From NCBI GenBank assembly GCA_022562275.1, contig JADFPP010000007.1, positions 1-63,353 on the forward strand: a stretch of DNA of 63,353 bases. The letters run 5' to 3'. The position numbers were made by a program, and so were the translations under genes. Of this stretch, positions 1 to 63,353 are shown in pieces. The stretch comes from Bacteroidota bacterium (GTDB lineage Bacteria; Bacteroidota; Ignavibacteria; Ignavibacteriales; Ignavibacteriaceae). The notes below the pieces were generated by a model that saw only the letters and a list, made by a program, of their open reading frames with translations, had not been told where the DNA came from and did not search any database. Positions within the stretch are counted from its first letter, which is position 1; every line of letters begins with the position of its first letter.

Positions 1-497
1 TTCGGACGTGCAGTACATTTGGCCATCGGGGTCCCGCTCCGAGTTCTCATTTATTGAATTTCACACAACAACACAATTTTCCTGACCCCATCTGTTGACG
101 ATATTGGTCGGGCTGCATCCGAGCGAGGGCCTAGTACCTTGAGGCAGTGGTTGTTATGCAGATTCGCGGGCGCTAAGTCACTGCCTTTTATCACCATCGC
201 GGGGGTGGCAATAGCGATTGCGAGCGTCTCCGGACTAGCTGCGCTGCCGCACTTTTCAAAGGTTGTACGAGCATCTGCTCCTGCCAAATCGATTATTTCC
301 AATTGGGCAGTCGCCGAAAACTACGCTCTGGAAGTCCACTCAGATGGGTTCATACTCCCCACTACAATCGCTGCTATCCCGAATCCGGGAGATGAGGCAG
401 ACGCTCCGATTTACTATGTGGGGGAGTTGAACGGGACCATCAAAGTGGTCACGCGGGACGGGCAAGTCAGTGTTTTTGCGAGCGGCTTTTTCAGAAA
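1..497. other. GC-rich left-end segment unlike the rest of the window
   Basis: This stretch is visibly richer in G and C (many CG-containing words such as gcgggcgc and tcgcgggggtgg) than the A+T-rich sequence that starts abruptly near position 497. A partly recognisable reading frame is cut at the same point. The abrupt change fits either a chimeric contig end or a horizontally acquired fragment. The sequence alone cannot separate these options. Confidence 0.6.
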
Positions 498-516
498 TGA
501 GTTCACTTATAATTAA
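139..516 (+). pseudogene. 5' fragment of a sorbosone/glucose dehydrogenase-like protein, cut at a sequence junction
   Basis: The N-terminus carries a hydrophobic segment (about residues 17-38) that could be a signal anchor. Residues ~70-115 then contain LPTTIAAIPNPG and YYVGELNGTIKVV, which resemble the first propeller strands of PQQ-type sorbosone dehydrogenase-like proteins (basis: memory of the family). Such proteins are several hundred residues long. This one stops after about 125, and the last ~6 residues come from the A+T-rich sequence to the right of the junction, so the natural protein is truncated. The TTG start is uncertain: the frame is open back to a stop at 55-57 and no ribosome-binding site is obvious. 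It could be foreign DNA, an assembly join or a real truncation. Confidence 0.45.
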
Positions 517-598
517 ATAGTAATTAGTAGATGTGACATTGAATGGGAGATAAGCTTTTAATGCAACCCTGTAAACCCCGAATATACAGAGAAGAAAA

Positions 599-694
599 AT
601 GATTGCATCAATAATTATAAGCGCGGTTCTATTTTTAAATGCACTTTTCATTTTTATTATTCCAAATCTCATTCTTCCTAAAATTATGAGATAA
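599..694 (+). CDS. possible 31-residue hydrophobic peptide
   Basis: An ATG preceded by a purine-rich stretch (agagaagaaaa) opens a 31-codon frame. It is almost wholly hydrophobic: an SIIISAVLFLNALFIFII core, then a short basic end KIMR. It would form a single transmembrane helix. Nothing identifies a family. Small membrane peptides occur as type I toxins or as subunit accessories, but chance is equally likely in A+T-rich DNA. Confidence 0.2.
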   Translation: MIASIIISAVLFLNALFIFIIPNLILPKIMR

Positions 695-769
695 TGGCAG
701 TAGTTATTATTTGTAAGTTACGGTGTAATACTTAAAAGTGCAACATGAGATATATTCTCTTTTCATTTA

Positions 770-814
770 TACAAAAAAAGGAAAATTATAGAGCCTTCGA
801 ATAGTGAAAGCTCT
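770..814 (-). terminator. rho-independent terminator-like hairpin after the outer-membrane protein gene
   Basis: Read on the minus strand, AGAGC-TTC pairs with GAA-GCTCT around a 7-nt loop (790-814), followed by a T-rich tract ending in seven T. It lies just downstream of the minus-strand stop codon at 847. Confidence 0.5.
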
Positions 815-846
815 AATTGATAATGGGATAGTTATAAATAGTTATA

Positions 847-1416
847 TTATTTTCCAAAGAAAACTGTGAAGCCAACTTGACCGCCTATAACATTTGTACC
901 ACTTCTTCCCCCTTCTTGATTTTCTGAATTTAAGGTGCTTTGTGTGTAACTAATACCAAAATTGATTAAAGCATTGCTTCCAACCTGAGCTTTAACACCT
1001 CCTATTATAGCCCAAACTATTCCGGTCCTTGTGGTGCCGTTGCTTGTTGTATTGTAACCGATACGCCCTTCGATAAATGGATAGGCAGAACTATTTGTTT
1101 TTATATTATATGCAGTGCCAAATAATATATTAAAAATAGATGCTGAACTTCCACCCGAACTGAAGTTTTGATATGAAGGTATTATTCCCAATTCAAGACC
1201 ATCAATAACAAAATAATAAAATGGAACATCCAGCGAAAATACCCCAAGTGAATTTTCAGATGTTTCTCCGTTACTCACTGATGTTGTGCTCGTATATGAG
1301 ACATTTCCGCCAACTTCCCAGGTACCTTCACTTGCAAAATTTTGAGCAGATAGTCTACAGATAGAGACAAATGTTAATAAAAAAATGCTAACTACTAGTA
1401 TTATAGTGATTTTCAC
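847..1416 (-). CDS. outer-membrane beta-barrel protein
   Basis: The protein has an N-terminal signal peptide (hydrophobic residues ~3-22 ending in RLSAQ). After it come about eight short amphipathic strands rich in Gly, Ser, Thr and aromatic residues. It ends in a beta-strand finishing FTVFFGK, as outer-membrane barrels do. About 189 residues is usual for an eight-stranded OmpW/OmpX-like barrel. The start is GTG, supported by a strong AGGAGG site six bases upstream. The gene stands alone with its own apparent terminator. Its function is unknown; alternatives are a small porin or an adhesin-type barrel. Confidence 0.7.
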   Translation of the reverse strand: MKITIILVVSIFLLTFVSICRLSAQNFASEGTWEVGGNVSYTSTTSVSNGETSENSLGVFSLDVPFYYFVIDGLELGIIPSYQNFSSGGSSASIFNILFGTAYNIKTNSSAYPFIEGRIGYNTTSNGTTRTGIVWAIIGGVKAQVGSNALINFGISYTQSTLNSENQEGGRSGTNVIGGQVGFTVFFGK

Positions 1417-1592
1417 TTTATCCTCCTGTAAGTTAATTAAAATACAAGGAGAATTTGTGAAATATTGTTATGGGTGTTGTCATAGAAATGTAACAGAATT
1501 GTAAAAAAGTTGTAAAAGTTATTACTTGCTTTTAACAAACTTATTTATATTGACTTTAATAATTTATTATCCCAAGTTAATAGTTAGTTATA

Positions 1593-1679
1593 AATTCTAC
1601 ACTTTGAGCAAGGTTGTAGTATGCATTACTGTTTAACATAAGATTATTCCTTTTTTATTCGATTCCCTCAAAAGTGTAG
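1593..1679 (+). promoter_or_regulatory. shared upstream motif AATTCTACACTTTGAG with a partial inverted copy
   Basis: AATTCTACACTTTGAG lies at 1593-1608, followed after four bases by GGTTGTA. An inverted copy of its core (CTCAAAAGTGTAG) lies at 1667-1679. The same 16-mer plus the spaced GTTGTA occurs upstream of the type IX cargo gene that starts at 42261, in the same orientation relative to the gene. The shared position suggests a regulator site or promoter element for secreted proteins. The rest of the 1417-1772 gap is A+T-rich with nothing else recognisable. Confidence 0.4.
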
Positions 1680-1772
1680 AGTATAACATAACCCATTAGA
1701 GGGATGAACCGCTGTACTTCCTCAGTCCCTTTTCTGAAAATTTATTTTTCAATAATTTTATAGGATGGTGCT

Positions 1773-2942
1773 ATGTTAAAACCATTTTTTCCATTCTTAT
1801 ATTATTTTATTCTTTTTTTGGTTGCGGGGCATTTAATTTATCCACAAACAACCTACGATCATTTTACAGGCAGCTTACTCGTTTCAGTTTACGATAATGG
1901 CTGGATTGGGAACGACCCTGATGCTCCCGCAAGTGGAGTTATATTTGAAGGAAATGTTATTGCTTGTTTTACTGCTGGTTTCGTTTACGGTGATCCTATA
2001 TTAGGTGTAGTAGGCATGGTTGGAAGTGGTGCTCAAATTCAAGATATGAATAACATTGTCCCATTCAGTTTTAGCTCCGATGCTAACTTCAATCAAATTT
2101 CCACCTTTCAGATGAGCGATCTCACATTTTTTAATATGCGAGTGACACAAACAACATATTCGAATACCGGAGATGATTTTATTTTTATTAAATATTCATT
2201 TCTAAATAGTAGTGGCAATAATTATTCCGATTTATATATTGGAATCTTCTGCGATTGGAATGTAGGCGGGTTTAATAATCGCTTACTTAATAGAGGTGGG
2301 ATAGATGAAATCAGGGATTTGATTTATAATTGGGAAAACGGCGGCGCAATAGATTCAAGTTATTATGGCATCATAGCATTTAATGGTTTGAATGGCGGCA
2401 CATCTACTGATCAAGTACCACTCAGCAGGTTGGAAGGATATGATTTTTTATCTGTACTAACTACTCCTCCTGCAATGGAACTTAATCATAGAACACTTGC
2501 AGGCAATGGTCCTTATAATTTGCAAAACGGAGAAACACTCGTTGTTGGATTTGGAATTGTAGCTGGTAATAATCTTGCCGACCTTCAAGCTAATGCTGAA
2601 ATAGCACAGAGTAAATGGGACAGTGTTATTGTAAGTGTAGAGAAACAATCAGAGAATCCCATTTCCTTCATCCTAAACCAAAACTACCCAAACCCGTTTA
2701 ATCCAAGCACAACTATAAAATTTTCACTTCCTGTCAGCCTGAGCGAAGTCGAAGGGTCTCTCGTATCTCTTAAAATTTATAACACTCTTGGTGAAAAAAT
2801 AGCTGTGCTTTTAGATAAGGAATTTACAGCCGGCACTTATGAAGTTGAATGGAATGCAATTGATATTCCGAGTGGAGTATATTTTTATCAATTGAAAACC
2901 AGGGAATATGTTGATACTAAGAAGATGATCCTTCTTCGTTAA
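1773..2942 (+). CDS. secreted protein with type IX secretion C-terminal sorting domain
   Basis: The N-terminus is a signal peptide (residues 1-25, ending HLIYPQ). Residues ~26-285 form a beta-rich domain of unknown function with repeated aromatic and Asn/Gly turns. The last ~95 residues are a type A sorting domain: QNYPNPFNPSTTIKFSLP, a beta-sandwich with YNTLGEKI, SGVYFYQL, and the terminal KKMILLR. In the family this tail directs export across the outer membrane by the type IX system and is cleaved there. A short element encoding SLSEVEG sits between the first two strands of the sorting domain and looks like an in-frame repeat insertion. The cargo function is unknown. Confidence 0.8.
   Translation: MLKPFFPFLYYFILFLVAGHLIYPQTTYDHFTGSLLVSVYDNGWIGNDPDAPASGVIFEGNVIACFTAGFVYGDPILGVVGMVGSGAQIQDMNNIVPFSFSSDANFNQISTFQMSDLTFFNMRVTQTTYSNTGDDFIFIKYSFLNSSGNNYSDLYIGIFCDWNVGGFNNRLLNRGGIDEIRDLIYNWENGGAIDSSYYGIIAFNGLNGGTSTDQVPLSRLEGYDFLSVLTTPPAMELNHRTLAGNGPYNLQNGETLVVGFGIVAGNNLADLQANAEIAQSKWDSVIVSVEKQSENPISFILNQNYPNPFNPSTTIKFSLPVSLSEVEGSLVSLKIYNTLGEKIAVLLDKEFTAGTYEVEWNAIDIPSGVYFYQLKTREYVDTKKMILLR
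2736..2756 (+). repeat. 21-nt repeat-like insertion inside the sorting-domain coding sequence
   Basis: The sequence agcctgagcgaagtcgaag plus gg interrupts the sorting domain between its first strand (FSLPV) and second strand (SLVSLKIYN). Removing 21 nt keeps the frame and leaves the usual spacing of this domain. The word tgagcgaagtcgaag resembles a dispersed palindromic repeat I remember from related genomes. No second copy was seen in this window. Confidence 0.5.
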
Positions 2943-3048
2943 TCCGGATGGAGATCTGGCTGGAAGACAGGTTTTTAGGAAATGAACGAATCGCTGTGAA
3001 ACTGATATCAGTAAAGAATTTCAAAAAATCTTACTGATTTGGAGGTCT

Positions 3049-3387
3049 TTGAATTTTACTTGCAACACAGCATATAAATCCTGGCAGGTAAATTTGTATA
3101 TTAACGCAGGCTGCAGCATCCAGACTCTTTACGATTTCGGACCTCAAACTCCTAATACAAGATATTATAACTTTCTGCTATTATTCCCAACTGGAATAGT
3201 TATTACGGAAGACTTCAGAGGCGAAAGCACCGCAGGATTTATCAATTTTACTTCCGGAATTTATTTTAATATCGGTGAGAACAGCGGAGTTCGGCTTGGT
3301 GCAAGATTTTATTTCGAGACGCAATTAAAGGATCCATCAACTTCAACTTTTGTATTACCTATGTTTCGGGTAGATATTAGATTGTAG
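3049..3387 (+). pseudogene. C-terminal remnant of an outer-membrane beta-barrel protein
   Basis: The 112-residue frame reads like the end of a beta-barrel: alternating hydrophobic/polar strands (SGIYFNIG, SGVRLGARFYF) and a terminal strand MFRVDIRL. It has no signal peptide, and its only start candidate is TTG, although a GGAGG lies just upstream. The ~100 bases before it contain no continuing frame. It is therefore best read as a degraded remnant, possibly left when the neighbouring cargo gene was rearranged. A short intact protein is less likely. Confidence 0.4.
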
Positions 3388-3582
3388 CTCCAATAAATAA
3401 ATTTTTATCTAGATACGTTTAATCCTTCATCTGGACAGACTAAAATACTGTGAGTAACTTTCGTTTCCCAAGGCCATATTTTTACAATCCCCTGACATTT
3501 CCATGACAACTCCATCTTTTTTACTAATTATTATAGAAATGAAATTAATAACAATAAATAAAATTTGTTTTTGAGGCACAAA

Positions 3583-4416
3583 ATGAAAATCATTAAAAAA
3601 ATAATAATTTTTCTAGCCCTCTTTTTTTCTACTGTGTTCGGATTCGGAGGCAGGCCACCACCTCCTCCCCCATTTATTAGTGGGCGCGCAGAAGGAAATC
3701 TTCATATTCCTCCCCTATTTTTATCAGAATCAGATACAAATAAAGTAACAATATTAGCCGGGTTATCTTACTTTACGGCATCTTCAATTGATGGCAATAT
3801 CAAAGTTGAAGGGACCAATACTATTCAAACCGGTAAAAATAATCTTCACTGGAACATACCGCAGACAAACCTTAATCTTGGAATTGATTTAAAGGCTTGG
3901 CGCAACTTTTCCTTTTTTACCGAATTTAGAATATCACAAATAAAAAATGAGATAGCTGTATCCGGGTTTAATTTCGGGCTGGGAATGTTTGTAAACATCA
4001 AAGGAAACTATAACGTTAGGTTTGACCTGGGTTTGAATTATGAGAGTATGAATTTTGATTCTTTTTGGCAAGAGAATGATTCAACACTTCAGAATAGGTC
4101 GATCGATGATGGATATGTTAATCCATTCATTTCTCTAACAATCAACACATCATTTAAAGAGTGGATTATTAATCCGTTTGTGCAATTTTCTTACAGCAAT
4201 CAGACATTATTTTCCAAGAAAATGGTCGGTTTTAAACCTGACGAGGTTTACAGTGATATTGAGCTTTTCATTATCACACCGGGAATTACATACCGTATGA
4301 ATAAGACTATATTAATTATTATAGGAGCAGCAGCTTACCAAATTCCTTCGGGGATTGAAAATTTGTCCAATGAGACGACTCTATCTGCCTTTGTACAGAT
4401 TAACTTTTTGCTGTGA
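3583..4416 (+). CDS. putative outer-membrane beta-barrel protein with a proline-rich N-terminus
   Basis: A lysine-rich signal peptide (MKIIKKIIIFLALFFSTVFG) is followed by a short Gly/Pro segment with two proline runs, then about 240 residues of alternating beta-strands. The C-terminal strand is SAFVQINFLL. About 277 residues would suit a 10-12-strand barrel. The ATG at 3583 is preferred over a TTG 18 bases upstream because it follows TGAGG at proper spacing and begins a canonical signal peptide. It is transcribed alone, and the facing pabB gene converges on it. The function is unknown. Confidence 0.6.
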   Translation: MKIIKKIIIFLALFFSTVFGFGGRPPPPPPFISGRAEGNLHIPPLFLSESDTNKVTILAGLSYFTASSIDGNIKVEGTNTIQTGKNNLHWNIPQTNLNLGIDLKAWRNFSFFTEFRISQIKNEIAVSGFNFGLGMFVNIKGNYNVRFDLGLNYESMNFDSFWQENDSTLQNRSIDDGYVNPFISLTINTSFKEWIINPFVQFSYSNQTLFSKKMVGFKPDEVYSDIELFIITPGITYRMNKTILIIIGAAAYQIPSGIENLSNETTLSAFVQINFLL

Positions 4417-4553
4417 TGTAAAGGATTTCTGATAAAAAATAGATTTTATTCAACTCAGCTAATGCTTGCTTGTTCGGTAAAGTTTTGTTTACAATTGGCG
4501 TCAGTGGAATTATGATTGTGGGTAAATATTAAATTTACCGTGCATTATTATAT

Positions 4554-6389
4554 TTAAAAAAATTCAACAAATTCGTTCCCGTAATAAAGTTTATGAACTT
4601 TAACTACACCGTGTACTGAATTTGTTAATATAACATCATTTGCATTCATTAGGTCATTTAATGTTATTATTGATTCTCTAACATCAGTTCGGGATAAAAT
4701 AAAATGGGTTCTATAAATTCCGGGTAAAATACCGCAGGATAGTTGTGGAGTTAACCATACATCACCGCTTTTAACAAAAATATTCGTAATACTTCCTTCA
4801 GCTAACTCTTCTCTTTCATTAAAAAATATAACATCAAAAAATCCATCATTATAATATTTTTTATACTCCGAATTATAAAGTTCTCTGTTTGTAGTTTTGA
4901 AATTCTGAAATTTACTTTCTGAACTGGTTGATTTTTTTGATACAATTATTTTAACTGCATGAGGCAAAGATGTAAGAGAAGAATAATCGAAGTTCAGTCT
5001 TCCCCACTTATTCAATGTTAATCTTATTTTATATTTTCCGGTAAGATATTTTTTCTTTAATGCATTACTTAATGATTTCCGGATTTCATTTTCATCAAAA
5101 TTAAACAAGAAAAATTGTGCAGATTTATTCAATCTTTTTAAGTGCTGGTTCATAAAAAAGATTTCTCCATCTTCAGCCAGCATTGTTTCAATTAACTCGA
5201 ATGGTTTTACGGGTGAAGTAAGAAATCTACTTTTTAACAGAGTCTCATTGTATTCTTTTGCCGGTTCACTATCCCATACAATACCGCTTCCCAAGCCCAC
5301 TTCTCCCTTGCCGGATTTTTTATCAATAACTACTGTTCTTATTGCGACATTAAATACCGAAGACTTTTTACTCATCATACCAACAACACCTGTATAGATT
5401 CCTCTCTGTTCATCTTCAATTTCTTTTATTATCTCCATCGTTCTAATTTTGGGTGCCCCGGTTATCGAGCCGCAGGGAAATATATTTTTTATTATTGCAC
5501 TTAAAGAAACATCCTTCTTTAATTTTCCTTCAACTTTGCTTATCATCTGAAATAAAGATTCATACTTTTCTATTCTGAATAATTCATTTACCCGTACCGA
5601 CCCATATTGGCATATCCTTCCTAAATCGTTTCTCAGCAAATCCACAATCATAAGGTTTTCAGCACGGTCCTTTTCACTGTGAAGAAGTTCATATTCTTTA
5701 ATAGCATCTGATTTGAGATCTTTACTCCTGCTTAAAGTTCCCTTCATCGGCTTTGCGGTTATTTTATTTCTCTTTATCCGAAAGAAAAGTTCCGGCGATA
5801 GTGAAATAATAATATTTTCATTGTTGTTAATAAAAGAAGAATATTCCGCCGATTGATTGAAAATAAGATTCTTGAATAATGATGTATATGATCCTGAGAA
5901 ATTAAATTTTCCTTTAACTGTGTAGTTAACCTGGTAAGTATCACCTTCAGAGATATAATTTTTTATTTTCTGAATATCGTTAAAAAATTTTTTACGTGAC
6001 GTATTAAGCTCAAATCCAGATACAGAATATAATTCGGTACTAATTTTACCAAAATCAATTTGAGATGATTTTATTTTTTTAACATTATTCTCCTTAAAAA
6101 AGAAAAACTGCATTAACTTTAGTTCATCTTCCGGTGCAAATTTTTCCAACCTTTTTTCTAACAGATAACCAACTTCATAATTAATTAAACAATATCCAGT
6201 TAAACCTTTTTCTATATTCTTATCAACCAGTTTTAAGGATTTATTCAAATCATTTTTATTATAAACTGAGATAACTTTTTCTGGATTAAAAAAAAGAAAT
6301 GAATTACTTTTAGGGTAAAAGGACGGTGTATAAAAGAAAGCTGAACCGGGATTATTTAATATCTTATTTATTATTTCATCAAAATTCAT
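4554..6389 (-). CDS. pabB: aminodeoxychorismate synthase component I fused to aminodeoxychorismate lyase-like domain
   Basis: It makes 4-amino-4-deoxychorismate from chorismate and, through the C-terminal half, p-aminobenzoate for folate. Residues ~110-385 are the chorismate-binding domain: GDTYQVNY, the PMKGT motif with its catalytic Lys, EKDRAENLMIVDLLRNDLGR, GSITGAPK, and GSGIVWDS. Residues ~395-611 are a class IV aminotransferase/PabC fold with NQHLKRL, FKTTNREL (probable PLP lysine) and EGSITNIF. About 611 residues is normal for the fused PabBC type. The glutamine amidotransferase partner PabA is not in the window. The gene stands alone; no upstream RNA control element is visible. Confidence 0.88.
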   Translation of the reverse strand: MNFDEIINKILNNPGSAFFYTPSFYPKSNSFLFFNPEKVISVYNKNDLNKSLKLVDKNIEKGLTGYCLINYEVGYLLEKRLEKFAPEDELKLMQFFFFKENNVKKIKSSQIDFGKISTELYSVSGFELNTSRKKFFNDIQKIKNYISEGDTYQVNYTVKGKFNFSGSYTSLFKNLIFNQSAEYSSFINNNENIIISLSPELFFRIKRNKITAKPMKGTLSRSKDLKSDAIKEYELLHSEKDRAENLMIVDLLRNDLGRICQYGSVRVNELFRIEKYESLFQMISKVEGKLKKDVSLSAIIKNIFPCGSITGAPKIRTMEIIKEIEDEQRGIYTGVVGMMSKKSSVFNVAIRTVVIDKKSGKGEVGLGSGIVWDSEPAKEYNETLLKSRFLTSPVKPFELIETMLAEDGEIFFMNQHLKRLNKSAQFFLFNFDENEIRKSLSNALKKKYLTGKYKIRLTLNKWGRLNFDYSSLTSLPHAVKIIVSKKSTSSESKFQNFKTTNRELYNSEYKKYYNDGFFDVIFFNEREELAEGSITNIFVKSGDVWLTPQLSCGILPGIYRTHFILSRTDVRESIITLNDLMNANDVILTNSVHGVVKVHKLYYGNEFVEFF

Positions 6390-6625
6390 AATAATGTGTC
6401 TCTGATGTTTTTCAGTTTTTATACAGCTTTTCGGTAAAAAAAATTAGAATAAAAATATAGAAATAAAGCCGATTTTGAAACATTAACAAGCTTCTAAAAA
6501 TTAATTATTGATTCTTTGAAAAATAAAAATTAGATTATGTTTTAGTGTGAAAATGGCACTGATATTCTAATGATTTATGTGCCGGACCTGTTCATTATTC
6601 CGAATTAGAGTTCAAGAAAAATATT

Positions 6626-7464
6626 ATGAATAACAAATTTATTCTCAACTTTACTCCAACTGGAATGATTCCCACTAAACTTATGACTAGACATGTTCCA
6701 ATTGAACCGAATGAAATTGTAGAACAAGTTTTGGAAGTGGTGAACTTAGGTGTAAACATGGTTCATATTCATGCCCGCGATAAAGAATCGGGTGAGCCTA
6801 CTTACAGTAAGGATGTGTACGCAGAAATAATTGGACCACTACGAAAAGCTGTTCCTGATCTTGTAATTTGTGTTTCACTTAGCGGACGGGATTTTTTTGA
6901 ATTCAATAAACGATCAGAGGCATTAGATCTGCAAGGCAATCTAAAACCCGACTTTGGCAGCCTGACTTTAAGTTCATTGAATTTTAATCAGCAAGCCAGT
7001 GTTAACAGCCCGCAAATGATCCAGGATTTAGCAAAAGCAATGCTTGAGCGTAATATTAAACCTGAATTAGAAGCATTTGATCTGGGAATGATTAATTACG
7101 CACATTACCTGATTCGTAAAAAGATGATCAAACCGCCATATTATTTTAATTTAATTCTTGGGAATATAGCATGTGCTCAGGCAAATATGCTAAGTCTGGG
7201 GTTAATGGTTAAAGAACTACCCTCAGAAGCAACTTGGTCTGCAGGCGGGGTTTTGGTAACGCTCAACTTAAAACTAATGCGATGTCACTGATTGAGGGCG
7301 GCGGAGTACGCGTGGGGTTGGAAGATAATATATGGTATAATGAAGAGCGAACTAAATTAGCTACTAATCGTGATCTTGTGATAAGAACATTACAGATTGC
7401 TGAAACTCTTGGACGCAGACCATTTACTATGAAGGAAGCACGTGAATTGTTAATCCGGAATTGA
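6626..7464 (+). pseudogene. BKACE / DUF849 beta-keto acid cleavage enzyme, frameshifted
   Basis: The family condenses a beta-keto acid with acetyl-CoA in a zinc-dependent retro-Claisen reaction (e.g. 3-keto-5-aminohexanoate cleavage). The first frame carries NFTPTGMIPT, the zinc ligands in HIHARD, a Glu in LEAFDLGM, and NLILG, and runs to about WSAGG. The second frame continues with GFGNAQ, then EGGGVRVGLEDNIWY containing another zinc ligand, and the usual C-terminal helix. The join lies in the GGGGTTTT run at about 7247-7254, where the frame shifts by -1 (or +2). Joined, the protein would be ~279 residues, close to family length. Either the gene is inactive or the homopolymer run was misread. 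The substrate is unknown. Confidence 0.8.
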
Positions 7465-7501
7465 GATCATCAGCAAAGAAAAACCAGGATATTATCCCAC
7501 C

Positions 7502-8170
7502 ATGGTGAGTATAATCAGAAGGCATATAAATAGATTTCCAGATTACATTACAAACGGTCTTTTAATCCAAAAAATTTTACAGTTACTTAAATTAGCTGGT
7601 TTTGTTATAGAGCCATACTATTTAGTGCAGGAAGGTTTATTTGGAGTTGTTGATTTTGAAACAGAAAAAAATTACAACAACTTTGAATTCACCGAGTTAG
7701 GATTACAGGATATGCCTGCGTTAGATAGATTCGATGGTAGAAGCATCCGTAAAGAAACATTGCAAAAAAGAATTAAACAAGGACATAAATGCTTTGCTCT
7801 AAAAACAGATGGAAGTATTGCAGCTTTTACATGGTGCAACCCAAATGAAATCCATCATTATAAACTAAGCAGCCGAACGTTAAAACAACGCGAAGCTTAT
7901 CTTTATGATGCGCAAACTCATTATAACTTTCGTGGTCGGAATCTTGCACCATATCTAAGGTATAAAAGTTACTACGCTTTAAATTTAATGGGGTTTGATA
8001 TTTTGTACAGTTGTTCAGATTATTTCAATCGTCCCGCAATACGTTTTAAACAAAAACTTAATGCTCGTTTTTTATCTATCGGTATGAATTTGAATCTGAT
8101 AGGCTTGTACAAAAAAAGTTGGGTCATAAAGCAATTGGCTGATGTTGAAATTATGGACAATAAAGTCTGA
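7502..8170 (+). CDS. GNAT-family acyltransferase-like protein
   Basis: The C-terminal half has GNAT-like features: a central IAAFTWCN strand, the acyl-CoA loop region HYNFRGRNLAPYL (a variant of the Q/R-x-x-G-x-G/A motif), and a following helix SYYALNLMGFDILYS. About 222 residues suits the family. It starts 37 bases after the BKACE gene on the same strand, so the two may be co-transcribed and act on the same amine- or CoA-linked substrate (inference). The start ATG has no clear ribosome-binding site. The substrate cannot be told from sequence. Confidence 0.55.
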   Translation: MVSIIRRHINRFPDYITNGLLIQKILQLLKLAGFVIEPYYLVQEGLFGVVDFETEKNYNNFEFTELGLQDMPALDRFDGRSIRKETLQKRIKQGHKCFALKTDGSIAAFTWCNPNEIHHYKLSSRTLKQREAYLYDAQTHYNFRGRNLAPYLRYKSYYALNLMGFDILYSCSDYFNRPAIRFKQKLNARFLSIGMNLNLIGLYKKSWVIKQLADVEIMDNKV

Positions 8171-8346
8171 TGAAAACCGGTACATTGCTTCCTTTATAAA
8201 ATATTTTTTAAGAAGTGAACAAATCATCCAGATAGACTTGACTGATAAATAAGTTATATTCACACTCCATTCTAAATATAAATTCTTATTTTAAGTTAAA
8301 GCTTTGTTTCTCACTTTAATTCCTAATTATTTTTTCATTTAAGTTT

Positions 8347-9207
8347 ATGGAAAATTTTGCAATCGCCTGTATGTCGGGCACTCTTAAAGGGGTATTTGTT
8401 CAAGGCGTATTAAATGCGTTTGAAGAAGCCGGTTTAAAAGCTGACACATATGCAAGTACTTCATCATCAACAATATCAACTACTTATGCTGCTATGGGTG
8501 AATTAAGAAAACAGGACTTGGGAAAATGGGATGAGAGCAACGATATCCTGAGTAAGCCGGGAAACAGTATGAGTAATGTTATATTGCATGGTATTGAAAT
8601 ATACTCACCGTTAGTAATTGAAAAATTAAAGAATAATGAATTATCCAGATTATTGGTTGTGTGCAGTTATGTTAATAATTCAGTAGCAAAAAATTTAACA
8701 CAAGGAAATGCAGCCGTTACGCTTGGAAGGAAATTACTTATTAATGGAGCCAGGCACATAAGCGATTGGAAAGATGAAAACCTCGAGCTGCACATCTTCG
8801 ATACGCAATCTGAAAATAAAAAATTAAAACTAACGGCAGACAATTATAAGCAAGTTGCTTATGCCACAACAAGAATGCTGCACGCATGGCACATTCCCGC
8901 AACAATAAACGGTAAACCATATATCGATGGAACTTATACCTGTACAATTCCAACTGAACCGCTGGCTGAAGAAGGATACAAAAATATTATTGCTATTGCC
9001 ACCGAACCGGGAGATATTTATAAAGATTTTTTCTCAGATGTACCTATTAATGATGAAGTAAGCAGCAGCAAAGTTTATTGGATTAAACCGGAAGAAAACT
9101 TAAAAAATCTTGGAGTGGATTTTACTAAAGCAGCAAAGGATGGAATAGAAAATGTTTTTACCTACGGAATAATACTTGGTGATAAATTCATCCAACAATA
9201 TTTTTAA
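8347..9207 (+). CDS. patatin-like phospholipase family protein with degenerate catalytic motifs
   Basis: The overall order matches patatin-like acyl hydrolases. An N-terminal strand and glycine turn sit at the oxyanion position (CMSGTLKGVF). A strand-turn-helix follows where GxSxG should be, here ASTSSSTI, so both glycines are replaced. A C-terminal YIDGTYT matches the catalytic Asp-Gly motif. It has about 286 residues, no signal peptide and no membrane helix, so it is cytosolic. With the nucleophile elbow changed it may have weak or altered activity, or be a non-enzymatic homologue. It is followed within 8 bases by the DinB gene. Confidence 0.6.
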   Translation: MENFAIACMSGTLKGVFVQGVLNAFEEAGLKADTYASTSSSTISTTYAAMGELRKQDLGKWDESNDILSKPGNSMSNVILHGIEIYSPLVIEKLKNNELSRLLVVCSYVNNSVAKNLTQGNAAVTLGRKLLINGARHISDWKDENLELHIFDTQSENKKLKLTADNYKQVAYATTRMLHAWHIPATINGKPYIDGTYTCTIPTEPLAEEGYKNIIAIATEPGDIYKDFFSDVPINDEVSSSKVYWIKPEENLKNLGVDFTKAAKDGIENVFTYGIILGDKFIQQYF

Positions 9208-9214
9208 TAATAAA

Positions 9215-9679
9215 ATGATAATACATTCCTCCATCACCGATAGACTAAAAAACCAGCATCTCGTTATTTGCGAGTTAATAAAAGATATGGATAATGCTTT
9301 AATTAATAAGCGGCCTGCAGAAAATAAATGGTCAATCAAGGATAATATTGCGCACATAGCATATTACCATAAAATATTTCTTAACAGAATGGAATTAATA
9401 CTGAAAGGAAATGAAATAATCTTTAAAAGATATAATCCCGATGAAGACCATGAATTTAATAATTGCATAAAATTGAGTAAGGAAGAGCTACTAGGTAGGC
9501 TATATGCATTTAGGCTTAAAGTAATTGATTATTTAGAAGAGTTAAAAGATGCAGACCTTGAAAAAACAGGAACTCATCAAAAGTTTGGTAAAATGAATGT
9601 TGTTCAATGGATAGAATTTTTTCTTTTGCACGAGGCTCATCACATCTATACCATATTTAAGCTTTCAAGAATTAAGTGA
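9215..9679 (+). CDS. DinB-superfamily protein
   Basis: The 154-residue, all-alpha protein fits the DinB/YfiT-like four-helix fold. It has the early RPAENKWSIKDNIAHIAYYHK helix, whose histidine is a usual metal ligand, and a final helix with LHEAHHIYTIFKL giving the other ligand histidines. Members act as metal-dependent thiol transferases or have unknown roles. The ATG at 9215 is preferred to an upstream TTG that overlaps the patatin gene. The 8-base spacing suggests co-transcription with that gene. Confidence 0.75.
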   Translation: MIIHSSITDRLKNQHLVICELIKDMDNALINKRPAENKWSIKDNIAHIAYYHKIFLNRMELILKGNEIIFKRYNPDEDHEFNNCIKLSKEELLGRLYAFRLKVIDYLEELKDADLEKTGTHQKFGKMNVVQWIEFFLLHEAHHIYTIFKLSRIK

Positions 9680-9793
9680 TTCTGAATTATTTATTATTTT
9701 GATATTAGTTATTATCGAGATTATTTATAAATAAATTAATATATACAAAACAGAATTCCCTTTGGAATCTTATAATTACCAGGAGAAAGTTTA

Positions 9794-11314
9794 ATGCCTG
9801 AATTTAATAATGAAAGAACCTCACCGGTCGAATTATCACCTGATGACTTTAGGAAAGCGGGATACAAAGTTGTTGATAGAATAGCAAGCTTCCTGGATTC
9901 ATTACCATCAAAACCTGTTTCACCGGAAATAACCCGCGATGAATTGCAAAAGATAATTGGAATTCAAAGTTTGCCGAATAGAGGAGAATCAACAGAAAAA
10001 ATTCTTGAACAAGCTGCTGATTTATTATTCAAGTACACAACATTTAATGGTCATCCAAAATTTTGGGGATATATAACATCTTCCGCCGCACCAATAGGAG
10101 CATTGGGGGATTTACTGGCAGCATCTGTAAATCCAAATGTCGGTGCATGGAATCTTTCACCTGTTGCAACCGAAATTGAGGCACAAACAATACGATGGAT
10201 TGCAGAAATGATTGGGTATCGAACCGATTGCGGTGGGTTGATGGTAAGCGGTGGTAATATGGCAAATTTTATCGGTTTTTTAACAGCGCGAAAAGCTAAA
10301 GCTAAATGGGATATCAGAAAGGAAGGATTAGCCGGGAGTAAAGCACATTCCCTTTTGGTTTATGCATCAAAGGAAACTCATACCTGGATTCAAAAAGCAG
10401 TGGACCTGTTTGGATTAGGCACTGATTCTATTCGTTGGATTTCAGTAGATGAAAAACAGAAAATTTTAATTGATGAACTTGAATCTAAGATTAAAGCTGA
10501 TAAGGAAAATGGGCAGCATCCATTTATGGTTGTGGGAAATGCGGGAACAGTCAGTACCGGCGCAATAGACCCATTAAATAAAATGTATGAGATTTGTAAA
10601 GAGAATGATTTATGGTTACACGTGGATGGTGCATACGGAGCTTTTGCAGCTGCAATACCGGATGCACCGGATGATTTGAAAGCATTAAAATTTGCTGATT
10701 CTATTGCACTTGATCCGCATAAATGGTTGTATGTACCATTAGAAGCTGGTTGTATACTTGTCCAAAATCCTTCATTTCTAATTGATGCTTTTAGTTATCA
10801 TCCGGCATACTACAATTTTATAACTGAAGAAGAGGGATCTTCAATTAATTATTATGAATTCGGTTTTCAAAACTCCCGGGGATTCAGAGCCTTGAAAGTA
10901 TGGTTGAGTTTGAAGCAGGCTGGAGTTGATGGATATAAAAAAATGATCGCTGATGATATAAATTTATCGAAACATCTTTATAAAATTTTGGATTCGAACC
11001 CAAATTTAGAAGTACTCTCACAAAGCTTAAGCATAACAACTTTCCGGTTCATACCTCCTGATATTGATGCAAATAGCAATAAGGTTAGCAGCTATCTAAA
11101 TGATCTAAACGAAAAGCTGCTTCATCAATTAAATGAAGGTGGTGAGGCTTTTGTTTCAAATGCTGTGATAGAAGAGAAGTTTGTGTTAAGAGCATGCATT
11201 GTAAACTTTCGTACAACAATTGAAGACATTGAGATGCTGCCGGAGTTAGTTACAGAAATTGGAATAGAGATAGATTCAAAAATAAGACCTGTTGATTTAA
11301 AATCTAATAAGTAG
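9794..11314 (+). CDS. group II pyridoxal-phosphate-dependent decarboxylase (aromatic amino acid decarboxylase type)
   Basis: The enzyme removes CO2 from an L-amino acid to give an amine. Sequence marks are HPKFWGYITSS near residue 87, SGGNMANF (152-159), His196 in ETHTW that stacks on PLP, Asp278 in HVDGAYGAF, and the PLP lysine K310 in DPHKWLYVP. The C-terminal small domain ends near residue 495. About 506 residues is typical of the DOPA/tryptophan decarboxylase branch, but the substrate cannot be set from sequence. A strong AGGAGA site precedes the ATG. It is a single gene, with smpB downstream. Confidence 0.85.
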   Translation: MPEFNNERTSPVELSPDDFRKAGYKVVDRIASFLDSLPSKPVSPEITRDELQKIIGIQSLPNRGESTEKILEQAADLLFKYTTFNGHPKFWGYITSSAAPIGALGDLLAASVNPNVGAWNLSPVATEIEAQTIRWIAEMIGYRTDCGGLMVSGGNMANFIGFLTARKAKAKWDIRKEGLAGSKAHSLLVYASKETHTWIQKAVDLFGLGTDSIRWISVDEKQKILIDELESKIKADKENGQHPFMVVGNAGTVSTGAIDPLNKMYEICKENDLWLHVDGAYGAFAAAIPDAPDDLKALKFADSIALDPHKWLYVPLEAGCILVQNPSFLIDAFSYHPAYYNFITEEEGSSINYYEFGFQNSRGFRALKVWLSLKQAGVDGYKKMIADDINLSKHLYKILDSNPNLEVLSQSLSITTFRFIPPDIDANSNKVSSYLNDLNEKLLHQLNEGGEAFVSNAVIEEKFVLRACIVNFRTTIEDIEMLPELVTEIGIEIDSKIRPVDLKSNK

Positions 11315-11431
11315 CATTACAGGATTAAGTTCAGAACTACAAGCAGTATATTTTATTAATCATCCATTCAATTTTACATTCTTGCATTTTATCTCAATAA
11401 GAATGATTTTTACATTTGATTTTTTGTAATA

Positions 11432-11890
11432 ATGATAGAAAAGAAAGCAAAAAAAAATATTACAGTTAACCGCAAAGCAAGATATGAATATAGTATTATT
11501 CAAACTTATGAAGCAGGTATAGTTTTAGTAGGAACAGAGGTAAAATCTCTCCGACAGGGAAAGGCCACTATTGTTGATAGTTATGCAAAGTTTTCTAATG
11601 GTGAAGTATGGCTGGTAAATCTTCATATCAGTGAATATACCCATGGTAACAGTAATAATCATGATCCGAAAAGAGAAAGAAAACTACTTTTGAATAAAAG
11701 CGAAATAAGAAAGCTCATAGCCAAAACAAAGGATAAAGGATTAACTTTAATTCCGCTTAGATTATATTTTAAAAAAGGAAAAGTTAAAGTAGAACTAGCA
11801 CTTGCTAAAGGCAAAAAAGTTTACGATAAACGTAGAGATATTGCAAAAAGAGATTTTGAAAGAGATCAGGAAAGAAAAGTTAAATACTAA
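11432..11890 (+). CDS. smpB: SsrA-binding protein SmpB
   Basis: SmpB binds tmRNA and places it in stalled ribosomes for trans-translation. Family marks are VNRKARYEYSI, GIVLVGTEVKSLRQGKATI, the HISEYTHGN loop, LIPLRLYFKKGKVKVELALAKGKKVYDKR, and a basic C-terminal tail ending RKVKY that enters the decoding channel. At 152 residues it is normal length. The ATG lies in an A+T-rich leader without a clear Shine-Dalgarno site, as is common in this group. Confidence 0.95.
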   Translation: MIEKKAKKNITVNRKARYEYSIIQTYEAGIVLVGTEVKSLRQGKATIVDSYAKFSNGEVWLVNLHISEYTHGNSNNHDPKRERKLLLNKSEIRKLIAKTKDKGLTLIPLRLYFKKGKVKVELALAKGKKVYDKRRDIAKRDFERDQERKVKY

Positions 11891-11894
11891 AAAT

Positions 11895-11926
11895 GTATGG
11901 TTGTATTAGTGTATGGTTGTATGAGT
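11895..11926 (+). repeat. left array: four imperfect 8-bp repeats (GTATGRNT)
   Basis: Four contiguous octamers read GTATGGTT, GTATTAGT, GTATGGTT and GTATGAGT. They lie just upstream of the four-helix-bundle gene. The right side of the same gene carries the same octamer type in inverted orientation. Confidence 0.7.
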
Positions 11927-11965
11927 GACTAAATAATTCAATACAAAATAATTTATTAAGGTAAG

Positions 11966-12346
11966 ATGAAAATTCAATTAAAAGAATTATTAGAACAAAA
12001 CAAAAATATTAATAGAGGTTTCAGAAAACTTGAAGTTTGGAAAGAAGCAATAGAACTTTTCGCTTTTGTGAGAGAAAAATTAAAAACTTTAGTTAATTTA
12101 TCATTTAAAATTAAAGCTCGAATTGAAGATTCTATTTTTTCTGTCTCATCAAATATTAGTGAAGGATATTGCAGACGATCGCTCAAAGAAAATATTCAAT
12201 ATTTATCAATTGCTCTTGGTTCCTTAGGTGAGAATTACTCACAAATATTTGCATTAAATAACTCAGGAGAGATTGATATTGCCTGGTTTAAAGAATACGA
12301 TAAACTCCATTATTCAATTGATAATAAGCTTATTAAATTGAATTGA
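11966..12346 (+). CDS. four-helix-bundle protein of the 23S rRNA intervening-sequence (IVP) family
   Basis: The all-alpha 126-residue protein has the family signature FRKLEVWKEAIELF at the start, then IEDSIFSVSSNISEGYCRRS and ENIQYLSIALGSLGE in the second and third helices. Homologues include proteins encoded in 23S rRNA intervening sequences and the Avd accessory protein of diversity-generating retroelements. They form pentameric barrels that bind nucleic acid. Here the gene stands alone in an intergenic space between smpB and tyrS, bordered by inverted 8-bp tandem arrays. That suggests a mobile cassette rather than a housekeeping gene. No reverse transcriptase is nearby. Confidence 0.85.
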   Translation: MKIQLKELLEQNKNINRGFRKLEVWKEAIELFAFVREKLKTLVNLSFKIKARIEDSIFSVSSNISEGYCRRSLKENIQYLSIALGSLGENYSQIFALNNSGEIDIAWFKEYDKLHYSIDNKLIKLN

Positions 12347-12432
12347 ACCTACATTTTAAAATTGAAAGAAAAAGACGAATGGAAGAATGACTACACATTA
12401 AGAGAAATAATTGAGAATTATGGTATATGAGC

Positions 12433-12480
12433 ATTCATACATTCATACATTCATACATTCATACAAACATATAATCATCC
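12433..12480 (-). repeat. right array: four perfect plus two degenerate 8-bp repeats
   Basis: ATTCATAC is repeated four times exactly (12433-12464), followed by two degenerate units. On the minus strand the unit is GTATGAAT, the same octamer class as the array on the left of the IVP gene but inverted. Confidence 0.8.
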
Positions 12481-12523
12481 ACCAGTATGGTATTTTTAAC
12501 TATCTAAAGTAATTATTTAATAA

Positions 12524-13744
12524 ATGAATAGATTTAAATTTCCGTCCATTAACGAACAAATGGATCTAATTAAACATGGTGCAGTTGAGATTCTTCCTGA
12601 AGAGGAACTTGTTAAAAAATTAGAAAAATCATTAAAAGATGGAAAGCCGTTAAATATAAAACTTGGCTGCGATCCAAGCAGACCTGATTTACATATCGGG
12701 CATTCAGTAGTATTGAGAAAGCTTGCACATTTTCAGACACTCGGTCATCAGGCAATATTAATAGTTGGTGATTTTACAGGAATGATAGGCGATCCTTCGG
12801 GAAGAAACGTTACCAGACCTGCTTTAACATTAGAGGAAACCAAACTAAACGGTGAAAGTTATTTTAACCAGGCAACTAAAATTCTTGATAGAGAAAAAAC
12901 TAAAATGGTATATAATTCAGAGTGGTTGAGCAAAATGAGTTTTGAAGAAGTAATAAAACTTGCTTCCAAATATACCGTTGCACGTATGATTGAAAGAGAT
13001 GATTTTACAAAGAGATTTAAATCCGGAAAGCCAATCGGCATTCACGAATTTCTTTATCCGCTTGCACAGGCAATGGATTCTGTTGCAATTAAAAGTGATG
13101 TTGAATTAGGCGGAACAGACCAAAAATTTAATTTACTTGTAGGACGTGATATACAACGCGAATATGGAATTGAACCGCAATGCATATTAACCATGCCGTT
13201 AATACCTGGAACTGATGGTGTTGAAAAAATGAGCAAGTCCTATGATAATTACATTGGTATTTCAGATTCACCGAAAGAAATATATGGAAGAACACTTTCA
13301 ATTCCCGATGATATTATTTATTTGTATTACATATTGGCGACCGATGTACCAAAAGATGAACTGGCAAATATTAAAAAACAATTAAATGATTCAAATGTAA
13401 ATCCGAGAGATTTAAAAAGAAGATTGGCAAGAACTTTTATAACTATGTATCACAACTCCGATGCGGCGAAACAGGCAGAAGAAGAGTTTGATAAAGTTTT
13501 TATTAACAAGGAAGCACCGGATGATATTCCAGAACTTAAAATTGAGGAAAGGGAAATTGGCATTCTGGATTTAATTCTAAAAGTAAAGTTTGCTGCATCA
13601 AAAGGAGAGGCGAAGAGATTGGTTTCCCAGGGTGGTGTTGCAATAAACAGTAATAAAATAAACAACATTGGTGAGAAGATAAAAGTTGAAAACAATATGA
13701 TCCTGAAGGTAGGTAAAAGGAAGTTTATTAAATTACTTAAGTAA
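12524..13744 (+). CDS. tyrS: tyrosyl-tRNA synthetase
   Basis: It attaches tyrosine to tRNA-Tyr. The class I signatures are LHIGHSVVLRKL (HIGH) near residue 57 and EKMSKSYDN (KMSKS) near residue 236. The tyrosine pocket region GGTDQKFNLLVGRD lies between them. A C-terminal S4-type RNA-binding domain begins at about residue 340 (SKGEAKRLVSQGGVAIN). At 406 residues it is full length. It follows the IVP cassette with no shared operon partner. Confidence 0.95.
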   Translation: MNRFKFPSINEQMDLIKHGAVEILPEEELVKKLEKSLKDGKPLNIKLGCDPSRPDLHIGHSVVLRKLAHFQTLGHQAILIVGDFTGMIGDPSGRNVTRPALTLEETKLNGESYFNQATKILDREKTKMVYNSEWLSKMSFEEVIKLASKYTVARMIERDDFTKRFKSGKPIGIHEFLYPLAQAMDSVAIKSDVELGGTDQKFNLLVGRDIQREYGIEPQCILTMPLIPGTDGVEKMSKSYDNYIGISDSPKEIYGRTLSIPDDIIYLYYILATDVPKDELANIKKQLNDSNVNPRDLKRRLARTFITMYHNSDAAKQAEEEFDKVFINKEAPDDIPELKIEEREIGILDLILKVKFAASKGEAKRLVSQGGVAINSNKINNIGEKIKVENNMILKVGKRKFIKLLK

Positions 13745-13750
13745 CTTAAG

Positions 13751-13788
13751 TTAACCGGTTGATATTGAAAACCGTTAAAACGATTTTT
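13751..13788 (+). terminator. weak terminator-like hairpin after tyrS
   Basis: TTAACcGGTT pairs with AACC-GTTAA around an A+T-rich loop and is followed by a run of five T. It lies seven bases after the tyrS stop codon. Confidence 0.35.
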
Positions 13789-13888
13789 CATTTATCAATT
13801 ATTAGACGGTCAACTTGAATTAAATAATTATTATAATTATTCACGGAAGGAAAAATTCCAATTAAAAATTTATTACGGAGTTTAAATA

Positions 13889-14434
13889 TTGTATTTACCT
13901 AAAAAAATATTCTTTACAAAGGGTGTAGGTAAAAGCAAAGAATATTTAACATCTTTTGAGCTTGCACTACGGAATGCGCATATTGAAATGTGTAATCTTG
14001 TTACTGTAAGCAGTATTTATCCGGTTAATTGTAAAACGGTTCCTGTTAAAGAAGGATTAAAAGAAATACAACCGGGACAAATAATACATGCCGTGATGGC
14101 ACGAAATTCAACAAATGAACCAAACAGAATGATAGCTGCATCCATAGGTGTTGCACTTCCAACAAATAAAAGTGCCTATGGTTATTTATCCGAACACCAC
14201 CCCCATGGAGAATCCGCAAAAATTGCCGGCGAATATGCAGAAGATCTGGCAGCTACAATGTTAGCGACGACTTTGGGTGTTGATTTTGATCCTGATAAAG
14301 ATTGGAATGAAAGAGAAGATGTTTATAAAATGTCTGGCAAAATAGTTAAATCCTTTAATATTACTCAATCGGCAAAGGGAGATAAAAATGGATTGTGGAC
14401 AACAGTGATTTCAGCGGCAATTTTGTTGCCATAG
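13889..14434 (+). CDS. pdaD: pyruvoyl-dependent arginine decarboxylase
   Basis: It converts arginine to agmatine for polyamine synthesis and uses a self-made pyruvoyl group. The N-terminus [14 protein letters not shown] matches the family start, which supports the TTG start codon; a CGGAG site lies about eight bases upstream. The cleavage site is in TVSSIYPV (Ser41-Ser42), where Ser42 would become the pyruvoyl group. The conserved [10 protein letters not shown] and HHPHGESA follow. At 181 residues it is full length. No other polyamine genes are adjacent. Confidence 0.9.
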
Positions 14435-14551
14435 TATTTTTTCCAGATTTAAATTTGAAACCAACAACTCTTTCCCTTTCAATGCACTGTTGTTTATTAA
14501 TAAATAATTATAGTTATAGTAATTTTTAACAGTAACCAATTAAAGTAATAG

Positions 14552-14965
14552 ATGAATAACTCTAAAGATTATACTAAATATATTGTTGTTAAAAAATCCG
14601 GGATTCACGGCAAAGGAATTTTTGTTTCGACTGACATACTGAAGGGCAATAAAATTCTCGATATTGAAGGGGATGTTATCAATGGTGATGAGTGCGAAAG
14701 ACGTGAAGAAGAGAACAACAATGTTTACATTTTTTGGAACGGAGATGATTGCTATATCGATACTTCAATGTCTGCTCGAATAAAATATATAAACCACGAT
14801 TGTAATTTTAATTGTGATGTGGTAGAGAATGATAATGATGGTTTAATGATCATCGCATACAGAAATATTAAGAAAGGTGAGGAACTAACAATTGATTACG
14901 GATATGAAGATATTTACGAAGATTGCGGTTGCGATTCTTGCACTCAAGATGAAGACCCAGAGTGA
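14552..14965 (+). CDS. small SET-domain protein (protein-lysine methyltransferase-like)
   Basis: SET proteins move a methyl group from S-adenosylmethionine to lysine. The parts are visible in order: GIHGKGIFVSTDI at residues ~18-30, the pseudoknot motif YINHDCNFN near 92 (NHxCxxN), and ELTIDYGYE near 117 with the catalytic-type Tyr. A cysteine cluster CGCDSC follows and resembles the zinc-binding post-SET motif. At 137 residues it is close to a minimal SET domain. It has no signal peptide, so it is cytosolic. The target is unknown, and it has no operon partner. Confidence 0.85.
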   Translation: MNNSKDYTKYIVVKKSGIHGKGIFVSTDILKGNKILDIEGDVINGDECERREEENNNVYIFWNGDDCYIDTSMSARIKYINHDCNFNCDVVENDNDGLMIIAYRNIKKGEELTIDYGYEDIYEDCGCDSCTQDEDPE

Positions 14966-15100
14966 TTGATCCTGATATGCTTAGAAGGGTTGGATACAAA
15001 TAAATTTCTTCAATGAATAATATCCGTAAATAAAAAAAGAGAATTTTAATAAAAAAAATTTATAAAACGAGAGAGATTTTTAACAGAATTAGAAGAGAGC

Positions 15101-15126
15101 CCTATAATCCTGTTAAGTATTAGTTA
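15101..15126 (+). promoter_or_regulatory. leader element shared with the second toxin-antitoxin locus (copy 1)
   Basis: This 26-nt segment matches 16099-16124 at 22 of 26 positions, and the bases before it (AACAGA then TTAG and AGAG) also correspond. It lies 78 bases before the Phd-like antitoxin. It could be a common promoter, an autoregulatory operator or a dispersed repeat. Confidence 0.4.
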
Positions 15127-15203
15127 TATACTGAATTTTGTATTGCCTTTTATTTCTCAATAGTTTATATTACGAAGTATAAACTAATAAAAGGAGTAAA
15201 TTT

Positions 15204-15443
15204 ATGTATTCTACGGCTAAGGAACTTAGATTCCATACAAAAGAACTTCTTGAATCGGTTTCACGTGGTGAAGAAGTCATTATAACATTTCGGGGGAAAC
15301 CTTTCGCAAAATTGGTACCTATAAAAGAATCGAAAAAGAATCTTCAAAACACCAAAGAACTATTTGGTATTTGGAAAGATCGATCAGATTTAAAAGATGT
15401 GCCTTCTTATGTTCGTAAAATTAGAAAGGAACGATTCCAATGA
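15204..15443 (+). CDS. Phd/YefM-family antitoxin
   Basis: The 79-residue protein begins with the DNA-binding Phd fold: STAKELRFHTKELLESVSRG, then EVIITFRGKPFAKLVPI. It ends in a charged tail that would wrap the toxin. A strong AAAGGAG site lies nine bases before the ATG. Its stop overlaps the toxin start by four bases, the usual coupling in such pairs. Antitoxins of this type repress their own promoter, so the shared leader upstream is a candidate operator. Confidence 0.85.
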   Translation: MYSTAKELRFHTKELLESVSRGEEVIITFRGKPFAKLVPIKESKKNLQNTKELFGIWKDRSDLKDVPSYVRKIRKERFQ

Positions 15444-15832
15444 CAATGATAGATACTGATGTTTTAATTTGGTATATGCGTGGAAATTCCAAAGCTAACA
15501 AAGTTATAGAGAAGCTAAATGGTTTCTTTATTTCTGTTATAACATATATGGAATTAGTACAAGGTATGAGAAACAAACGGGAACTTACTTTATTAAGATC
15601 AGCTTTAAGAAAATGGAATGCCAAAGTTTTATATATTAATGAAGATATTTCTGCGAAAGCAATGTTTTTAGTCGAACAACATTATTTAAGAAATTCGCTT
15701 GTTGTAGCTGATGCTCTAATTGCTTCAACTGCAATTTCAAATGGTGTAATATTATTAACTGGAAATACTAAGCATTATAAAATAATAAAGAATATTGAGT
15801 TAGAAAGTTTTAAACCGAGCTTAAGGAATTAG
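15440..15832 (+). CDS. VapC-like PIN-domain toxin
   Basis: The 130-residue PIN-domain ribonuclease has the acidic metal-binding residues in place: IDTDVLIWYMRG at the start, the Glu in SVITYMELVQGM, the Asp in VVADALIAS near residue 92, and TGNTKHY near the end. PIN toxins cut structured RNA such as tRNA when released from the antitoxin. The ATG overlaps the antitoxin stop codon. It is an apparently intact pair. Confidence 0.85.
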   Translation: MTMIDTDVLIWYMRGNSKANKVIEKLNGFFISVITYMELVQGMRNKRELTLLRSALRKWNAKVLYINEDISAKAMFLVEQHYLRNSLVVADALIASTAISNGVILLTGNTKHYKIIKNIELESFKPSLRN

Positions 15833-16150
15833 GTTTCATAACCCACTCCCCATAAAAAACCAGATCGACTTCAAACTCATTCTTAAGTTTTTTCCAATGC
15901 CTGATAGAAAACCGGTTTCTAATTATTTTTTTTATAATTTTTATTACTTGCTTTTTAGCGATCAATATTTGCTTGTTTGTGCTGTTAAATTTAATTTTCT
16001 ATATAATTATGTTATGGTTATTATATCTTTAATTATTTGACAGAAAGAAAAAAGATATTAAAAAACATAACAGATTTTTATTAGGAATAGAGTAAGTTCC
16101 TCTATTCCTGTTTGGTATTAGTTAGACCATAAAAAAGAAAGGTGTTACAT
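15833..16150. other. intergenic region with a perfect 10-bp hairpin and shared leader (copy 2)
   Basis: AGGAATAGAG and CTCTATTCCT (16083-16109) form a perfect 10-bp stem with a 7-base loop. Its right arm lies within the 26-nt segment shared with the first toxin-antitoxin leader (16099-16124), 27 bases before the second antitoxin. No gene is visible. The hairpin could be an operator palindrome or a terminator for transcripts from the left. Confidence 0.45.
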
Positions 16151-16351
16151 ATGTCAATAGTAGAAGAAATCCTGCGTTCAATAGAATCTCTCCCGGAAGA
16201 AGACTATGTTCGGTTAAGAGAGTGGTTTTCTGAAAGGGATTGGGAAAAATGGGATAGACAGATTAAGACAGATTCAGAATCGGGAAAATTGGATTTTTTA
16301 GCCGGGGAAGCTGATGATGAAAAAGTGAAAGGAAAATTAAAGGAACTCTAG
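16151..16351 (+). CDS. small antitoxin-like protein of a type II toxin-antitoxin pair
   Basis: The 66-residue acidic, helical protein begins MSIVEEILRSIESLPEEDYVRLREWF, like the short antitoxins that precede RelE/ParE-type toxins. The tail is rich in Asp, Glu and Lys. The ATG at 16151 follows AGAAAGG; an upstream in-frame GTG overlaps that site and is not preferred. A toxin-like frame starts two bases after its stop codon. Confidence 0.65.
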   Translation: MSIVEEILRSIESLPEEDYVRLREWFSERDWEKWDRQIKTDSESGKLDFLAGEADDEKVKGKLKEL

Positions 16352-16352
16352 A

Positions 16353-16612
16353 ATGCATCTAACAACAGATCGTTTCTGGAAATGTTTGAGAATCTTCCCG
16401 ATCCCATTCAAAAGGTATCAAAGAAAAACTTTGCTCTACTCAAGGCAAATCCTTTGCATCCTTCTCTTCATTTTAAAAAAGTGGAGAAATTTTGGTCAGT
16501 TCAAGTTGGAATAGCTCATAGGGCACTTGCAGTTGAAGATGTTGAAGACTTTATTTGGATTTGGATTGGTACTCATAGCGAATACGAGTTAATGATTAAA
16601 GAAAGGGGATAA
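16353..16612 (+). pseudogene. RelE/ParE-like toxin with a frameshift near codon 10
   Basis: The ATG at 16353 reads MHLTTDRFWK, then the frame breaks. A frame opening at 16382 continues MFENLPDPIQKVSKKNF, followed by HPSLHFKKV, WSVQVGIAHRALAV and WIWIGTHSEYE, which are strong family marks. One extra A in the ggaaatg run (about 16379-16384) would join the halves into an ~86-residue toxin of normal length. Either the toxin is inactivated and leaves the antitoxin as an orphan, or the run of A was miscounted. A short restart at 16382 is possible but would lack the first strand and helix. Confidence 0.7.
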
Positions 16613-16644
16613 GATTATAATAGGTTCATCATTGTTATAAAGGA

Positions 16645-16760
16645 TTCATCTTGAATCCGGCGGTCCGTAAGGACTCCGTCTTCCGGGACGAGCTGCCGGA
16701 CGAGAGATGCCGAAGGCATTCCTTCAGAATAATCCTGTGTTTCCCGGAGGGATCATGTTG
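16645..16760. repeat. GC-rich palindromic repeat mosaic
   Basis: This stretch stands out from the A+T-rich surroundings. It contains several short inverted pairs: gtcc-gtaa-ggac, ccggc...gccgg, atgcc-gaa-ggcat, and cccggaggg. The words match the kind of dispersed palindromic elements seen elsewhere in this window (see 26470, 33364 and 33421). No gene is encoded. Confidence 0.55.
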
Positions 16761-16812
16761 TGAGAACTAAGACAGAAAGCGGCAACCCCATAGGTGAAAC
16801 AGCCAAAAATAT

Positions 16813-17073
16813 TTACTTCAATCGTTTTTCCAATTCCGATTCAATCATACTGCAAGGAAGCATCATAGGTTTTTTTGTAATATCAATTTTCAATTCATTG
16901 TCACTAACAGAGTAATTTCCCTCAATGGAACCGACTGGTGTGGGTAATTTAAAATTCCCTTCGTTCTCATCACCTGTAAAACTTCCGCCCTCGTTTTCAA
17001 TTTTTGTTTTTACATTATTAATTATCTCAGCTGGACTTGAATTGATATTAAATTTGAAAGAACATTCAGCCAT
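16813..17073 (-). CDS. small conserved-looking protein of unknown function
   Basis: The 86-residue soluble protein begins MAECSFKFNINSSPAEIIN. It alternates beta-strands and helices with a central GSFTGDENEGNFKLP turn and a C-terminal basic helix ELEKRLK. The pattern resembles small SRPBCC-like or polyhydroxyalkanoic-system-type proteins, but I cannot assign it. The ATG at 17073 is chosen over one 30 bases upstream because AAAGGA sits eight bases before it. It lies downstream of the candidate small RNA on the same strand, so the RNA could be its leader. Confidence 0.55.
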   Translation of the reverse strand: MAECSFKFNINSSPAEIINNVKTKIENEGGSFTGDENEGNFKLPTPVGSIEGNYSVSDNELKIDITKKPMMLPCSMIESELEKRLK

Positions 17074-17182
17074 TATTGTATCCTTTATATTTTTTATTCG
17101 CATTTTTAATACTACAATATAGCAAGCTTTTAAATGATAGATGTTATATAAAACGGTTGATGTGATGTTATATTAGAAATGC

Positions 17183-17310
17183 AAAAAAAAGCCGAAGGGA
17201 GTGGTTATACCGAATTACCCGTATATTGGGGGAATACACGGGTTTAGAGGAAACTGCATTTCATAGGAGGCTAACATTTTCCAATTACTCAGCATACCTT
17301 CCCTTCGAAC
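17183..17310 (-). ncRNA. candidate structured small RNA with terminator-like 3' end
   Basis: Read on the minus strand, an 8-bp closing stem joins CGAAGGGA at the 5' end with TCCCTTCG at the 3' end, followed by GGC and at least eight T, as in a rho-independent terminator. Inside is a 10-bp hairpin (ACCCGTGTAT with ATATACGGGT, loop TCCCCCA) and a second hairpin (GTTTAG with CTAAC plus an inner GAAA/TTTC stem; in minus-strand order GTTAG ... CTAAAC) that exposes CCTCCT, the anti-Shine-Dalgarno word. A TATACT -10-like box lies 7-12 bases upstream of the 5' end. No long frame is present. It does not match tmRNA, SRP RNA or any riboswitch I recognise. A 6S-like RNA or an attenuating leader for the small gene downstream are alternatives. 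Confidence 0.5.
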
Positions 17311-17316
17311 ATTAAA

Positions 17317-17322
17317 AGTATA
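17317..17322 (-). promoter_or_regulatory. -10-like box TATACT before the candidate small RNA
   Basis: On the minus strand TATACT lies seven bases before the first base of the closing stem, the right spacing for a -10 element. No convincing -35 element was found. Confidence 0.35.
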
Positions 17323-17495
17323 ATTTAATCAATACATTAAGATAAATTATTAACTAAAGGAAATTAAATTAAATAGAGAATAATTTTTGTAGTAGACATT
17401 CTGATTTTCTTGTAGTCCTTCGTCCTACAAAGTATAATTACGTGAAAATCTGAAAATTAGGAATCACCTCTGCCCTTTTCAGTAGTAGTTTTTTT

Positions 17496-18728
17496 TTACT
17501 CATAACGTAAAGCTTCAATGGGATCAAGATTGGCTGCCTTGTATGCAGGATATGTTCCAAAGATAACACCAATCATAACACACATTGAAATACCGATGAG
17601 AACCCAATCAACCGGAACTGCGGTTTCAGCATTAAGAAAACCTCCGGCTAAATTTCCTATACCTATGCCCATAGCTATACCAATTATTCCTCCAAGGAAA
17701 CAGAGTGTAATTGCTTCCATTAAAAATTGCAAAAGTATATGCTTCTTTTGTGCACCGACGGCTTTTCGAATTCCAATCTCTCTTGTTCTTTCAGTTACGG
17801 AGACCAGCATAATATTCATAATGCCAACACCTGCGGCTAAAAGTGCTATAAGTGATACTGCTAATGCTCCAATTTTTATCGGACCGGTAATATCATTTAC
17901 CTGAGCCATCATAGTTTCATTACTGAAGATATAAAAATCATTATCTTCACCCGGCTCTACTTTTCTTATCGTTCTGAAGTGTCCTATTGCAGATTCAATC
18001 AAATCCTGATAATCACCTTTACTTTTTGCCATTACCGTAATGTTAACGCTTCGCCCGTACTTGCCATACATAGATTGCCATTTAGTAATTGGTATCATTA
18101 CAAAATCATCGTTGCTTTGCCCGAACATAGATGGTTGTTCATCAAGTACACCAATTACACGAAACGGTTTTCCATCAACTTTAACAGTTTGATTTACGGG
18201 ATTTAGATTTGGGAAGAGTTTTTCTACGATAGCAACTCCTAAAATACATACGTTAGAAGAGCGCTGAATATCAGGTTCCCTAAAGTCCCTTCCGTAGTCT
18301 ACATTCCAATCATTTGTACGCATAGCATCAGTAGTAACTCCGGCAACGTTTATGTTGGGATTGGTTTCCTTACTTCCAAACTTAATCATTTTACCAAACT
18401 TCCACTGTTCAGCGCCAACATATTTAGCATCTGTAAGTGCATCTCTCAATCTCATTGCTTCTAAAATGGTAATATCTTTTCTGTTTCTCCATCTTCTATC
18501 ACGCCCATGTCCCCTGCCTATTGTATTATCCCATTTCTGGATTTGAAAAGTATCCTTGCTAAGGACAGCTAACCCGCTATCAATACTTTTTTGCAGCATA
18601 GTAATGATAGTCATTATTACGATGATTGAAAAGATACCCACAACTACTCCTAACATCGTTAGTGCAGTTCTGAGTTTGTTAGCAACAATTGAGTTCAGTG
18701 CAACTTTTAATATTTGTATTATCTTCAT
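17496..18728 (-). CDS. MacB-type ABC transporter permease (second of two)
   Basis: The membrane protein has the MacB/LolCDE layout: a transmembrane helix at residues ~20-45, a large periplasmic MacB_PCD domain (~50-270), then the FtsX core with three helices (~285-400). The core carries SVTERTREIGIRKAVGA, the loop that contacts the ATPase. At 410 residues it is the length of permeases that lack a fused ATPase. Its ATG directly follows the stop of the preceding permease, so the two are translationally coupled and probably form a heterodimer. It is the last gene of the export operon. Downstream is a 6-bp hairpin (TTGTAG/CTACAA, 17410-17430) without a T run. Confidence 0.85.
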   Translation of the reverse strand: MKIIQILKVALNSIVANKLRTALTMLGVVVGIFSIIVIMTIITMLQKSIDSGLAVLSKDTFQIQKWDNTIGRGHGRDRRWRNRKDITILEAMRLRDALTDAKYVGAEQWKFGKMIKFGSKETNPNINVAGVTTDAMRTNDWNVDYGRDFREPDIQRSSNVCILGVAIVEKLFPNLNPVNQTVKVDGKPFRVIGVLDEQPSMFGQSNDDFVMIPITKWQSMYGKYGRSVNITVMAKSKGDYQDLIESAIGHFRTIRKVEPGEDNDFYIFSNETMMAQVNDITGPIKIGALAVSLIALLAAGVGIMNIMLVSVTERTREIGIRKAVGAQKKHILLQFLMEAITLCFLGGIIGIAMGIGIGNLAGGFLNAETAVPVDWVLIGISMCVMIGVIFGTYPAYKAANLDPIEALRYE

Positions 18729-19964
18729 TTACTCATACCTCAATGCATCAACAGGATCCATCTTAGCAGCCGTATAAGCCGGCGCAATTCCAGAGAGGAT
18801 TCCTGTCATTAATGATACTCCGATAGCAATTATAACCGCATCAACCTGTACAGAAGTTGGGATGAACTGATTAACCATCATACTTAGCAGCACCGCTAAT
18901 ATAAGCCCGATAAACCCGCCGGCAAGACAAATTGCTGATGCTTCCATTAAAAACTGCGCAAGAATTGTTCTGCGTTTAGCACCAATTGCTTTTCTTATTC
19001 CTATTTCTCTCGTTCTCTCTCTAACAGAAACGAACATGATGTTCATAATTCCAATTGCACCAACAAAAAGTGAGAGCCCTGTAATAAGTAGTCCGGCAAT
19101 TTGTATAACACCCACCACAGAATTGTAACTATCTACTAACGCATCTTGCTGGTTAACAGAAAAATCATTAGGTTCATCATATTTAAGCCCCCTTATTTTT
19201 CTCATTATTCCCTCCGCCTCAATTTTTGTATCCTCAACTAAAGCAGGGCTTTTAGCACGAACATCAATAGTTACAGTACTTCTATGCATTAATTTAAAAT
19301 TTTTAAAGATGGTTCCGATAGGTACATATACCCTGTTATCGGGATTCCAGGGACCTAGCATAAAACTTCCTTGCTCTACCAAAACACCAATTACTTTATA
19401 GTTTTTACTACCAACCTTAACAGTTTTATCAATTGCATCTCCACGTGGGAATAGTTCTGTAGCTATTTCACTGCCTAATATTACTACTTGCCTGGAAGAG
19501 TTACTTTCCACTTCACTATAAAATCTACCCTGGTCGAAAGTAAAGTTAGTAGTTTTAACATAATCAACATTTGAACCATGTAGAAAAACATTGTCAACTC
19601 TTCTATCTCCAAACTTTACTGTTTGTCTGGAACTAATGGAAGGAGCTACAGCTAAAGGAAGTTTTGCATTTCTTTTGAACTTCTCAAAATCTTCCATATC
19701 AATATTCCGGCGGTTTCTCATCTTCCACCATTCTACGTTTGAGAACCAGGCCCATTTACTAATGTATAGTACATCGGAGCCAAGAGCACTAATACCTTTC
19801 TGGAAAGAATTATCTATACCCTTAATCGCTGTGGACATAAGAACTACTACAGTAACACCTATAATAATTCCTAACATAGTTAGAGCCGAACGAATTTTAT
19901 TCGCCCTTATTGCCCTCAAGGCAATGAACATTCCTTCTTTCAATTCAAATAATATATTTCTCAT
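18729..19964 (-). CDS. MacB-type ABC transporter permease (first of two)
   Basis: It has the same layout as its neighbour: first helix at ~25-45, periplasmic domain (~50-275), and FtsX core with SVRERTREIGIRKAIGA near residue 325 and three helices. The two permeases are clear paralogues with diverged periplasmic parts. An AAGGATG site precedes the ATG. The likely role is mechanotransmission: ATP hydrolysis in the cytoplasm drives the periplasmic domain and pushes substrate through the adaptor and TolC. It is separated from the ATPase gene by a broken IVP cassette, so operon transcription must pass through that insertion. Confidence 0.85.
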   Translation of the reverse strand: MRNILFELKEGMFIALRAIRANKIRSALTMLGIIIGVTVVVLMSTAIKGIDNSFQKGISALGSDVLYISKWAWFSNVEWWKMRNRRNIDMEDFEKFKRNAKLPLAVAPSISSRQTVKFGDRRVDNVFLHGSNVDYVKTTNFTFDQGRFYSEVESNSSRQVVILGSEIATELFPRGDAIDKTVKVGSKNYKVIGVLVEQGSFMLGPWNPDNRVYVPIGTIFKNFKLMHRSTVTIDVRAKSPALVEDTKIEAEGIMRKIRGLKYDEPNDFSVNQQDALVDSYNSVVGVIQIAGLLITGLSLFVGAIGIMNIMFVSVRERTREIGIRKAIGAKRRTILAQFLMEASAICLAGGFIGLILAVLLSMMVNQFIPTSVQVDAVIIAIGVSLMTGILSGIAPAYTAAKMDPVDALRYE

Positions 19965-20038
19965 TGTTTATTTCATCCTTAACGATTATTGAGGATAAGA
20001 TATATAGGTATAAGGAATAGAGGGGAGATGACAACATT

Positions 20039-20070
20039 CATATACCATATACCGTATACCTTTATATCCT
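20039..20070. repeat. tandem ATATACC-type repeats at one side of the broken IVP gene
   Basis: CATATACC, ATATACC and GTATACC follow each other, then CTTTATATCC. The word CCGTATACCTTTAT recurs on the other side of the IVP gene in the same orientation. Confidence 0.6.
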
Positions 20071-20233
20071 TTCAATTTTACTTTTCACAAAGTTTATATA
20101 GCCATTTAATATTATTTTCGCTGATTCAATTAAGTTTTCACCTTCCTGCATCAACTCGCCCTTAATATAACCAAAATCATTGCAGCTTAACAGGTGGTCT
20201 TTTAATTCATATAATAAACCCCTGAAAATTCTA

Positions 20234-20255
20234 CCCGCCTGACCGGACGGGCAGG
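20234..20255. repeat. 22-nt imperfect palindrome inserted in the IVP gene (frame-shifting)
   Basis: It runs from CCCGCCTGACC to GGACGGGCAGG and pairs with its own reverse complement at 16 of 22 positions. Its removal joins ttta and taga to give QFYRIF in the host frame. Confidence 0.75.
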
Positions 20256-20295
20256 TAAAACTGAACACCTTCTTTATAATGATACCGTCCATATC

Positions 20296-20313
20296 CCTGC
20301 CTGCGCAGGCAGG
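20296..20313. repeat. 18-nt perfect palindrome inserted in the IVP gene (in frame)
   Basis: CCTGCCTGCGCAGGCAGG is a perfect palindrome. Removing it leaves gaa-gga-tat, which encodes the family consensus SEGYGR. Confidence 0.8.
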
Positions 20314-20590
20314 CTTCAGAAATATTCGCTGTAATACTAACAGATGCTTTTCTTATTTGAATATCTAAATTAAATTTTTCCTCTTTTGGTAACAAGGGTA
20401 TAATTTGCTTATAAAAGAATAATTTTACTTCCCGACATTTAATCCATGCTTTTAAAGAAGTAAAATCTTTATTCCCATGGTAAAATTCGCGTGGTTCATT
20501 TACTATAAAATTTTCCTGCATCGCATCTTTCGTAAAGGAATTATATTCCTCATTTAACATTTGTCCTTACATCCTCATAATATTATTTAC

Positions 20591-20640
20591 AATATAACCG
20601 TATACCTTTATCCCTTTATACCCTTATACCATATACCCTA
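20591..20640. repeat. tandem TATACC-type repeats at the other side of the broken IVP gene
   Basis: The array contains CCGTATACCTTTATCCC, TTTATACCC, TTATACC and ATATACCC in series. The first word repeats one seen on the opposite flank of the IVP gene. Confidence 0.6.
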
Positions 20641-20668
20641 AAAATTAATGAGACTTCCACTAAATCCT

Positions 20669-21388
20669 CTATTCCTCCGAAGAACCAAAATTCTGCATCT
20701 TCCCATTATTAACTATTTCATCACTCTCAATTAATCCATCTTTTAATCTAATAATTCTATTCGCATGTTCCGCAATATATTCTTCGTGAGTAACAATAAT
20801 AATTGTATTTCCTTTTTTGTGAATAACTTCAAAAAGCTGCATGATCTCCTCACCGGTTTTAGAATCAAGGTTTCCCGTTGGTTCATCAGCTAAAATGATT
20901 GAAGGATTTGATACAAGTGCACGTGCAATTGCTACCCTCTGACTTTGTCCGCCGGAGAGTTCACTGGGTTTATGATGTATTCTATCTCCAAGACCAACAT
21001 CAATAAGAGCTTGTTTTGCTTTCTCCCTCCTTACAGCGTATGGGAGACCAGCATATATCAAAGGCAATTCTACATTATGATGTGCATCGGAACGCGGAAG
21101 GAGATTAAATGTCTGGAAGACAAAACCAATCTCCTTGTTTCTAATTTTCGCCAGTTCATTATCGGTCATTGTGCTCACATTCTTTCCTGTAAAATCATAA
21201 ATTCCGGATGTCGGTGTATCCAAACAACCCAGCATATTCATAAGTGTAGATTTACCGGAACCTGACGGGCCCATAATAGCAACATATTCATTTTTATCTA
21301 TTCTAAGAGAAATATCTTTAAGAGCATGAACCTCTTCGGACCCAACCTGATAAACTTTAGATATGTGTTCAATATTAATAATATTCAT
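20669..21388 (-). CDS. MacB/LolD-type ABC transporter ATP-binding protein
   Basis: It powers the export complex. Walker A is GPSGSGKST, the Q-loop follows in [12 protein letters not shown], the signature is [15 protein letters not shown], Walker B is [13 protein letters not shown], and the H-loop is IIIVTHE. The length of about 239 residues is typical. The ATG is preferred; a GTG 12 bases upstream that touches the adaptor stop codon is also possible. Tight coupling to the adaptor gene and paralogous permeases downstream define a MacA-MacB-TolC-like system with separate ATPase and permeases. Confidence 0.92.
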
Positions 21389-21399
21389 TTGATATTCCA

Positions 21400-22698
21400 C
21401 TAATTTTTATTTCGTCTTGAAGTTTTATCTTTATCTTCAACCCTAACCTTAGAACCCTCTTCAAGCTCTCTTGAAATCGCTTTATAGCTGCCTGAAACAA
21501 CATCTTCCCCACCTTCTAAGCCCTCCTTGATTTCAAGGTAATTATCATCGCTTATACCGGCAGTTACTTCAACCATTTTTGTTGTACCTTCTTTTACTAT
21601 GAACACAACTTCTTTTGGTTTTTTTCTCTTTTCTTTTTTATTTTTCATTTTTTCTCTTTTCTCATCCTGATTTTCATTATCGCCGTTTTTCTCAAACTTT
21701 TTAAAATCTACTCTTGCAGTTACACTTTGAATGGGCACACTTATTACATCATACACTGTTTCAGTTTCTATATCGGCGTTGCAGGACATTCCCGGTCTTA
21801 GATTTTCTTCTAACTCGTTAAGTTTAATCTTAACTTCAAAGTTTACAACTTGATCCTGGCTGCCAACGCCTGTTGATTTAGCACTGTTTCCAATTTCAGT
21901 AACAATTCCTTTAAATTCACGATCTCTGAATGCATCTATTTTTATTATAGCGGTATCTCCAATGGAGACAGCAACAACATCATTTTCATCAACTTCCACA
22001 ACTGCTTCCATATTGTTCAAGTTTGCAACAGTCATAATATTTGTACCCTGGGTAAATCCGCTTCCAAGTACTCTCTCACTTAATTCAACATTTAATTGTG
22101 TAACTGTTCCTGTTAATGGTGAAAAAATTGTAGTTTTGTAAAGAGTCTCAAGTACTTCTCTTAATGATGCTTTACTTTGAAGTACATTTGCCTGAGCTTG
22201 TTCGTAGGAAGCTTCAGCACTTAAATAATTGCTTTCGGCGGTTTCTAATTCGGAATCACTTACTAAAGTTTTTTTGTGTAATTCCTTAACTCTCTTAAAT
22301 TCAAGCGTCAGTCTGTTCAGTTCGGCTTCTCTTATTTTTAAAGTTGCTTCTGAGGATTTTAGCGTTGCCTCCAACCTATCTTTTTGAGCTTGATATTGAT
22401 CACCTTTTATCCTAATCAATAAATCCCCTTTGTTAACATGATCTCCTTCTTTAACCGGCAATTCAATTATTTCGCCGGTTACTTCCGGAGTAATTAGCAC
22501 TTTAAATTCCGGGTCTATCGTTCCTGTTGCAGTTACAATTTGGGTAATATCTCTCTTTTCAACTTTCTCGGTCTGCACCAATATTATATCTTCTTTACCT
22601 CCTCCAACAATGGCGATAATGACAAAAATAATTAGCAGCAATCCAAGTCCACCGAAAATAAATAGTTTCTTCTTTGATTTTTTATTTGATTTAGCCAT
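21400..22698 (-). CDS. MacA/HlyD-family periplasmic adaptor
   Basis: It links the inner-membrane transporter to TolC. A lysine-rich N-terminus and one membrane helix (~11-30) are followed by a lipoyl half-motif ([20 protein letters not shown]), a coiled-coil hairpin (~105-185), the second lipoyl half ([19 protein letters not shown]), and beta-barrel and membrane-proximal domains. A long charged Lys/Glu stretch near residues 340-370 is unusual and may be a flexible insertion. At 432 residues it is normal length. AGGAGA precedes the ATG. Confidence 0.9.
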
Positions 22699-22724
22699 CG
22701 GCTTATTCTCCTATTGATTAAAAA

Positions 22725-24074
22725 TTATTCATACTTTGAGTAATCTAAAATTCCAATGTAATATTTCAATTGTTCGCTTAAAACTATGTAAGCATATTGT
22801 GCATTTATTAAATTGGTTAAAGCTGTAGTATAATTAGAATTTGCAATAAGCACATCTAAAAGTTTCCCAGAGCCAAGCGAATATCTTTCCTGCTCTATTT
22901 TTAAATTTTCCTCCGCAAAAGCAACATTGCTTTCGCTAACTTTCAATCCTTTATGAGCAGCTTGAAGATCCAGAAATGTAGTTTGAAGCTGTCTTTTAAT
23001 ATCTCTCTCGAGATCACTCACTTCAATTTCCCTATTTTTCAAATCAACTGTTGCAAATTGAACACGGTTAGTAACCGACCATCCTTGAAAAATCGGGAAG
23101 TTAAGTGAAAGTCCCAAAGAAAGGGTTTTAGAATTATCTATATCTGAGATACTATTTCCACGCCACGTATAAAAACCGGTTGCTCTTAAACTCGGCCAGT
23201 GTCCGGATTGAGCAATTGTAACACCATTTTTTGCACTTTCAAGATTAAGCAGCGAGCTTTTATAATCAAGGCGGTTTTTCATTGCATCGCTAACATACTC
23301 TGTTATTTTATCGTACTCTTCTGATAAATCGGTATTAAGTGCGTTCATTTCTTCTTCTGAAATTTCATCAGCGAAGATGAACTCTTCTAAAACATCCAAA
23401 CCTAAATAAAACAGCAGATTATTTTTTGCAAGCTCTAGCTGGTTTATAGTTCTGATAAGATCAAGCTCAGCGTTACCGGTCGCTACTTCCTGCTGATAAA
23501 CATCTGCAAGAGTTGCTGCTCCAAGTTTATTTCTTTCTTTAATAATTTCGAGATTCCTTTCATTCCACTTAAGATTATCTACTTTTACTTTTAACAATTT
23601 CTGTGTATTAATTACATCATAATATAAACTTGTAGTTTGAAAGACGATATCTTGTTTCAATCTATCCAATGAATACTCTGCAGATTCAAGATCATTTTTA
23701 CTTTGTGATAGTGTTGCAATATTAGAGAGACCATTAAATAACGTCCAATTAGTACTAACATTCCATTGATAATTTCTCGATTGACTTGTGGTTGCAATAC
23801 TTGGAACCTGGATACCACCGATTATTATTGTACCAAACCCCCGAACATCAGAACGCGTCCAATCCCAATTACCTCCTACGCGTAATGTAGGAAGGAAGTT
23901 ACCATAAGATGCCTGTACATTCGATTCAAATCCTTTAAGACCGTTAAAACTTTTTTGAAGTGAAGAATTTTTGTGCAGTGCAATTTGAATCGCATCGTTT
24001 AAAGTTAACTCTTCCTGGCTATATCCTTTGAATGAGATTATTATAAATAACATAAAAACAAAAATTGTACGCAT
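22725..24074 (-). CDS. TolC-family outer-membrane efflux protein
   Basis: It forms the outer-membrane channel of the export system. A signal peptide (residues 1-20, SFKGYSQ) is followed by two OEP repeats of long helices with alternating strands: LTLNDAIQIALHKNSSLQKS, GAATLADVYQQEVATGNAELDLI, and in the second repeat LKIEQERYSLGSGKLLDVLIANSNYTTA. At 449 residues it is full length. AGGAGA lies before the ATG. It is the first gene of the operon; the adaptor follows after 26 bases. Confidence 0.92.
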   Translation of the reverse strand: MRTIFVFMLFIIISFKGYSQEELTLNDAIQIALHKNSSLQKSFNGLKGFESNVQASYGNFLPTLRVGGNWDWTRSDVRGFGTIIIGGIQVPSIATTSQSRNYQWNVSTNWTLFNGLSNIATLSQSKNDLESAEYSLDRLKQDIVFQTTSLYYDVINTQKLLKVKVDNLKWNERNLEIIKERNKLGAATLADVYQQEVATGNAELDLIRTINQLELAKNNLLFYLGLDVLEEFIFADEISEEEMNALNTDLSEEYDKITEYVSDAMKNRLDYKSSLLNLESAKNGVTIAQSGHWPSLRATGFYTWRGNSISDIDNSKTLSLGLSLNFPIFQGWSVTNRVQFATVDLKNREIEVSDLERDIKRQLQTTFLDLQAAHKGLKVSESNVAFAEENLKIEQERYSLGSGKLLDVLIANSNYTTALTNLINAQYAYIVLSEQLKYYIGILDYSKYE

Positions 24075-24421
24075 TATTATCTCCTGATTATTTTCTTTAA
24101 TTTGAAAATATTTTAAATACTGTATGAATAAAAAAAATTAAATTGATGTTTATTGACAAAATCACAACTAATAATGGTTTAAATTTAATTATAAATTTAT
24201 AACATGACTAAAAACTACCTTAAACAACTTTACAAACGGTTTGATATTTACATTAACGGTAATCCTGCTAAATAATATTTGACAGTATTTATGAATATTT
24301 TGGTATTGAAAGTTTGAATTTAAAAAACAGCATATAATTTTTCAGCATAAAATCGGTGCTTGCATTACTGTTAAGAATTAGTTTAAATTGCAAATAGAAT
24401 GAAAATAAAACCGAGGCAACC
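24075..24421. other. divergent intergenic region
   Basis: It separates the minus-strand export operon from a plus-strand gene, so promoters for both should lie here. The sequence is uniformly A+T-rich. I see no convincing palindrome, riboswitch or conserved promoter. Confidence 0.4.
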
Positions 24422-24865
24422 TTGAAACACACATATTTGAAACTAAAGATACTTATAATTGCAATAATTTCTCTTTCATTTGGGCTTTTACTGCCAAGTG
24501 CAACTTTATATTCGCAAAATTACTTAAGGATACATACTGAAATTGGCGGCAGCGGCGGAAGTGTTCAGCAAACAGATAACTCAGACAATACAGCAATATA
24601 TGTAGTCGGTGGTTTGATTGTAGCTGGTGTTATTGCTTATATGGTTATAACCAAGAATAAAAAGAAAAATAAAGAAGAAGCCGATACTTCATCTGTATTA
24701 AATAATTTTAACGCGCCTAATTTTGCTTCTGAGTTTAATGATTTTGAACATGAATTAGCAAAAGCAAAAGATAATTTCCCCGTTGATTTTGTGATTGGAA
24801 TCAGGAATAATAAGGCATTTATATCTGATAAAACATATTTGATGGGTGTATCGATCAGGTTTTAA
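24422..24865 (+). CDS. secreted or membrane protein of unknown function
   Basis: A signal peptide (hydrophobic residues ~9-28, ending LYSQ) is followed by a Gly/Ser-rich linker (GGSGGS), a second hydrophobic segment (~56-77, AIYVVGGLIVAGVIAYMVI) and a highly basic KNKKKNK stretch. The last strand MGVSIRF looks like an outer-membrane-type end. No family is recognised. The start is TTG, placed five bases after GAGG; no in-frame ATG precedes the signal peptide. Confidence 0.5.
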   Translation: MKHTYLKLKILIIAIISLSFGLLLPSATLYSQNYLRIHTEIGGSGGSVQQTDNSDNTAIYVVGGLIVAGVIAYMVITKNKKKNKEEADTSSVLNNFNAPNFASEFNDFEHELAKAKDNFPVDFVIGIRNNKAFISDKTYLMGVSIRF

Positions 24866-24884
24866 TTTTAAAGAAACTTTTAGC

Positions 24885-26300
24885 TTATTCTTTACCCTGA
24901 TCTTTTAACAATTTATCTTTTGTTCTAAGAAGGTATTCATAAGCCTCATCATAGTTATTTCCAATTTTTCCATCTAAAATGGCATCCTCAATAGCTTTTT
25001 TAATCTCACCAACTTTTTTTGATGGCTTAAGATTACAAACCTCCATTATGGTTTCACCTTTTACAGGAGACTGGAACGCATGTAGTTCGTCTTTTTCTCT
25101 TACATCAATAACCTTCTGCATTACATTGTTATAGTTTTGAAGATACTTACTCACCTTATCCGGGTTTTTACTTGTTATATCTGCGCGGCAAAGAGTAATT
25201 AAATCATCTAAGTTTTCATCTGCTGAAACAATTAATCTCCTAACAGCCGAATCGGTAACTTCATCTTTTGCCAAAGCAATAGGTCTTAAATGTAACCTGA
25301 TAAGTTTTTCAACATAATGCAGTTTATTAAATGGAAGTTTCATTCTTCTAAATAGAGATTTCATCATCCTTGCACCTAACTCTTCATGCCCGTGAAATGT
25401 CCAGCCGGTTCCTTCTACAAACTTTTTCGTTTGTGGTTTTGCAATATCGTGCACTAATGCAACAAACCTTAGCCATAAGTTATCTGTTTTCGATGAAATA
25501 TTATCTACAACTTCGCAGGTATGAAGGAAAACATCTTTATGATGATAGTCATTTCGCTGATCAACACCAGCCAAGTTTGCAATTTCCGGAAAGATGATTT
25601 CCATTACACCTGAATCATAAAGTAATTTTAAACCGATAGAGGGTTTAGGCGAGGCAAGAATCTTCAAAAACTCATCTGTTATTCTTTCCTGCGATATTAT
25701 TTCCAACCTATCTTTTAATTTACTTGCAGCAATGTTTATTGATTCATCAATAGTAAAGTTTAATTGGGAGGCAAATCTATATGCGCGTAATATTCTTAAA
25801 GGATCGTCATTAAACGTTCTTAACGGATCAATTGGAGTTTTAATAATTTTATTTTGAATATCCTCAATTGCATCATAAGTATCAATCAGTTTTCCAAAAT
25901 CTTTTTTATTTACAGATACTGCTAAAGTATTAATGGTAAAATCTCTCCTATTAATATCATCTTTAAAAGTGCCTATTGTTACCCTTGGTTTCCTGCTGTC
26001 TCTTTGATAAGATTCTTTTCTTGCTGCAACAAATTCAAAATCTAAATTTTCATATTCAAAATGTGCAGTTCCGAAAGTTTTATAGGTAACAACTTTTTCC
26101 ACACCAAGTTGTTTTGCAAGTTCCTTTGCATATAGATTTCCATCACCAATAATTAATACATCAATATCTTCACTAACACGTTTTAATAACAGATCTCTAA
26201 CAAATCCACCGACCAGATAAACGGAAAGATTCATTTTCTCCGCCACATCAGTTGCGGTATTAAGAAAATCGTATCTTTTTAAATCATTGGCTAAGTTCAT
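24885..26300 (-). CDS. cca: tRNA nucleotidyltransferase (CCA-adding) / poly(A) polymerase family with HD domain
   Basis: It adds or repairs the CCA end of tRNAs. The nucleotidyltransferase head has VYLVGGFVRDLLL and SEDIDVLIIGDG (metal-binding Asp pair), then RRDFTINTLA and DDPLRILRAYRFASQL in the RNA-binding part (~130-220). An HD domain follows (~240-380) with HHKDVFLHTCEV and LVHDIAKP, suggesting phosphohydrolase activity. At 471 residues it is normal for the HD-containing class. It stands alone; a transposon-like repeat lies just upstream. Confidence 0.9.
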   Translation of the reverse strand: MNLANDLKRYDFLNTATDVAEKMNLSVYLVGGFVRDLLLKRVSEDIDVLIIGDGNLYAKELAKQLGVEKVVTYKTFGTAHFEYENLDFEFVAARKESYQRDSRKPRVTIGTFKDDINRRDFTINTLAVSVNKKDFGKLIDTYDAIEDIQNKIIKTPIDPLRTFNDDPLRILRAYRFASQLNFTIDESINIAASKLKDRLEIISQERITDEFLKILASPKPSIGLKLLYDSGVMEIIFPEIANLAGVDQRNDYHHKDVFLHTCEVVDNISSKTDNLWLRFVALVHDIAKPQTKKFVEGTGWTFHGHEELGARMMKSLFRRMKLPFNKLHYVEKLIRLHLRPIALAKDEVTDSAVRRLIVSADENLDDLITLCRADITSKNPDKVSKYLQNYNNVMQKVIDVREKDELHAFQSPVKGETIMEVCNLKPSKKVGEIKKAIEDAILDGKIGNNYDEAYEYLLRTKDKLLKDQGKE

Positions 26301-26406
26301 AAATAAAATATTCTTAACTGTGTTAGTAAAACATCAATAATTTGTTCTGCTTAAGTATAATTAATCGCAGCGAGAATAAATCTACAAATGCAAAGGATCA
26401 CTTTAT

Positions 26407-26583
26407 TAACTGAAGTTACGCAAAAACACCTATAACAGAAAAAAGATCCCGATTTGTCATTCCCACGAACCTGCCTGACGGAAGGCAGGAGTGGGAATCC
26501 ATTTTTTCGTTTATTTTTGCATAGTGGATGCCCGCTTTCGCGAGCATGACATGCAGTTTTACGATTTTGCGTAACTTCAGTTA
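26407..26583. mobile_element. 177-bp MITE-like element with perfect 19-bp terminal inverted repeats
   Basis: TAACTGAAGTTACGCAAAA at the left end is exactly repeated, inverted, at the right end. Between them lie a palindrome (ATTCCCAC...GTGGGAAT) that itself contains a CCTGCC...GGCAGG palindrome (26470-26489), and a second hairpin region (cccgctttcgcgagc). No protein is encoded, so movement would need a transposase supplied elsewhere. The rest of the 26301-26623 gap is plain A+T-rich sequence. Confidence 0.75.
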
Positions 26584-26623
26584 TTAATCTTTACCAGTTC
26601 ACATTTATAGCTAATATTCCTTA

Positions 26624-28840
26624 CTATTTATAATAAATAATGAATTTTCCAAGTAATTCCTCACCGTTCATAGCAAACCATTTTGCTTTATTAAACTGTT
26701 CTTTTAAAATAATATTAAGATTGCTATCGGAACTGTACCTTAGTGATAATCCTGCTATTTTTTTAGCATTAATAAAATCATAATTAGCCAACATATATTT
26801 TGAAAGCAAAAAACTTGCATAGCTACTTACATAATCCTGTACTTTAATATCCTTATTAAAATTTTTTAGAAATATATTATAATGTTCATCAAGCACTTCA
26901 GATAGATTTATTATTACAGGAAATGTCCAATAATTATAATGATCCTCGTTCATTTGTTGTAAGAAATAATATTTATCATAATTGCTTCCTAAAAGATAAT
27001 CTGTATTTATTTCATCATTTAATATGGCTTTTCTGATATTTGAGATAGATGTTAATCTTTTGTTCGGATCCTGTTTAATAATTACCCGATATAAGGAATC
27101 TGCAGTTTTCTCTTCACCAATTTTCAGAAAAAGATCTGCCAGAATCAACTCTAGATTATAATAATAAGAGGTTTTTTTATATTCACTAATATTTTTCTTT
27201 AAAATATTTATTGCACTACTAATACTATCCTGTTTTTCATAAGAACGAATTAGACCAACAAATGCAGAATAATTATCAGATTTATCAAGGATTGTATTAA
27301 AAGTTTCCTGTGCTCCCGTAAATTGCATATTATGCATCTGCTCCCAGCCAGTTCTAAGATATTTTGCTATTGCTCTTGGGCAAACCTTTTGAAAAATAGA
27401 TTTTCTTCCAAAATAGTAAGACGCTTTATCTTCAGAAAAAGTATAGTCCAGGTCAGCTAAAAACTTATAATACAATGCTAAAGTATTACTTAACTCAACT
27501 CCATAACTATCTTTATAATCTCCAGTTATATAATATTTCTTAAATTTAATTATTCCGTAATTTTCGATCAAATATTGAATAAATGAACCTGCATAAATGT
27601 AGGAAATACTTGAAGATTGGCTGTAGAAACCAATTTTACTAAGTAAGTACTCTAAATCCATTGTATATCCTGAATTGAAAGCTAGTGCAGCCATAAAATG
27701 AAGACTATTATCATTATAATTTCCATCTGCAGCTTCAGCAATTCCTTCTATGAGCATTGGATTCAATCCGGAGGCTAGTTTTAAAATCCCTGCTCCGAAA
27801 TCAGCACTAAAGCAATGAGCCAATTCGTGCTTAAGTGTGTGATCCCAATTATCGTAAGTAATATATATTTGATTCAACCAGGGTTTCGCTATATCCGCAT
27901 TGCGCGAACCGAGCAATTCTTTCTTTTGATCATTATCATAAAAAATAAATGCGTGTATCTTTTCATCTAAACTAACCTCAAAATATTTTTCTAATTCCTG
28001 GTAATAATATTCGTGGTTAAGAGCCAGCATCTTTATTTTTTTATTTTCAATTCGTCTGTCGCTGTGAATAATAAAATGCTCACTTACAATGGTTTTATCT
28101 AATTCATCTTTTAAACGGTTAAATGTAGTGGAAAATCCAAATTGTGGTGAAAGCAAATAAAATATACCTGCGATCACAATTGGTATTACAATAGTTGTTA
28201 TTACATATTTTTTCTTGCCCCTGATTAGTGATCTCATTGCAGCAATAATTATGAATGTAAAGAAAAGAAGATTAAGCACTCTGTAAATAACTAACTTTCC
28301 GGTTACTGCAATTCCTTCATCATAAATAGTACCGGGGAAAAAACCAAGAATCGGATTAAATATATATACCTGGGGATTGAAATAAATTTCGAATGCAATT
28401 ATAGCCAGAATACCAATGTACAAGAGGAGCAGCAAAACTATCTGGAATCGGCTCAATAATAATATTGAAATCAATCCAAGAGATGTTCCAATCAAGATTG
28501 AAGGAGCAGTAATTACAAGATAAAATAAAATTCCATCTGTGAACGAACAGAACCCCGTAATAATCGAGTTGAACACGGAAACACAAAACGGAATAAGAAG
28601 AAATAAGAAAAGCGATTGTAATACATCTTTTAAAAAGTCAGGTTGATGTTTTTCAAAATTATTCTTATAAAAATAAATTGTATAAATTCCGCTGAGAAGA
28701 ACAAGCAGTAAAGAATTTATTACAGAAAATTCATAACCGAAAACATTTGTTAAAGGAAGTTTTAGGAGGGCAAGATTAATAATGAATATAGCAATCAGAT
28801 ATAGCCATAAATAATTTCGCCATTTTAAAATTTTTGTCAT
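26624..28840 (-). CDS. large membrane protein with a zinc-metalloprotease-like (HELAH) domain and a TPR-like tail
   Basis: Residues ~1-235 contain about seven hydrophobic helices. Residues ~250-400 resemble a gluzincin/peptidase-MA domain: KHELAHCFSADF gives HExxH at 338-342, with Glu365 or Glu369 in LIEGIAEAADG as the probable third zinc ligand. Residues ~480-738 are helical repeats of the TPR kind (SAFVGLIRSYEKQDS and similar). The protein would sit in the inner membrane with the protease-like part probably outside. No named family was recognised. It lies 11 bases after murA on the same strand, so it may be co-transcribed. Confidence 0.7.
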   Translation of the reverse strand: MTKILKWRNYLWLYLIAIFIINLALLKLPLTNVFGYEFSVINSLLLVLLSGIYTIYFYKNNFEKHQPDFLKDVLQSLFLFLLIPFCVSVFNSIITGFCSFTDGILFYLVITAPSILIGTSLGLISILLLSRFQIVLLLLLYIGILAIIAFEIYFNPQVYIFNPILGFFPGTIYDEGIAVTGKLVIYRVLNLLFFTFIIIAAMRSLIRGKKKYVITTIVIPIVIAGIFYLLSPQFGFSTTFNRLKDELDKTIVSEHFIIHSDRRIENKKIKMLALNHEYYYQELEKYFEVSLDEKIHAFIFYDNDQKKELLGSRNADIAKPWLNQIYITYDNWDHTLKHELAHCFSADFGAGILKLASGLNPMLIEGIAEAADGNYNDNSLHFMAALAFNSGYTMDLEYLLSKIGFYSQSSSISYIYAGSFIQYLIENYGIIKFKKYYITGDYKDSYGVELSNTLALYYKFLADLDYTFSEDKASYYFGRKSIFQKVCPRAIAKYLRTGWEQMHNMQFTGAQETFNTILDKSDNYSAFVGLIRSYEKQDSISSAINILKKNISEYKKTSYYYNLELILADLFLKIGEEKTADSLYRVIIKQDPNKRLTSISNIRKAILNDEINTDYLLGSNYDKYYFLQQMNEDHYNYWTFPVIINLSEVLDEHYNIFLKNFNKDIKVQDYVSSYASFLLSKYMLANYDFINAKKIAGLSLRYSSDSNLNIILKEQFNKAKWFAMNGEELLGKFIIYYK

Positions 28841-28851
28841 AATTATATTAT

Positions 28852-30117
28852 CTAAAATTCTTTTCCAACAACTCTTTCTATATCTGCGCCAAGGTTTCTC
28901 AATTTCTCTTCAATTCTCTGGTAGCCCCTATCTAAATGATAAACCCTTAATATTTCTGTTGTACCCCGGGCAGCAAGACCCGCTAAAAGTAAAGATGCAC
29001 TGGCTCGCAAATCAGTTGACATAACTTTAGCACCTTTAAGCTCCTTAACCCCTTTAACCAATGCAGTATTATCATTTACTGAAATGTTTGCACCTAAGCG
29101 AACAAGCTCGGGAACATGTTTAAATCTATCAAAATAAATTGTATCGCGAACTAATGATTTGCCATTGGCGAGTGACATAAATGCAGTCCATTGTGCCTGC
29201 ATATCAGTCGGGAATCCGGGGAAAATAGATGTTGAAACATTAATATTTTTAATCTCTAATTCTGATGCATCCAATTCAATTTTATTTTCGGAAGTTTTAA
29301 TTTTGCAACCTGCAGACATCAATTTAAGTAGAATGGCGGAGAGTAATCCCGGGTCAACATCATTTAAGATGATTGAGCCATTAGTTATTGCAGCAGCAAT
29401 GAGTAATGTTCCGGCTTCGATTCTATCCGCTATTGTATCTATTTCCACTGGAATAAGATCATCTACTCCATCGATTGTTAAAATATTCGTTCCTATTCCT
29501 TCAATCTTTGCCCCCATCTTAACAAGAAATTTAGCCAGATTAGTAATCTCCGGTTCTGTAGCTGCATTTTGTATTTTCGTAGTTCCTTTTGCCAACACAG
29601 AAGCCATCAGAATATTCCCTGTTGCACCCACAGAGGAGATATCAAACTTAATATTTTCTCCCCGCAATCTATTTGTATCACACACAATATAACCATCAAC
29701 CAGATCAATATTAGCACCCATTTTTTTCAGTGCTTCAAGATGTAAATTAATTGGTCTGGGTCCCCAGGCACAGCCGCCCGGTAAAGAAACTTTTGCACGT
29801 CCATACCTTGTTAATAAAGGGCCTAATACATATACCGAAGCTCTCATTTTCTTTACGTGCTCATACGGAGCAATCTGGTTTGTTATGCTGCCAGTTTCAA
29901 TTGAAAGAACATGATCTTTAAATTCGACAACAGCACCAATATGCCGAAGCAGTTTTATCATAGTAAATACATCATTTAGCTCCGGAGTATTTTTTAGAGT
30001 AGATCTTCCCGGCGCAAGAATTGTGGCGGGTAGCAACGCTAATGAAGCATTCTTGGCACCGCTAACTCCTAGTTCACCTTTAAGAGTAATACCGCCTTTA
30101 ATAATAAATTTATCCAA
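28852..30117 (-). CDS. murA: UDP-N-acetylglucosamine 1-carboxyvinyltransferase
   Basis: It catalyses the first committed step of peptidoglycan synthesis. Lys22 in the SGAKNAS motif and Cys116 in LPGGCAWGPRP, the residue attacked by fosfomycin, are both present. The later motifs FPTDMQAQWTA and DLRASASLLLAGLAA are also intact. At 421 residues it is full length. The start is TTG (MDKFIIKGG), which matches the family N-terminus. Confidence 0.95.
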   Translation of the reverse strand: MDKFIIKGGITLKGELGVSGAKNASLALLPATILAPGRSTLKNTPELNDVFTMIKLLRHIGAVVEFKDHVLSIETGSITNQIAPYEHVKKMRASVYVLGPLLTRYGRAKVSLPGGCAWGPRPINLHLEALKKMGANIDLVDGYIVCDTNRLRGENIKFDISSVGATGNILMASVLAKGTTKIQNAATEPEITNLAKFLVKMGAKIEGIGTNILTIDGVDDLIPVEIDTIADRIEAGTLLIAAAITNGSIILNDVDPGLLSAILLKLMSAGCKIKTSENKIELDASELEIKNINVSTSIFPGFPTDMQAQWTAFMSLANGKSLVRDTIYFDRFKHVPELVRLGANISVNDNTALVKGVKELKGAKVMSTDLRASASLLLAGLAARGTTEILRVYHLDRGYQRIEEKLRNLGADIERVVGKEF

Positions 30118-30254
30118 TATGTTATTTTTTACTCATGTTATTTTTGAATTTTTTGATTACGCAATTTAAAATTATAGATATAGGAAAGTAAAATCAATTT
30201 AAGGAAGATATGAAAACAAAAACTAAATCGATTAATGATGGAAGTATAGTTAAA

Positions 30255-30983
30255 CTAATTAACCGAATCGATTAATATAATAGAATAGTCATCCGGTGAG
30301 CCACCGGATTGGATCTTTTCATCTAACACTTTAAGACACTCATCCATATCAATTATTTTTAAAATCTGCTCCAGCTCGTAGTTGTTTAATACAACATTCA
30401 CACCATCACTACATAACATAAATCTGTAGTGCTCTTCATGATTTAGTATCATCTTGCTAATATCAATTTCAACATCCAGATACTCACCAAGTGCATTAAG
30501 AATAATATTTTTATTCGGATGTTTCGAGGCATCTTCAACTGAGATATAACCGTTATCCAGCATTTCCTGTACAAGTGAATGATCCTTTGTAAGCTGGTGT
30601 AATTTTCCATTAATAAAATTGTAAATTCTTGAATCACCTATATGCCCCCAATATAACGTATGACTATTGAGGAAAAACACATCAGAAGTAGTTGTCATTC
30701 CTTTTGAGTTGTACTTAGAGGTAGATAAATCACATAGTAAGGCATTTGCTAAAATAACTGATTCCTTAATTTTGGATAAATAATTTTTTCCCGGCGAGTC
30801 AAGAAAATATTCCTGAATGGTTTTTACACAAAACCTGGAGGCTTTTGCTGCAGCAACTCCTCCACCCAAACCATCACAAACTATACATAAAAGACCACCA
30901 TCAATTGGAAGAATTCCGATTGAATCTTCATTCTGCTTTTTTCCTTTACCACATTTTGAAAGTGAATTATATTTTAGACTCAT
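30255..30983 (-). CDS. PP2C-family serine/threonine phosphatase
   Basis: The Mg/Mn-dependent phosphatase removes phosphate from Ser/Thr residues. The metal-binding pattern is present: NEDSIGILP, CDGLGGGVAAAKAS, YWGHIGDSRIYNF, LTKDHSLVQEML, MLCSDGVN, and SPDDYSIILI near the end. At 242 residues it is the bare catalytic domain without membrane anchor or sensor. No partner kinase is in the window. Confidence 0.9.
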   Translation of the reverse strand: MSLKYNSLSKCGKGKKQNEDSIGILPIDGGLLCIVCDGLGGGVAAAKASRFCVKTIQEYFLDSPGKNYLSKIKESVILANALLCDLSTSKYNSKGMTTTSDVFFLNSHTLYWGHIGDSRIYNFINGKLHQLTKDHSLVQEMLDNGYISVEDASKHPNKNIILNALGEYLDVEIDISKMILNHEEHYRFMLCSDGVNVVLNNYELEQILKIIDMDECLKVLDEKIQSGGSPDDYSIILIDSVN

Positions 30984-31258
30984 CTGAATGGATATTAGAA
31001 AATAGGTTTGAATTTAAATTATCATTTATCAAAATTGTTATATTAATATAAAGTATTTTCATATTAATTCCATATTATCAGCCTGCTAAATCGCGCTCCT
31101 CAACCAAAGGAAACAACCATTCATCGATAAATAAGCACTTTCCAATTTAATTGATATACTGAATAACAGGCAGTATATTTGTTATTCTATTTTTCCAATT
31201 TGCTTTTTTAATTTTCAGGGAAGGCTTTATTTAATTTAGACCTGGAATTAAGCATTTT

Positions 31259-31341
31259 GCGAGAATGGCGGAATTTGGTAGACGCGCTAGATTTAGGATC
31301 TAGTACCGAGAGGTGTCGGGGTTCGAGTCCCCGTTCTCGCA
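31259..31341 (+). tRNA. tRNA-Leu (anticodon UAG)
   Basis: The acceptor stem GCGAGAA pairs with TTCTCGC. The anticodon stem CTAGA/TCTAG encloses the loop TTTAGGA, giving anticodon TAG. A long variable arm (taccgagaggtgtc) marks a class II tRNA, and the T arm is CGGGGTTCGAGTCCCCG. The discriminator base is A. CCA is not fully encoded. It lies just before trigger factor. Confidence 0.97.
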
Positions 31342-31386
31342 CAATATTTATGAATTAACTCAATTATTAGTTAAGCTGAGGTTGAT

Positions 31387-32697
31387 GTGGACTTAAATGT
31401 ACAGGAACTTTCTTCATCAGAAAAAGAGATAGAAATAACTCTTAGGTATGAGGAAGTAAAAAATGATATTGAAGCAGAAGTAAAAAAGCAATCAAAAAAA
31501 ATTCAACTTCCAGGATTTCGTAAAGGAAAAGTACCGGCAATAGTTTTAAAAAAGCGTTTTGGTGATTCATTGGAATATGAAGCCTCTGAAAAAATTGCCA
31601 ATCAGCATTTCTGGAAAATTGCTGATAAAGAATCTTTAAATCCAATTGGTCAACCGAAAATGATCGATTTGAAATTTGAACCCGGTAAGAATCTTAAATT
31701 TAAAGTTATATATGATATTGTACCCAAAATTGATGTGAAAGATTATACAGAACAGAAAATTGAAATCCCTGATTTTATTGTTAAAGATTCTGAAGTTGAA
31801 AAAGAAATTAAACATATCCTGCATTCAAATAAAAAACTCGAACAGGCTGAACTGGTTGGGAACGATAATAATTATCTACTTGATGTTCAACTTTATCGAT
31901 TAAATAAAGATGGAGAACCAGAGAATGATAAAGGTGAGAAAATTCAAATTGATCTTACAAATGAAGGTGTAAATAAGAATATAATTGAAAATGCTAAGGG
32001 CAAAAAAGTTGGTGATTTTTTTACTTTTGGATTTGATGATGAAAGAACAATAAAGAATAATAAAAACGAAGATGAAAAAATAAAGGAACATTTTGATTAC
32101 AAAGTACAGATAAACGAAATCAAAAAATTAATATTACCGGAGTTAAACGAAGAATTCATTAAAAAGGTTACAAAGGATAAAGTTTCAAATGTAGAAGACT
32201 TAAAGAAGGAAATAAGAAAAGATATTCAATATTACTATGATCAGAGGGAGAAAGAAATATTAAGAGGAAAATTAATGAATATGATTATTAAAAATAATGA
32301 TTTCACGCCCCCCACAACAATGGTTAATAACATTGTTGAACATCTTGTGAAAAATGAAAAGAAATATTCGAAGAAGCAGAGAATACCAATACCTTCTCAC
32401 GAAGAATTGGAAGAAAGATTTACATTAACAGCTCAGAATGATGTTAAATGGTATTTACTTAAAACTGAAATTCTAAAGAAGGAAAACATTATCATAGCTG
32501 ACGATGACCTGAAAGAACTTGCAGAAAAAGAAGCTGAAAAAACCGGAATATCTTCAGAGAAATTGTTGAATTATTATAAGAAGTCCGGTCAGAATGAAAA
32601 ACTACTGGATCAAAAATTATTCGACTTTCTAAAAGAAAAAAACAATATTGTAACACTCGATCCTGAGAAATTAATTAAAAGAGAAATAAAGGAATAA
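31387..32697 (+). CDS. tig: trigger factor
   Basis: The ribosome-bound chaperone has an N-terminal ribosome-binding domain with the signature [19 protein letters not shown] near residue 40. The middle PPIase-like region is strongly charged. The C-terminal helical arms (~270-436) carry many Lys and Glu. At 436 residues it is normal length. The start is GTG, five bases after GAGG; the ATG three bases earlier is out of frame. It is followed by clpP after two bases, the common tig-clpP arrangement. Confidence 0.92.
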
Positions 32698-32699
32698 CT

Positions 32700-33323
32700 A
32701 TGAAAAATTATCCCGAATTTTTGAATCAATTGGTACCGTACGTAATTGAACAAACCAGCCGTGGGGAACGCGGCATGGATATTTACTCACGACTTTTACG
32801 TGAGAGAATAATATTTATCGGATCGTCCCTGGATGATCATATTGCTAGTTTAATAATTGCACAGTTAATCTTTCTTGAAGCAGAAGATACAGATAAAGAT
32901 ATAAATATTTATATAAATACTCCGGGAGGAAGTGTTACATCCGGTTTAGCAATTTACGATACTATGCGTTATATAAAGCCGGATGTTTCAACAATATGTG
33001 TGGGCATGGCAGCAAGTATGGGGGCTATATTACTTGCTGGAGGTACTAGTGGTAAAAGGTCTTCACTTCCCAATGCTAAGATTTTGATCCATCAACCCTG
33101 GATTGGTGGTTTGCAGGGACAGACCACCGATATTGAGATACACGCTAAAGAAATGCTGAAGACCAGGGATACGTTGTATAATATTCTTGTAAAGCATACA
33201 GGTAAATCGTTGGATGAAATTTCAAAAGATTGTGACAGAGATTACTTTTTAACTGCTCAGGAAGCAAAGGAATATCATTTGATAGATAATATTTTGGAAA
33301 CACGTACACCTGAAAAGAAATAA
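32700..33323 (+). CDS. clpP: ATP-dependent Clp protease proteolytic subunit
   Basis: It forms the proteolytic barrel used with ClpX or ClpA. The catalytic Ser is in [10 protein letters not shown] and the catalytic His in LIHQPWIGG; the Asp lies in KDCDRDYFL. The N-terminus [14 protein letters not shown] and the strand [16 protein letters not shown] are also family marks. At 207 residues it is full length. It is coupled to tig. No clpX follows within the window. Confidence 0.95.
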
Positions 33324-33330
33324 TAATTAC

Positions 33331-33482
33331 GAGGCTGTCTAGAAGTCAGAAGTTGTCATGCTGTCCGGCAGTTGCCGGATTATTTCAGCATCTCTTTTTA
33401 AACTCTTATCGATGTTTTAGATTCCGGACCAAGTCTGCCTCGGCGGCTGACTGGTCCGGAATAACAATTATGAGACATCCCC
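33331..33482. mobile_element. 152-bp repeat element with GAGGCTGTCT-type ends and nested palindromes
   Basis: The ends GAGGCTGTCT and AGACATCCCC are inverted matches at 8 of 10 positions. They resemble the ends of a 177-bp element at 42647. Inside lies a perfect TCCGGC-AGTT-GCCGGA palindrome (33364-33379) set within an ATGCTG...CAGCAT pair. A second block has ATTCCGGACCA/TGGTCCGGAAT (33421-33462) around a further imperfect palindrome. The remaining 33483-33639 holds nothing recognisable. Confidence 0.6.
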
Positions 33483-33639
33483 ATTTTTTCACTTACTGCA
33501 AAAATTAGCAAATTGGTACTAAAATTTGGAAGAAGTACTCATCAAAATTATTATTCAGCAAATATGCCCTTGTGCAATGAACAAATAAAATTTATCTTTA
33601 TTATAAACATTATTAATTAAGCATTAATTTAACATCAAA

Positions 33640-34737
33640 ATGATCGGGCATCGTTTTACAAAATATATACCCGGCAATACAAGAAATGCGGGGTTTGATA
33701 ATCTACTGAAGTTGTTCCTTCAGCTAATAGTTGTAACTTCAGGAGATGTATCTGAAGCACTAAACTGGATGAATCAACTGGACCAAAAGTATAATATGAC
33801 TTCAGACAATTATGGAATGGGCGATTTTATTGATGATTTGAAAAAACAAAAATTCATTCAGGAAGATGAATCCGGTAAGGTAATAAAGCTTACTGTAAAA
33901 AGTGAGCGTACAATCCGGCGCCAATCTCTGGAAGAAATATTCAGCAAAATGAAAAAATCTACTCTCGGGAATCATTCAACTCCATATTCGGGTCACGGTG
34001 ACGAGCTAACATCGGAAAGACGTGAATATTATTTTGGTGATACGCTGGATCAGATAGATATTACCAGCTCAATAAAAAATGCACAAATCAATCATGGACT
34101 GGATGATTTTAAACTGACTGAAAGAGATCTGGAAATCGAAGAACAGGATTACAAATCAATTAATTCAACTGTACTGATGATTGATATTTCACATTCGATG
34201 ATTTTATATGGTGAGGACAGGATTACTCCTGCAAAGAAAGTTGCAATGGCACTCTCGGAACTGATTACAACAAAGTATCCAAAAGATACATTAGACGTAA
34301 TTGTATTTGGAAATGATGCCTGGAAGATTGAAGTGAAAGATCTTCCTTATCTTGAAGTCGGTCCGTTTCATACAAACACCGTAGCCGGATTGAATTTAGC
34401 CATAGATATACTCCGGCGACGAAAAACAAATAATAAGCAAATCTTTATGATCACTGATGGTAAACCTACGTGTTTAAAGATCGGCATAAAATATTATAAA
34501 AATAGTTTTGGTCTTGATAGAAAAATTATAAATAAAACTTTAGATCAAGCATCATATTGTAGAAAGCTTGGGGTAACCATTACAACGTTTATGATTGCAC
34601 GAGATCCTTATCTGCAGGAATTTGTCCGTGAATTTACAAAAACTAACCGTGGCAGAGCATTTTACAGTAACCTGGACGGTCTGGGTGATTTTATTTTTGA
34701 AGATTACATCAGGAACAGAAGAAAACATTTACATTAA
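33640..34737 (+). CDS. VWA-domain protein partnered with a MoxR-type ATPase
   Basis: An N-terminal region of ~175 residues with no clear family is followed by a von Willebrand A domain (~180-365). The metal site (MIDAS) is intact: DISHS, the Thr in HTNTVAG, and ITDGKPT. VWA proteins of this type act with a MoxR AAA+ ATPase as chaperone or metal-insertion machines on target proteins. The ATPase gene starts 17 bases later on the same strand. It has no signal peptide, so it is cytosolic. Confidence 0.85.
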   Translation: MIGHRFTKYIPGNTRNAGFDNLLKLFLQLIVVTSGDVSEALNWMNQLDQKYNMTSDNYGMGDFIDDLKKQKFIQEDESGKVIKLTVKSERTIRRQSLEEIFSKMKKSTLGNHSTPYSGHGDELTSERREYYFGDTLDQIDITSSIKNAQINHGLDDFKLTERDLEIEEQDYKSINSTVLMIDISHSMILYGEDRITPAKKVAMALSELITTKYPKDTLDVIVFGNDAWKIEVKDLPYLEVGPFHTNTVAGLNLAIDILRRRKTNNKQIFMITDGKPTCLKIGIKYYKNSFGLDRKIINKTLDQASYCRKLGVTITTFMIARDPYLQEFVREFTKTNRGRAFYSNLDGLGDFIFEDYIRNRRKHLH

Positions 34738-34754
34738 ATTAAATTTATTAATTG

Positions 34755-36263
34755 ATGAATATAAAATCGATAAACACTTTTGGAGAATTAAAATCCAGCG
34801 GTTACAAAACCCGATCAATTAAGGATGAAATGAGAGAAAACCTCATAGCTTTTCTCAAAAAAAATGAAAACCCTTTTAAAGGCATAATTGGTTTTGACGA
34901 TACAGTTATACCCGAATTACAGACTGCTATTCTTTCAAGGCACAACATTATTTTACTCGGACTGCGCGGGCAAGCTAAAACAAGAATTGCAAGATTAATG
35001 ATCAATTTGTTGGATGAATATTTACCGATAATTGATGGTACTGAATTAAATGACGATCCGTTTAATCCTATATCGGTTATTGCTAAAGAAATTATTAAAC
35101 GTGATGGAGACAATACAAAAATCAAGTGGCTGCGTAGAGAAGAACGATATGCAGAAAAGTTAGCCACACCCGATGTTTCTGTTGCTGATTTAATTGGTGA
35201 TGTTGATCCGATAAAAGCAGCTTCATTAAAGTTACCTTATTCTGATGAACGTGTAATTCATTTTGGGTTAATACCCAGATCTCATCGTTCAATATTTGTA
35301 ATAAATGAACTGCCTGATTTGCAGGCAAGAATACAGGTTGCCCTGTTTAATATCCTTGAAGAAAGAGATATTCAAATCCGCGGCTTCAAAGTACGGCTGC
35401 CATTAGACATACAATTTGTGTTTACCGCTAATCCGGAAGACTATACAAGCAGAGGTTCAATTGTTACACCTTTAAAGGACAGAATTGACAGCCAGATATT
35501 AACTCATTACCCAAAAAGTACAGACTACTCAAGACTTATAACAGAACAGGAAGCAAACCTGGCAGATGATCAAAAGAAATCCATCAGTGCTGATGATTTG
35601 TTAATAAACTTGATTGAATTGATTGCTTTTGAAGCCAGGGAAAGTGATTATATAGATGCAAAGAGTGGTGTTTCAGCAAGATTAACAATTTCGGCATATG
35701 AAAATTTAATCAGTACCGCAGAAAGAAGAAATTTGATTAACAACGAGAAATTAACTCAGCTTAGAGTAAGTGATCTGTTTGGCGTTATTCCTTCGATAAC
35801 AGGAAAGATAGAATTAGTTTATGAGGGAGAGCAGGAAGGCCCTTACAAAGTTGCACAGATCCTGATTGGAAAAGCAATAAAGAATTATTTTGGAACACTC
35901 TTTCCAACACCCGATAGTCTTAAAAAAACGGAAACCGAAAGTCCTTATTTACCGATGATTAAATGGTTTCAGAAAGGAAATAAAATTGACTTACTTTCTA
36001 ATCTATCAAATAATGAGTATAAGAAAAAATTAAAACTGATTCCCGGTCTGTTCGATGTTGTGAATAAACACTTCCCGAAAGAAAATGCGGAAACAAAAAT
36101 TTTATTAATGGAGTTTGTTTTATTTGGTCTTTCGGAACATTCGTTACTGAGCAGATACAGATTGGAAAACGGTATTCAGTTTAAGGACATGTTAAGTACT
36201 ATGTTTACGATGCCTGCCGATAACTATTCTGAAGATGATGACTCCACACTTTTTAGGGAATAG
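34755..36263 (+). CDS. MoxR/magnesium-chelatase-like AAA+ ATPase
   Basis: The AAA+ core lies at ~40-320: Walker A variant GLRGQAKTR, Walker B region SIFVINELPDL (Asn in place of the usual first Asp), sensor region VFTANPEDYTSRG and the arginine-containing LKDRIDSQILTHYP. A helical C-terminal part (~330-503) has no family I recognise. The ATG at 34755 is preferred to a TTG just before it. The VWA-ATPase pair is a common two-gene module for remodelling other proteins. The client is unknown. Confidence 0.85.
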   Translation: MNIKSINTFGELKSSGYKTRSIKDEMRENLIAFLKKNENPFKGIIGFDDTVIPELQTAILSRHNIILLGLRGQAKTRIARLMINLLDEYLPIIDGTELNDDPFNPISVIAKEIIKRDGDNTKIKWLRREERYAEKLATPDVSVADLIGDVDPIKAASLKLPYSDERVIHFGLIPRSHRSIFVINELPDLQARIQVALFNILEERDIQIRGFKVRLPLDIQFVFTANPEDYTSRGSIVTPLKDRIDSQILTHYPKSTDYSRLITEQEANLADDQKKSISADDLLINLIELIAFEARESDYIDAKSGVSARLTISAYENLISTAERRNLINNEKLTQLRVSDLFGVIPSITGKIELVYEGEQEGPYKVAQILIGKAIKNYFGTLFPTPDSLKKTETESPYLPMIKWFQKGNKIDLLSNLSNNEYKKKLKLIPGLFDVVNKHFPKENAETKILLMEFVLFGLSEHSLLSRYRLENGIQFKDMLSTMFTMPADNYSEDDDSTLFRE

Positions 36264-36360
36264 ATTAAACATTCGATCATGCCAATTTTTATGCTCTCCT
36301 GCCATTTAGTATTTTAGATTAATTAATATCTAATTTTAAGATCATTAATATTCTTCAAAG

Positions 36361-37524
36361 TTGATTTCAGAAAAGAAAAAAAAGATCATAATAATCGGGC
36401 CTGTATATCCATACAGAGGCGGTAATGCATTGTTTGTTACGCAAACCTATGAGATATTAAAAGATAGCTTTAATGTAAAAATATATAATTATAAATTGCT
36501 ATACCCTTCGCTGCTCTTCCCGGGAACAACTCAATTTGATAAAAGTAAACAGCAGGTATTTAAAGTTCCAAATGAAAGGCAAATAAATTCTATCTCACCA
36601 ATAAATTGGTATAATGTTTCTAAAAAAATTATAACAGAAAAAGCAGATCTTGTAATATTTGATTGGTGGCATCCGTTTTTTGGACTATGCCACGGTGTTA
36701 TTTCATCTTTAATAAAAAAAGCTTATGCGAATAATATATTATTCATTACAGAAAATGTTGTTTCACACGAGGCTAACAAAGTTGATAAGCTTCTTACAAA
36801 AATAGGATTTAAGAATGCATCTATGTTTTTAACATTATCAAAAAATGTTGAAGAAGAATTAGCGAGGTATTCTAAGAAGAAAAAAATATACCGTTCCGAA
36901 TTGCCAATTTATGATTGTTATCGACACAACGATTTGTTAGACATATCAAAAGTAAAAAGTGAACTTGGGATTGCAGAAGATGATAACGTTTTACTTTTCT
37001 TTGGATATATCAGAAAGTACAAGGGGCTGGATATATTGTTAAAAGCATTTCCAAAAATATTGGAAAAATATCCTAATTCTTTTTTACTGGTTGTGGGCGA
37101 GTTTTACGATAATCCTAAAAATTATTTAAAAATAATTGATGATCTGAATATTGGTGGAAAAGTAAAAGTTATAAATGAATTTGTTCCTAATGAGGAAGTC
37201 TCAAAATATTATCAAATTTCAGATGTTGTTGTTCTTCCCTACTTAAGCGCAACTCAAAGTGGTATACTAAATGTTGCATACGGATTTAATAAACCTGTAA
37301 TTGTAACTGATGTTGGCGGTTTAGCTGAATTTGTTGAGGAAGGAAAAACCGGTTTTGTTATTAAGTCAAATTCGGTTAAGGCACTAATAAATGGATATGG
37401 CAATTATTTAAATTTGAAGGAGAAGGTTGATTTCGTGCAAAGTATTAAGGAATATAATAGTAAAAACAGTTTTGAAAATTTGCCCGGGTTAATTGAAAAA
37501 ATTATTACAGAAAGTAAAAGTTAA
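36361..37524 (+). CDS. glycosyltransferase family 4-type protein
   Basis: It transfers sugar from a nucleotide donor. It has the GT-B form: the N-terminal domain begins IIIIGPVYPYRGGNA. The C-terminal domain carries LLFFGYIRKYKGLDILLKAFP, VVGEFYDNP, and the donor-binding motif LPYLSATQSGILNVAYGFNKPVIVTDVGGLAEFVEEGKTGFV. At 387 residues it is full length. The start is TTG without a clear ribosome-binding site. No other surface-polysaccharide genes are adjacent, so the acceptor is unknown. Confidence 0.88.
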   Translation: MISEKKKKIIIIGPVYPYRGGNALFVTQTYEILKDSFNVKIYNYKLLYPSLLFPGTTQFDKSKQQVFKVPNERQINSISPINWYNVSKKIITEKADLVIFDWWHPFFGLCHGVISSLIKKAYANNILFITENVVSHEANKVDKLLTKIGFKNASMFLTLSKNVEEELARYSKKKKIYRSELPIYDCYRHNDLLDISKVKSELGIAEDDNVLLFFGYIRKYKGLDILLKAFPKILEKYPNSFLLVVGEFYDNPKNYLKIIDDLNIGGKVKVINEFVPNEEVSKYYQISDVVVLPYLSATQSGILNVAYGFNKPVIVTDVGGLAEFVEEGKTGFVIKSNSVKALINGYGNYLNLKEKVDFVQSIKEYNSKNSFENLPGLIEKIITESKS

Positions 37525-37864
37525 CTTATTCTCCTTTTTTATCTTTTAAAAATAATAAACCCTGCTTATGTAATTAAGCAGTGATTGGAAAGTTGAATAA
37601 TGGTGGGTAATGACTTTATAGCAAGTGTGATTGTTTGAAAAGAATAGAATTTTCTTTCTATTTTATGAGATTGTTACAAGATGTACAACTTAAAAAGAAG
37701 AAAATGCTAAATGTGTTTGATTATATTTGTACTAATATACTTTACTAGTTAATATACAGTTAAAAGGTATTGAGTTTATTGAGACGTTAATTGCAATTAA
37801 GTTTGAGTTTTTTAGAGCGTATTCAACATAATATTTATATCTCCATCATACTTCTTTGTCAACG
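37525..37864. other. A+T-rich intergenic stretch
   Basis: A 7-bp hairpin (CTGCTTA/TAAGCAG, 37562-37581) is the only structure seen and lacks a T run. There is no reading frame worth calling. The promoter of the methyltransferase gene should lie toward the right end. Confidence 0.35.
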
Positions 37865-38743
37865 ATGTACGAACAAGATTTCAAGAATTTTAAGAATGAC
37901 TATGTTATGAACATGGAAAATATGTTCGCTGCTGTGAGTGATTTATATGCTGAGTATTGGAATGATCTTTTTCATTTTGCTATATTTGAGAACGATAAGG
38001 AAAGCTGGCAATCTGCTTTTGATAGAACCCATATTAAATATATGCAAGATATTAAGATAAAATCTGCTGAGAAAGTTCTTGTCCTGGCTTGTGGACGTGG
38101 TGGTTTTTCAAATATAATAGCCCAGAATACGAAAGCGGATGTCTTAGGCATTGATATTTCTAAATCCCAACTTTCACATACTAAAAAGTTCAAGAGAGAT
38201 AATTTACGATTTAAGCATCATGATGTAATGAAAGTCGATGAACTCGGCGAAACGTTTGATGCTGCAGTTTTTTTAGATGCTGCCTGCTATCTTCCGGATA
38301 AGAATAAAGCTCTGAGTAAAATATCGAAAGTGCTAAATCCTGGTGCACGTTTGTTGATTTTGGATTGGTGTAAAAAATCAGGGCTTAACAAAATTCAGGA
38401 AGAACTGGTTCTTCATCCTTTTATGAAGTACTGGGCAATCTCAGGGTTAGAAACGGAGAAGACATATGCGAAGAATTTCAGGAACAATGATTTTAGGCTA
38501 ATAAACTTTAGAGACTTGAATGACAAAGTTCGTAGGAATTGGGAATTCGGTTACCATTGTGCCATTAATGCCGTTAACCAACTCTCAATCTCAGCCCTGC
38601 CACGGCTTGTTTGGAAAGGAATGAAACTTGGTTCTAATGGTGTTAGACTCATAAAGGAACAATTTCCTGCAGCGGTTTACATTAAAGTTGGATATGATGT
38701 GGGATTTTTAAGATATGTGTACTATTTAGTTGAAAAAATATAG
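37865..38743 (+). CDS. class I S-adenosylmethionine-dependent methyltransferase
   Basis: The Rossmann methyltransferase core is clear: motif I LVLACGRGGFSNIIAQ, the acidic end of strand 2 in LGIDISKSQL, DVMKVDELGETFDAAVFLDAACYLPD at motifs II-III, and LNPGARLLILDWCKK after it. The C-terminal ~100 residues are helical, as in small-molecule (sterol, tocopherol, mycolic-type) methyltransferases. The ATG at 37865 is chosen over a TTG nine bases upstream. It is a single gene; the substrate is unknown. Confidence 0.8.
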   Translation: MYEQDFKNFKNDYVMNMENMFAAVSDLYAEYWNDLFHFAIFENDKESWQSAFDRTHIKYMQDIKIKSAEKVLVLACGRGGFSNIIAQNTKADVLGIDISKSQLSHTKKFKRDNLRFKHHDVMKVDELGETFDAAVFLDAACYLPDKNKALSKISKVLNPGARLLILDWCKKSGLNKIQEELVLHPFMKYWAISGLETEKTYAKNFRNNDFRLINFRDLNDKVRRNWEFGYHCAINAVNQLSISALPRLVWKGMKLGSNGVRLIKEQFPAAVYIKVGYDVGFLRYVYYLVEKI

Positions 38744-38844
38744 TGCAAATATCTACGCAGTTTATTTAGTAAGATCTTAAATTACTACTTGAAAAGAATC
38801 ATCCCTGCCTAAGGCTGATTCTAATTTTCAACAAATCCTTTTCT

Positions 38845-40155
38845 TTAGCTTTCTGTAATCTCCTCAGCGCCATGAGTAAGGGCTTTTAATTTTTTAAAAA
38901 AGACTAACAACAGTGAGCCGAACAGGAGACAAAAAATAAAAATACCGGCAAATACTTCTAGTTCACCTGCATAGGTTGCAAGCTCACCAACAAGACCGGC
39001 AACTTTACTACCTAATCCCGTAGCCGCAAAGTAGATTCCCATCATTATGGAAGCATACTTTAGCGGGGCAAGCTTCGATATAAACGACAGTGCAACAGGT
39101 GAGATTGATAACTCACCAATAACCTGAAGCAGGTAAGCAAGGATCAACCAGATAAGCATTGCCTTACCACCATCCTGAGCCTCGATTGCTGCACCTGTCA
39201 TCATCAGAAAGCCGGTGCCCATAACCATTGTACCGATCGCCATTTTAAATAAAGACGAAGATTCTTTTCCTTTTAGATTACGTTTGCTCCAAAAGCTTGC
39301 AACTATGGTTCCGAACATTATCACAAAGATAGCAGGAACTGATTGGAATAAACTTGCAGGAATTTCAAATCCAAATAATTCACGGTTGATTTTATCGTGA
39401 GTGTAAATATTCATCAGTCCGCCTGCCTGCTCATAAGCTGCCCAAAAAACAATAACGATTACAAATGAAATGAGGAGTACAATCACCCTGTCTTTTTCGA
39501 TCCTGGTTAAGGGCTTTCTTGTTTTTACTCCTTCTAATTTGGGAGCGGGAATAAAATTGCCAACATCTATTAAATACTTTTGACCCCATAAAAAAACTGT
39601 TTGCCCGATTAACATCGCAATACCTGCTAAACCAAATCCATAATGCCATCCATAAACTTCACCGATATAACCAACGAGCAGAGGTGCAAGAGCTGCACCA
39701 ATATTAATGCCGATATAGAAAATTGTAAATCCGCTGTCGCGTTGTGGATCGCCTTGCTTATACAATCCGCCAACCATGGTTGATATATTTGGCTTGAGAC
39801 ACCCAACTCCTGCGATAATTAAAGCCAAGCCAGTGTAAAAGCTAACCATATTATTTACTGCTAAAGTTAAATGACCCGCTGCTATGAACATCCCTCCAAG
39901 AAAAACAGTTTTTTTCTGACCTAACCATTTATCGGCAATGATACCACCGGGAATAGACATCACGTAAACCAGCATTGTGTACCAGCCGTAAAGCGCAAGA
40001 GCTTCCGCACTTGACCAGCCGAGACCGGGATTATCGCCCAAAGTTTCACGGGTTAAATACAATACAAGAATTGCACGCATACCGTAATAGCTGAAGCGTT
40101 CCCACAACTCCGTGAAGAATAAAATAGACAAACCCTTAGGGTGTTTATGTTTCAC
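38845..40155 (-). CDS. proton-dependent oligopeptide transporter (POT/PTR2 family)
   Basis: The major-facilitator protein has about twelve to fourteen membrane helices. The POT signature ELWERFSYYGMRAILVLYL occurs at the N-terminus, with GGIIADKWLGQKKTVFLGG in the loop after helix 3 and FTIFYIGINIGAALAPL in helix 5. Family members import di- and tripeptides with protons. At 436 residues it is slightly short of the ~490 usual for bacterial members, and the ends appear complete. Peptide uptake would suit the secreted protease encoded nearby (inference). Confidence 0.9.
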   Translation of the reverse strand: MKHKHPKGLSILFFTELWERFSYYGMRAILVLYLTRETLGDNPGLGWSSAEALALYGWYTMLVYVMSIPGGIIADKWLGQKKTVFLGGMFIAAGHLTLAVNNMVSFYTGLALIIAGVGCLKPNISTMVGGLYKQGDPQRDSGFTIFYIGINIGAALAPLLVGYIGEVYGWHYGFGLAGIAMLIGQTVFLWGQKYLIDVGNFIPAPKLEGVKTRKPLTRIEKDRVIVLLISFVIVIVFWAAYEQAGGLMNIYTHDKINRELFGFEIPASLFQSVPAIFVIMFGTIVASFWSKRNLKGKESSSLFKMAIGTMVMGTGFLMMTGAAIEAQDGGKAMLIWLILAYLLQVIGELSISPVALSFISKLAPLKYASIMMGIYFAATGLGSKVAGLVGELATYAGELEVFAGIFIFCLLFGSLLLVFFKKLKALTHGAEEITES

Positions 40156-40201
40156 TAAACCTCAACTTTTTGAGCAAGTAATATGAAGATTGTTGGGAGA
40201 A

Positions 40202-40238
40202 ATAAAAAACCCCGTCCGTCAGTAGCCGGACGAGGTTT
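40202..40238 (-). terminator. rho-independent terminator
   Basis: On the minus strand AAACCTCGTCCG pairs with CGGACGGGGTTT around an 8-base loop and is followed by a run of T (ttttttatt). It lies just downstream of the FG-GAP protein gene and before the peptide transporter gene. Confidence 0.88.
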
Positions 40239-40260
40239 AAATTTGTTATGTCTTTATTTA

Positions 40261-42261
40261 TTACTTCAACAGAATCATCTTCTTAGTTTCAACAAAGTTA
40301 CCGGCTTGGAGTTTATAGAAATATATTCCACTTGGTAATCCCGTAGCATTAAATTCAACATCATAAGTACCGGCAGATTTTTCTTCATTAACAAGAGTTA
40401 CAATTTCATTCCCTAAAACATCATATACTATCAACTCAACATTACCTTTTTCCGGTAAAGCATAATTAATAATTGTGCTTGGATTAAATGGGTTCGGGTA
40501 ATTCTGAAATAGTGTATACTCTTCCGGCACCGCTTGTGGTGTAGCGACTCCGGTAATGATTGGCTTATCAACAATCAATGTGCCACTGAAACCGTGAACT
40601 GTATGTTGAATAACATAGCTTCCAGTATTATCAGGAGTAAATTGAAAGGACGTAACATTTCGAGGTACCACGTTACCAGTATTTTTGGGTGACGGCGGTA
40701 TTACCCATGGCAGAATGCTCACCCAGTGGGTATCATCCAGGCTGATATTGTGAATCGTAAGCGGAATATCTTCAAGCACTCTGATAGTAGATGGAAAAAT
40801 TTGCGTTAGCGCATTACTGTGAATGAGAGAAGCACCTTGCTCACCCAGTTCGATGTACCTCGCATCTACAGCAGCAGAATCTTCTAAAATAATAATATCC
40901 CCGGTAAAACCATGTCCTAAATTCTGGATTTGAAAAGTTCCAATGCTATCGGGTATGAATTCAACAGTCAGTATCTGGCCAACACGCACTATATCTGTTG
41001 ATTGAATCCATGGAAGGATTTTTAGGCGGTTTACATGCTCCACTCTATCCGAGGTAACTAAAAGCCTCAATGGTTGGTTTACAATGGATATAATGGGGTC
41101 GGGATAATAATTTTCATACAGTTCCTGAATCACAGAAACCACATGTATGCTCTCCTGTGGAGGAGTTTCGTTAAGAAGAATAGTCACTGAATTGTCCCCG
41201 GTATTTACAACGGCTAGGTCAGGGCGACCATCGGCATTGAAATCTCCTGAGATCATATCGTGCGGTGCTAGACCAGCCGGAAAAGTCTGCGCTTCAGCAA
41301 AATTACCCATACCTGTATTCAGTAAAATGGCTACGTAGTCATTAATACCGTCGGCAAGCGCAATGTCTTTTTTTCCATCACCATCAAAATCCTCGATTAT
41401 TACTGCAAAGGGTCCTCCGCCTACTTGATAAGAACTATCTGTGAATCCACCTTCGCCATCGGCAAACAGCATTGATACGGTTTCACCCAACAGACAAGCC
41501 ACCGCTAAATCGGAAATGCCGTCCTGGTTCAAATCTCCCAAAGCAATGTTTTTTGGCGAAACGCCTACCTCCGTAGTCGATCCAAGAGTGAATCCGCCAG
41601 TACCATCACCATTCAGGATCGTCAATGTATTAGCCAGATCGTTACCCACTGCCAGGTCGATAAAGCCATCATTATTAAAATCCGCTGCTGCAACCGGCAC
41701 TGGGCCGTCACCGGTATAATAGGTACCAGCGATAATAAAATTTCCACTTCCGTCTCCCAGCATAATAGTGATGTTGTCGTCATCGCGTATGGTCACAGCC
41801 AGGTCGGAATGCGAATCATCATTGAAATCCTGCACTGCGATCCAGCGCGGACCATTGCCGACAGTAAAGAAAGTGGGCGGAAGCAGTCCACCGAGACCAT
41901 CGCCCAAAAATAAGGCAACCGAATTACTGTCTCGGTTTGCAGTGACTACGTCACGTATGCCGTCCTCATTAAAATCTCCGGCAGCAATTGCGTGCGGCGC
42001 TTTGTGGATTGTAGCAATACTACCTTGAAGTGTGAAATTGCCATTGCCATCCCCAAAGATTAATGAAATTGTTGAACCGAAAAGGTTGCTGACTGCGAGA
42101 TCTCGATTGCCGTCCCTATCCAAATCGATTAAAACTACTGCACGTGGACCCTGTCCGGCAGACACTGTAGTGGATGAAAATTGTAAAACCGGTGTCTGGG
42201 AGAAGAGTGGCCCGATTAATAGCACCAGTATTATTATGATAGTGTTGATTATAAATTTCAT
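40261..42261 (-). CDS. secreted seven-repeat FG-GAP/VCBS propeller protein with cupredoxin-like domains and type IX sorting tail
   Basis: The signal peptide is MKFIINTIIIILVLLIGPLFSQ. Residues ~35-365 hold seven repeats of ~46 residues, each with a calcium-binding loop of the D-x-N/D-x-D-G type (DFNEDGIRD, DFDGDGKKD, DFNADGRPD), predicting a seven-bladed propeller. Two beta domains follow; their ends FIPDSIGTFQIQNLGHGFTGDIII and FTPDNTGSYVIQHTVHGFSGTLIV resemble cupredoxins, but the copper-binding Cys is absent. The tail is a type A sorting domain. The ATG at 42261 follows GAGGTGA and is preferred to a start 60 bases upstream. It is probably an extracellular binding protein. Confidence 0.82.
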   Translation of the reverse strand: MKFIINTIIIILVLLIGPLFSQTPVLQFSSTTVSAGQGPRAVVLIDLDRDGNRDLAVSNLFGSTISLIFGDGNGNFTLQGSIATIHKAPHAIAAGDFNEDGIRDVVTANRDSNSVALFLGDGLGGLLPPTFFTVGNGPRWIAVQDFNDDSHSDLAVTIRDDDNITIMLGDGSGNFIIAGTYYTGDGPVPVAAADFNNDGFIDLAVGNDLANTLTILNGDGTGGFTLGSTTEVGVSPKNIALGDLNQDGISDLAVACLLGETVSMLFADGEGGFTDSSYQVGGGPFAVIIEDFDGDGKKDIALADGINDYVAILLNTGMGNFAEAQTFPAGLAPHDMISGDFNADGRPDLAVVNTGDNSVTILLNETPPQESIHVVSVIQELYENYYPDPIISIVNQPLRLLVTSDRVEHVNRLKILPWIQSTDIVRVGQILTVEFIPDSIGTFQIQNLGHGFTGDIIILEDSAAVDARYIELGEQGASLIHSNALTQIFPSTIRVLEDIPLTIHNISLDDTHWVSILPWVIPPSPKNTGNVVPRNVTSFQFTPDNTGSYVIQHTVHGFSGTLIVDKPIITGVATPQAVPEEYTLFQNYPNPFNPSTIINYALPEKGNVELIVYDVLGNEIVTLVNEEKSAGTYDVEFNATGLPSGIYFYKLQAGNFVETKKMILLK

Positions 42262-42509
42262 AAAAATCACCTCGTCGTTGAATTCGTTTTGCCCCAGAAA
42301 CGAAATTGCCTCGTTACGCAATTTATGGTTGATGTTTGTAAGCGATTACCGCTTAATTAATTAAAATCTTTTACTTATTTTCAGTTTGAAATTTCGAACC
42401 AACACAATAAGTCTGGTTGTAAAAAAACAAAATCAATATAATGCATTCGTCCACTACGCTTTGGGAAAATAAATAGGTATGATTAAACATGCGAAAACAA
42501 AATCTCGTT

Positions 42510-42535
42510 TACAACTATCCTCAAAGTGTAGAATT
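42510..42535 (-). promoter_or_regulatory. second copy of the AATTCTACACTTTGAG upstream motif
   Basis: On the minus strand AATTCTACACTTTGAG is followed by four bases and GTTGTA, as at 1593-1618. It lies ~250 bases before the start of the FG-GAP protein gene and points the same way relative to it. Confidence 0.45.
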
Positions 42536-42646
42536 CAGATTCATTCATTAATGGTTAAATTGCAACAATATTTGAACAAAAGCAAGAAAACCGGATTATA
42601 ATATTTGATTGCTACTATTGTTTATATTTAACAAACAACAATAAAA

Positions 42647-42823
42647 GAGGTTGTCTTAAAAATTAAGGTTAAGCCATTTTGAGGAACTTGCCTGCCGGCA
42701 AGTTTACGATAGCTTGCCCCGATTTTTCGAGGAAGCAATCTCCCAAATTCAGAATAAATTTGAGATCACTTCTCCCGACTTTCATAGGGATCGTGATAAC
42801 ACTACACCTTTTGAGACAGTCTC
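42647..42823. mobile_element. 177-bp repeat element with GAGG-TGTCT-type inverted ends
   Basis: The left end GAGGTTGTCTTAAAA and the inverted right end GAGACTGTCTCAAAA match at 12 of 15 positions. The inside holds an ACTTGCC...GGCAAGT palindrome (42686-42703) and further short inverted words, but no gene. The end sequence is related to the element at 33331. The remaining sequence of the 42262-42851 gap is A+T-rich and holds only the upstream motif listed above. Confidence 0.6.
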
Positions 42824-42851
42824 TTTGAAGAGTGCTGAGTCCTAGAAGATC

Positions 42852-45191
42852 TTATTTCAAAAGAATCATCTTCTTAGTTTCAACAAAGTTACCGGCTTGA
42901 AGCTTATAGAAATATATTCCACTTGGTAAATTTGATGCATCAAATTCAACATCATAAGTGCCGGCAGATTTTTCTTCATTCACAAGAGTTACCATAACTT
43001 CTCCAAGTAAATTATAAACCTGAAGTGTGACTAAACCATTATTTGGAATCCCATAAACAATAGTGGAAGTTGGATTAAATGGATTAGGGTAATTTTGTTG
43101 AAGTGAATACTCAAGAGGTATTGTATTAACATTATCATCAATACCAACCGGTAATTGCTGCAGTTCAAAATCAAATACAATTTCCGATCCGTAAGGAATA
43201 TCGGTTATTAATGTGTCTGCTATGTAACCCTCGGCTTCCGCAATAATGGTTACACTTTCTTCCGATGCTGTAGTTGAGTCCGCCATATAGCGAAAGGTAT
43301 AACGTCCGCCATTTGGTACAAATTGTAAGAATTCCCGTTCAACAGAATTCACTTGAATATTGCTTAATACTTGCTGAGTGTTTGCATCCACTACATGACC
43401 TTTGATAACAGCTATCGGAAGGGTCGTTGTGATACTTGTATTCACAGTGAACCGTCCGTCAACCGACTTTTCAAAATAATCTTCCCAGGCTTTTCTGAAA
43501 TTGGCTATTTTATCCAATTCGTTCTGTGTAGGGGTTGTGCCATTCTTAACAATAAGGATGAAAACCTGTCTGAGATCTTTCTCTTCATCAGGTTCTGCCG
43601 GAATACGGGGACCTTCTGCACCAATGATATCATCAATGGTAACTGTAACAGCAACACCTGTTGCGTTTGCACCTAGAATCGGAGTACCTTGAGCACGGTT
43701 TTGAGGCAAATTGTTATCCCGACTGCTTACATAGAAAGTTTCCTTCACTTCTTCCGGTGTGCGTAAGCCCATAGTATATTCATCTATATCTCCAAAATAA
43801 TCTACCCGGGTTGGGGTGGTGAACATATTTCCCGAAACATTTTCCCAATTTCCCCCTTCCATCGAGGAATGATCCACATCCATATAATAGCTCCAGTGCG
43901 CATCAGACCGCCCAAGTATCAAATTACTGACATCTCCGTTTGTATTTAAAAAATTAAGAAAGGCACCCCAGCGATGCCCGGATTCCTGTGCCATAATCGT
44001 AAGAAAATTATTACCATCAAAGAAGAACCGGCTTTCAGGATTCGATGGCCAGACAGCCAACTGATTCATATTAGAACGGCCTACAAGAATACTATTACTA
44101 CCAAAAATAGCGCTGTTATCAAAAATAGGCAATCCAATGCCCTGAACAGAATTTATTATAAGTTGATGATTTGCAAATCCACCCATTGTTTGGGCAAAAT
44201 TCGTAAAGAAAGCTGCCTCACTAAAATCATCCGGAAAAGATTGATAAAACCTCTGCATCATAGAAACATCATTGACAATTGGGTTTGTTATATTGAAATA
44301 GTTTTCAAAAATGCCTGCTCCTGCTCCACCACTATATGGTAAATCGTCAGAAAAGCTCATGAGTTCCAGGTTGGGGCTTCCGCCCGGATGAATACCCACG
44401 GAAATGGGAGTTCCATTTGATGCAAGAGTTGCATCAATATTATTAAAGGTTATATCAAAAGTACCGTCGTTAAATAACACTAATTGAATTGTATTGGAAT
44501 TGTTACCATCAAATTCCGGAATGTTATTCCACGTAATAGTTATCTTATTAGTGTCGCTTTTTTGAAAGACTCCACCACCTACCGCAGGATTTAAATCCAT
44601 AAAATAGATGGCTATTTTCGGAATGTCACTAAAAAAATCATCCGGATCAAAAAACCCAGATGGATTGACATCAGCCCCAAAACCTATCATGCCGTTTGAG
44701 TTTACATGTATATCTGTCCAATCAGTATCAAAGTAATTAAAATTAAAACCAAGATTGACCGTGGTATTTTCATCATCACCTAAATTTAGATCGGTTCCTA
44801 TATTTGAATCAAAATTAAATGTAATAGAGGAGATATCATATCCATCGTTAACATTCGGTTGAAAATGGAAGGTTTGAAAGTCAGTATCAAAGTTATTTAG
44901 ACCGCTAAACAGAATGGTTCCATCATCTTCCACAACCCATACGTCATCAAAAACAAAATCTGCAGAAGATAAAGGGGAGAAATTTTTAATCTTATTTTGA
45001 TATTGATAGTAGTACCATAAACTCTCCTTTTCTATGCCTTTATAGGTACCGCATTCAAATTCTCCGGATTGAGATATTTCAGCCACCTTTTTTACCCGTT
45101 TAGAATTCTCTTCTGCATAAATAAAACTTGTATTTAGTATTATTATTAAAATGCTCAGAACATAATGTTTTAGCGTATAACAATATTTCAT
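42852..45191 (-). CDS. large secreted protein with a metallopeptidase-like core and type IX sorting tail
   Basis: A signal peptide (residues ~8-26, IIILNTSFIYA) is followed by a beta-rich region with FNFNYFDTDW and VNSNGMIGFG, typical of extracellular nidogen-like sandwiches. A central region contains TIMAQESGHRWGAFLNF, where ESGHRW recalls a protease metal site but is not a full HExxH. Residues ~600-690 look like a carboxypeptidase-regulatory-like domain (VIKGHVVDANTQQVLSNIQV). The last ~85 residues are a sorting domain almost identical in its final 26 residues to that of the FG-GAP protein. Catalytic activity is uncertain. Confidence 0.72.
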   Translation of the reverse strand: MKYCYTLKHYVLSILIIILNTSFIYAEENSKRVKKVAEISQSGEFECGTYKGIEKESLWYYYQYQNKIKNFSPLSSADFVFDDVWVVEDDGTILFSGLNNFDTDFQTFHFQPNVNDGYDISSITFNFDSNIGTDLNLGDDENTTVNLGFNFNYFDTDWTDIHVNSNGMIGFGADVNPSGFFDPDDFFSDIPKIAIYFMDLNPAVGGGVFQKSDTNKITITWNNIPEFDGNNSNTIQLVLFNDGTFDITFNNIDATLASNGTPISVGIHPGGSPNLELMSFSDDLPYSGGAGAGIFENYFNITNPIVNDVSMMQRFYQSFPDDFSEAAFFTNFAQTMGGFANHQLIINSVQGIGLPIFDNSAIFGSNSILVGRSNMNQLAVWPSNPESRFFFDGNNFLTIMAQESGHRWGAFLNFLNTNGDVSNLILGRSDAHWSYYMDVDHSSMEGGNWENVSGNMFTTPTRVDYFGDIDEYTMGLRTPEEVKETFYVSSRDNNLPQNRAQGTPILGANATGVAVTVTIDDIIGAEGPRIPAEPDEEKDLRQVFILIVKNGTTPTQNELDKIANFRKAWEDYFEKSVDGRFTVNTSITTTLPIAVIKGHVVDANTQQVLSNIQVNSVEREFLQFVPNGGRYTFRYMADSTTASEESVTIIAEAEGYIADTLITDIPYGSEIVFDFELQQLPVGIDDNVNTIPLEYSLQQNYPNPFNPTSTIVYGIPNNGLVTLQVYNLLGEVMVTLVNEEKSAGTYDVEFDASNLPSGIYFYKLQAGNFVETKKMILLK

Positions 45192-45427
45192 AAATTTTTC
45201 CTTTTAATTATAATTATTCAAATTGTTTAGTTATGTTTTTAATTTTATAATGTTAATCTTCAAGTAAACTGTAATAGCAAGGAATGAAATCGAAGGAGAA
45301 TATTTATCCAATATCCATTTTACTCACATTTCAATAAAATTTTATCAATAATAGTAATTATTATAAAGATAATCCAGCAATCGGAAATATAATCAATAAT
45401 TGTGAAATAACTCTTTGGAGCTAGCAA

Positions 45428-45458
45428 AGTGCGGCTCACTTTAAAAGTGAGCAGCACT
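45428..45458. terminator. strong hairpin after the M4 protease gene
   Basis: AGTGC-G-GCTCACTTT pairs with AAAGTGAGC-A-GCACT, a 14-bp near-perfect palindrome. It lies 18 bases beyond the minus-strand stop codon. There is no long T run, so it may act as a bidirectional terminator or an RNA-stabilising hairpin. Confidence 0.45.
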
Positions 45459-45476
45459 TAATATATAAAATCCCTG

Positions 45477-48400
45477 TTACTTGAGAAGGATCATTTTCTT
45501 TGTTTGCGAATACGGTGTTCCGTTATTTCCATTGGCTTTCATTTTATATAAGTAAACACCACTGCTTACCTGCAATCCGTTATTATCTGTTCCATTCCAT
45601 ATTACATTGTAGTTGCCTGCACTTAGTTCTTCACTAACTAATGTTGTAACCACCTGTCCTAATAAATTATATATCGTTAATCTAACATTGGAATTCACAG
45701 GTACTGAAAATTCAATCGATGTACTTGGATTAAAAGGATTGGGATAGTTCTGAGAGAGAATAAATTCAGTTGGTATTAATTTATCATCTCTGCCTTCCAC
45801 TGAGGTAACTCCTGTATCTGCATATGCCAGACCCGTTAATGCTTTCAATCCAACAGGACCAATTATTGTTCCTTCACCAGTATTAACATCTATTGTGAAT
45901 AGATCACTCACTTGTGAACCGGTTCCCTTTATACCATATAATACACCATTCTCATCAAATGCCAGATCATTAGTAGTTTTATTAAAACCCGTTTGTCCAA
46001 CGAAAGAAGTATCTCCGGTGGTTAGGTTAATTTTGTATATCTTATCCTTTGGGACACGAAAACCACCCTTAATTGCAGCCCATAAATCATTTGTCATTGG
46101 TTCGAATGCAATCGCCGTAATTTCAATTGGAGCAGTGGAAATGGAATCATAAGTTCCGTTTGTAAGATCGATAGAATATATCTCACCTGATTCTAATGCA
46201 CCGTATAAGGTACCAGATGTATCAAAAGATATTGCTGCCATACTTGGTAATTCGAAGGTATAAAAAACATAAGAATCTCCCTGAAGAGAATTGACTTTTA
46301 GAATCTGAGATTCCGATGAAGAAGATCTGACTGCATACAACTTTTTGTCTAACGGGCTGATTGTTATTCCCAAAATATCAGTAAATGATGATGGACCAAT
46401 GTTTGTACCTTCTCCCGAATTTTTATTTATAAATAATATGTTCCCTTCATTCTGTAAACCGGAAGTTGCATACATAACTCTGTTAAGTGCAGGGTTAACA
46501 ATATATCCATCACCTTTTAAAACTATTGTTTTATTAGGACTATCAGGATCATTGCTAAAGATAGATAAAGTCCCAAATTGCTCGCCCTGTTGAACAGGTG
46601 AAAAAACTACTACTACAGTTATATTTTCAGCATAATTTATGCTGACCGGAAAAACCGGAACCGTTAATAACTGAAAATCTGATCCCTCAATTCGAATATC
46701 ATTAATTTCCAGAACTTGAAATCCATTGTTTGAAATTGAAACCTTTACGGTACCTGCTGCAATGGAGGCTTCCGCAAAAAAGTTTACTGTATCCGAATCA
46801 ATTCCCACAGTTGAAAACAGTGCTGGTTTTAAAACACCCACGGCATTCCAGGCTTCAACTACAGACTGAAACTGTTGTGAATTATCTCCATATAGATCAA
46901 TGGCAGCATACATAGAGCCCAAACGCGCATCTTCATATTCTGATGTTGGTATTAGATATGTGGATAAATTTCTGTATGCAATTTGTCCAGCCTGATCGAT
47001 ACCCAAACCAGTAACCGAATAAGATTGACCGTTATCGTTAACTCCGCTTCCCCCTTCACTTAATAAATAAAACCAAAAATTTTGCACTCCGCTATTTGTG
47101 TGAACGCCTCCATTATCACCGGTACCAAAAGCCCAGTTTTGCCCATGGTATGTATCCGGATCCTCGTATTGGTTTGGATCAGACATCGAACGAAACCTGA
47201 AGACTCCTTCGCCGATAAACCAATTCCCCTCCGAACCTATAGTGTAAAATTCAACTGCTGTAGCAAATATGTCACTGAAAGATTCATTTAAGGCTCCATA
47301 TTCGTTCCGATAGATAAGATCGGCTGTGTATTCCGTTACACCATGAGTGAATTCATGTGAAACAATATCAATTGATACCAGTGGAGTATTGTTAGATATT
47401 CCATCTCCAAATATCATTCTCGATCCATCCCAAAAAGCATTGAAAAATTCATCAGCAAAATGTACATATGCAATCATTTTCCTGCCATTATCATCAAAAC
47501 TATCCCTGCCAAGATCATTAAAGTAATAATCATAAGTATTTTCTAATGCCCAATGTACACTAACTCCGGCTTTCCCATTGTTTGAATCAAAGCTGCTGTC
47601 TGCATCCACAAAGTCAACAGATAATGGGAAAGAAGTTCCATTCTTTGCATCATAGGTTGCAATTCCGCCCCCGCGTCCGTATTGTCTCAGTCTATAATTT
47701 CCCTCAATAAAGGATGCTTCCTTCACAAGATTAACGGTTGTAATTCCGTTAACATCTCCATCATTACTGTACAAAGCAGTAGATGAATTTGATACAACAA
47801 TATTATCAATTTGCCATCCAAATAGATCTGATCCTAAATCTTCTGTTGCCAAAGCGGGATCGGATGCAAATGCAAATCTGATTCTAACCGTTTGTCCTGC
47901 GTATGCGGATAAATCAAAAGATTCTTTTGTCCAGGCACTCAATTCTCCGGTCCAGCCGGGTATATCCGGTCCTTCACCGTGCTGTACTCCAAAACTATAT
48001 AAACTGGAATTAGAATAAGCGGGAACAGGATTTTCTAAAACCTGCCAGGTGCTGCCACCATCAATTGAAATCCTTACATTCATTCCATCCCATCCATTGT
48101 ACGGGGGTGGAACTCCCGAAGGTTCTTCAACCTTATAACGGTGATAAAATTCTAACTTAAGATCACTGCCTGATAATGATATTGGATCAGTATCCAGTCC
48201 TTCGTACCAACCGTTACCATAACCACCTTGATTTCCCAGGCTTGGATCTGCATCCCACCAACTTAATCCACTTTGGTATGCATTCCAAGAATCTACATGC
48301 CATCTGTTTGGTTCATCAGTAGACGAAATAGCTGTATCTGCTACTGTTAATGAAACAGTTCCATTATAAACTGAAGTTCCCTGCCCCGGTACATCACCCG

Positions 48401-49097
48401 TTCGAATTCGTGAAATTTTATTAATGATTTCACCGGTTTTGGCATCAACATCTATATAATATCTATCCATCGGTTTTTCAGAATAAATATCAAATCTATA
48501 AACCAGGTGAAAATTATCCTTTCCAAAATCAAAATTCTTTGCACTGAGCATCAGCACACCCCTTGGGAACATTGTTGCATCGGGATCGTTTTGTTCTCTT
48601 TTTATGTAAGCTTCATTTTTTTTATTTTCCCACATATATGCTTCAGCATTAATATTAGATAGAGCATACTGTAATGCATCACTTTCCGATAAAGATGGAG
48701 TTACTTCTAAATCAAGACCATGAATTAGCATTCCGTTAGCATGAAAGACCAATCCATTCTTCTCGTGCAGAATAAATTGAACATCTGCTAATTCAATTCC
48801 TTTATAATATTGCTTATACCTAAAATGTGTCTGCCCAAGTTTGTCCGTTAATACTCGAAAAGATCTGGTTTCATTATCATTTGACCAATTAAAAGCAATT
48901 TTATACTCATCAAAAAATGAGTTAAGTGGGGTATAATTTCCTTCCTCAAATCTAATATCTTTTGGAGAGTTTGTTTTTTGATCCAGTATCAAGGCAGCAT
49001 CTTTGAAAGCTGAACTTGATTTATTCTGCCCGGAAATCTCGTAATTCGCCAGTGAAAAGACTAAAAGAATAAAAATTGTTACAAATGTTTTCATCAT
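45477..49097 (-). CDS. M4 (thermolysin-like) metalloprotease with inserted jelly-roll domain and type IX sorting tail
   Basis: A signal peptide (1-24) is followed by an FTP/PepSY-type propeptide (~50-235). The catalytic domain starts with GTSVYNGTVSLTV, is interrupted by a ~180-residue beta domain (~265-440, with LKLEFYHRYKV and FGWQIDNIVVSNS, like MAM/immune-inhibitor-A modules), and resumes at GIATYDAKNG. Zinc ligands are H581 and H585 in SHEFTHG and E605 in ALNESFSDIF, with thermolysin spacing; H666 in GGVHTNSG is the catalytic His. A choice-of-anchor-type beta domain, a propeller-like domain and the sorting tail follow. It should digest extracellular protein. The C-terminal third is duplicated in the next gene. 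Confidence 0.92.
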   Translation of the reverse strand: MMKTFVTIFILLVFSLANYEISGQNKSSSAFKDAALILDQKTNSPKDIRFEEGNYTPLNSFFDEYKIAFNWSNDNETRSFRVLTDKLGQTHFRYKQYYKGIELADVQFILHEKNGLVFHANGMLIHGLDLEVTPSLSESDALQYALSNINAEAYMWENKKNEAYIKREQNDPDATMFPRGVLMLSAKNFDFGKDNFHLVYRFDIYSEKPMDRYYIDVDAKTGEIINKISRIRTGDVPGQGTSVYNGTVSLTVADTAISSTDEPNRWHVDSWNAYQSGLSWWDADPSLGNQGGYGNGWYEGLDTDPISLSGSDLKLEFYHRYKVEEPSGVPPPYNGWDGMNVRISIDGGSTWQVLENPVPAYSNSSLYSFGVQHGEGPDIPGWTGELSAWTKESFDLSAYAGQTVRIRFAFASDPALATEDLGSDLFGWQIDNIVVSNSSTALYSNDGDVNGITTVNLVKEASFIEGNYRLRQYGRGGGIATYDAKNGTSFPLSVDFVDADSSFDSNNGKAGVSVHWALENTYDYYFNDLGRDSFDDNGRKMIAYVHFADEFFNAFWDGSRMIFGDGISNNTPLVSIDIVSHEFTHGVTEYTADLIYRNEYGALNESFSDIFATAVEFYTIGSEGNWFIGEGVFRFRSMSDPNQYEDPDTYHGQNWAFGTGDNGGVHTNSGVQNFWFYLLSEGGSGVNDNGQSYSVTGLGIDQAGQIAYRNLSTYLIPTSEYEDARLGSMYAAIDLYGDNSQQFQSVVEAWNAVGVLKPALFSTVGIDSDTVNFFAEASIAAGTVKVSISNNGFQVLEINDIRIEGSDFQLLTVPVFPVSINYAENITVVVVFSPVQQGEQFGTLSIFSNDPDSPNKTIVLKGDGYIVNPALNRVMYATSGLQNEGNILFINKNSGEGTNIGPSSFTDILGITISPLDKKLYAVRSSSSESQILKVNSLQGDSYVFYTFELPSMAAISFDTSGTLYGALESGEIYSIDLTNGTYDSISTAPIEITAIAFEPMTNDLWAAIKGGFRVPKDKIYKINLTTGDTSFVGQTGFNKTTNDLAFDENGVLYGIKGTGSQVSDLFTIDVNTGEGTIIGPVGLKALTGLAYADTGVTSVEGRDDKLIPTEFILSQNYPNPFNPSTSIEFSVPVNSNVRLTIYNLLGQVVTTLVSEELSAGNYNVIWNGTDNNGLQVSSGVYLYKMKANGNNGTPYSQTKKMILLK

Positions 49098-49217
49098 CCT
49101 TTTTCCTTTAATTGTAATTAATCTAATTTTTTGGTGGAGTTTTTAATTTAATATGTTTTAAGTTAACAAAGTGCCTCTTAACATTACAAATGAGCACTTT
49201 AATCATAACTACAGCTA

Positions 49218-49240
49218 ACCCTGCCAACTCCTGGCAGGGT
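49218..49240. terminator. hairpin between two type IX cargo genes
   Basis: ACCCTGCC and GGCAGGGT form an 8-bp stem around aactcct. It lies 25 bases after the minus-strand stop codon. The stem resembles the dispersed CCTGCC...GGCAGG palindromes. A second inverted pair, AAAGTGC/GCACTTT, lies at 49168-49200. Confidence 0.4.
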
Positions 49241-49264
49241 ATCTTCAGTATGATAACTTTGCTG

Positions 49265-52216
49265 TTACTTGAGAAGGATCATTTTCTTTGTTTGTGAATA
49301 TGGTGTTCCGTTATTTCCATTAGCTTTCATTTTATATAAGTAAACACCGCTGCTTACCTGCAATCCGTTTTTATCAGTTCCATTCCATATTACACTGTAG
49401 TTACCTGCACTTAGTTCTTCATTAACTAAAGTTGTTACCTCCTGCCCTAATAAATTATATATTGTTAATCTAACATTGGAATTCACAGGTACTGAAAATT
49501 CAATCGATGTACTTGGGTTAAATGGATTTGGATAGTTCTGAGAAAGTATAAATTCCGTTGGAATTGATTTATCATCTCTGCCTTCTACTGAGGTAACTCC
49601 TGTTTCTGCATATGCCAGTCCCGTTAATGCTTTCAATCCAACAGGACCAATTATTGTTCCTTCACCTGTGTTAACATTTATTGTGAATAGATCACTCACT
49701 TGTGGACCGGTTCCTTTTATACCATATAATACACCATTCTCATCAAATGCCAGATCATTTGTGCTAGTATTGAAGCCTGTTTGACCAACGAATGTAGTAT
49801 CTCCGGTAGCTAAATCAATTTTATATATCTTATCTTTTGGAGACCCAAATCCACCTTTAACGGTAGCCCATAGATCATTTGTCATCGGTTCGAAGGTAAT
49901 CGCCGTTATTTCAATTGGGGCAGTGGAAATAGAATCATAAGTTCCATTTGTAAGATCAATAGAATAAATCTCACCCGTTTCTAATGCGCCGTATAATATA
50001 CCCGATGTATCAAATGAAATGGCTACCATATTTCCCAGATCTAAAGAATATAGGGAATACGCGTCTCCGCCAAGAGAGTTAATCCTGAGGATCTCTGATT
50101 CTGATGGAGTTGATCTGACCGCATACAGCTTCTTATCTAACGGACTAATTGTTATTCCTAAAATATCATTAAAAAAAGAAGGGCCAATGTTTGTACCTTC
50201 TCCGGTTTCTTTAACTACTGATAATATGTTCCCCTCATTCTGTGAACCGGAAGATGCATACATAACCCTGTCAAGTGCAGGATTTATAACAAATCCATTA
50301 CCCGTTAATGTGAAACCAATAAAATTGGGATCATTACTATTTACAAGAAAAGTTTCCTGTACACTATCCGGCACTGTTGGGTTGAAAGTAAAGTCGAGTA
50401 ATAATGTATCAAAACTGGCAATAGTAATTGGAAAAGAAAGACCGGAAATATCAAGGTTAAAATCACCCATAGAAGAAGGGATATTATTTATTACCAAATC
50501 CTGATCACCAAAATTTGCCAGAATAGCTGTTATAGTATTACTACTGATGTTTACTTCAATATTTCCGAATTCCATAGATGGGCTTGGTGTAAAGGCATAT
50601 ACACCGGAGAATGGTTTCATTCTTATTTCTGTTAACCAGGTAGACCAAGTCCCATTACCAGTAACTCCATCGTCGGAAGCATACTCAGAAAATAACCAAA
50701 TGTTATATTCATTTACCGGATCAAGTGCTGCACTCAGATAGTCACCCCATCGGTTGCGTGATCCACCGAATGTAACAACGTAGTTATCCTCACCCTCCTT
50801 CATTACTTTACTTGGACTTAAACCGGGCGGATCAGTACCAAGCTTTGTCGAGTAGTAAGCTCCAGCATATTCTGTATCAGCAGAACGGCTGTAAGTAATT
50901 GCTAAATTATGATCCTGATCGACCGCTATTGCGGGATAGAAATAGAAAAATCCCTGAGCGCCTTGTTCAACCTGTTCTACTACTGCACCTGTGTTGATAT
51001 CGACGACAAAGTATTTTAAACTTCCATAGCCTGGAAATTGAGAATTCCCTATCGCGTGGACAGCATATATTTTACCATCTCTCAAAATAGGCGAATTCCT
51101 GATTCTACTACCACCTGTTTCAATTCCGGGGTCTCCGCCTCCTAATTGATTCGCCAAAGGTGCTTGTGCATATGTGGGCACAGGTATTTCAACACCGGAC
51201 AGAACCGGATTAGTAATGGGGTCTTCAATTACATAGACAATATAGAAATCAGCTCCACCAAAATTAGACCATATAAAGAATGCCGTATTAAGTCCTGCAT
51301 CATAAGAAATAATGGGATGAATTACATCTGGCTTGAAATTAAAATCATTTGGTCTGCTTATATCCCAGATATCAATCCAGGTTAATGGACCCGCATTTGA
51401 AGCATACAGTTCACTTTTATTAAGAATTCTAATTTTATTATAAAGCAATCCCAATCCAGAAAAACTAAATTGTCGGGACATTATATATATTGCTTGATCA
51501 TCGTAACCTATTTGTGGATAGTCTCCCCAAGTATCTGTAGGTGTACTACCATTTAAAGTTGCATCCAGGGCATACATATACCAGGTACCTAAAGGGTCTG
51601 AATCATCAGAGTAAGAAATAAGGAAATTTCCGGTTTGTGTTCCGTTATCCTGGCTATCCCATAACATAAACCATCTGTTTTCATAGTGATCGTAAATAAT
51701 CTGAGGGTCAAAAGCCCCCGGGTTAGCTACTACTTGTCCTGTCCAATCTTCAGCAGCAATATTTTTTAGTAAATTTCCTTCTCTATCCCAAATAAAAAAT
51801 TCACTATTCACGGCAGTCAATACATTATTTGGTCCCACTGCCACATGATTGTCAGGTGGAATGCGCAAAAATCCACCAACTGAACGCATCTGTTGAGCCT
51901 GGAAACCCTGGAGTTCAATATTGATTCCGATGTCAACACCCCCTGGTAAACGTACATTTTTATCTTCAACATAAACATAATTATCAGATACGGGTTTATT
52001 TCCTTTATAATACATTGGCGGGGTGTTATTCTCCATCAATTTGATAATACGTTTTGATGATGGAGGTTCTTTGCCGATTGGTTTGGAAAGAAAATCATCC
52101 GTAGTAACAACTACGCCGCTTGCAACTCCACCTGAGTCCGGACCCATATACGATTGCCCAAACACTATAACTGAAAATAAGAAGAAGAACAGGATGGTGA
52201 AAGTAATCTTTTTCAT
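49265..52216 (-). CDS. large secreted protein with propeller-like domains and type IX sorting tail
   Basis: A signal peptide (1-20, FSVIVFGQ) is followed by a ~480-residue region of repeated beta-strands (VGPNNVLTAVNSEFFIWDREG, ENRWFMLWDSQDNG, AIYIMSRQFSF) that looks like a beta-propeller. Next come a choice-of-anchor-type beta domain (~545-645), a second propeller-like domain starting NPALDRVMYASSG (~648-885), and a sorting tail ending KKMILLK. From that start to the end it is closely similar to the M4 protease tail, at DNA as well as protein level. No catalytic residues are seen. Its role may be binding to surfaces or polymers. Confidence 0.78.
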   Translation of the reverse strand: MKKITFTILFFFLFSVIVFGQSYMGPDSGGVASGVVVTTDDFLSKPIGKEPPSSKRIIKLMENNTPPMYYKGNKPVSDNYVYVEDKNVRLPGGVDIGINIELQGFQAQQMRSVGGFLRIPPDNHVAVGPNNVLTAVNSEFFIWDREGNLLKNIAAEDWTGQVVANPGAFDPQIIYDHYENRWFMLWDSQDNGTQTGNFLISYSDDSDPLGTWYMYALDATLNGSTPTDTWGDYPQIGYDDQAIYIMSRQFSFSGLGLLYNKIRILNKSELYASNAGPLTWIDIWDISRPNDFNFKPDVIHPIISYDAGLNTAFFIWSNFGGADFYIVYVIEDPITNPVLSGVEIPVPTYAQAPLANQLGGGDPGIETGGSRIRNSPILRDGKIYAVHAIGNSQFPGYGSLKYFVVDINTGAVVEQVEQGAQGFFYFYPAIAVDQDHNLAITYSRSADTEYAGAYYSTKLGTDPPGLSPSKVMKEGEDNYVVTFGGSRNRWGDYLSAALDPVNEYNIWLFSEYASDDGVTGNGTWSTWLTEIRMKPFSGVYAFTPSPSMEFGNIEVNISSNTITAILANFGDQDLVINNIPSSMGDFNLDISGLSFPITIASFDTLLLDFTFNPTVPDSVQETFLVNSNDPNFIGFTLTGNGFVINPALDRVMYASSGSQNEGNILSVVKETGEGTNIGPSFFNDILGITISPLDKKLYAVRSTPSESEILRINSLGGDAYSLYSLDLGNMVAISFDTSGILYGALETGEIYSIDLTNGTYDSISTAPIEITAITFEPMTNDLWATVKGGFGSPKDKIYKIDLATGDTTFVGQTGFNTSTNDLAFDENGVLYGIKGTGPQVSDLFTINVNTGEGTIIGPVGLKALTGLAYAETGVTSVEGRDDKSIPTEFILSQNYPNPFNPSTSIEFSVPVNSNVRLTIYNLLGQEVTTLVNEELSAGNYSVIWNGTDKNGLQVSSGVYLYKMKANGNNGTPYSQTKKMILLK

Positions 52217-52390
52217 CTTTGCCTCAAATATTAAATGATTATGAAATAGTATATAAAATGAAATTAACTATATAAGAAGTCTATGTCAATTTAGTTAAAC
52301 CTACCTAAAGTTATATATTATCTCCCTCTCTCAGTTAGTTATATCCTTTTCGGTATCTAAAAATCTTACCATCATTAAAAACTTACAGAC

Positions 52391-53659
52391 CTACTGTTCT
52401 AAGTTTTCTTTAACTATTTGCAAAACATAATCTGCCACTGCTTTTGCTTCAGCCGGCTTTAAACCGGGGTTTGGCATTGCGGGAAAGTTGGGGTCAACTC
52501 TACCGGGATTTCTTATGAATGCTACTAATTGAGTTTCTTTACCAAAATATTTCGGCACTACTTCGTTATGCGGCGGACCTACAAGTTTTACATCAAATTT
52601 ATGACAGGAACCACATTTAATATTATAAATCTCTTCCCCATTTAATACAACCGGTCCCGTTTCTCCCTTCAATTCGCTTAATATTTCTTCATACCGGAAT
52701 GCTAGACCTGCTGAATTAACCTTTGTGGAATTACTAATAACCAGTTGATCGCTCATAATAACCGTAAGGATTGTAAACAGAATAGTAATAAATAATAATG
52801 CTGTAAACTTACTACTGGCTTTGGAAATAAGCATATAAAGGAAATGATAACCAAGAAATATAAAAAACAAACCCAGGATTACGTACACAAAAACAGATGT
52901 GGATAATGAGTCATTGGGAAAAATCAGTAGATTTATAAAAATAAGGAGCGGGATAAAAACAGCAGAACTAAAAGTTATTCTTACGCCAATTTTCCTAACG
53001 AAATTTTCATACTCTTCATCGTAGTCTCGTTTATCTCTATCCATGTAAAAGAATCCGAATAATAATCCACCGCCTGTTACAGCAAATGAAACAATTAGAA
53101 ATGAAATAAAACGAAAAATTACCACTCCGGAAAAAAGATCACCAAAAAATCCTGTCGATTGCCAATCGCTGTAATTTACAGCAATAGTAATTCCGGCTAC
53201 AAAACACCAGAGAGAAAAGAACACAAAAACTAATCCTATTTTACCTGAATTCAGATCAACGTTACCTATATATCTGAACGAATTTTTATAGTCGTAAATA
53301 TAATTCATAGCAATTGTAAGGAGGAGAAAAGAAACACCAAGATAAATTAGGTTTGTTGAATCACCGGTTTGAAATAATTGTGAGAATAAAATAATAATTG
53401 TAAAAAGCGGTACCAGTCCTAATATTAAACCAACATTTTTATTAATAGTAACAATTTCAATCAAATCTTTTGCTAACTTTCGGCTGTTCTCATCCAAATC
53501 TTTTTTTTCTTTTCTTTTCAGGTATAACGACAACCCGGTTCCGCCAAAGATCATACTAATAAACGGAATGAAAATAAACAATATCAGAACCAGTAAATAA
53601 TGCAGCAACTCAATGTGTTCTGCTGATTGTGGTAAAGCCATATTTTTCAGAAAATCCAT
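52391..53659 (-). CDS. polytopic membrane protein with C-terminal cytochrome c domain
   Basis: Residues ~20-305 contain about eight hydrophobic helices. The last ~80 residues form a mono-heme cytochrome c: C349-x-x-C352-H353 binds heme, and Met395 in FPAMPNPGL is the likely distal ligand. The heme domain would face the periplasm. It is the last gene of the respiratory operon, 21 bases after ctaB. The membrane part matches no family I can name with confidence; it may tether the cytochrome to the oxidase. Confidence 0.8.
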   Translation of the reverse strand: MDFLKNMALPQSAEHIELLHYLLVLILFIFIPFISMIFGGTGLSLYLKRKEKKDLDENSRKLAKDLIEIVTINKNVGLILGLVPLFTIIILFSQLFQTGDSTNLIYLGVSFLLLTIAMNYIYDYKNSFRYIGNVDLNSGKIGLVFVFFSLWCFVAGITIAVNYSDWQSTGFFGDLFSGVVIFRFISFLIVSFAVTGGGLLFGFFYMDRDKRDYDEEYENFVRKIGVRITFSSAVFIPLLIFINLLIFPNDSLSTSVFVYVILGLFFIFLGYHFLYMLISKASSKFTALLFITILFTILTVIMSDQLVISNSTKVNSAGLAFRYEEILSELKGETGPVVLNGEEIYNIKCGSCHKFDVKLVGPPHNEVVPKYFGKETQLVAFIRNPGRVDPNFPAMPNPGLKPAEAKAVADYVLQIVKENLEQ

Positions 53660-53680
53660 TTATATTCTCTTAATTAATAT

Positions 53681-54544
53681 TTAGATAATTAGTTTATCAA
53701 TTGATATTACTACAACAACCAGTAATGCAAACAGGTTGATATCTCTGAAAGCAAATTTGAATGATAAATTTTCTGCCTGCCGGCTTAATAGTTTTGCTGC
53801 ATTCCATGTTAACCATATTCCTCCGGCGAACAACGAGTAATACACCACAGAAAATTCCATTGCATTGAAGAACGGAATTAGCAATCCGGTAACTACAGTT
53901 GCAACCATCCAGACAAAGATTATTCTCGATAGCTGGTTTCTGCTAAAATATTTTGTAATTGTCGGAAATCCTGCTTGCCTGTATTGCTGGTCAAGTGACA
54001 TTAGTAACAGCCAAAAATGCGGTACCTGCCAGATGAAGAAAAAGAAAGAAAGTATTATTATTTCTTTATCAAATATACCACCACCTGCTGCTACCCAGCC
54101 AACCGCGGGAGGAATGGCACCCACTAATGAGCCGGGAAGTATTGCAAAAGAACTTACTCTCTTAAGCGGTGTGTAAAATCCATTATACCATACCAGGTTC
54201 AATAGTGCCAGCCCAAATGCCAGCTTACCGGGACCAAAATAGAGAATAACCGAACCGGAGATAATAAGAATTGCAGCCAAGATTGATGCTGATTTTACAG
54301 ATACTCTGCCGGAAGGTAATGGTCTTTGCTTTGTCCTTTTCATTAAAGCATCGGTACGGCGTTCCTGTATATGGTTTATAACAGCAGAGCCGCAAGCTAA
54401 CAATAGGATTCCAATAACTACATCAACAAATGCCCTGTTAAGCTCTCCTGCAAAAGCTATAAACCCAACAGCCGTTGTTAAGGTTACGAATATTGTAATT
54501 TTGATCTTCGTAAGGTCAAACAATATTTTAATTTTATCTTTCAA
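53681..54544 (-). CDS. ctaB: protoheme IX farnesyltransferase (heme o synthase)
   Basis: It adds a farnesyl chain to heme b, giving heme o for the oxidase. The UbiA-type membrane protein has the first Asp-rich-type motif in NHIQERRTDALMKRTKQRPLPSG and the conserved YNGFYTPLKR and GSLVGAIPPAVGW. At 287 residues with about eight helices it is normal. The start is TTG with weak ribosome binding, overlapped by an A+T-rich leader 15 bases after subunit II. Heme a synthase is not in the window. Confidence 0.92.
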   Translation of the reverse strand: MKDKIKILFDLTKIKITIFVTLTTAVGFIAFAGELNRAFVDVVIGILLLACGSAVINHIQERRTDALMKRTKQRPLPSGRVSVKSASILAAILIISGSVILYFGPGKLAFGLALLNLVWYNGFYTPLKRVSSFAILPGSLVGAIPPAVGWVAAGGGIFDKEIIILSFFFFIWQVPHFWLLLMSLDQQYRQAGFPTITKYFSRNQLSRIIFVWMVATVVTGLLIPFFNAMEFSVVYYSLFAGGIWLTWNAAKLLSRQAENLSFKFAFRDINLFALLVVVVISIDKLII

Positions 54545-54559
54545 TATGAGAATGCAATT

Positions 54560-55246
54560 TTAATTTTGATTTTCACTTTCAAATAATTCAGTTTCGGCTT
54601 TATCATTATCATTTAATTCTGCCTTATAGTCCGGTTTTATATCATTACCTGCATTGAGCCATATTTCAAAATCCGCTGCACTCATTACAACCACTTTAGC
54701 CAGCATTGCAGAATGATTTAAACCACAGTATTCTGCACAAAATATATCGTACACTTCAATATCATTTGCGATAAACCATACTGCCCTATCCCTTCCCGGA
54801 AAAATATCTTTTTTAATTCTAAACGCCGGCACAAAAAAGGCATGATTAACATCGTTGGAAGTTAATGCCAATTTAACTGCTTTATTTACAGGAACAAATA
54901 ACGAATCCGCTACTTTTCCCGTTTCATATTTAAATTGCCATTGCCACATTTGGGCAGTCACTTCCACAGTCATCGCATCCTCGGGAATATCTGCCATTTC
55001 TTTATAGCCGACCCATCCATACCAAAACAAAATTAATACAAGTATCATAGGTATGATTGTCCATGTTACCTCCAGCATCATATTGCTGTGTACATTAACT
55101 GCTTTCGGATTTCTTTTCCTGCTATATTTGATGACAAAATATATCATCATTACAGTTATTAAAACTAGAAAGAAAACCGATATAATAATAGAAAGTAAAA
55201 AAACGCTGTCTACTGATTCTACAAAATTCGATGCACCACCTGACAT
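54560..55246 (-). CDS. ctaC: cytochrome c oxidase subunit II
   Basis: It takes electrons from cytochrome c at its CuA centre. Two membrane helices (~17-43, ~62-82) precede the cupredoxin domain. The CuA ligands are H135, C170, C174, H178 and M181 (CAEYCGLNHSAM), and WQWQF supplies the electron-entry Trp. At 228 residues it has no fused cytochrome c, so the enzyme is not a caa3 fusion and must use the separate cytochromes of the operon. AAGGGA precedes the ATG. Confidence 0.95.
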   Translation of the reverse strand: MSGGASNFVESVDSVFLLSIIISVFFLVLITVMMIYFVIKYSRKRNPKAVNVHSNMMLEVTWTIIPMILVLILFWYGWVGYKEMADIPEDAMTVEVTAQMWQWQFKYETGKVADSLFVPVNKAVKLALTSNDVNHAFFVPAFRIKKDIFPGRDRAVWFIANDIEVYDIFCAEYCGLNHSAMLAKVVVMSAADFEIWLNAGNDIKPDYKAELNDNDKAETELFESENQN

Positions 55247-55255
55247 ACTAATCCC

Positions 55256-55549
55256 TTATTGAAAAGAATAATCTGAAAATAATAGAATAAATGTAATTAT
55301 TAAAAAGAATGCCGCTACTAACAGAAACACTTTGAACATCATACTCTCATCTCGTAAATGCATAAAAATTGCAAGTACAAGATATCCCTTAACTGATGCG
55401 ATGATCAGTGCAGTAGCAATAGTGAATCCACCAATATTCATACCTGCAACCGCTATAGTTAAACCGGTTAAAGCCAATAACCCAAGCCAAACTAAAACGT
55501 ATATTCCGTAACCATGAGAATGTTCTGTATTTATATCTTGTTTATCCAT
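55256..55549 (-). CDS. ctaF: cytochrome c oxidase subunit IV
   Basis: The small protein has three hydrophobic helices (~13-30, 36-58, 70-92) with YLVLAIFMHLRDES between the second and third, as in the bacterial subunit IV (COX4-pro) family. At 97 residues it is typical. It lies between subunits III and II with short gaps, in the standard order of such operons. It is probably structural. Confidence 0.85.
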   Translation of the reverse strand: MDKQDINTEHSHGYGIYVLVWLGLLALTGLTIAVAGMNIGGFTIATALIIASVKGYLVLAIFMHLRDESMMFKVFLLVAAFFLIITFILLFSDYSFQ

Positions 55550-55558
55550 CTTTAACCA

Positions 55559-56185
55559 TCAAGAAATTAGATAAAATAGAGGGAATAAGAAAATCCAGAT
55601 AATATCCACTAGATGCCAATACAAACCCGTGTTTTCTAATTTTACATAATTATCGTAAGAAACTATACCCTTAGACGTAAATCTCATCATAAAAGCAATC
55701 ATAACAATACCAATTATAACATGTAATCCATGTAATCCTGTCATCATATAATACAAACCGAAAAATAGTATCTGCCCTGAACTTTCATTTAATAAAGTAT
55801 CTGAACCCGGATAAATTCCATGATCAAATTTGGCTGTCCATTCAAAATATTTATTCACCATAAAAAAGAGCGCTAAAAAAATTGTTGCAAATTGAAAGAA
55901 TAAAGACAAACTTATTTTATTCTTCTGAATGGCAACGATTGATACGGCCATAGTTAAACTGCTTGTAAGAAGAATAATAGTATTAAGCGTTCCGATAATT
56001 GTGTTTAACTCTTGGGCAGCAAGATGAAATTCTTCCGGATAAGTAAATCTATAAACAGAATAAACTATAAACATACCGCCAAATAATATCAGCTCGGTAA
56101 ACAGGAAAAGCCACATTCCCAACCGTGCACCGATATCATCACGGTGAACATGAACTTCTGCATGCACTATTGTATTTGCACTCAA
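55559..56185 (-). CDS. ctaE: cytochrome c oxidase subunit III
   Basis: The five-helix type of subunit III (208 residues) carries GMWLFLFTELILFGGMF at helix 1, YYMMTGLHGLHVIIG in the middle and GLYWHLVDIIWIFLFPLFYL at the end, all family marks. It helps stabilise subunit I and proton uptake. Its ATG overlaps the stop of subunit I by four bases, so translation is coupled. Confidence 0.93.
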   Translation of the reverse strand: MSANTIVHAEVHVHRDDIGARLGMWLFLFTELILFGGMFIVYSVYRFTYPEEFHLAAQELNTIIGTLNTIILLTSSLTMAVSIVAIQKNKISLSLFFQFATIFLALFFMVNKYFEWTAKFDHGIYPGSDTLLNESSGQILFFGLYYMMTGLHGLHVIIGIVMIAFMMRFTSKGIVSYDNYVKLENTGLYWHLVDIIWIFLFPLFYLIS

Positions 56186-57843
56186 ACTGTTTCCTCCTTT
56201 TCAACAGGGGGATCATTATCTTTATACATATAAGGGCGTTCCTCAATAACAGGAATTTCTGTAAAGTTTTCGTGTATCGGCGGTGTATCAATTTGCCATT
56301 CTAATGTTTCGCCGCCCCACATATTTTTTTCGGTTACAACAGGACCACTTCTTAATGCTTTGAACAAATTATAAAACATTATAATTAATCCTGTAATCAA
56401 AATCCAAGACCCAATCGTAGAAATTAAATGATAAGGATGAAACTGTGGGAGATAATCGTAATATCTTCTTGGCATTCCCAACCATCCCATAACCAACATT
56501 GGAAAGTAAAGGAAATTGAATCCGATAAACACGAACCAAAAAGCGATCTTTGCCAATTTTCTATTATACATTCTTCCGAACATTTTCGGCATCCAGTAAT
56601 GAAATGCAGCAAACATAGCAAAACCGGTTCCGCCAAACATTACATAATGGAAATGCCCCACGATAAATGCAGTGTCGTGAAACTGAATATTAATAGAAAT
56701 TACACCCTGCATAACTCCCGTTAAACCACCGATTGAAAAAAGAAAAATAAATGCCAGTACGTAAAGCATAGGTGCAGCTAAATCGATAGAACCTTTATAT
56801 AAAGTAGCAACCCAGTTAAAAACTTTAATAGCACTTGGAATTGCAACTATCATTGTGAGCAGCGAAAATATGAACTGTCCGGCGTCACTCATCCCTGCTG
56901 TAAACATATGATGCGCCCAAACAAGCGAACCGAATAATGCAATTGCAATACTTGAAAAAGCAATAAACTTATAACCAAAAATAGTTCTGTGTGTAAATAC
57001 CGGAATAATTTCTGAAACAATACCCATTGCAGGAATAATCATGATATAAACTGCAGGGTGAGAATAAATCCAAAAGAGATGTTGATATAAAACGGGATCT
57101 CCACCTAAAGCCGGATCGAAAATTCCTATGTGTAATAATCTCTCAATTGCAACAAGCATTAAAGTAATTGCGATAATAGGAGTTGCTAAAACCTGTACCC
57201 AGGCAGTAGCATAAAAGGACCATACAGATAAAGGCATTTTAAACCACGTCATTCCAGGTGCTCGCAACCTGTGAACGGTTGTTATAAAATTTAATCCTGT
57301 TAGAAGAGACGAAAAACCCAGAACAAAAGCAGCAGATAGAGGAAGAATAACATTAGTACCGGTTCGTACACTATATGGAATATAAAAAGTCCAACCCGTG
57401 TCGGCTGGTCCGCCCGGCAAAACAATAGAAAGCAGCGCAAGCGTTCCGCCTGTTAAGTAAAGATACCAGGAAAAGAGATTCAACCTGGGAAAAGCAACAT
57501 CTTTTGCTCCTATTAAAATAGGAAGAAAAAAGTTTCCGAATATTGCCGGTATTCCAGGAATAATAAACAAAAAAATCATAATAACGCCGTGCAGTGTAAA
57601 GAGCTGATTGTAGGTTTCAGCACTGACGATTGTTTCTCCGGGTGCGATTAATTCCAATCTCATAAGAAAACCAAGAAAAACTCCCACAAAAAAGAATGTG
57701 AGAATACCGATCATATAAAGAATACCAATTCTTTTATGATCAGTTGATAATAACCACCCCTTTATACCGGAATGTTTACCTTTGTAATCTAAATAACTCG
57801 GCTCGTGTCTGTTCGTTCCGATCACTTCTGCATCACTTGCCAT
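56182..57843 (-). CDS. ctaD: cytochrome c oxidase subunit I, A2-type
   Basis: It holds the low-spin heme and the heme-CuB centre that reduces oxygen. Ligands seen are H85 and H399 (low-spin heme), H397 (high-spin heme), and H262, H311 and H312 (CuB). Y266 is the cross-linked Tyr in the HPAVY motif. K340 in SAIKVFNW is the K-channel lysine. The helix-VI glutamate of A1 enzymes (HPEVY) is replaced, and YSHPAVY shows the Tyr-Ser motif of the A2 subclass. At 553 residues it is full length. GAGGTAG precedes the ATG. Confidence 0.96.
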   Translation of the reverse strand: MASDAEVIGTNRHEPSYLDYKGKHSGIKGWLLSTDHKRIGILYMIGILTFFFVGVFLGFLMRLELIAPGETIVSAETYNQLFTLHGVIMIFLFIIPGIPAIFGNFFLPILIGAKDVAFPRLNLFSWYLYLTGGTLALLSIVLPGGPADTGWTFYIPYSVRTGTNVILPLSAAFVLGFSSLLTGLNFITTVHRLRAPGMTWFKMPLSVWSFYATAWVQVLATPIIAITLMLVAIERLLHIGIFDPALGGDPVLYQHLFWIYSHPAVYIMIIPAMGIVSEIIPVFTHRTIFGYKFIAFSSIAIALFGSLVWAHHMFTAGMSDAGQFIFSLLTMIVAIPSAIKVFNWVATLYKGSIDLAAPMLYVLAFIFLFSIGGLTGVMQGVISINIQFHDTAFIVGHFHYVMFGGTGFAMFAAFHYWMPKMFGRMYNRKLAKIAFWFVFIGFNFLYFPMLVMGWLGMPRRYYDYLPQFHPYHLISTIGSWILITGLIIMFYNLFKALRSGPVVTEKNMWGGETLEWQIDTPPIHENFTEIPVIEERPYMYKDNDPPVEKEETV

Positions 57844-57849
57844 TAATCA

Positions 57850-58656
57850 CTACCTCGCTTTTATAAATGCTTTCTTAGGTTTAAATTTAATGAATAACAG
57901 GAATACAATTGCAAATAATAATATTCCTGCTCCAAATATTCTTGTTACATTTAAAACGTATCCTTTACCTTCAGGATCGTAGCTAAAACAAAACTGTAAA
58001 ACTCTTGCAATTGTGGGTGATACTTTTCCTCTGTTCGTTTCTAAAACTGCCATTTTAAAATCAAAAGGAAGAATACTGAATCCACCTCTGTCAGAATAAC
58101 CAGGGAAAAGATATCTGGTTATTTTTCCTTCTTTATCGATGAATATGAATGCTCCGGAATGTTTGAATTGGTCACCTTCCCTCTTAAAATAAAAACCTGC
58201 TGCATCTGAAACAGTTTTTATGTTAGCGCTGTCCCCCGTTAAAAATTTCCAGGAATCTTTTGAAATATTATCATCGATGAAAGCTAGAAAATCTTTTTTC
58301 TTCGCAGCGGCTATTTCCGGTGTTTCGTATTCATCCATACTTATTGTAACTATATTGTAGTCGTATCCCAATTCTAAATCAGATTTGTTAACTACATCGG
58401 ATAATTCAAAAAGCAGCGGACTGCAAATACCCGGGCACTGATAATAAACAAATGCAATAACCGTAGCATCGGAAGAAGAAATAAATTGTTTTAAAGTAAC
58501 ATCGTTTCCTTCGGAATCTTTAAACGGGACATCCAAAGGGATATAAGATCCCAGCTGTTCATCTATCCCAATCTCAATGCGGTCGCCTGCAGATGCAGAA
58601 GACACGAAAAAGAAAACGATCAGAATGAAAAATATATGTTGAAGATTATCTTTCAC
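57850..58656 (-). CDS. SCO1/SenC-family copper chaperone
   Basis: It delivers copper to the CuA site of subunit II. A signal peptide (1-23) is followed by a thioredoxin-like domain with the copper-binding CPGIC (CxxxC) and a His in FKHSGAFIFID. A C-terminal helix (~240-260) anchors it in the membrane. At 268 residues it is a normal length with the extra anchor. The start is GTG, directly after the stop codon of the cytochrome gene. It lies immediately upstream of the oxidase genes, consistent with its role. Confidence 0.93.
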   Translation of the reverse strand: MKDNLQHIFFILIVFFFVSSASAGDRIEIGIDEQLGSYIPLDVPFKDSEGNDVTLKQFISSSDATVIAFVYYQCPGICSPLLFELSDVVNKSDLELGYDYNIVTISMDEYETPEIAAAKKKDFLAFIDDNISKDSWKFLTGDSANIKTVSDAAGFYFKREGDQFKHSGAFIFIDKEGKITRYLFPGYSDRGGFSILPFDFKMAVLETNRGKVSPTIARVLQFCFSYDPEGKGYVLNVTRIFGAGILLFAIVFLLFIKFKPKKAFIKAR

Positions 58657-59580
58657 TTATAGAGCACTGATTAAATAATTATAGAGCGTGTCCCACTCTT
58701 CATTGTTAAGATTAAATATTTTTCCGTTAAAACCATTTTGATTTACATTTGTTGTTAGGAATCTAACAAATGAATCCTGGCTGCCTCTCCATATATCTGA
58801 ATTTTCCAATGCAGAAAGGGCTAACTGCAAATCATCCGTAATACTTTTAAGCAACTGCGATGTTTTGCTATCTTTGTCTGTATTTATATCTTCAATTGCA
58901 GCATATATTTTATCAAATTTATATTCATGCTTTTCTGCAATAAGCTGCATGGCAAATTCAGTTGGCATTTGTCCCGGGATATTTAATCCTGCGGAAAGAT
59001 CGTAAAGAATATCAAGTCCGAATAATTCCATTTCGTCATCAACTGGAGGATCGGTAATAAATTTCGAACGGATGTAATGAGCCAAACCAAATTTTTCTTC
59101 CGGTGTCAAAAAATCATAAGCAATCATTCCGCTGTTGGCAATACCATCCTGTAAAGACATATAAATGCCGGATATAGTTTCACCATTTGTCCATCCTTCT
59201 TTTTTTGTAAAATTGCGTGGAGCAGGATTTAAACCGACAGAGGCAGGACCTGCACCAGCACCTTCTTCGCCATGACATGATGCACATGTTGTTTTATACA
59301 GTGCTTCTCCTTTTGCAATCAGTTCCGGTGTGGGTTTGCTAATTTCAAAAACATCTACAGGAGGAATAGTTCTGGGCTTTTGCACAGTCAGATCTGCCAC
59401 AACCAGCGGCTCTGAAATAACAGGAGGCACTTTTTGTTGTGTAACTTTACTAATAAGTGGCAGATAATACAGACCAACTCCAAGAATTATCACAATAATA
59501 TATGGGTACAACAACCCGAATATTATTCCCGGGTTATCTTTTAGTTGTTCTAATTTTTCTTTGTATTTACTATCGTTCAT
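58657..59580 (-). CDS. membrane-anchored mono-heme cytochrome c with a long helical tail
   Basis: One membrane helix (~20-43) is followed by a cytochrome c domain (~85-190). C99, C102 and H103 bind heme (CASCH), and the Met in SGMIAYDF is a candidate distal ligand. The last ~115 residues are helical with no heme motif and no family I recognise. It lies between ActF and SCO, so it probably carries electrons from alternative complex III to CuA of the oxidase. AGGAAAG precedes the ATG. Confidence 0.85.
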   Translation of the reverse strand: MNDSKYKEKLEQLKDNPGIIFGLLYPYIIVIILGVGLYYLPLISKVTQQKVPPVISEPLVVADLTVQKPRTIPPVDVFEISKPTPELIAKGEALYKTTCASCHGEEGAGAGPASVGLNPAPRNFTKKEGWTNGETISGIYMSLQDGIANSGMIAYDFLTPEEKFGLAHYIRSKFITDPPVDDEMELFGLDILYDLSAGLNIPGQMPTEFAMQLIAEKHEYKFDKIYAAIEDINTDKDSKTSQLLKSITDDLQLALSALENSDIWRGSQDSFVRFLTTNVNQNGFNGKIFNLNNEEWDTLYNYLISAL

Positions 59581-59599
59581 AAACTTTCCTGATTTCCAA

Positions 59600-60790
59600 T
59601 TAAAGATGAAAATCTAAACCACGTTGTAATTTAGGATCGCCAACCGGGATCAGGTTTTCTTTTTTTGCTTTCATAGCAAATATTAATATTACAAAACCAA
59701 CTGTTGCTATAGGGAATACAAAATCAATCCAGCTAAACACATATCCGCCTTCTAATCCCGGCATTTGCGGCATCACCAACCAGTAGAGATCGAATAAATG
59801 AGCAAACAACAACCAAATTGCGATAAACTTTAATCGTTTCGGGTTCATCTTAGCTGGCTTAGATAAGAGAGCAACAAAAGGAACTAAAAATTGAATCACT
59901 ATTAGCAGAATAGAAAATATAGCCCAGCTCCCTTCCCATTTTTGTAAGAACCAGAAAGTTTCCTCCGGCAAATCAGCATACCATATTATTAGATACTGAG
60001 AGAAGGCAATGTAAGCCCAAAAGTTAACAAACACAAACATTAATGCACCGAGACTATAAAGATGATCACTAGTTATTTTTTCCGGGAGGTATCCTTTCTC
60101 TTTTAATAACACAACTGCTAGAGTTACGGCAGCTAATGCTGCTACAACTGTTCCTGAAAAGTAGTAAATTCCAAATATAGTTGAGAACCAATGGGGTTCC
60201 ACACTCATTAGCCAATCAAAGGAAGTAATTGAAATTGTTATAGCAAAAATCACTATGAAAACTGTAGAAAGCTTTATGTTTTTGCCTGTTAATTTCTGAT
60301 CACCTGACGAATCCTGTTTCAACGAATTACGTGTTAGGAAAAAGTAAAAAAGAGACCATATTCCAATAATTACAAATGCTCTTATTACAAAAAACGAAAC
60401 ATTTAAATAAGGTGCTTTACCCTGTAAAATTTTATCACCTGCAACAACCTCTTCATGAGTCCAGTGAAATAAATTGTGCATATTAAATAACAATGGAATC
60501 ACAAGAATTAATAAAAGTGGAATGATAGCAGCAAAAAATTCTGTAACTCTTCTAAAAGGAACACTCCAAATTGCACCGGTTGCATATTCCAATGCTATAA
60601 GAAAAAGTGCGCCAACTGCTATGCTGATAAGAAAAGTATAAGCAATTAGGTAATTAAAACTCGCTCTCGTCGGATCGACAAAAAACCCTACCAATCCAAG
60701 AACAACTCCGATAATCAATAAAATTATTCCCATCCTTAATAATTTCTCAGGAAGCTCTTTCTTATTATAATGTGCATCAATTTGCGACAT
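59600..60790 (-). CDS. actF: alternative complex III subunit ActF (quinol:cytochrome c oxidoreductase membrane subunit)
   Basis: The polytopic protein has about ten helices with the ActF pattern: a charged N-terminus, IWSVPFRRVTEFFAAIIP, NLFHWTHEE, and SITSFDWLMSVEPHWFSTIFGIYYFSG. ActF pairs with ActC to form the membrane core and quinol site. At 396 residues it is normal length. Its ATG overlaps the end of the ActD-ActE gene by 14 bases. Confidence 0.9.
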   Translation of the reverse strand: MSQIDAHYNKKELPEKLLRMGIILLIIGVVLGLVGFFVDPTRASFNYLIAYTFLISIAVGALFLIALEYATGAIWSVPFRRVTEFFAAIIPLLLILVIPLLFNMHNLFHWTHEEVVAGDKILQGKAPYLNVSFFVIRAFVIIGIWSLFYFFLTRNSLKQDSSGDQKLTGKNIKLSTVFIVIFAITISITSFDWLMSVEPHWFSTIFGIYYFSGTVVAALAAVTLAVVLLKEKGYLPEKITSDHLYSLGALMFVFVNFWAYIAFSQYLIIWYADLPEETFWFLQKWEGSWAIFSILLIVIQFLVPFVALLSKPAKMNPKRLKFIAIWLLFAHLFDLYWLVMPQMPGLEGGYVFSWIDFVFPIATVGFVILIFAMKAKKENLIPVGDPKLQRGLDFHL

Positions 60791-61943
60791 TTGTTCCTGT
60801 CTCCTTAATTACCAGCTCTAAATCCTGTTCCGATGCATTTTTTGCCCTATGTAATACCCTGATATAGTTTACTATTGCCCATCTTTCATTGCGGTTAATT
60901 TGTGCAGTATACGAAGGCATTACGTTCTTTCCATTAGTAATGATATGATAGAATTTACCATCTTCAAAATTTCTTATTCTTTGAGAATGCAGAGAAGGAG
61001 GATTTGGAAATTGATCATGCAATCGGCTGTCTCCATCGCCAAAGTTTCCGTGACACGGGCTGCAATATGTTAAGAATTTTTTCTTACCTAATTTTAAATT
61101 TTCTCTTGATGGAATAAGAGGATTTGAAAGATATTCAGGAGGTTCATCAACTGCCAGATAAGGGTAGGGAATGAATCCTTTTGCAACAGTTCCTTCCACC
61201 GGTGTTCGCATTCCTCTTTCATCTTTAAATAGCTCTATTCTTGATTGCGGAATAACTTTATCCTGGTACATCATCCAGTCAAACGGTGTTATGAACATTA
61301 ATTTATTAAGAGTAATGTAAGTTCCGCCCGAAACTGCCAAAGCAACTATGATTAAAAAAGTAATAAATTTTGGTTCAAAAATCGGATATTTAATTTCCTC
61401 TTTATGATAAATAATTTCAATAGATTCCGGATCAAAACTTCTTAATAATTCTTCAACTTTTGATTGTTCAAATTTCGGATCACTGACTTCTATCACAATA
61501 CCAAAATGGTCGAGCGAAACCTTTTTCATGTATGGAGTATCGTGAAGTACATGATTATTTGAAGGAAACTTAAAGAAGAAAGTCAGCATTGCAATAACAG
61601 TTGAAACAGTAGCAAGCAACACAGTTACTTCAAATGTAATTGGAATGTAAGCCGGTAATGCGAAGAACTGTTTACCTCCGATTACCAATGGAAAATCAAT
61701 TGAGTTTGTGAAATAAGTTAACATTAATATAAGTGCTGTGCCGCTCAATCCACAGAATAAAGTTATAAAACCAAGTTTTGAAGGTTTCAACTTCATCGCA
61801 TTATCCATACCGTGAAGCGGATAAGGTGTGTTTACATCCCATTTTGAATAACCCTCGTTTGCAACTTTACTTGCAGCCTTAATTATATCATCGGGTTTGG
61901 TAAATAAAGCAGCTACACCATAAATTTTTCTTTCGTTACTCAT
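60777..61943 (-). CDS. actD: fusion of alternative complex III subunits ActD (DUF3341) and ActE (mono-heme cytochrome c)
   Basis: Residues ~5-175 are the DUF3341/ActD domain: [28 protein letters not shown] and two helices (~57-80 and ~100-124). A third helix (~192-212) leads into a cytochrome c domain (~275-388) with C294, C297 and H298 (CSPCH) and Met342 in NVMPSY as likely distal ligand. In the characterised complexes these are separate proteins. The ATG at 61943 follows GAGGTG and overlaps the ActC stop by eight bases; a start 36 bases upstream is rejected. The 388 residues cover both domains. Confidence 0.9.
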
Positions 61944-63324
61944 GGTTTTCACCTCTGTGATGTGAAGGTTGTGCTCCATCAGATACTGCTTTAATTTCTG
62001 AAATAGATATAACGGGAAGTGCTTTGGTAAATAAAATTACAAGTGTAAAAAATAATCCGAAACTACCTGCTAAAATACCAATATCATATAAAGTTGGAAC
62101 AAACATACCCCAGCTCGATGGTAGAAAATCTCTATGCAAAGAGGTTACGATAATTACAAATCTTTCAAACCACATTCCAACATTTACAAGAATTACAATA
62201 ACCATCATTATCGGAATTGAACGCCTTATTTTCCTAATCCAGAACAGCTGCGGGAAAAGAACATTACAAACGACCATGACCCAGTACGCCCAGGCATATG
62301 GTCCAAATGCTCTGTTAAAGAACGCGAATTTTTCTACAGTCACACCACTGTACCAGGCCATAAATAACTCAGTTCCGTAAGCTAGTCCAACCATCATTGA
62401 TGTAACCAGGATTACTTTGTTCATTTTTTCAAGATGATCAAGAGTAATAATTTGCTGAAGATCAAATATTTTTCTAACGAGAATCAGTACTGTAGCCACC
62501 ATTGCAAATCCCGAAAAGATAGCCCCCGCTACAAAGTATGGTGGAAAAATGGTTGAATGCCAACCGGGCAGAAGGGATACTGCGAAATCGAAACTAACAA
62601 TTGTATGTACAGAAAGCACTAGTGGTGTTGCAAATCCAGCCAACAAAGTATAAGCTTTTTCATAATGCAGCCAGTGGCGGTGTGAATGTCTCCAGCCTAA
62701 ACTAAACAAGGAGTATATGGTCTTTTTAATTTTTGATGTAGTTCTGTCTCTAAGCGTAGCAAAATCCGGTATTAAACCTGTGTACCAAAAAACTAGCGAT
62801 ACAGTAAAATAGGTAGAGACTGCAAACACGTCCCACACTAATGGCGAACTGAAGTTAACCCACAAACCATGTTGATTTGGATAAGGCATTAAATATCCTG
62901 CTAACCAAGGCCGACCTGTATGAATGATTGGAAAAATTCCTGCGCACATAACAGCAAAAATTGTCATTGCTTCAGCGAACCGTGCAATACCTGTTCTCCA
63001 CTTTTGTCTTAATAGAAAAAGTATTGCAGATATTAATGTACCTGCATGCCCAATACCTATCCAGAATACAAAGTTAACAATTCCGAATGCCCAACCTACA
63101 GGTTGATTGTTACCCCACAAACCGATTCCGTAATAAAAAGTAAAAACCAGCAGAACAGCCCCAATCAATAATAAGCTGCCGGAAATTGAAAGTGCAATAT
63201 AAAATTTCTTATTAGGGAAAGTAGAGTCTAAAGCTTCTGTAAAAGGTGTAGTAGCTGTAATATTAACAAAATCATAAACGCCTGCTACTTCTGCTCTTGT
63301 GTAAGTATATTGATTAGGGTACAT
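61936..63324 (-). CDS. actC: alternative complex III subunit ActC (NrfD/PsrC-like membrane protein)
   Basis: It is the NrfD-type core subunit with about ten helices: [68 protein letters not shown]-like and [18 protein letters not shown] regions are family marks. With ActF it forms the quinol-binding membrane part, and ActB (iron-sulphur) would dock on it. At 462 residues it is full length. An AAGGAGA site precedes the ATG near the window edge. ActA and ActB are expected next, outside the window. Confidence 0.93.
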
Positions 63325-63353
63325 AATTTTCTCCTTTTAAGATGTTGAATAAG

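Follow-up and report, generated by a model that had tools for sequence, protein, structure and literature searches.

REPs inside genes are already known. REPs within ORFs, REP families that sit within palindromes and tagged REPs in >80 species from 8 phyla have been described, and the intragenic GTAG/CGTC REPs are short (20–40 bp) multi-copy palindromes, some of which lie within ORFs, DNA-repair and tRNA-synthetase genes among them, and in some cases two to an ORF (PMC3733652). Rickettsia palindromic elements (RPE) are in-frame palindromes in likely functional protein genes; those of R. conorii end in CGTC, and RPE-1 is longer than the unit described below (PMC3733652). In RAYT/TnpAREP–REP systems (REPtrons) and IS200/IS605, a HUH transposase that acts on single strands is believed to spread hairpin DNA in trans, and in 2021 the way in which REPs spread was still to be elucidated (PMC8266576). 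IS elements that target REP palindromes, e.g. ISPpu9, insert into palindromic repeats and have their own transposase (PMC8450116). These statements refer to the portions of the three papers that we consulted.

Here we describe a family of 21-nt palindromes, recognised in a 63,353-nt stretch of DNA from a bacterium of the Ignavibacteriaceae (contig JADFPP010000007.1 of assembly GCA_022562275.1; hereafter the window). Like the intragenic REPs, the unit is a short multi-copy palindrome found within ORFs, and like some REP families it is inserted in other palindromes. Unlike them, it carries no terminal GTAG/CGTC, is one identical sequence across many phyla with documented empty sites, and is dominated by one reading frame. 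Its in-frame insertions recall RPE, from which it differs in being untagged and cross-phylum. Most carriers tested have Y1_Tnp genes, a likeness to REPtrons, whose REPs, however, carry GTAG and associate with the transposase gene; no such arrangement was found for the unit among 131 loci and 37 RAYT ORFs. It shares insertion into palindromic repeats with ISPpu9-type elements, but is only 21 nt long and encodes no transposase. The strings CCTGCC and GGCAGG are absent from the main text of PMC3733652, in the portions consulted. Full-text searches of open papers with four DNA strings and wider REP terms returned no description that we recognised as this family, the papers matching its DNA strings being unrelated by title, and nothing was found for LPTGQAG or for REP together with Patescibacteria; the open literature searched yielded no untagged family that consists of one sequence and spans phyla.

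The window contains an IVP-family gene between genes for a permease (18729–19964) and an ABC ATPase (20669–21400). The first-pass annotation, made from the sequence alone, had located two palindromes in this gene, and direct reading places both at the same coordinates (Table 1). It had also claimed that they split the gene and that their removal restores it without loss of host bases. The second claim was borne out by DNA alignment with eight homologues from related genomes (L044–L048 and L050 at 60–72% protein identity, L051 and L052 at 48–50%), none of which has the same bases at these positions: 8/8 lack exactly the 18 and 22 bases, with zero host bases lost. The breakpoints are ambiguous by one base, because end bases are common to insert and flank. 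The first claim stands only in part, since the ORF 20231–20560 reads through the 18-nt insert, whose length is a multiple of three, and the frame is shifted by the 22-nt insert only; as it stands, the gene is therefore broken by one insert, not two. Two of the eight homologues (L050 and L052) are themselves interrupted by stop codons, and L052 shows a single-base gap a few bases beyond the second insert junction.

Table 1. Features of the window bearing on the palindrome family
Feature	Position	Strand	Basis or context
IVP-family (four-helix-bundle, PF05635/TIGR02436) gene with two inserts	20062..20560	minus	Family matches; homologues L044–L048 and L050–L052 aligned
18-nt perfect palindrome CCTGCCTGCGCAGGCAGG, family member, in frame, read as ACLRRQ	20296..20313	minus	Absent in 8/8 homologues
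22-nt imperfect palindrome CCCGCCTGACCGGACGGGCAGG (CCTGCCCGTCCGGTCAGGCGGG on the gene strand), family member, frameshifting	20234..20255	minus	Absent in 8/8 homologues
Third window copy CCTGCCTGACGGAAGGCAGG	26470..26489		Occupies the loop of a longer palindromic repeat (CATTCCCACgaa / agtGGGAATC)
Possible diverged short member CTTGCCTGCCGGCAAG	42687..42702		Sequence only

The IVP gene is flanked on both sides by similar AT-rich runs (ATACCATATACC / CCGTATACCTTTAT; 20040–20070 and 20595–20645), and such runs also lie 3′ of the stop codon in four of the homologues (L044, L045, L048 and L050). In the other 19 ATPase loci of relatives, searched with 1.5-kb flanks and including two loci that end at a contig end, no IVP match was found (0/19). 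The IVP gene has, in itself, the appearance of a mobile cassette. Elsewhere in the window, 12008–12307 gives another, distant match to the IVP family (29% identity).

The two palindromes had been proposed to form one family, and this view holds at the scale of the genome. The genome of the window (3.4 Mb in 148 contigs) has 45 matches to CCTGCC-N(2–14)-GGCAGG, a few of them nested double counts, against 1 for the reversed pattern, and the family occupies about 40 places. Our own-genome set comprises 41 places with flanks, including some doubtful members (e.g. window position 49220) and two loci, L016 and L080, with nearly identical flanks. In the window, the pattern occurs three times against 0.01 expected from dinucleotide shuffles, the match at 49220 being a doubtful member, and the 18-mer with ≤3 mismatches occurs once against 0.00 expected. 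The consensus, also the commonest form, is CCTGCCTGTCCGGTAGGCAGG, a 21-nt imperfect palindrome present in many copies, as are REPs by their usual description (20–40 bp). As single-stranded DNA the consensus folds with z = −3.8 and the 18-nt window copy with z = −2.3, and the 22-nt copy folds weakly (z = −1.6). We collected 122 distinct exact copies from genome and viral collections (133 before near-identical flanks were collapsed), and these show no terminal GTAG or CGTC tag: GTAG stands directly beside the unit in 0/122 on the left and 1/122 on the right, CGTC in 1/122 on each side, and GTAG is found within the 3′ arm of the consensus only. The repeat that flanks the third window copy has partial uninterrupted relatives in loci L012 and L227.

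Empty sites bear on the proposal that the palindromes move as discrete units. For 163 copies (the 122 exact ones and the 41 own-genome places), the 25 bases on each side were joined and searched against 1.37 Mb of loci. The joined flanks matched an uninterrupted counterpart across the junction in 48/163 cases, compared with 25/1000 random 21-nt removals; intact random 50-mers had another partial match in 67/1000. Inspection by eye showed 7 of the 48 to match other family members and about 9 to match simple or tandem repeats, which leaves about 32. Two empty sites in paralogous repeats are identical throughout, 50/50 bases elsewhere in the same locus for L138 and 48/48 bases for L016 in L088 of the same genome. 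Homologous genes give the same picture. A TrmH-like gene (PF00588) in the genome of the window contains two further copies, both in frame, and 23/23 aligned orthologues lack the unit at both sites, one of them (L322) differing by three bases at the site that is second in the protein. No target duplication was seen at the empty sites of the IVP homologues, the joined-flank matches or the TrmH-like orthologues. MITEs have terminal inverted repeats and a target duplication. The unit differs from MITEs, which are 70–300 bp long (PMC3733652, portions consulted), both in its 21 nt and in its lack of target duplication at empty sites. These data make it almost certain that we are dealing with a mobile family that inserts precisely; neither gain nor loss of a copy was seen between strains. 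The first of the two sites in the TrmH-like protein holds the unit in the genome of the window, but in the orthologue of the single-contig relative G006 (L309) it holds a palindromic insert of another kind (CCCTCTCCTTCGGAGAGGG plus the bases after it), making this site an apparent hot spot for unrelated palindromes.

The unit is patchily distributed. With ≤2 mismatches it is carried by 46 of 391 genomes of the class, and the reversed control gave 1 match in one genome. At least 116 stretches of the species-genome collection contain the exact 21-mer; among 80 listed stretches, grouped from their record titles, 40 are from Bacteroidota, 16 from Patescibacteria, 6 from Nitrospirae or Thermodesulfovibrionia and 4 from Ignavibacteria, and the rest comprise 9 from unnamed bacteria, 2 from one Dehalococcoidia MAG and 1 each from Elusimicrobia, Phycisphaerae and Micavibrio. 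For Dehalococcoidia, Elusimicrobia, Phycisphaerae and Micavibrio the source is a single MAG in each case, and binning errors may explain these occurrences. The exact 21-mer also stands in records of named Bacteroidota strains that are not labelled MAG (Arenibacter, Pleomorphovibrio, Aquiflexum and Cognataquiflexum). Contigs of the viral collection contributed 15 stretches; one of 28.8 kb (IMGVR_UViG_3300038551_000082; L220, L222 and L228) contains at least six exact copies, some nested in others and several in open frames. In six loci (L104, L124, L127, L145, L173 and L201), the first five of them Arenibacter sp. P308M17 by title, the unit lies amid CCCTAAAG/GGAGCC of one recurring larger repeat and has apparently been co-amplified with it.

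Copies inside reading frames were analysed with long read-through ORFs, i.e. open frames of set length rather than annotated genes. GTAG/CGTC-tagged REPs are mostly extragenic; here such ORFs hold 67 of the 163 copies, compared with 64% of random positions, which suggests a mild avoidance of genes. The 58 exact copies that do lie in long frames, once oriented, have the reverse complement on the coding strand in 54 cases and the other orientation in 4. Part of this bias is built in, as the exact 21-mer is open in five of six frames, three on one strand and two on the other; when tested against the expected ratio of about 3:2, which allows for the closed frame, 54:4 still gives p = 2e-8. Among the other 64 copies, those between co-directional genes are split 14:14 (Fisher p 1.2e-5 against 54:4), which suggests that the bias in genes is a property of survival and not of insertion. 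The phases of the 58 copies are likewise uneven, with 34 reading LPTGQAG, 11 PAYRTGR, 9 CLPDRQ, and 2 and 2 in the remaining ones. In the favoured phase, a host codon with C or T as its last base is converted to the synonymous codon with C there, and the insert adds LPTGQAG and leaves the flanking residues unchanged.

Thirty of the 64 distinct ORFs were scanned, recognisable ones being chosen first, and 29/30 gave a Pfam family match at 1e-5. The matches include PurH, TrmD, a tRNA thiolase (MnmA-like), PheRS alpha and beta domains, a class II synthetase core, NAD-dependent DNA ligase, RecJ, SecD/SecF, CbiD and a lipoyl transferase domain. Genes of this sort are usually essential. As with RPE, the insertions are thus in frame in open frames homologous to known families. 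In alignments with PDB entries, an 11-residue gap covers the TrmD insert and a 7-residue gap coincides with the second TrmH insert in protein order. We do not take such alignments as general proof of clean peptide insertion, since the PurH site is a variable loop and the LipB alignment begins after the insert. In G006, where 29 places (49 match rows) were covered, 19 copies lie in long ORFs, several of them in duplicated genes and hence representing fewer independent events, and 18/19 have the same phase (LP..QAG or a close variant). By reading, 4 of these 19 are in the opposite orientation, with a variant base that abolishes the stop. It therefore seems that selection keeps the phase more than it does the orientation. 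Judging from these reading frames, in-gene copies are very probably translated and filtered by selection.

Target preferences were examined in the same sets. Immediately 5′ of the oriented unit stands G in 92, A in 26, C in 4 and T in 0 of 122 copies, i.e. a purine in 118/122, and the base on the 3′ side is seldom A (5/122). No covariation of the left and right flanking bases, as an extended stem would produce, was visible among the 122 exact copies. Flanks that themselves form a stem are enriched: 10/122 exact copies reach a stem score ≥7 with a loop ≤6, compared with 1.0% of random places and 0.5% of swapped flanks, and 10/41 own-genome places reach ≥7 with a loop ≤8, compared with 1.4% of random sites. 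By eye, the insert stands exactly at the stem–loop junction (offset 0 on one side) in 8/10 best cases of both sets. Hairpin targeting as a general rule was rejected, with 112/122 copies outside a recognisable loop; as most copies lie in none, loop targeting is a preference and not a rule. Units nested within units were seen by eye in nine loci (L105, L147, L154, L156, L180, L187, L193, L222 and L228), and copies from unrelated bacteria also stand at the junctions of tandem repeats of about 7 nt (L109, L130, L142, L143, L157, L162, L168 and L174). From hairpin folding, the loop preference, the one-sided base preference and the absence of target duplication, we infer that insertion proceeds through single-stranded DNA.

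A link to RAYT genes, as suggested by the first-pass annotation, is less clear. Such genes are present, the genome of the window having 15 Y1_Tnp (RAYT/IS200) matches, and Y1_Tnp occurs in 45 of 46 carriers compared with 253 of 345 other genomes of the class (carriers were matched by hand across lists). Because Y1_Tnp is so common in the class (298/391), this association could reflect genome size or mobile load. Among 50 carrier genomes reached through loci, 44 have Y1_Tnp and 6, all MAGs and possibly incomplete, gave no match. A profile built from the six own-genome RAYTs only, and hence narrow, found no RAYT in the 131 loci with the exact 21-mer. By eye, eight own-genome RAYT loci have other palindromes beside the gene. 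Across 37 RAYT ORFs (5 further loci gave no ORF with the profile), the unit lies within 700 nt of 4, three in G018 and one, a weak match, in the genome of the window; in the clearest G018 case, with the unit on both sides of the RAYT, it lies inside the RAYT's own flanking palindromes. RAYT as a proven partner was rejected on these grounds (other palindromes beside RAYTs, 4/37 proximity and 6/50 carriers without Y1_Tnp), and the link is not established. No cognate mover gene was found in the 131 exact-copy loci or the 50 carrier genomes.

How, then, did the two palindromes come to lie in the IVP gene? We think it probable that both are copies of a non-autonomous mobile element of very small size, a REP-like hairpin of 21 nt that inserts by way of single-stranded DNA. 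Its most serious competitor is spread by repair without any transposase, in which hairpins on single-stranded DNA are cut close to the loop and a small fragment able to fold into a hairpin, or a template switch, is pasted in. Such repair would account for inserts that so often stand exactly at the stem–loop junction where flanks form a hairpin (the 8/10 best cases of each set), for copies at short-tandem-repeat junctions, and for the failure to find a mover gene in 131 loci and 50 carrier genomes. Capture should, however, yield varied sequences and ragged ends, whereas one fixed 21-nt sequence is seen, with a 5′ purine in 118/122 copies and no gain or loss in the flanks, all of which point to a sequence-specific enzyme; we consider repair unlikely for these reasons.

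GC-rich hairpins such as terminators are common between genes, and some copies could serve as terminators, so that the copies might be unrelated hairpins of independent origin and the alignment gaps deletions elsewhere. This is very improbable given an exact 21-mer in at least 116 stretches, far beyond chance, and copies within the reading frames of PurH, TrmD and tRNA synthetase families, and the precise empty sites in genes and repeats already contradict it. Less credible still, to the point of being negligible, is an assembly, adapter or binning artefact of metagenome genomes. Most listed carriers are indeed MAGs, and phyla represented by a single MAG could reflect contamination, but the unit also stands in the records, not labelled MAG, of named strains of the four genera given above, its variants in genes keep the reading phase, and the relative G006 is a single contig.

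For the mobile hairpin, a RAYT-like single-strand transposase is the favoured mover, a candidate to which we give an even chance. A HUH transposase of the RAYT/IS200 type, working in trans, would cut the hairpin from one strand, or copy it off, and join it to an exposed single strand, e.g. a hairpin loop, after a purine. Copies that terminate proteins early or distort them would then be purged by selection. Of the two in the IVP gene of the window, one would have gone in at a frame that was tolerated, and the second would have broken the gene. A bolder reading, possible if on the doubtful side, is that the 21-nt hairpin is itself a mobile unit, among the smallest known, which passes unchanged between phyla (Bacteroidota, Patescibacteria, Nitrospirota and others) and gets into single-stranded hairpin loops by means of a sequence-specific enzyme. 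Its constancy would then come partly from harmless translation, as three frames of one strand are open and LPTGQAG leaves its neighbours intact.

The fixed 21-nt sequence, clean empty sites, 5′ purine rule, measurable loop preference and carriers among named strains make movement directly testable. Identical seven-residue inserts, apparently translated, occur in central-enzyme genes of many bacteria, with consequences for gene annotation, for the calling of pseudogenes and for protein evolution. If the bolder reading is true, a 21-nt hairpin would seed new seven-residue segments in essential proteins.
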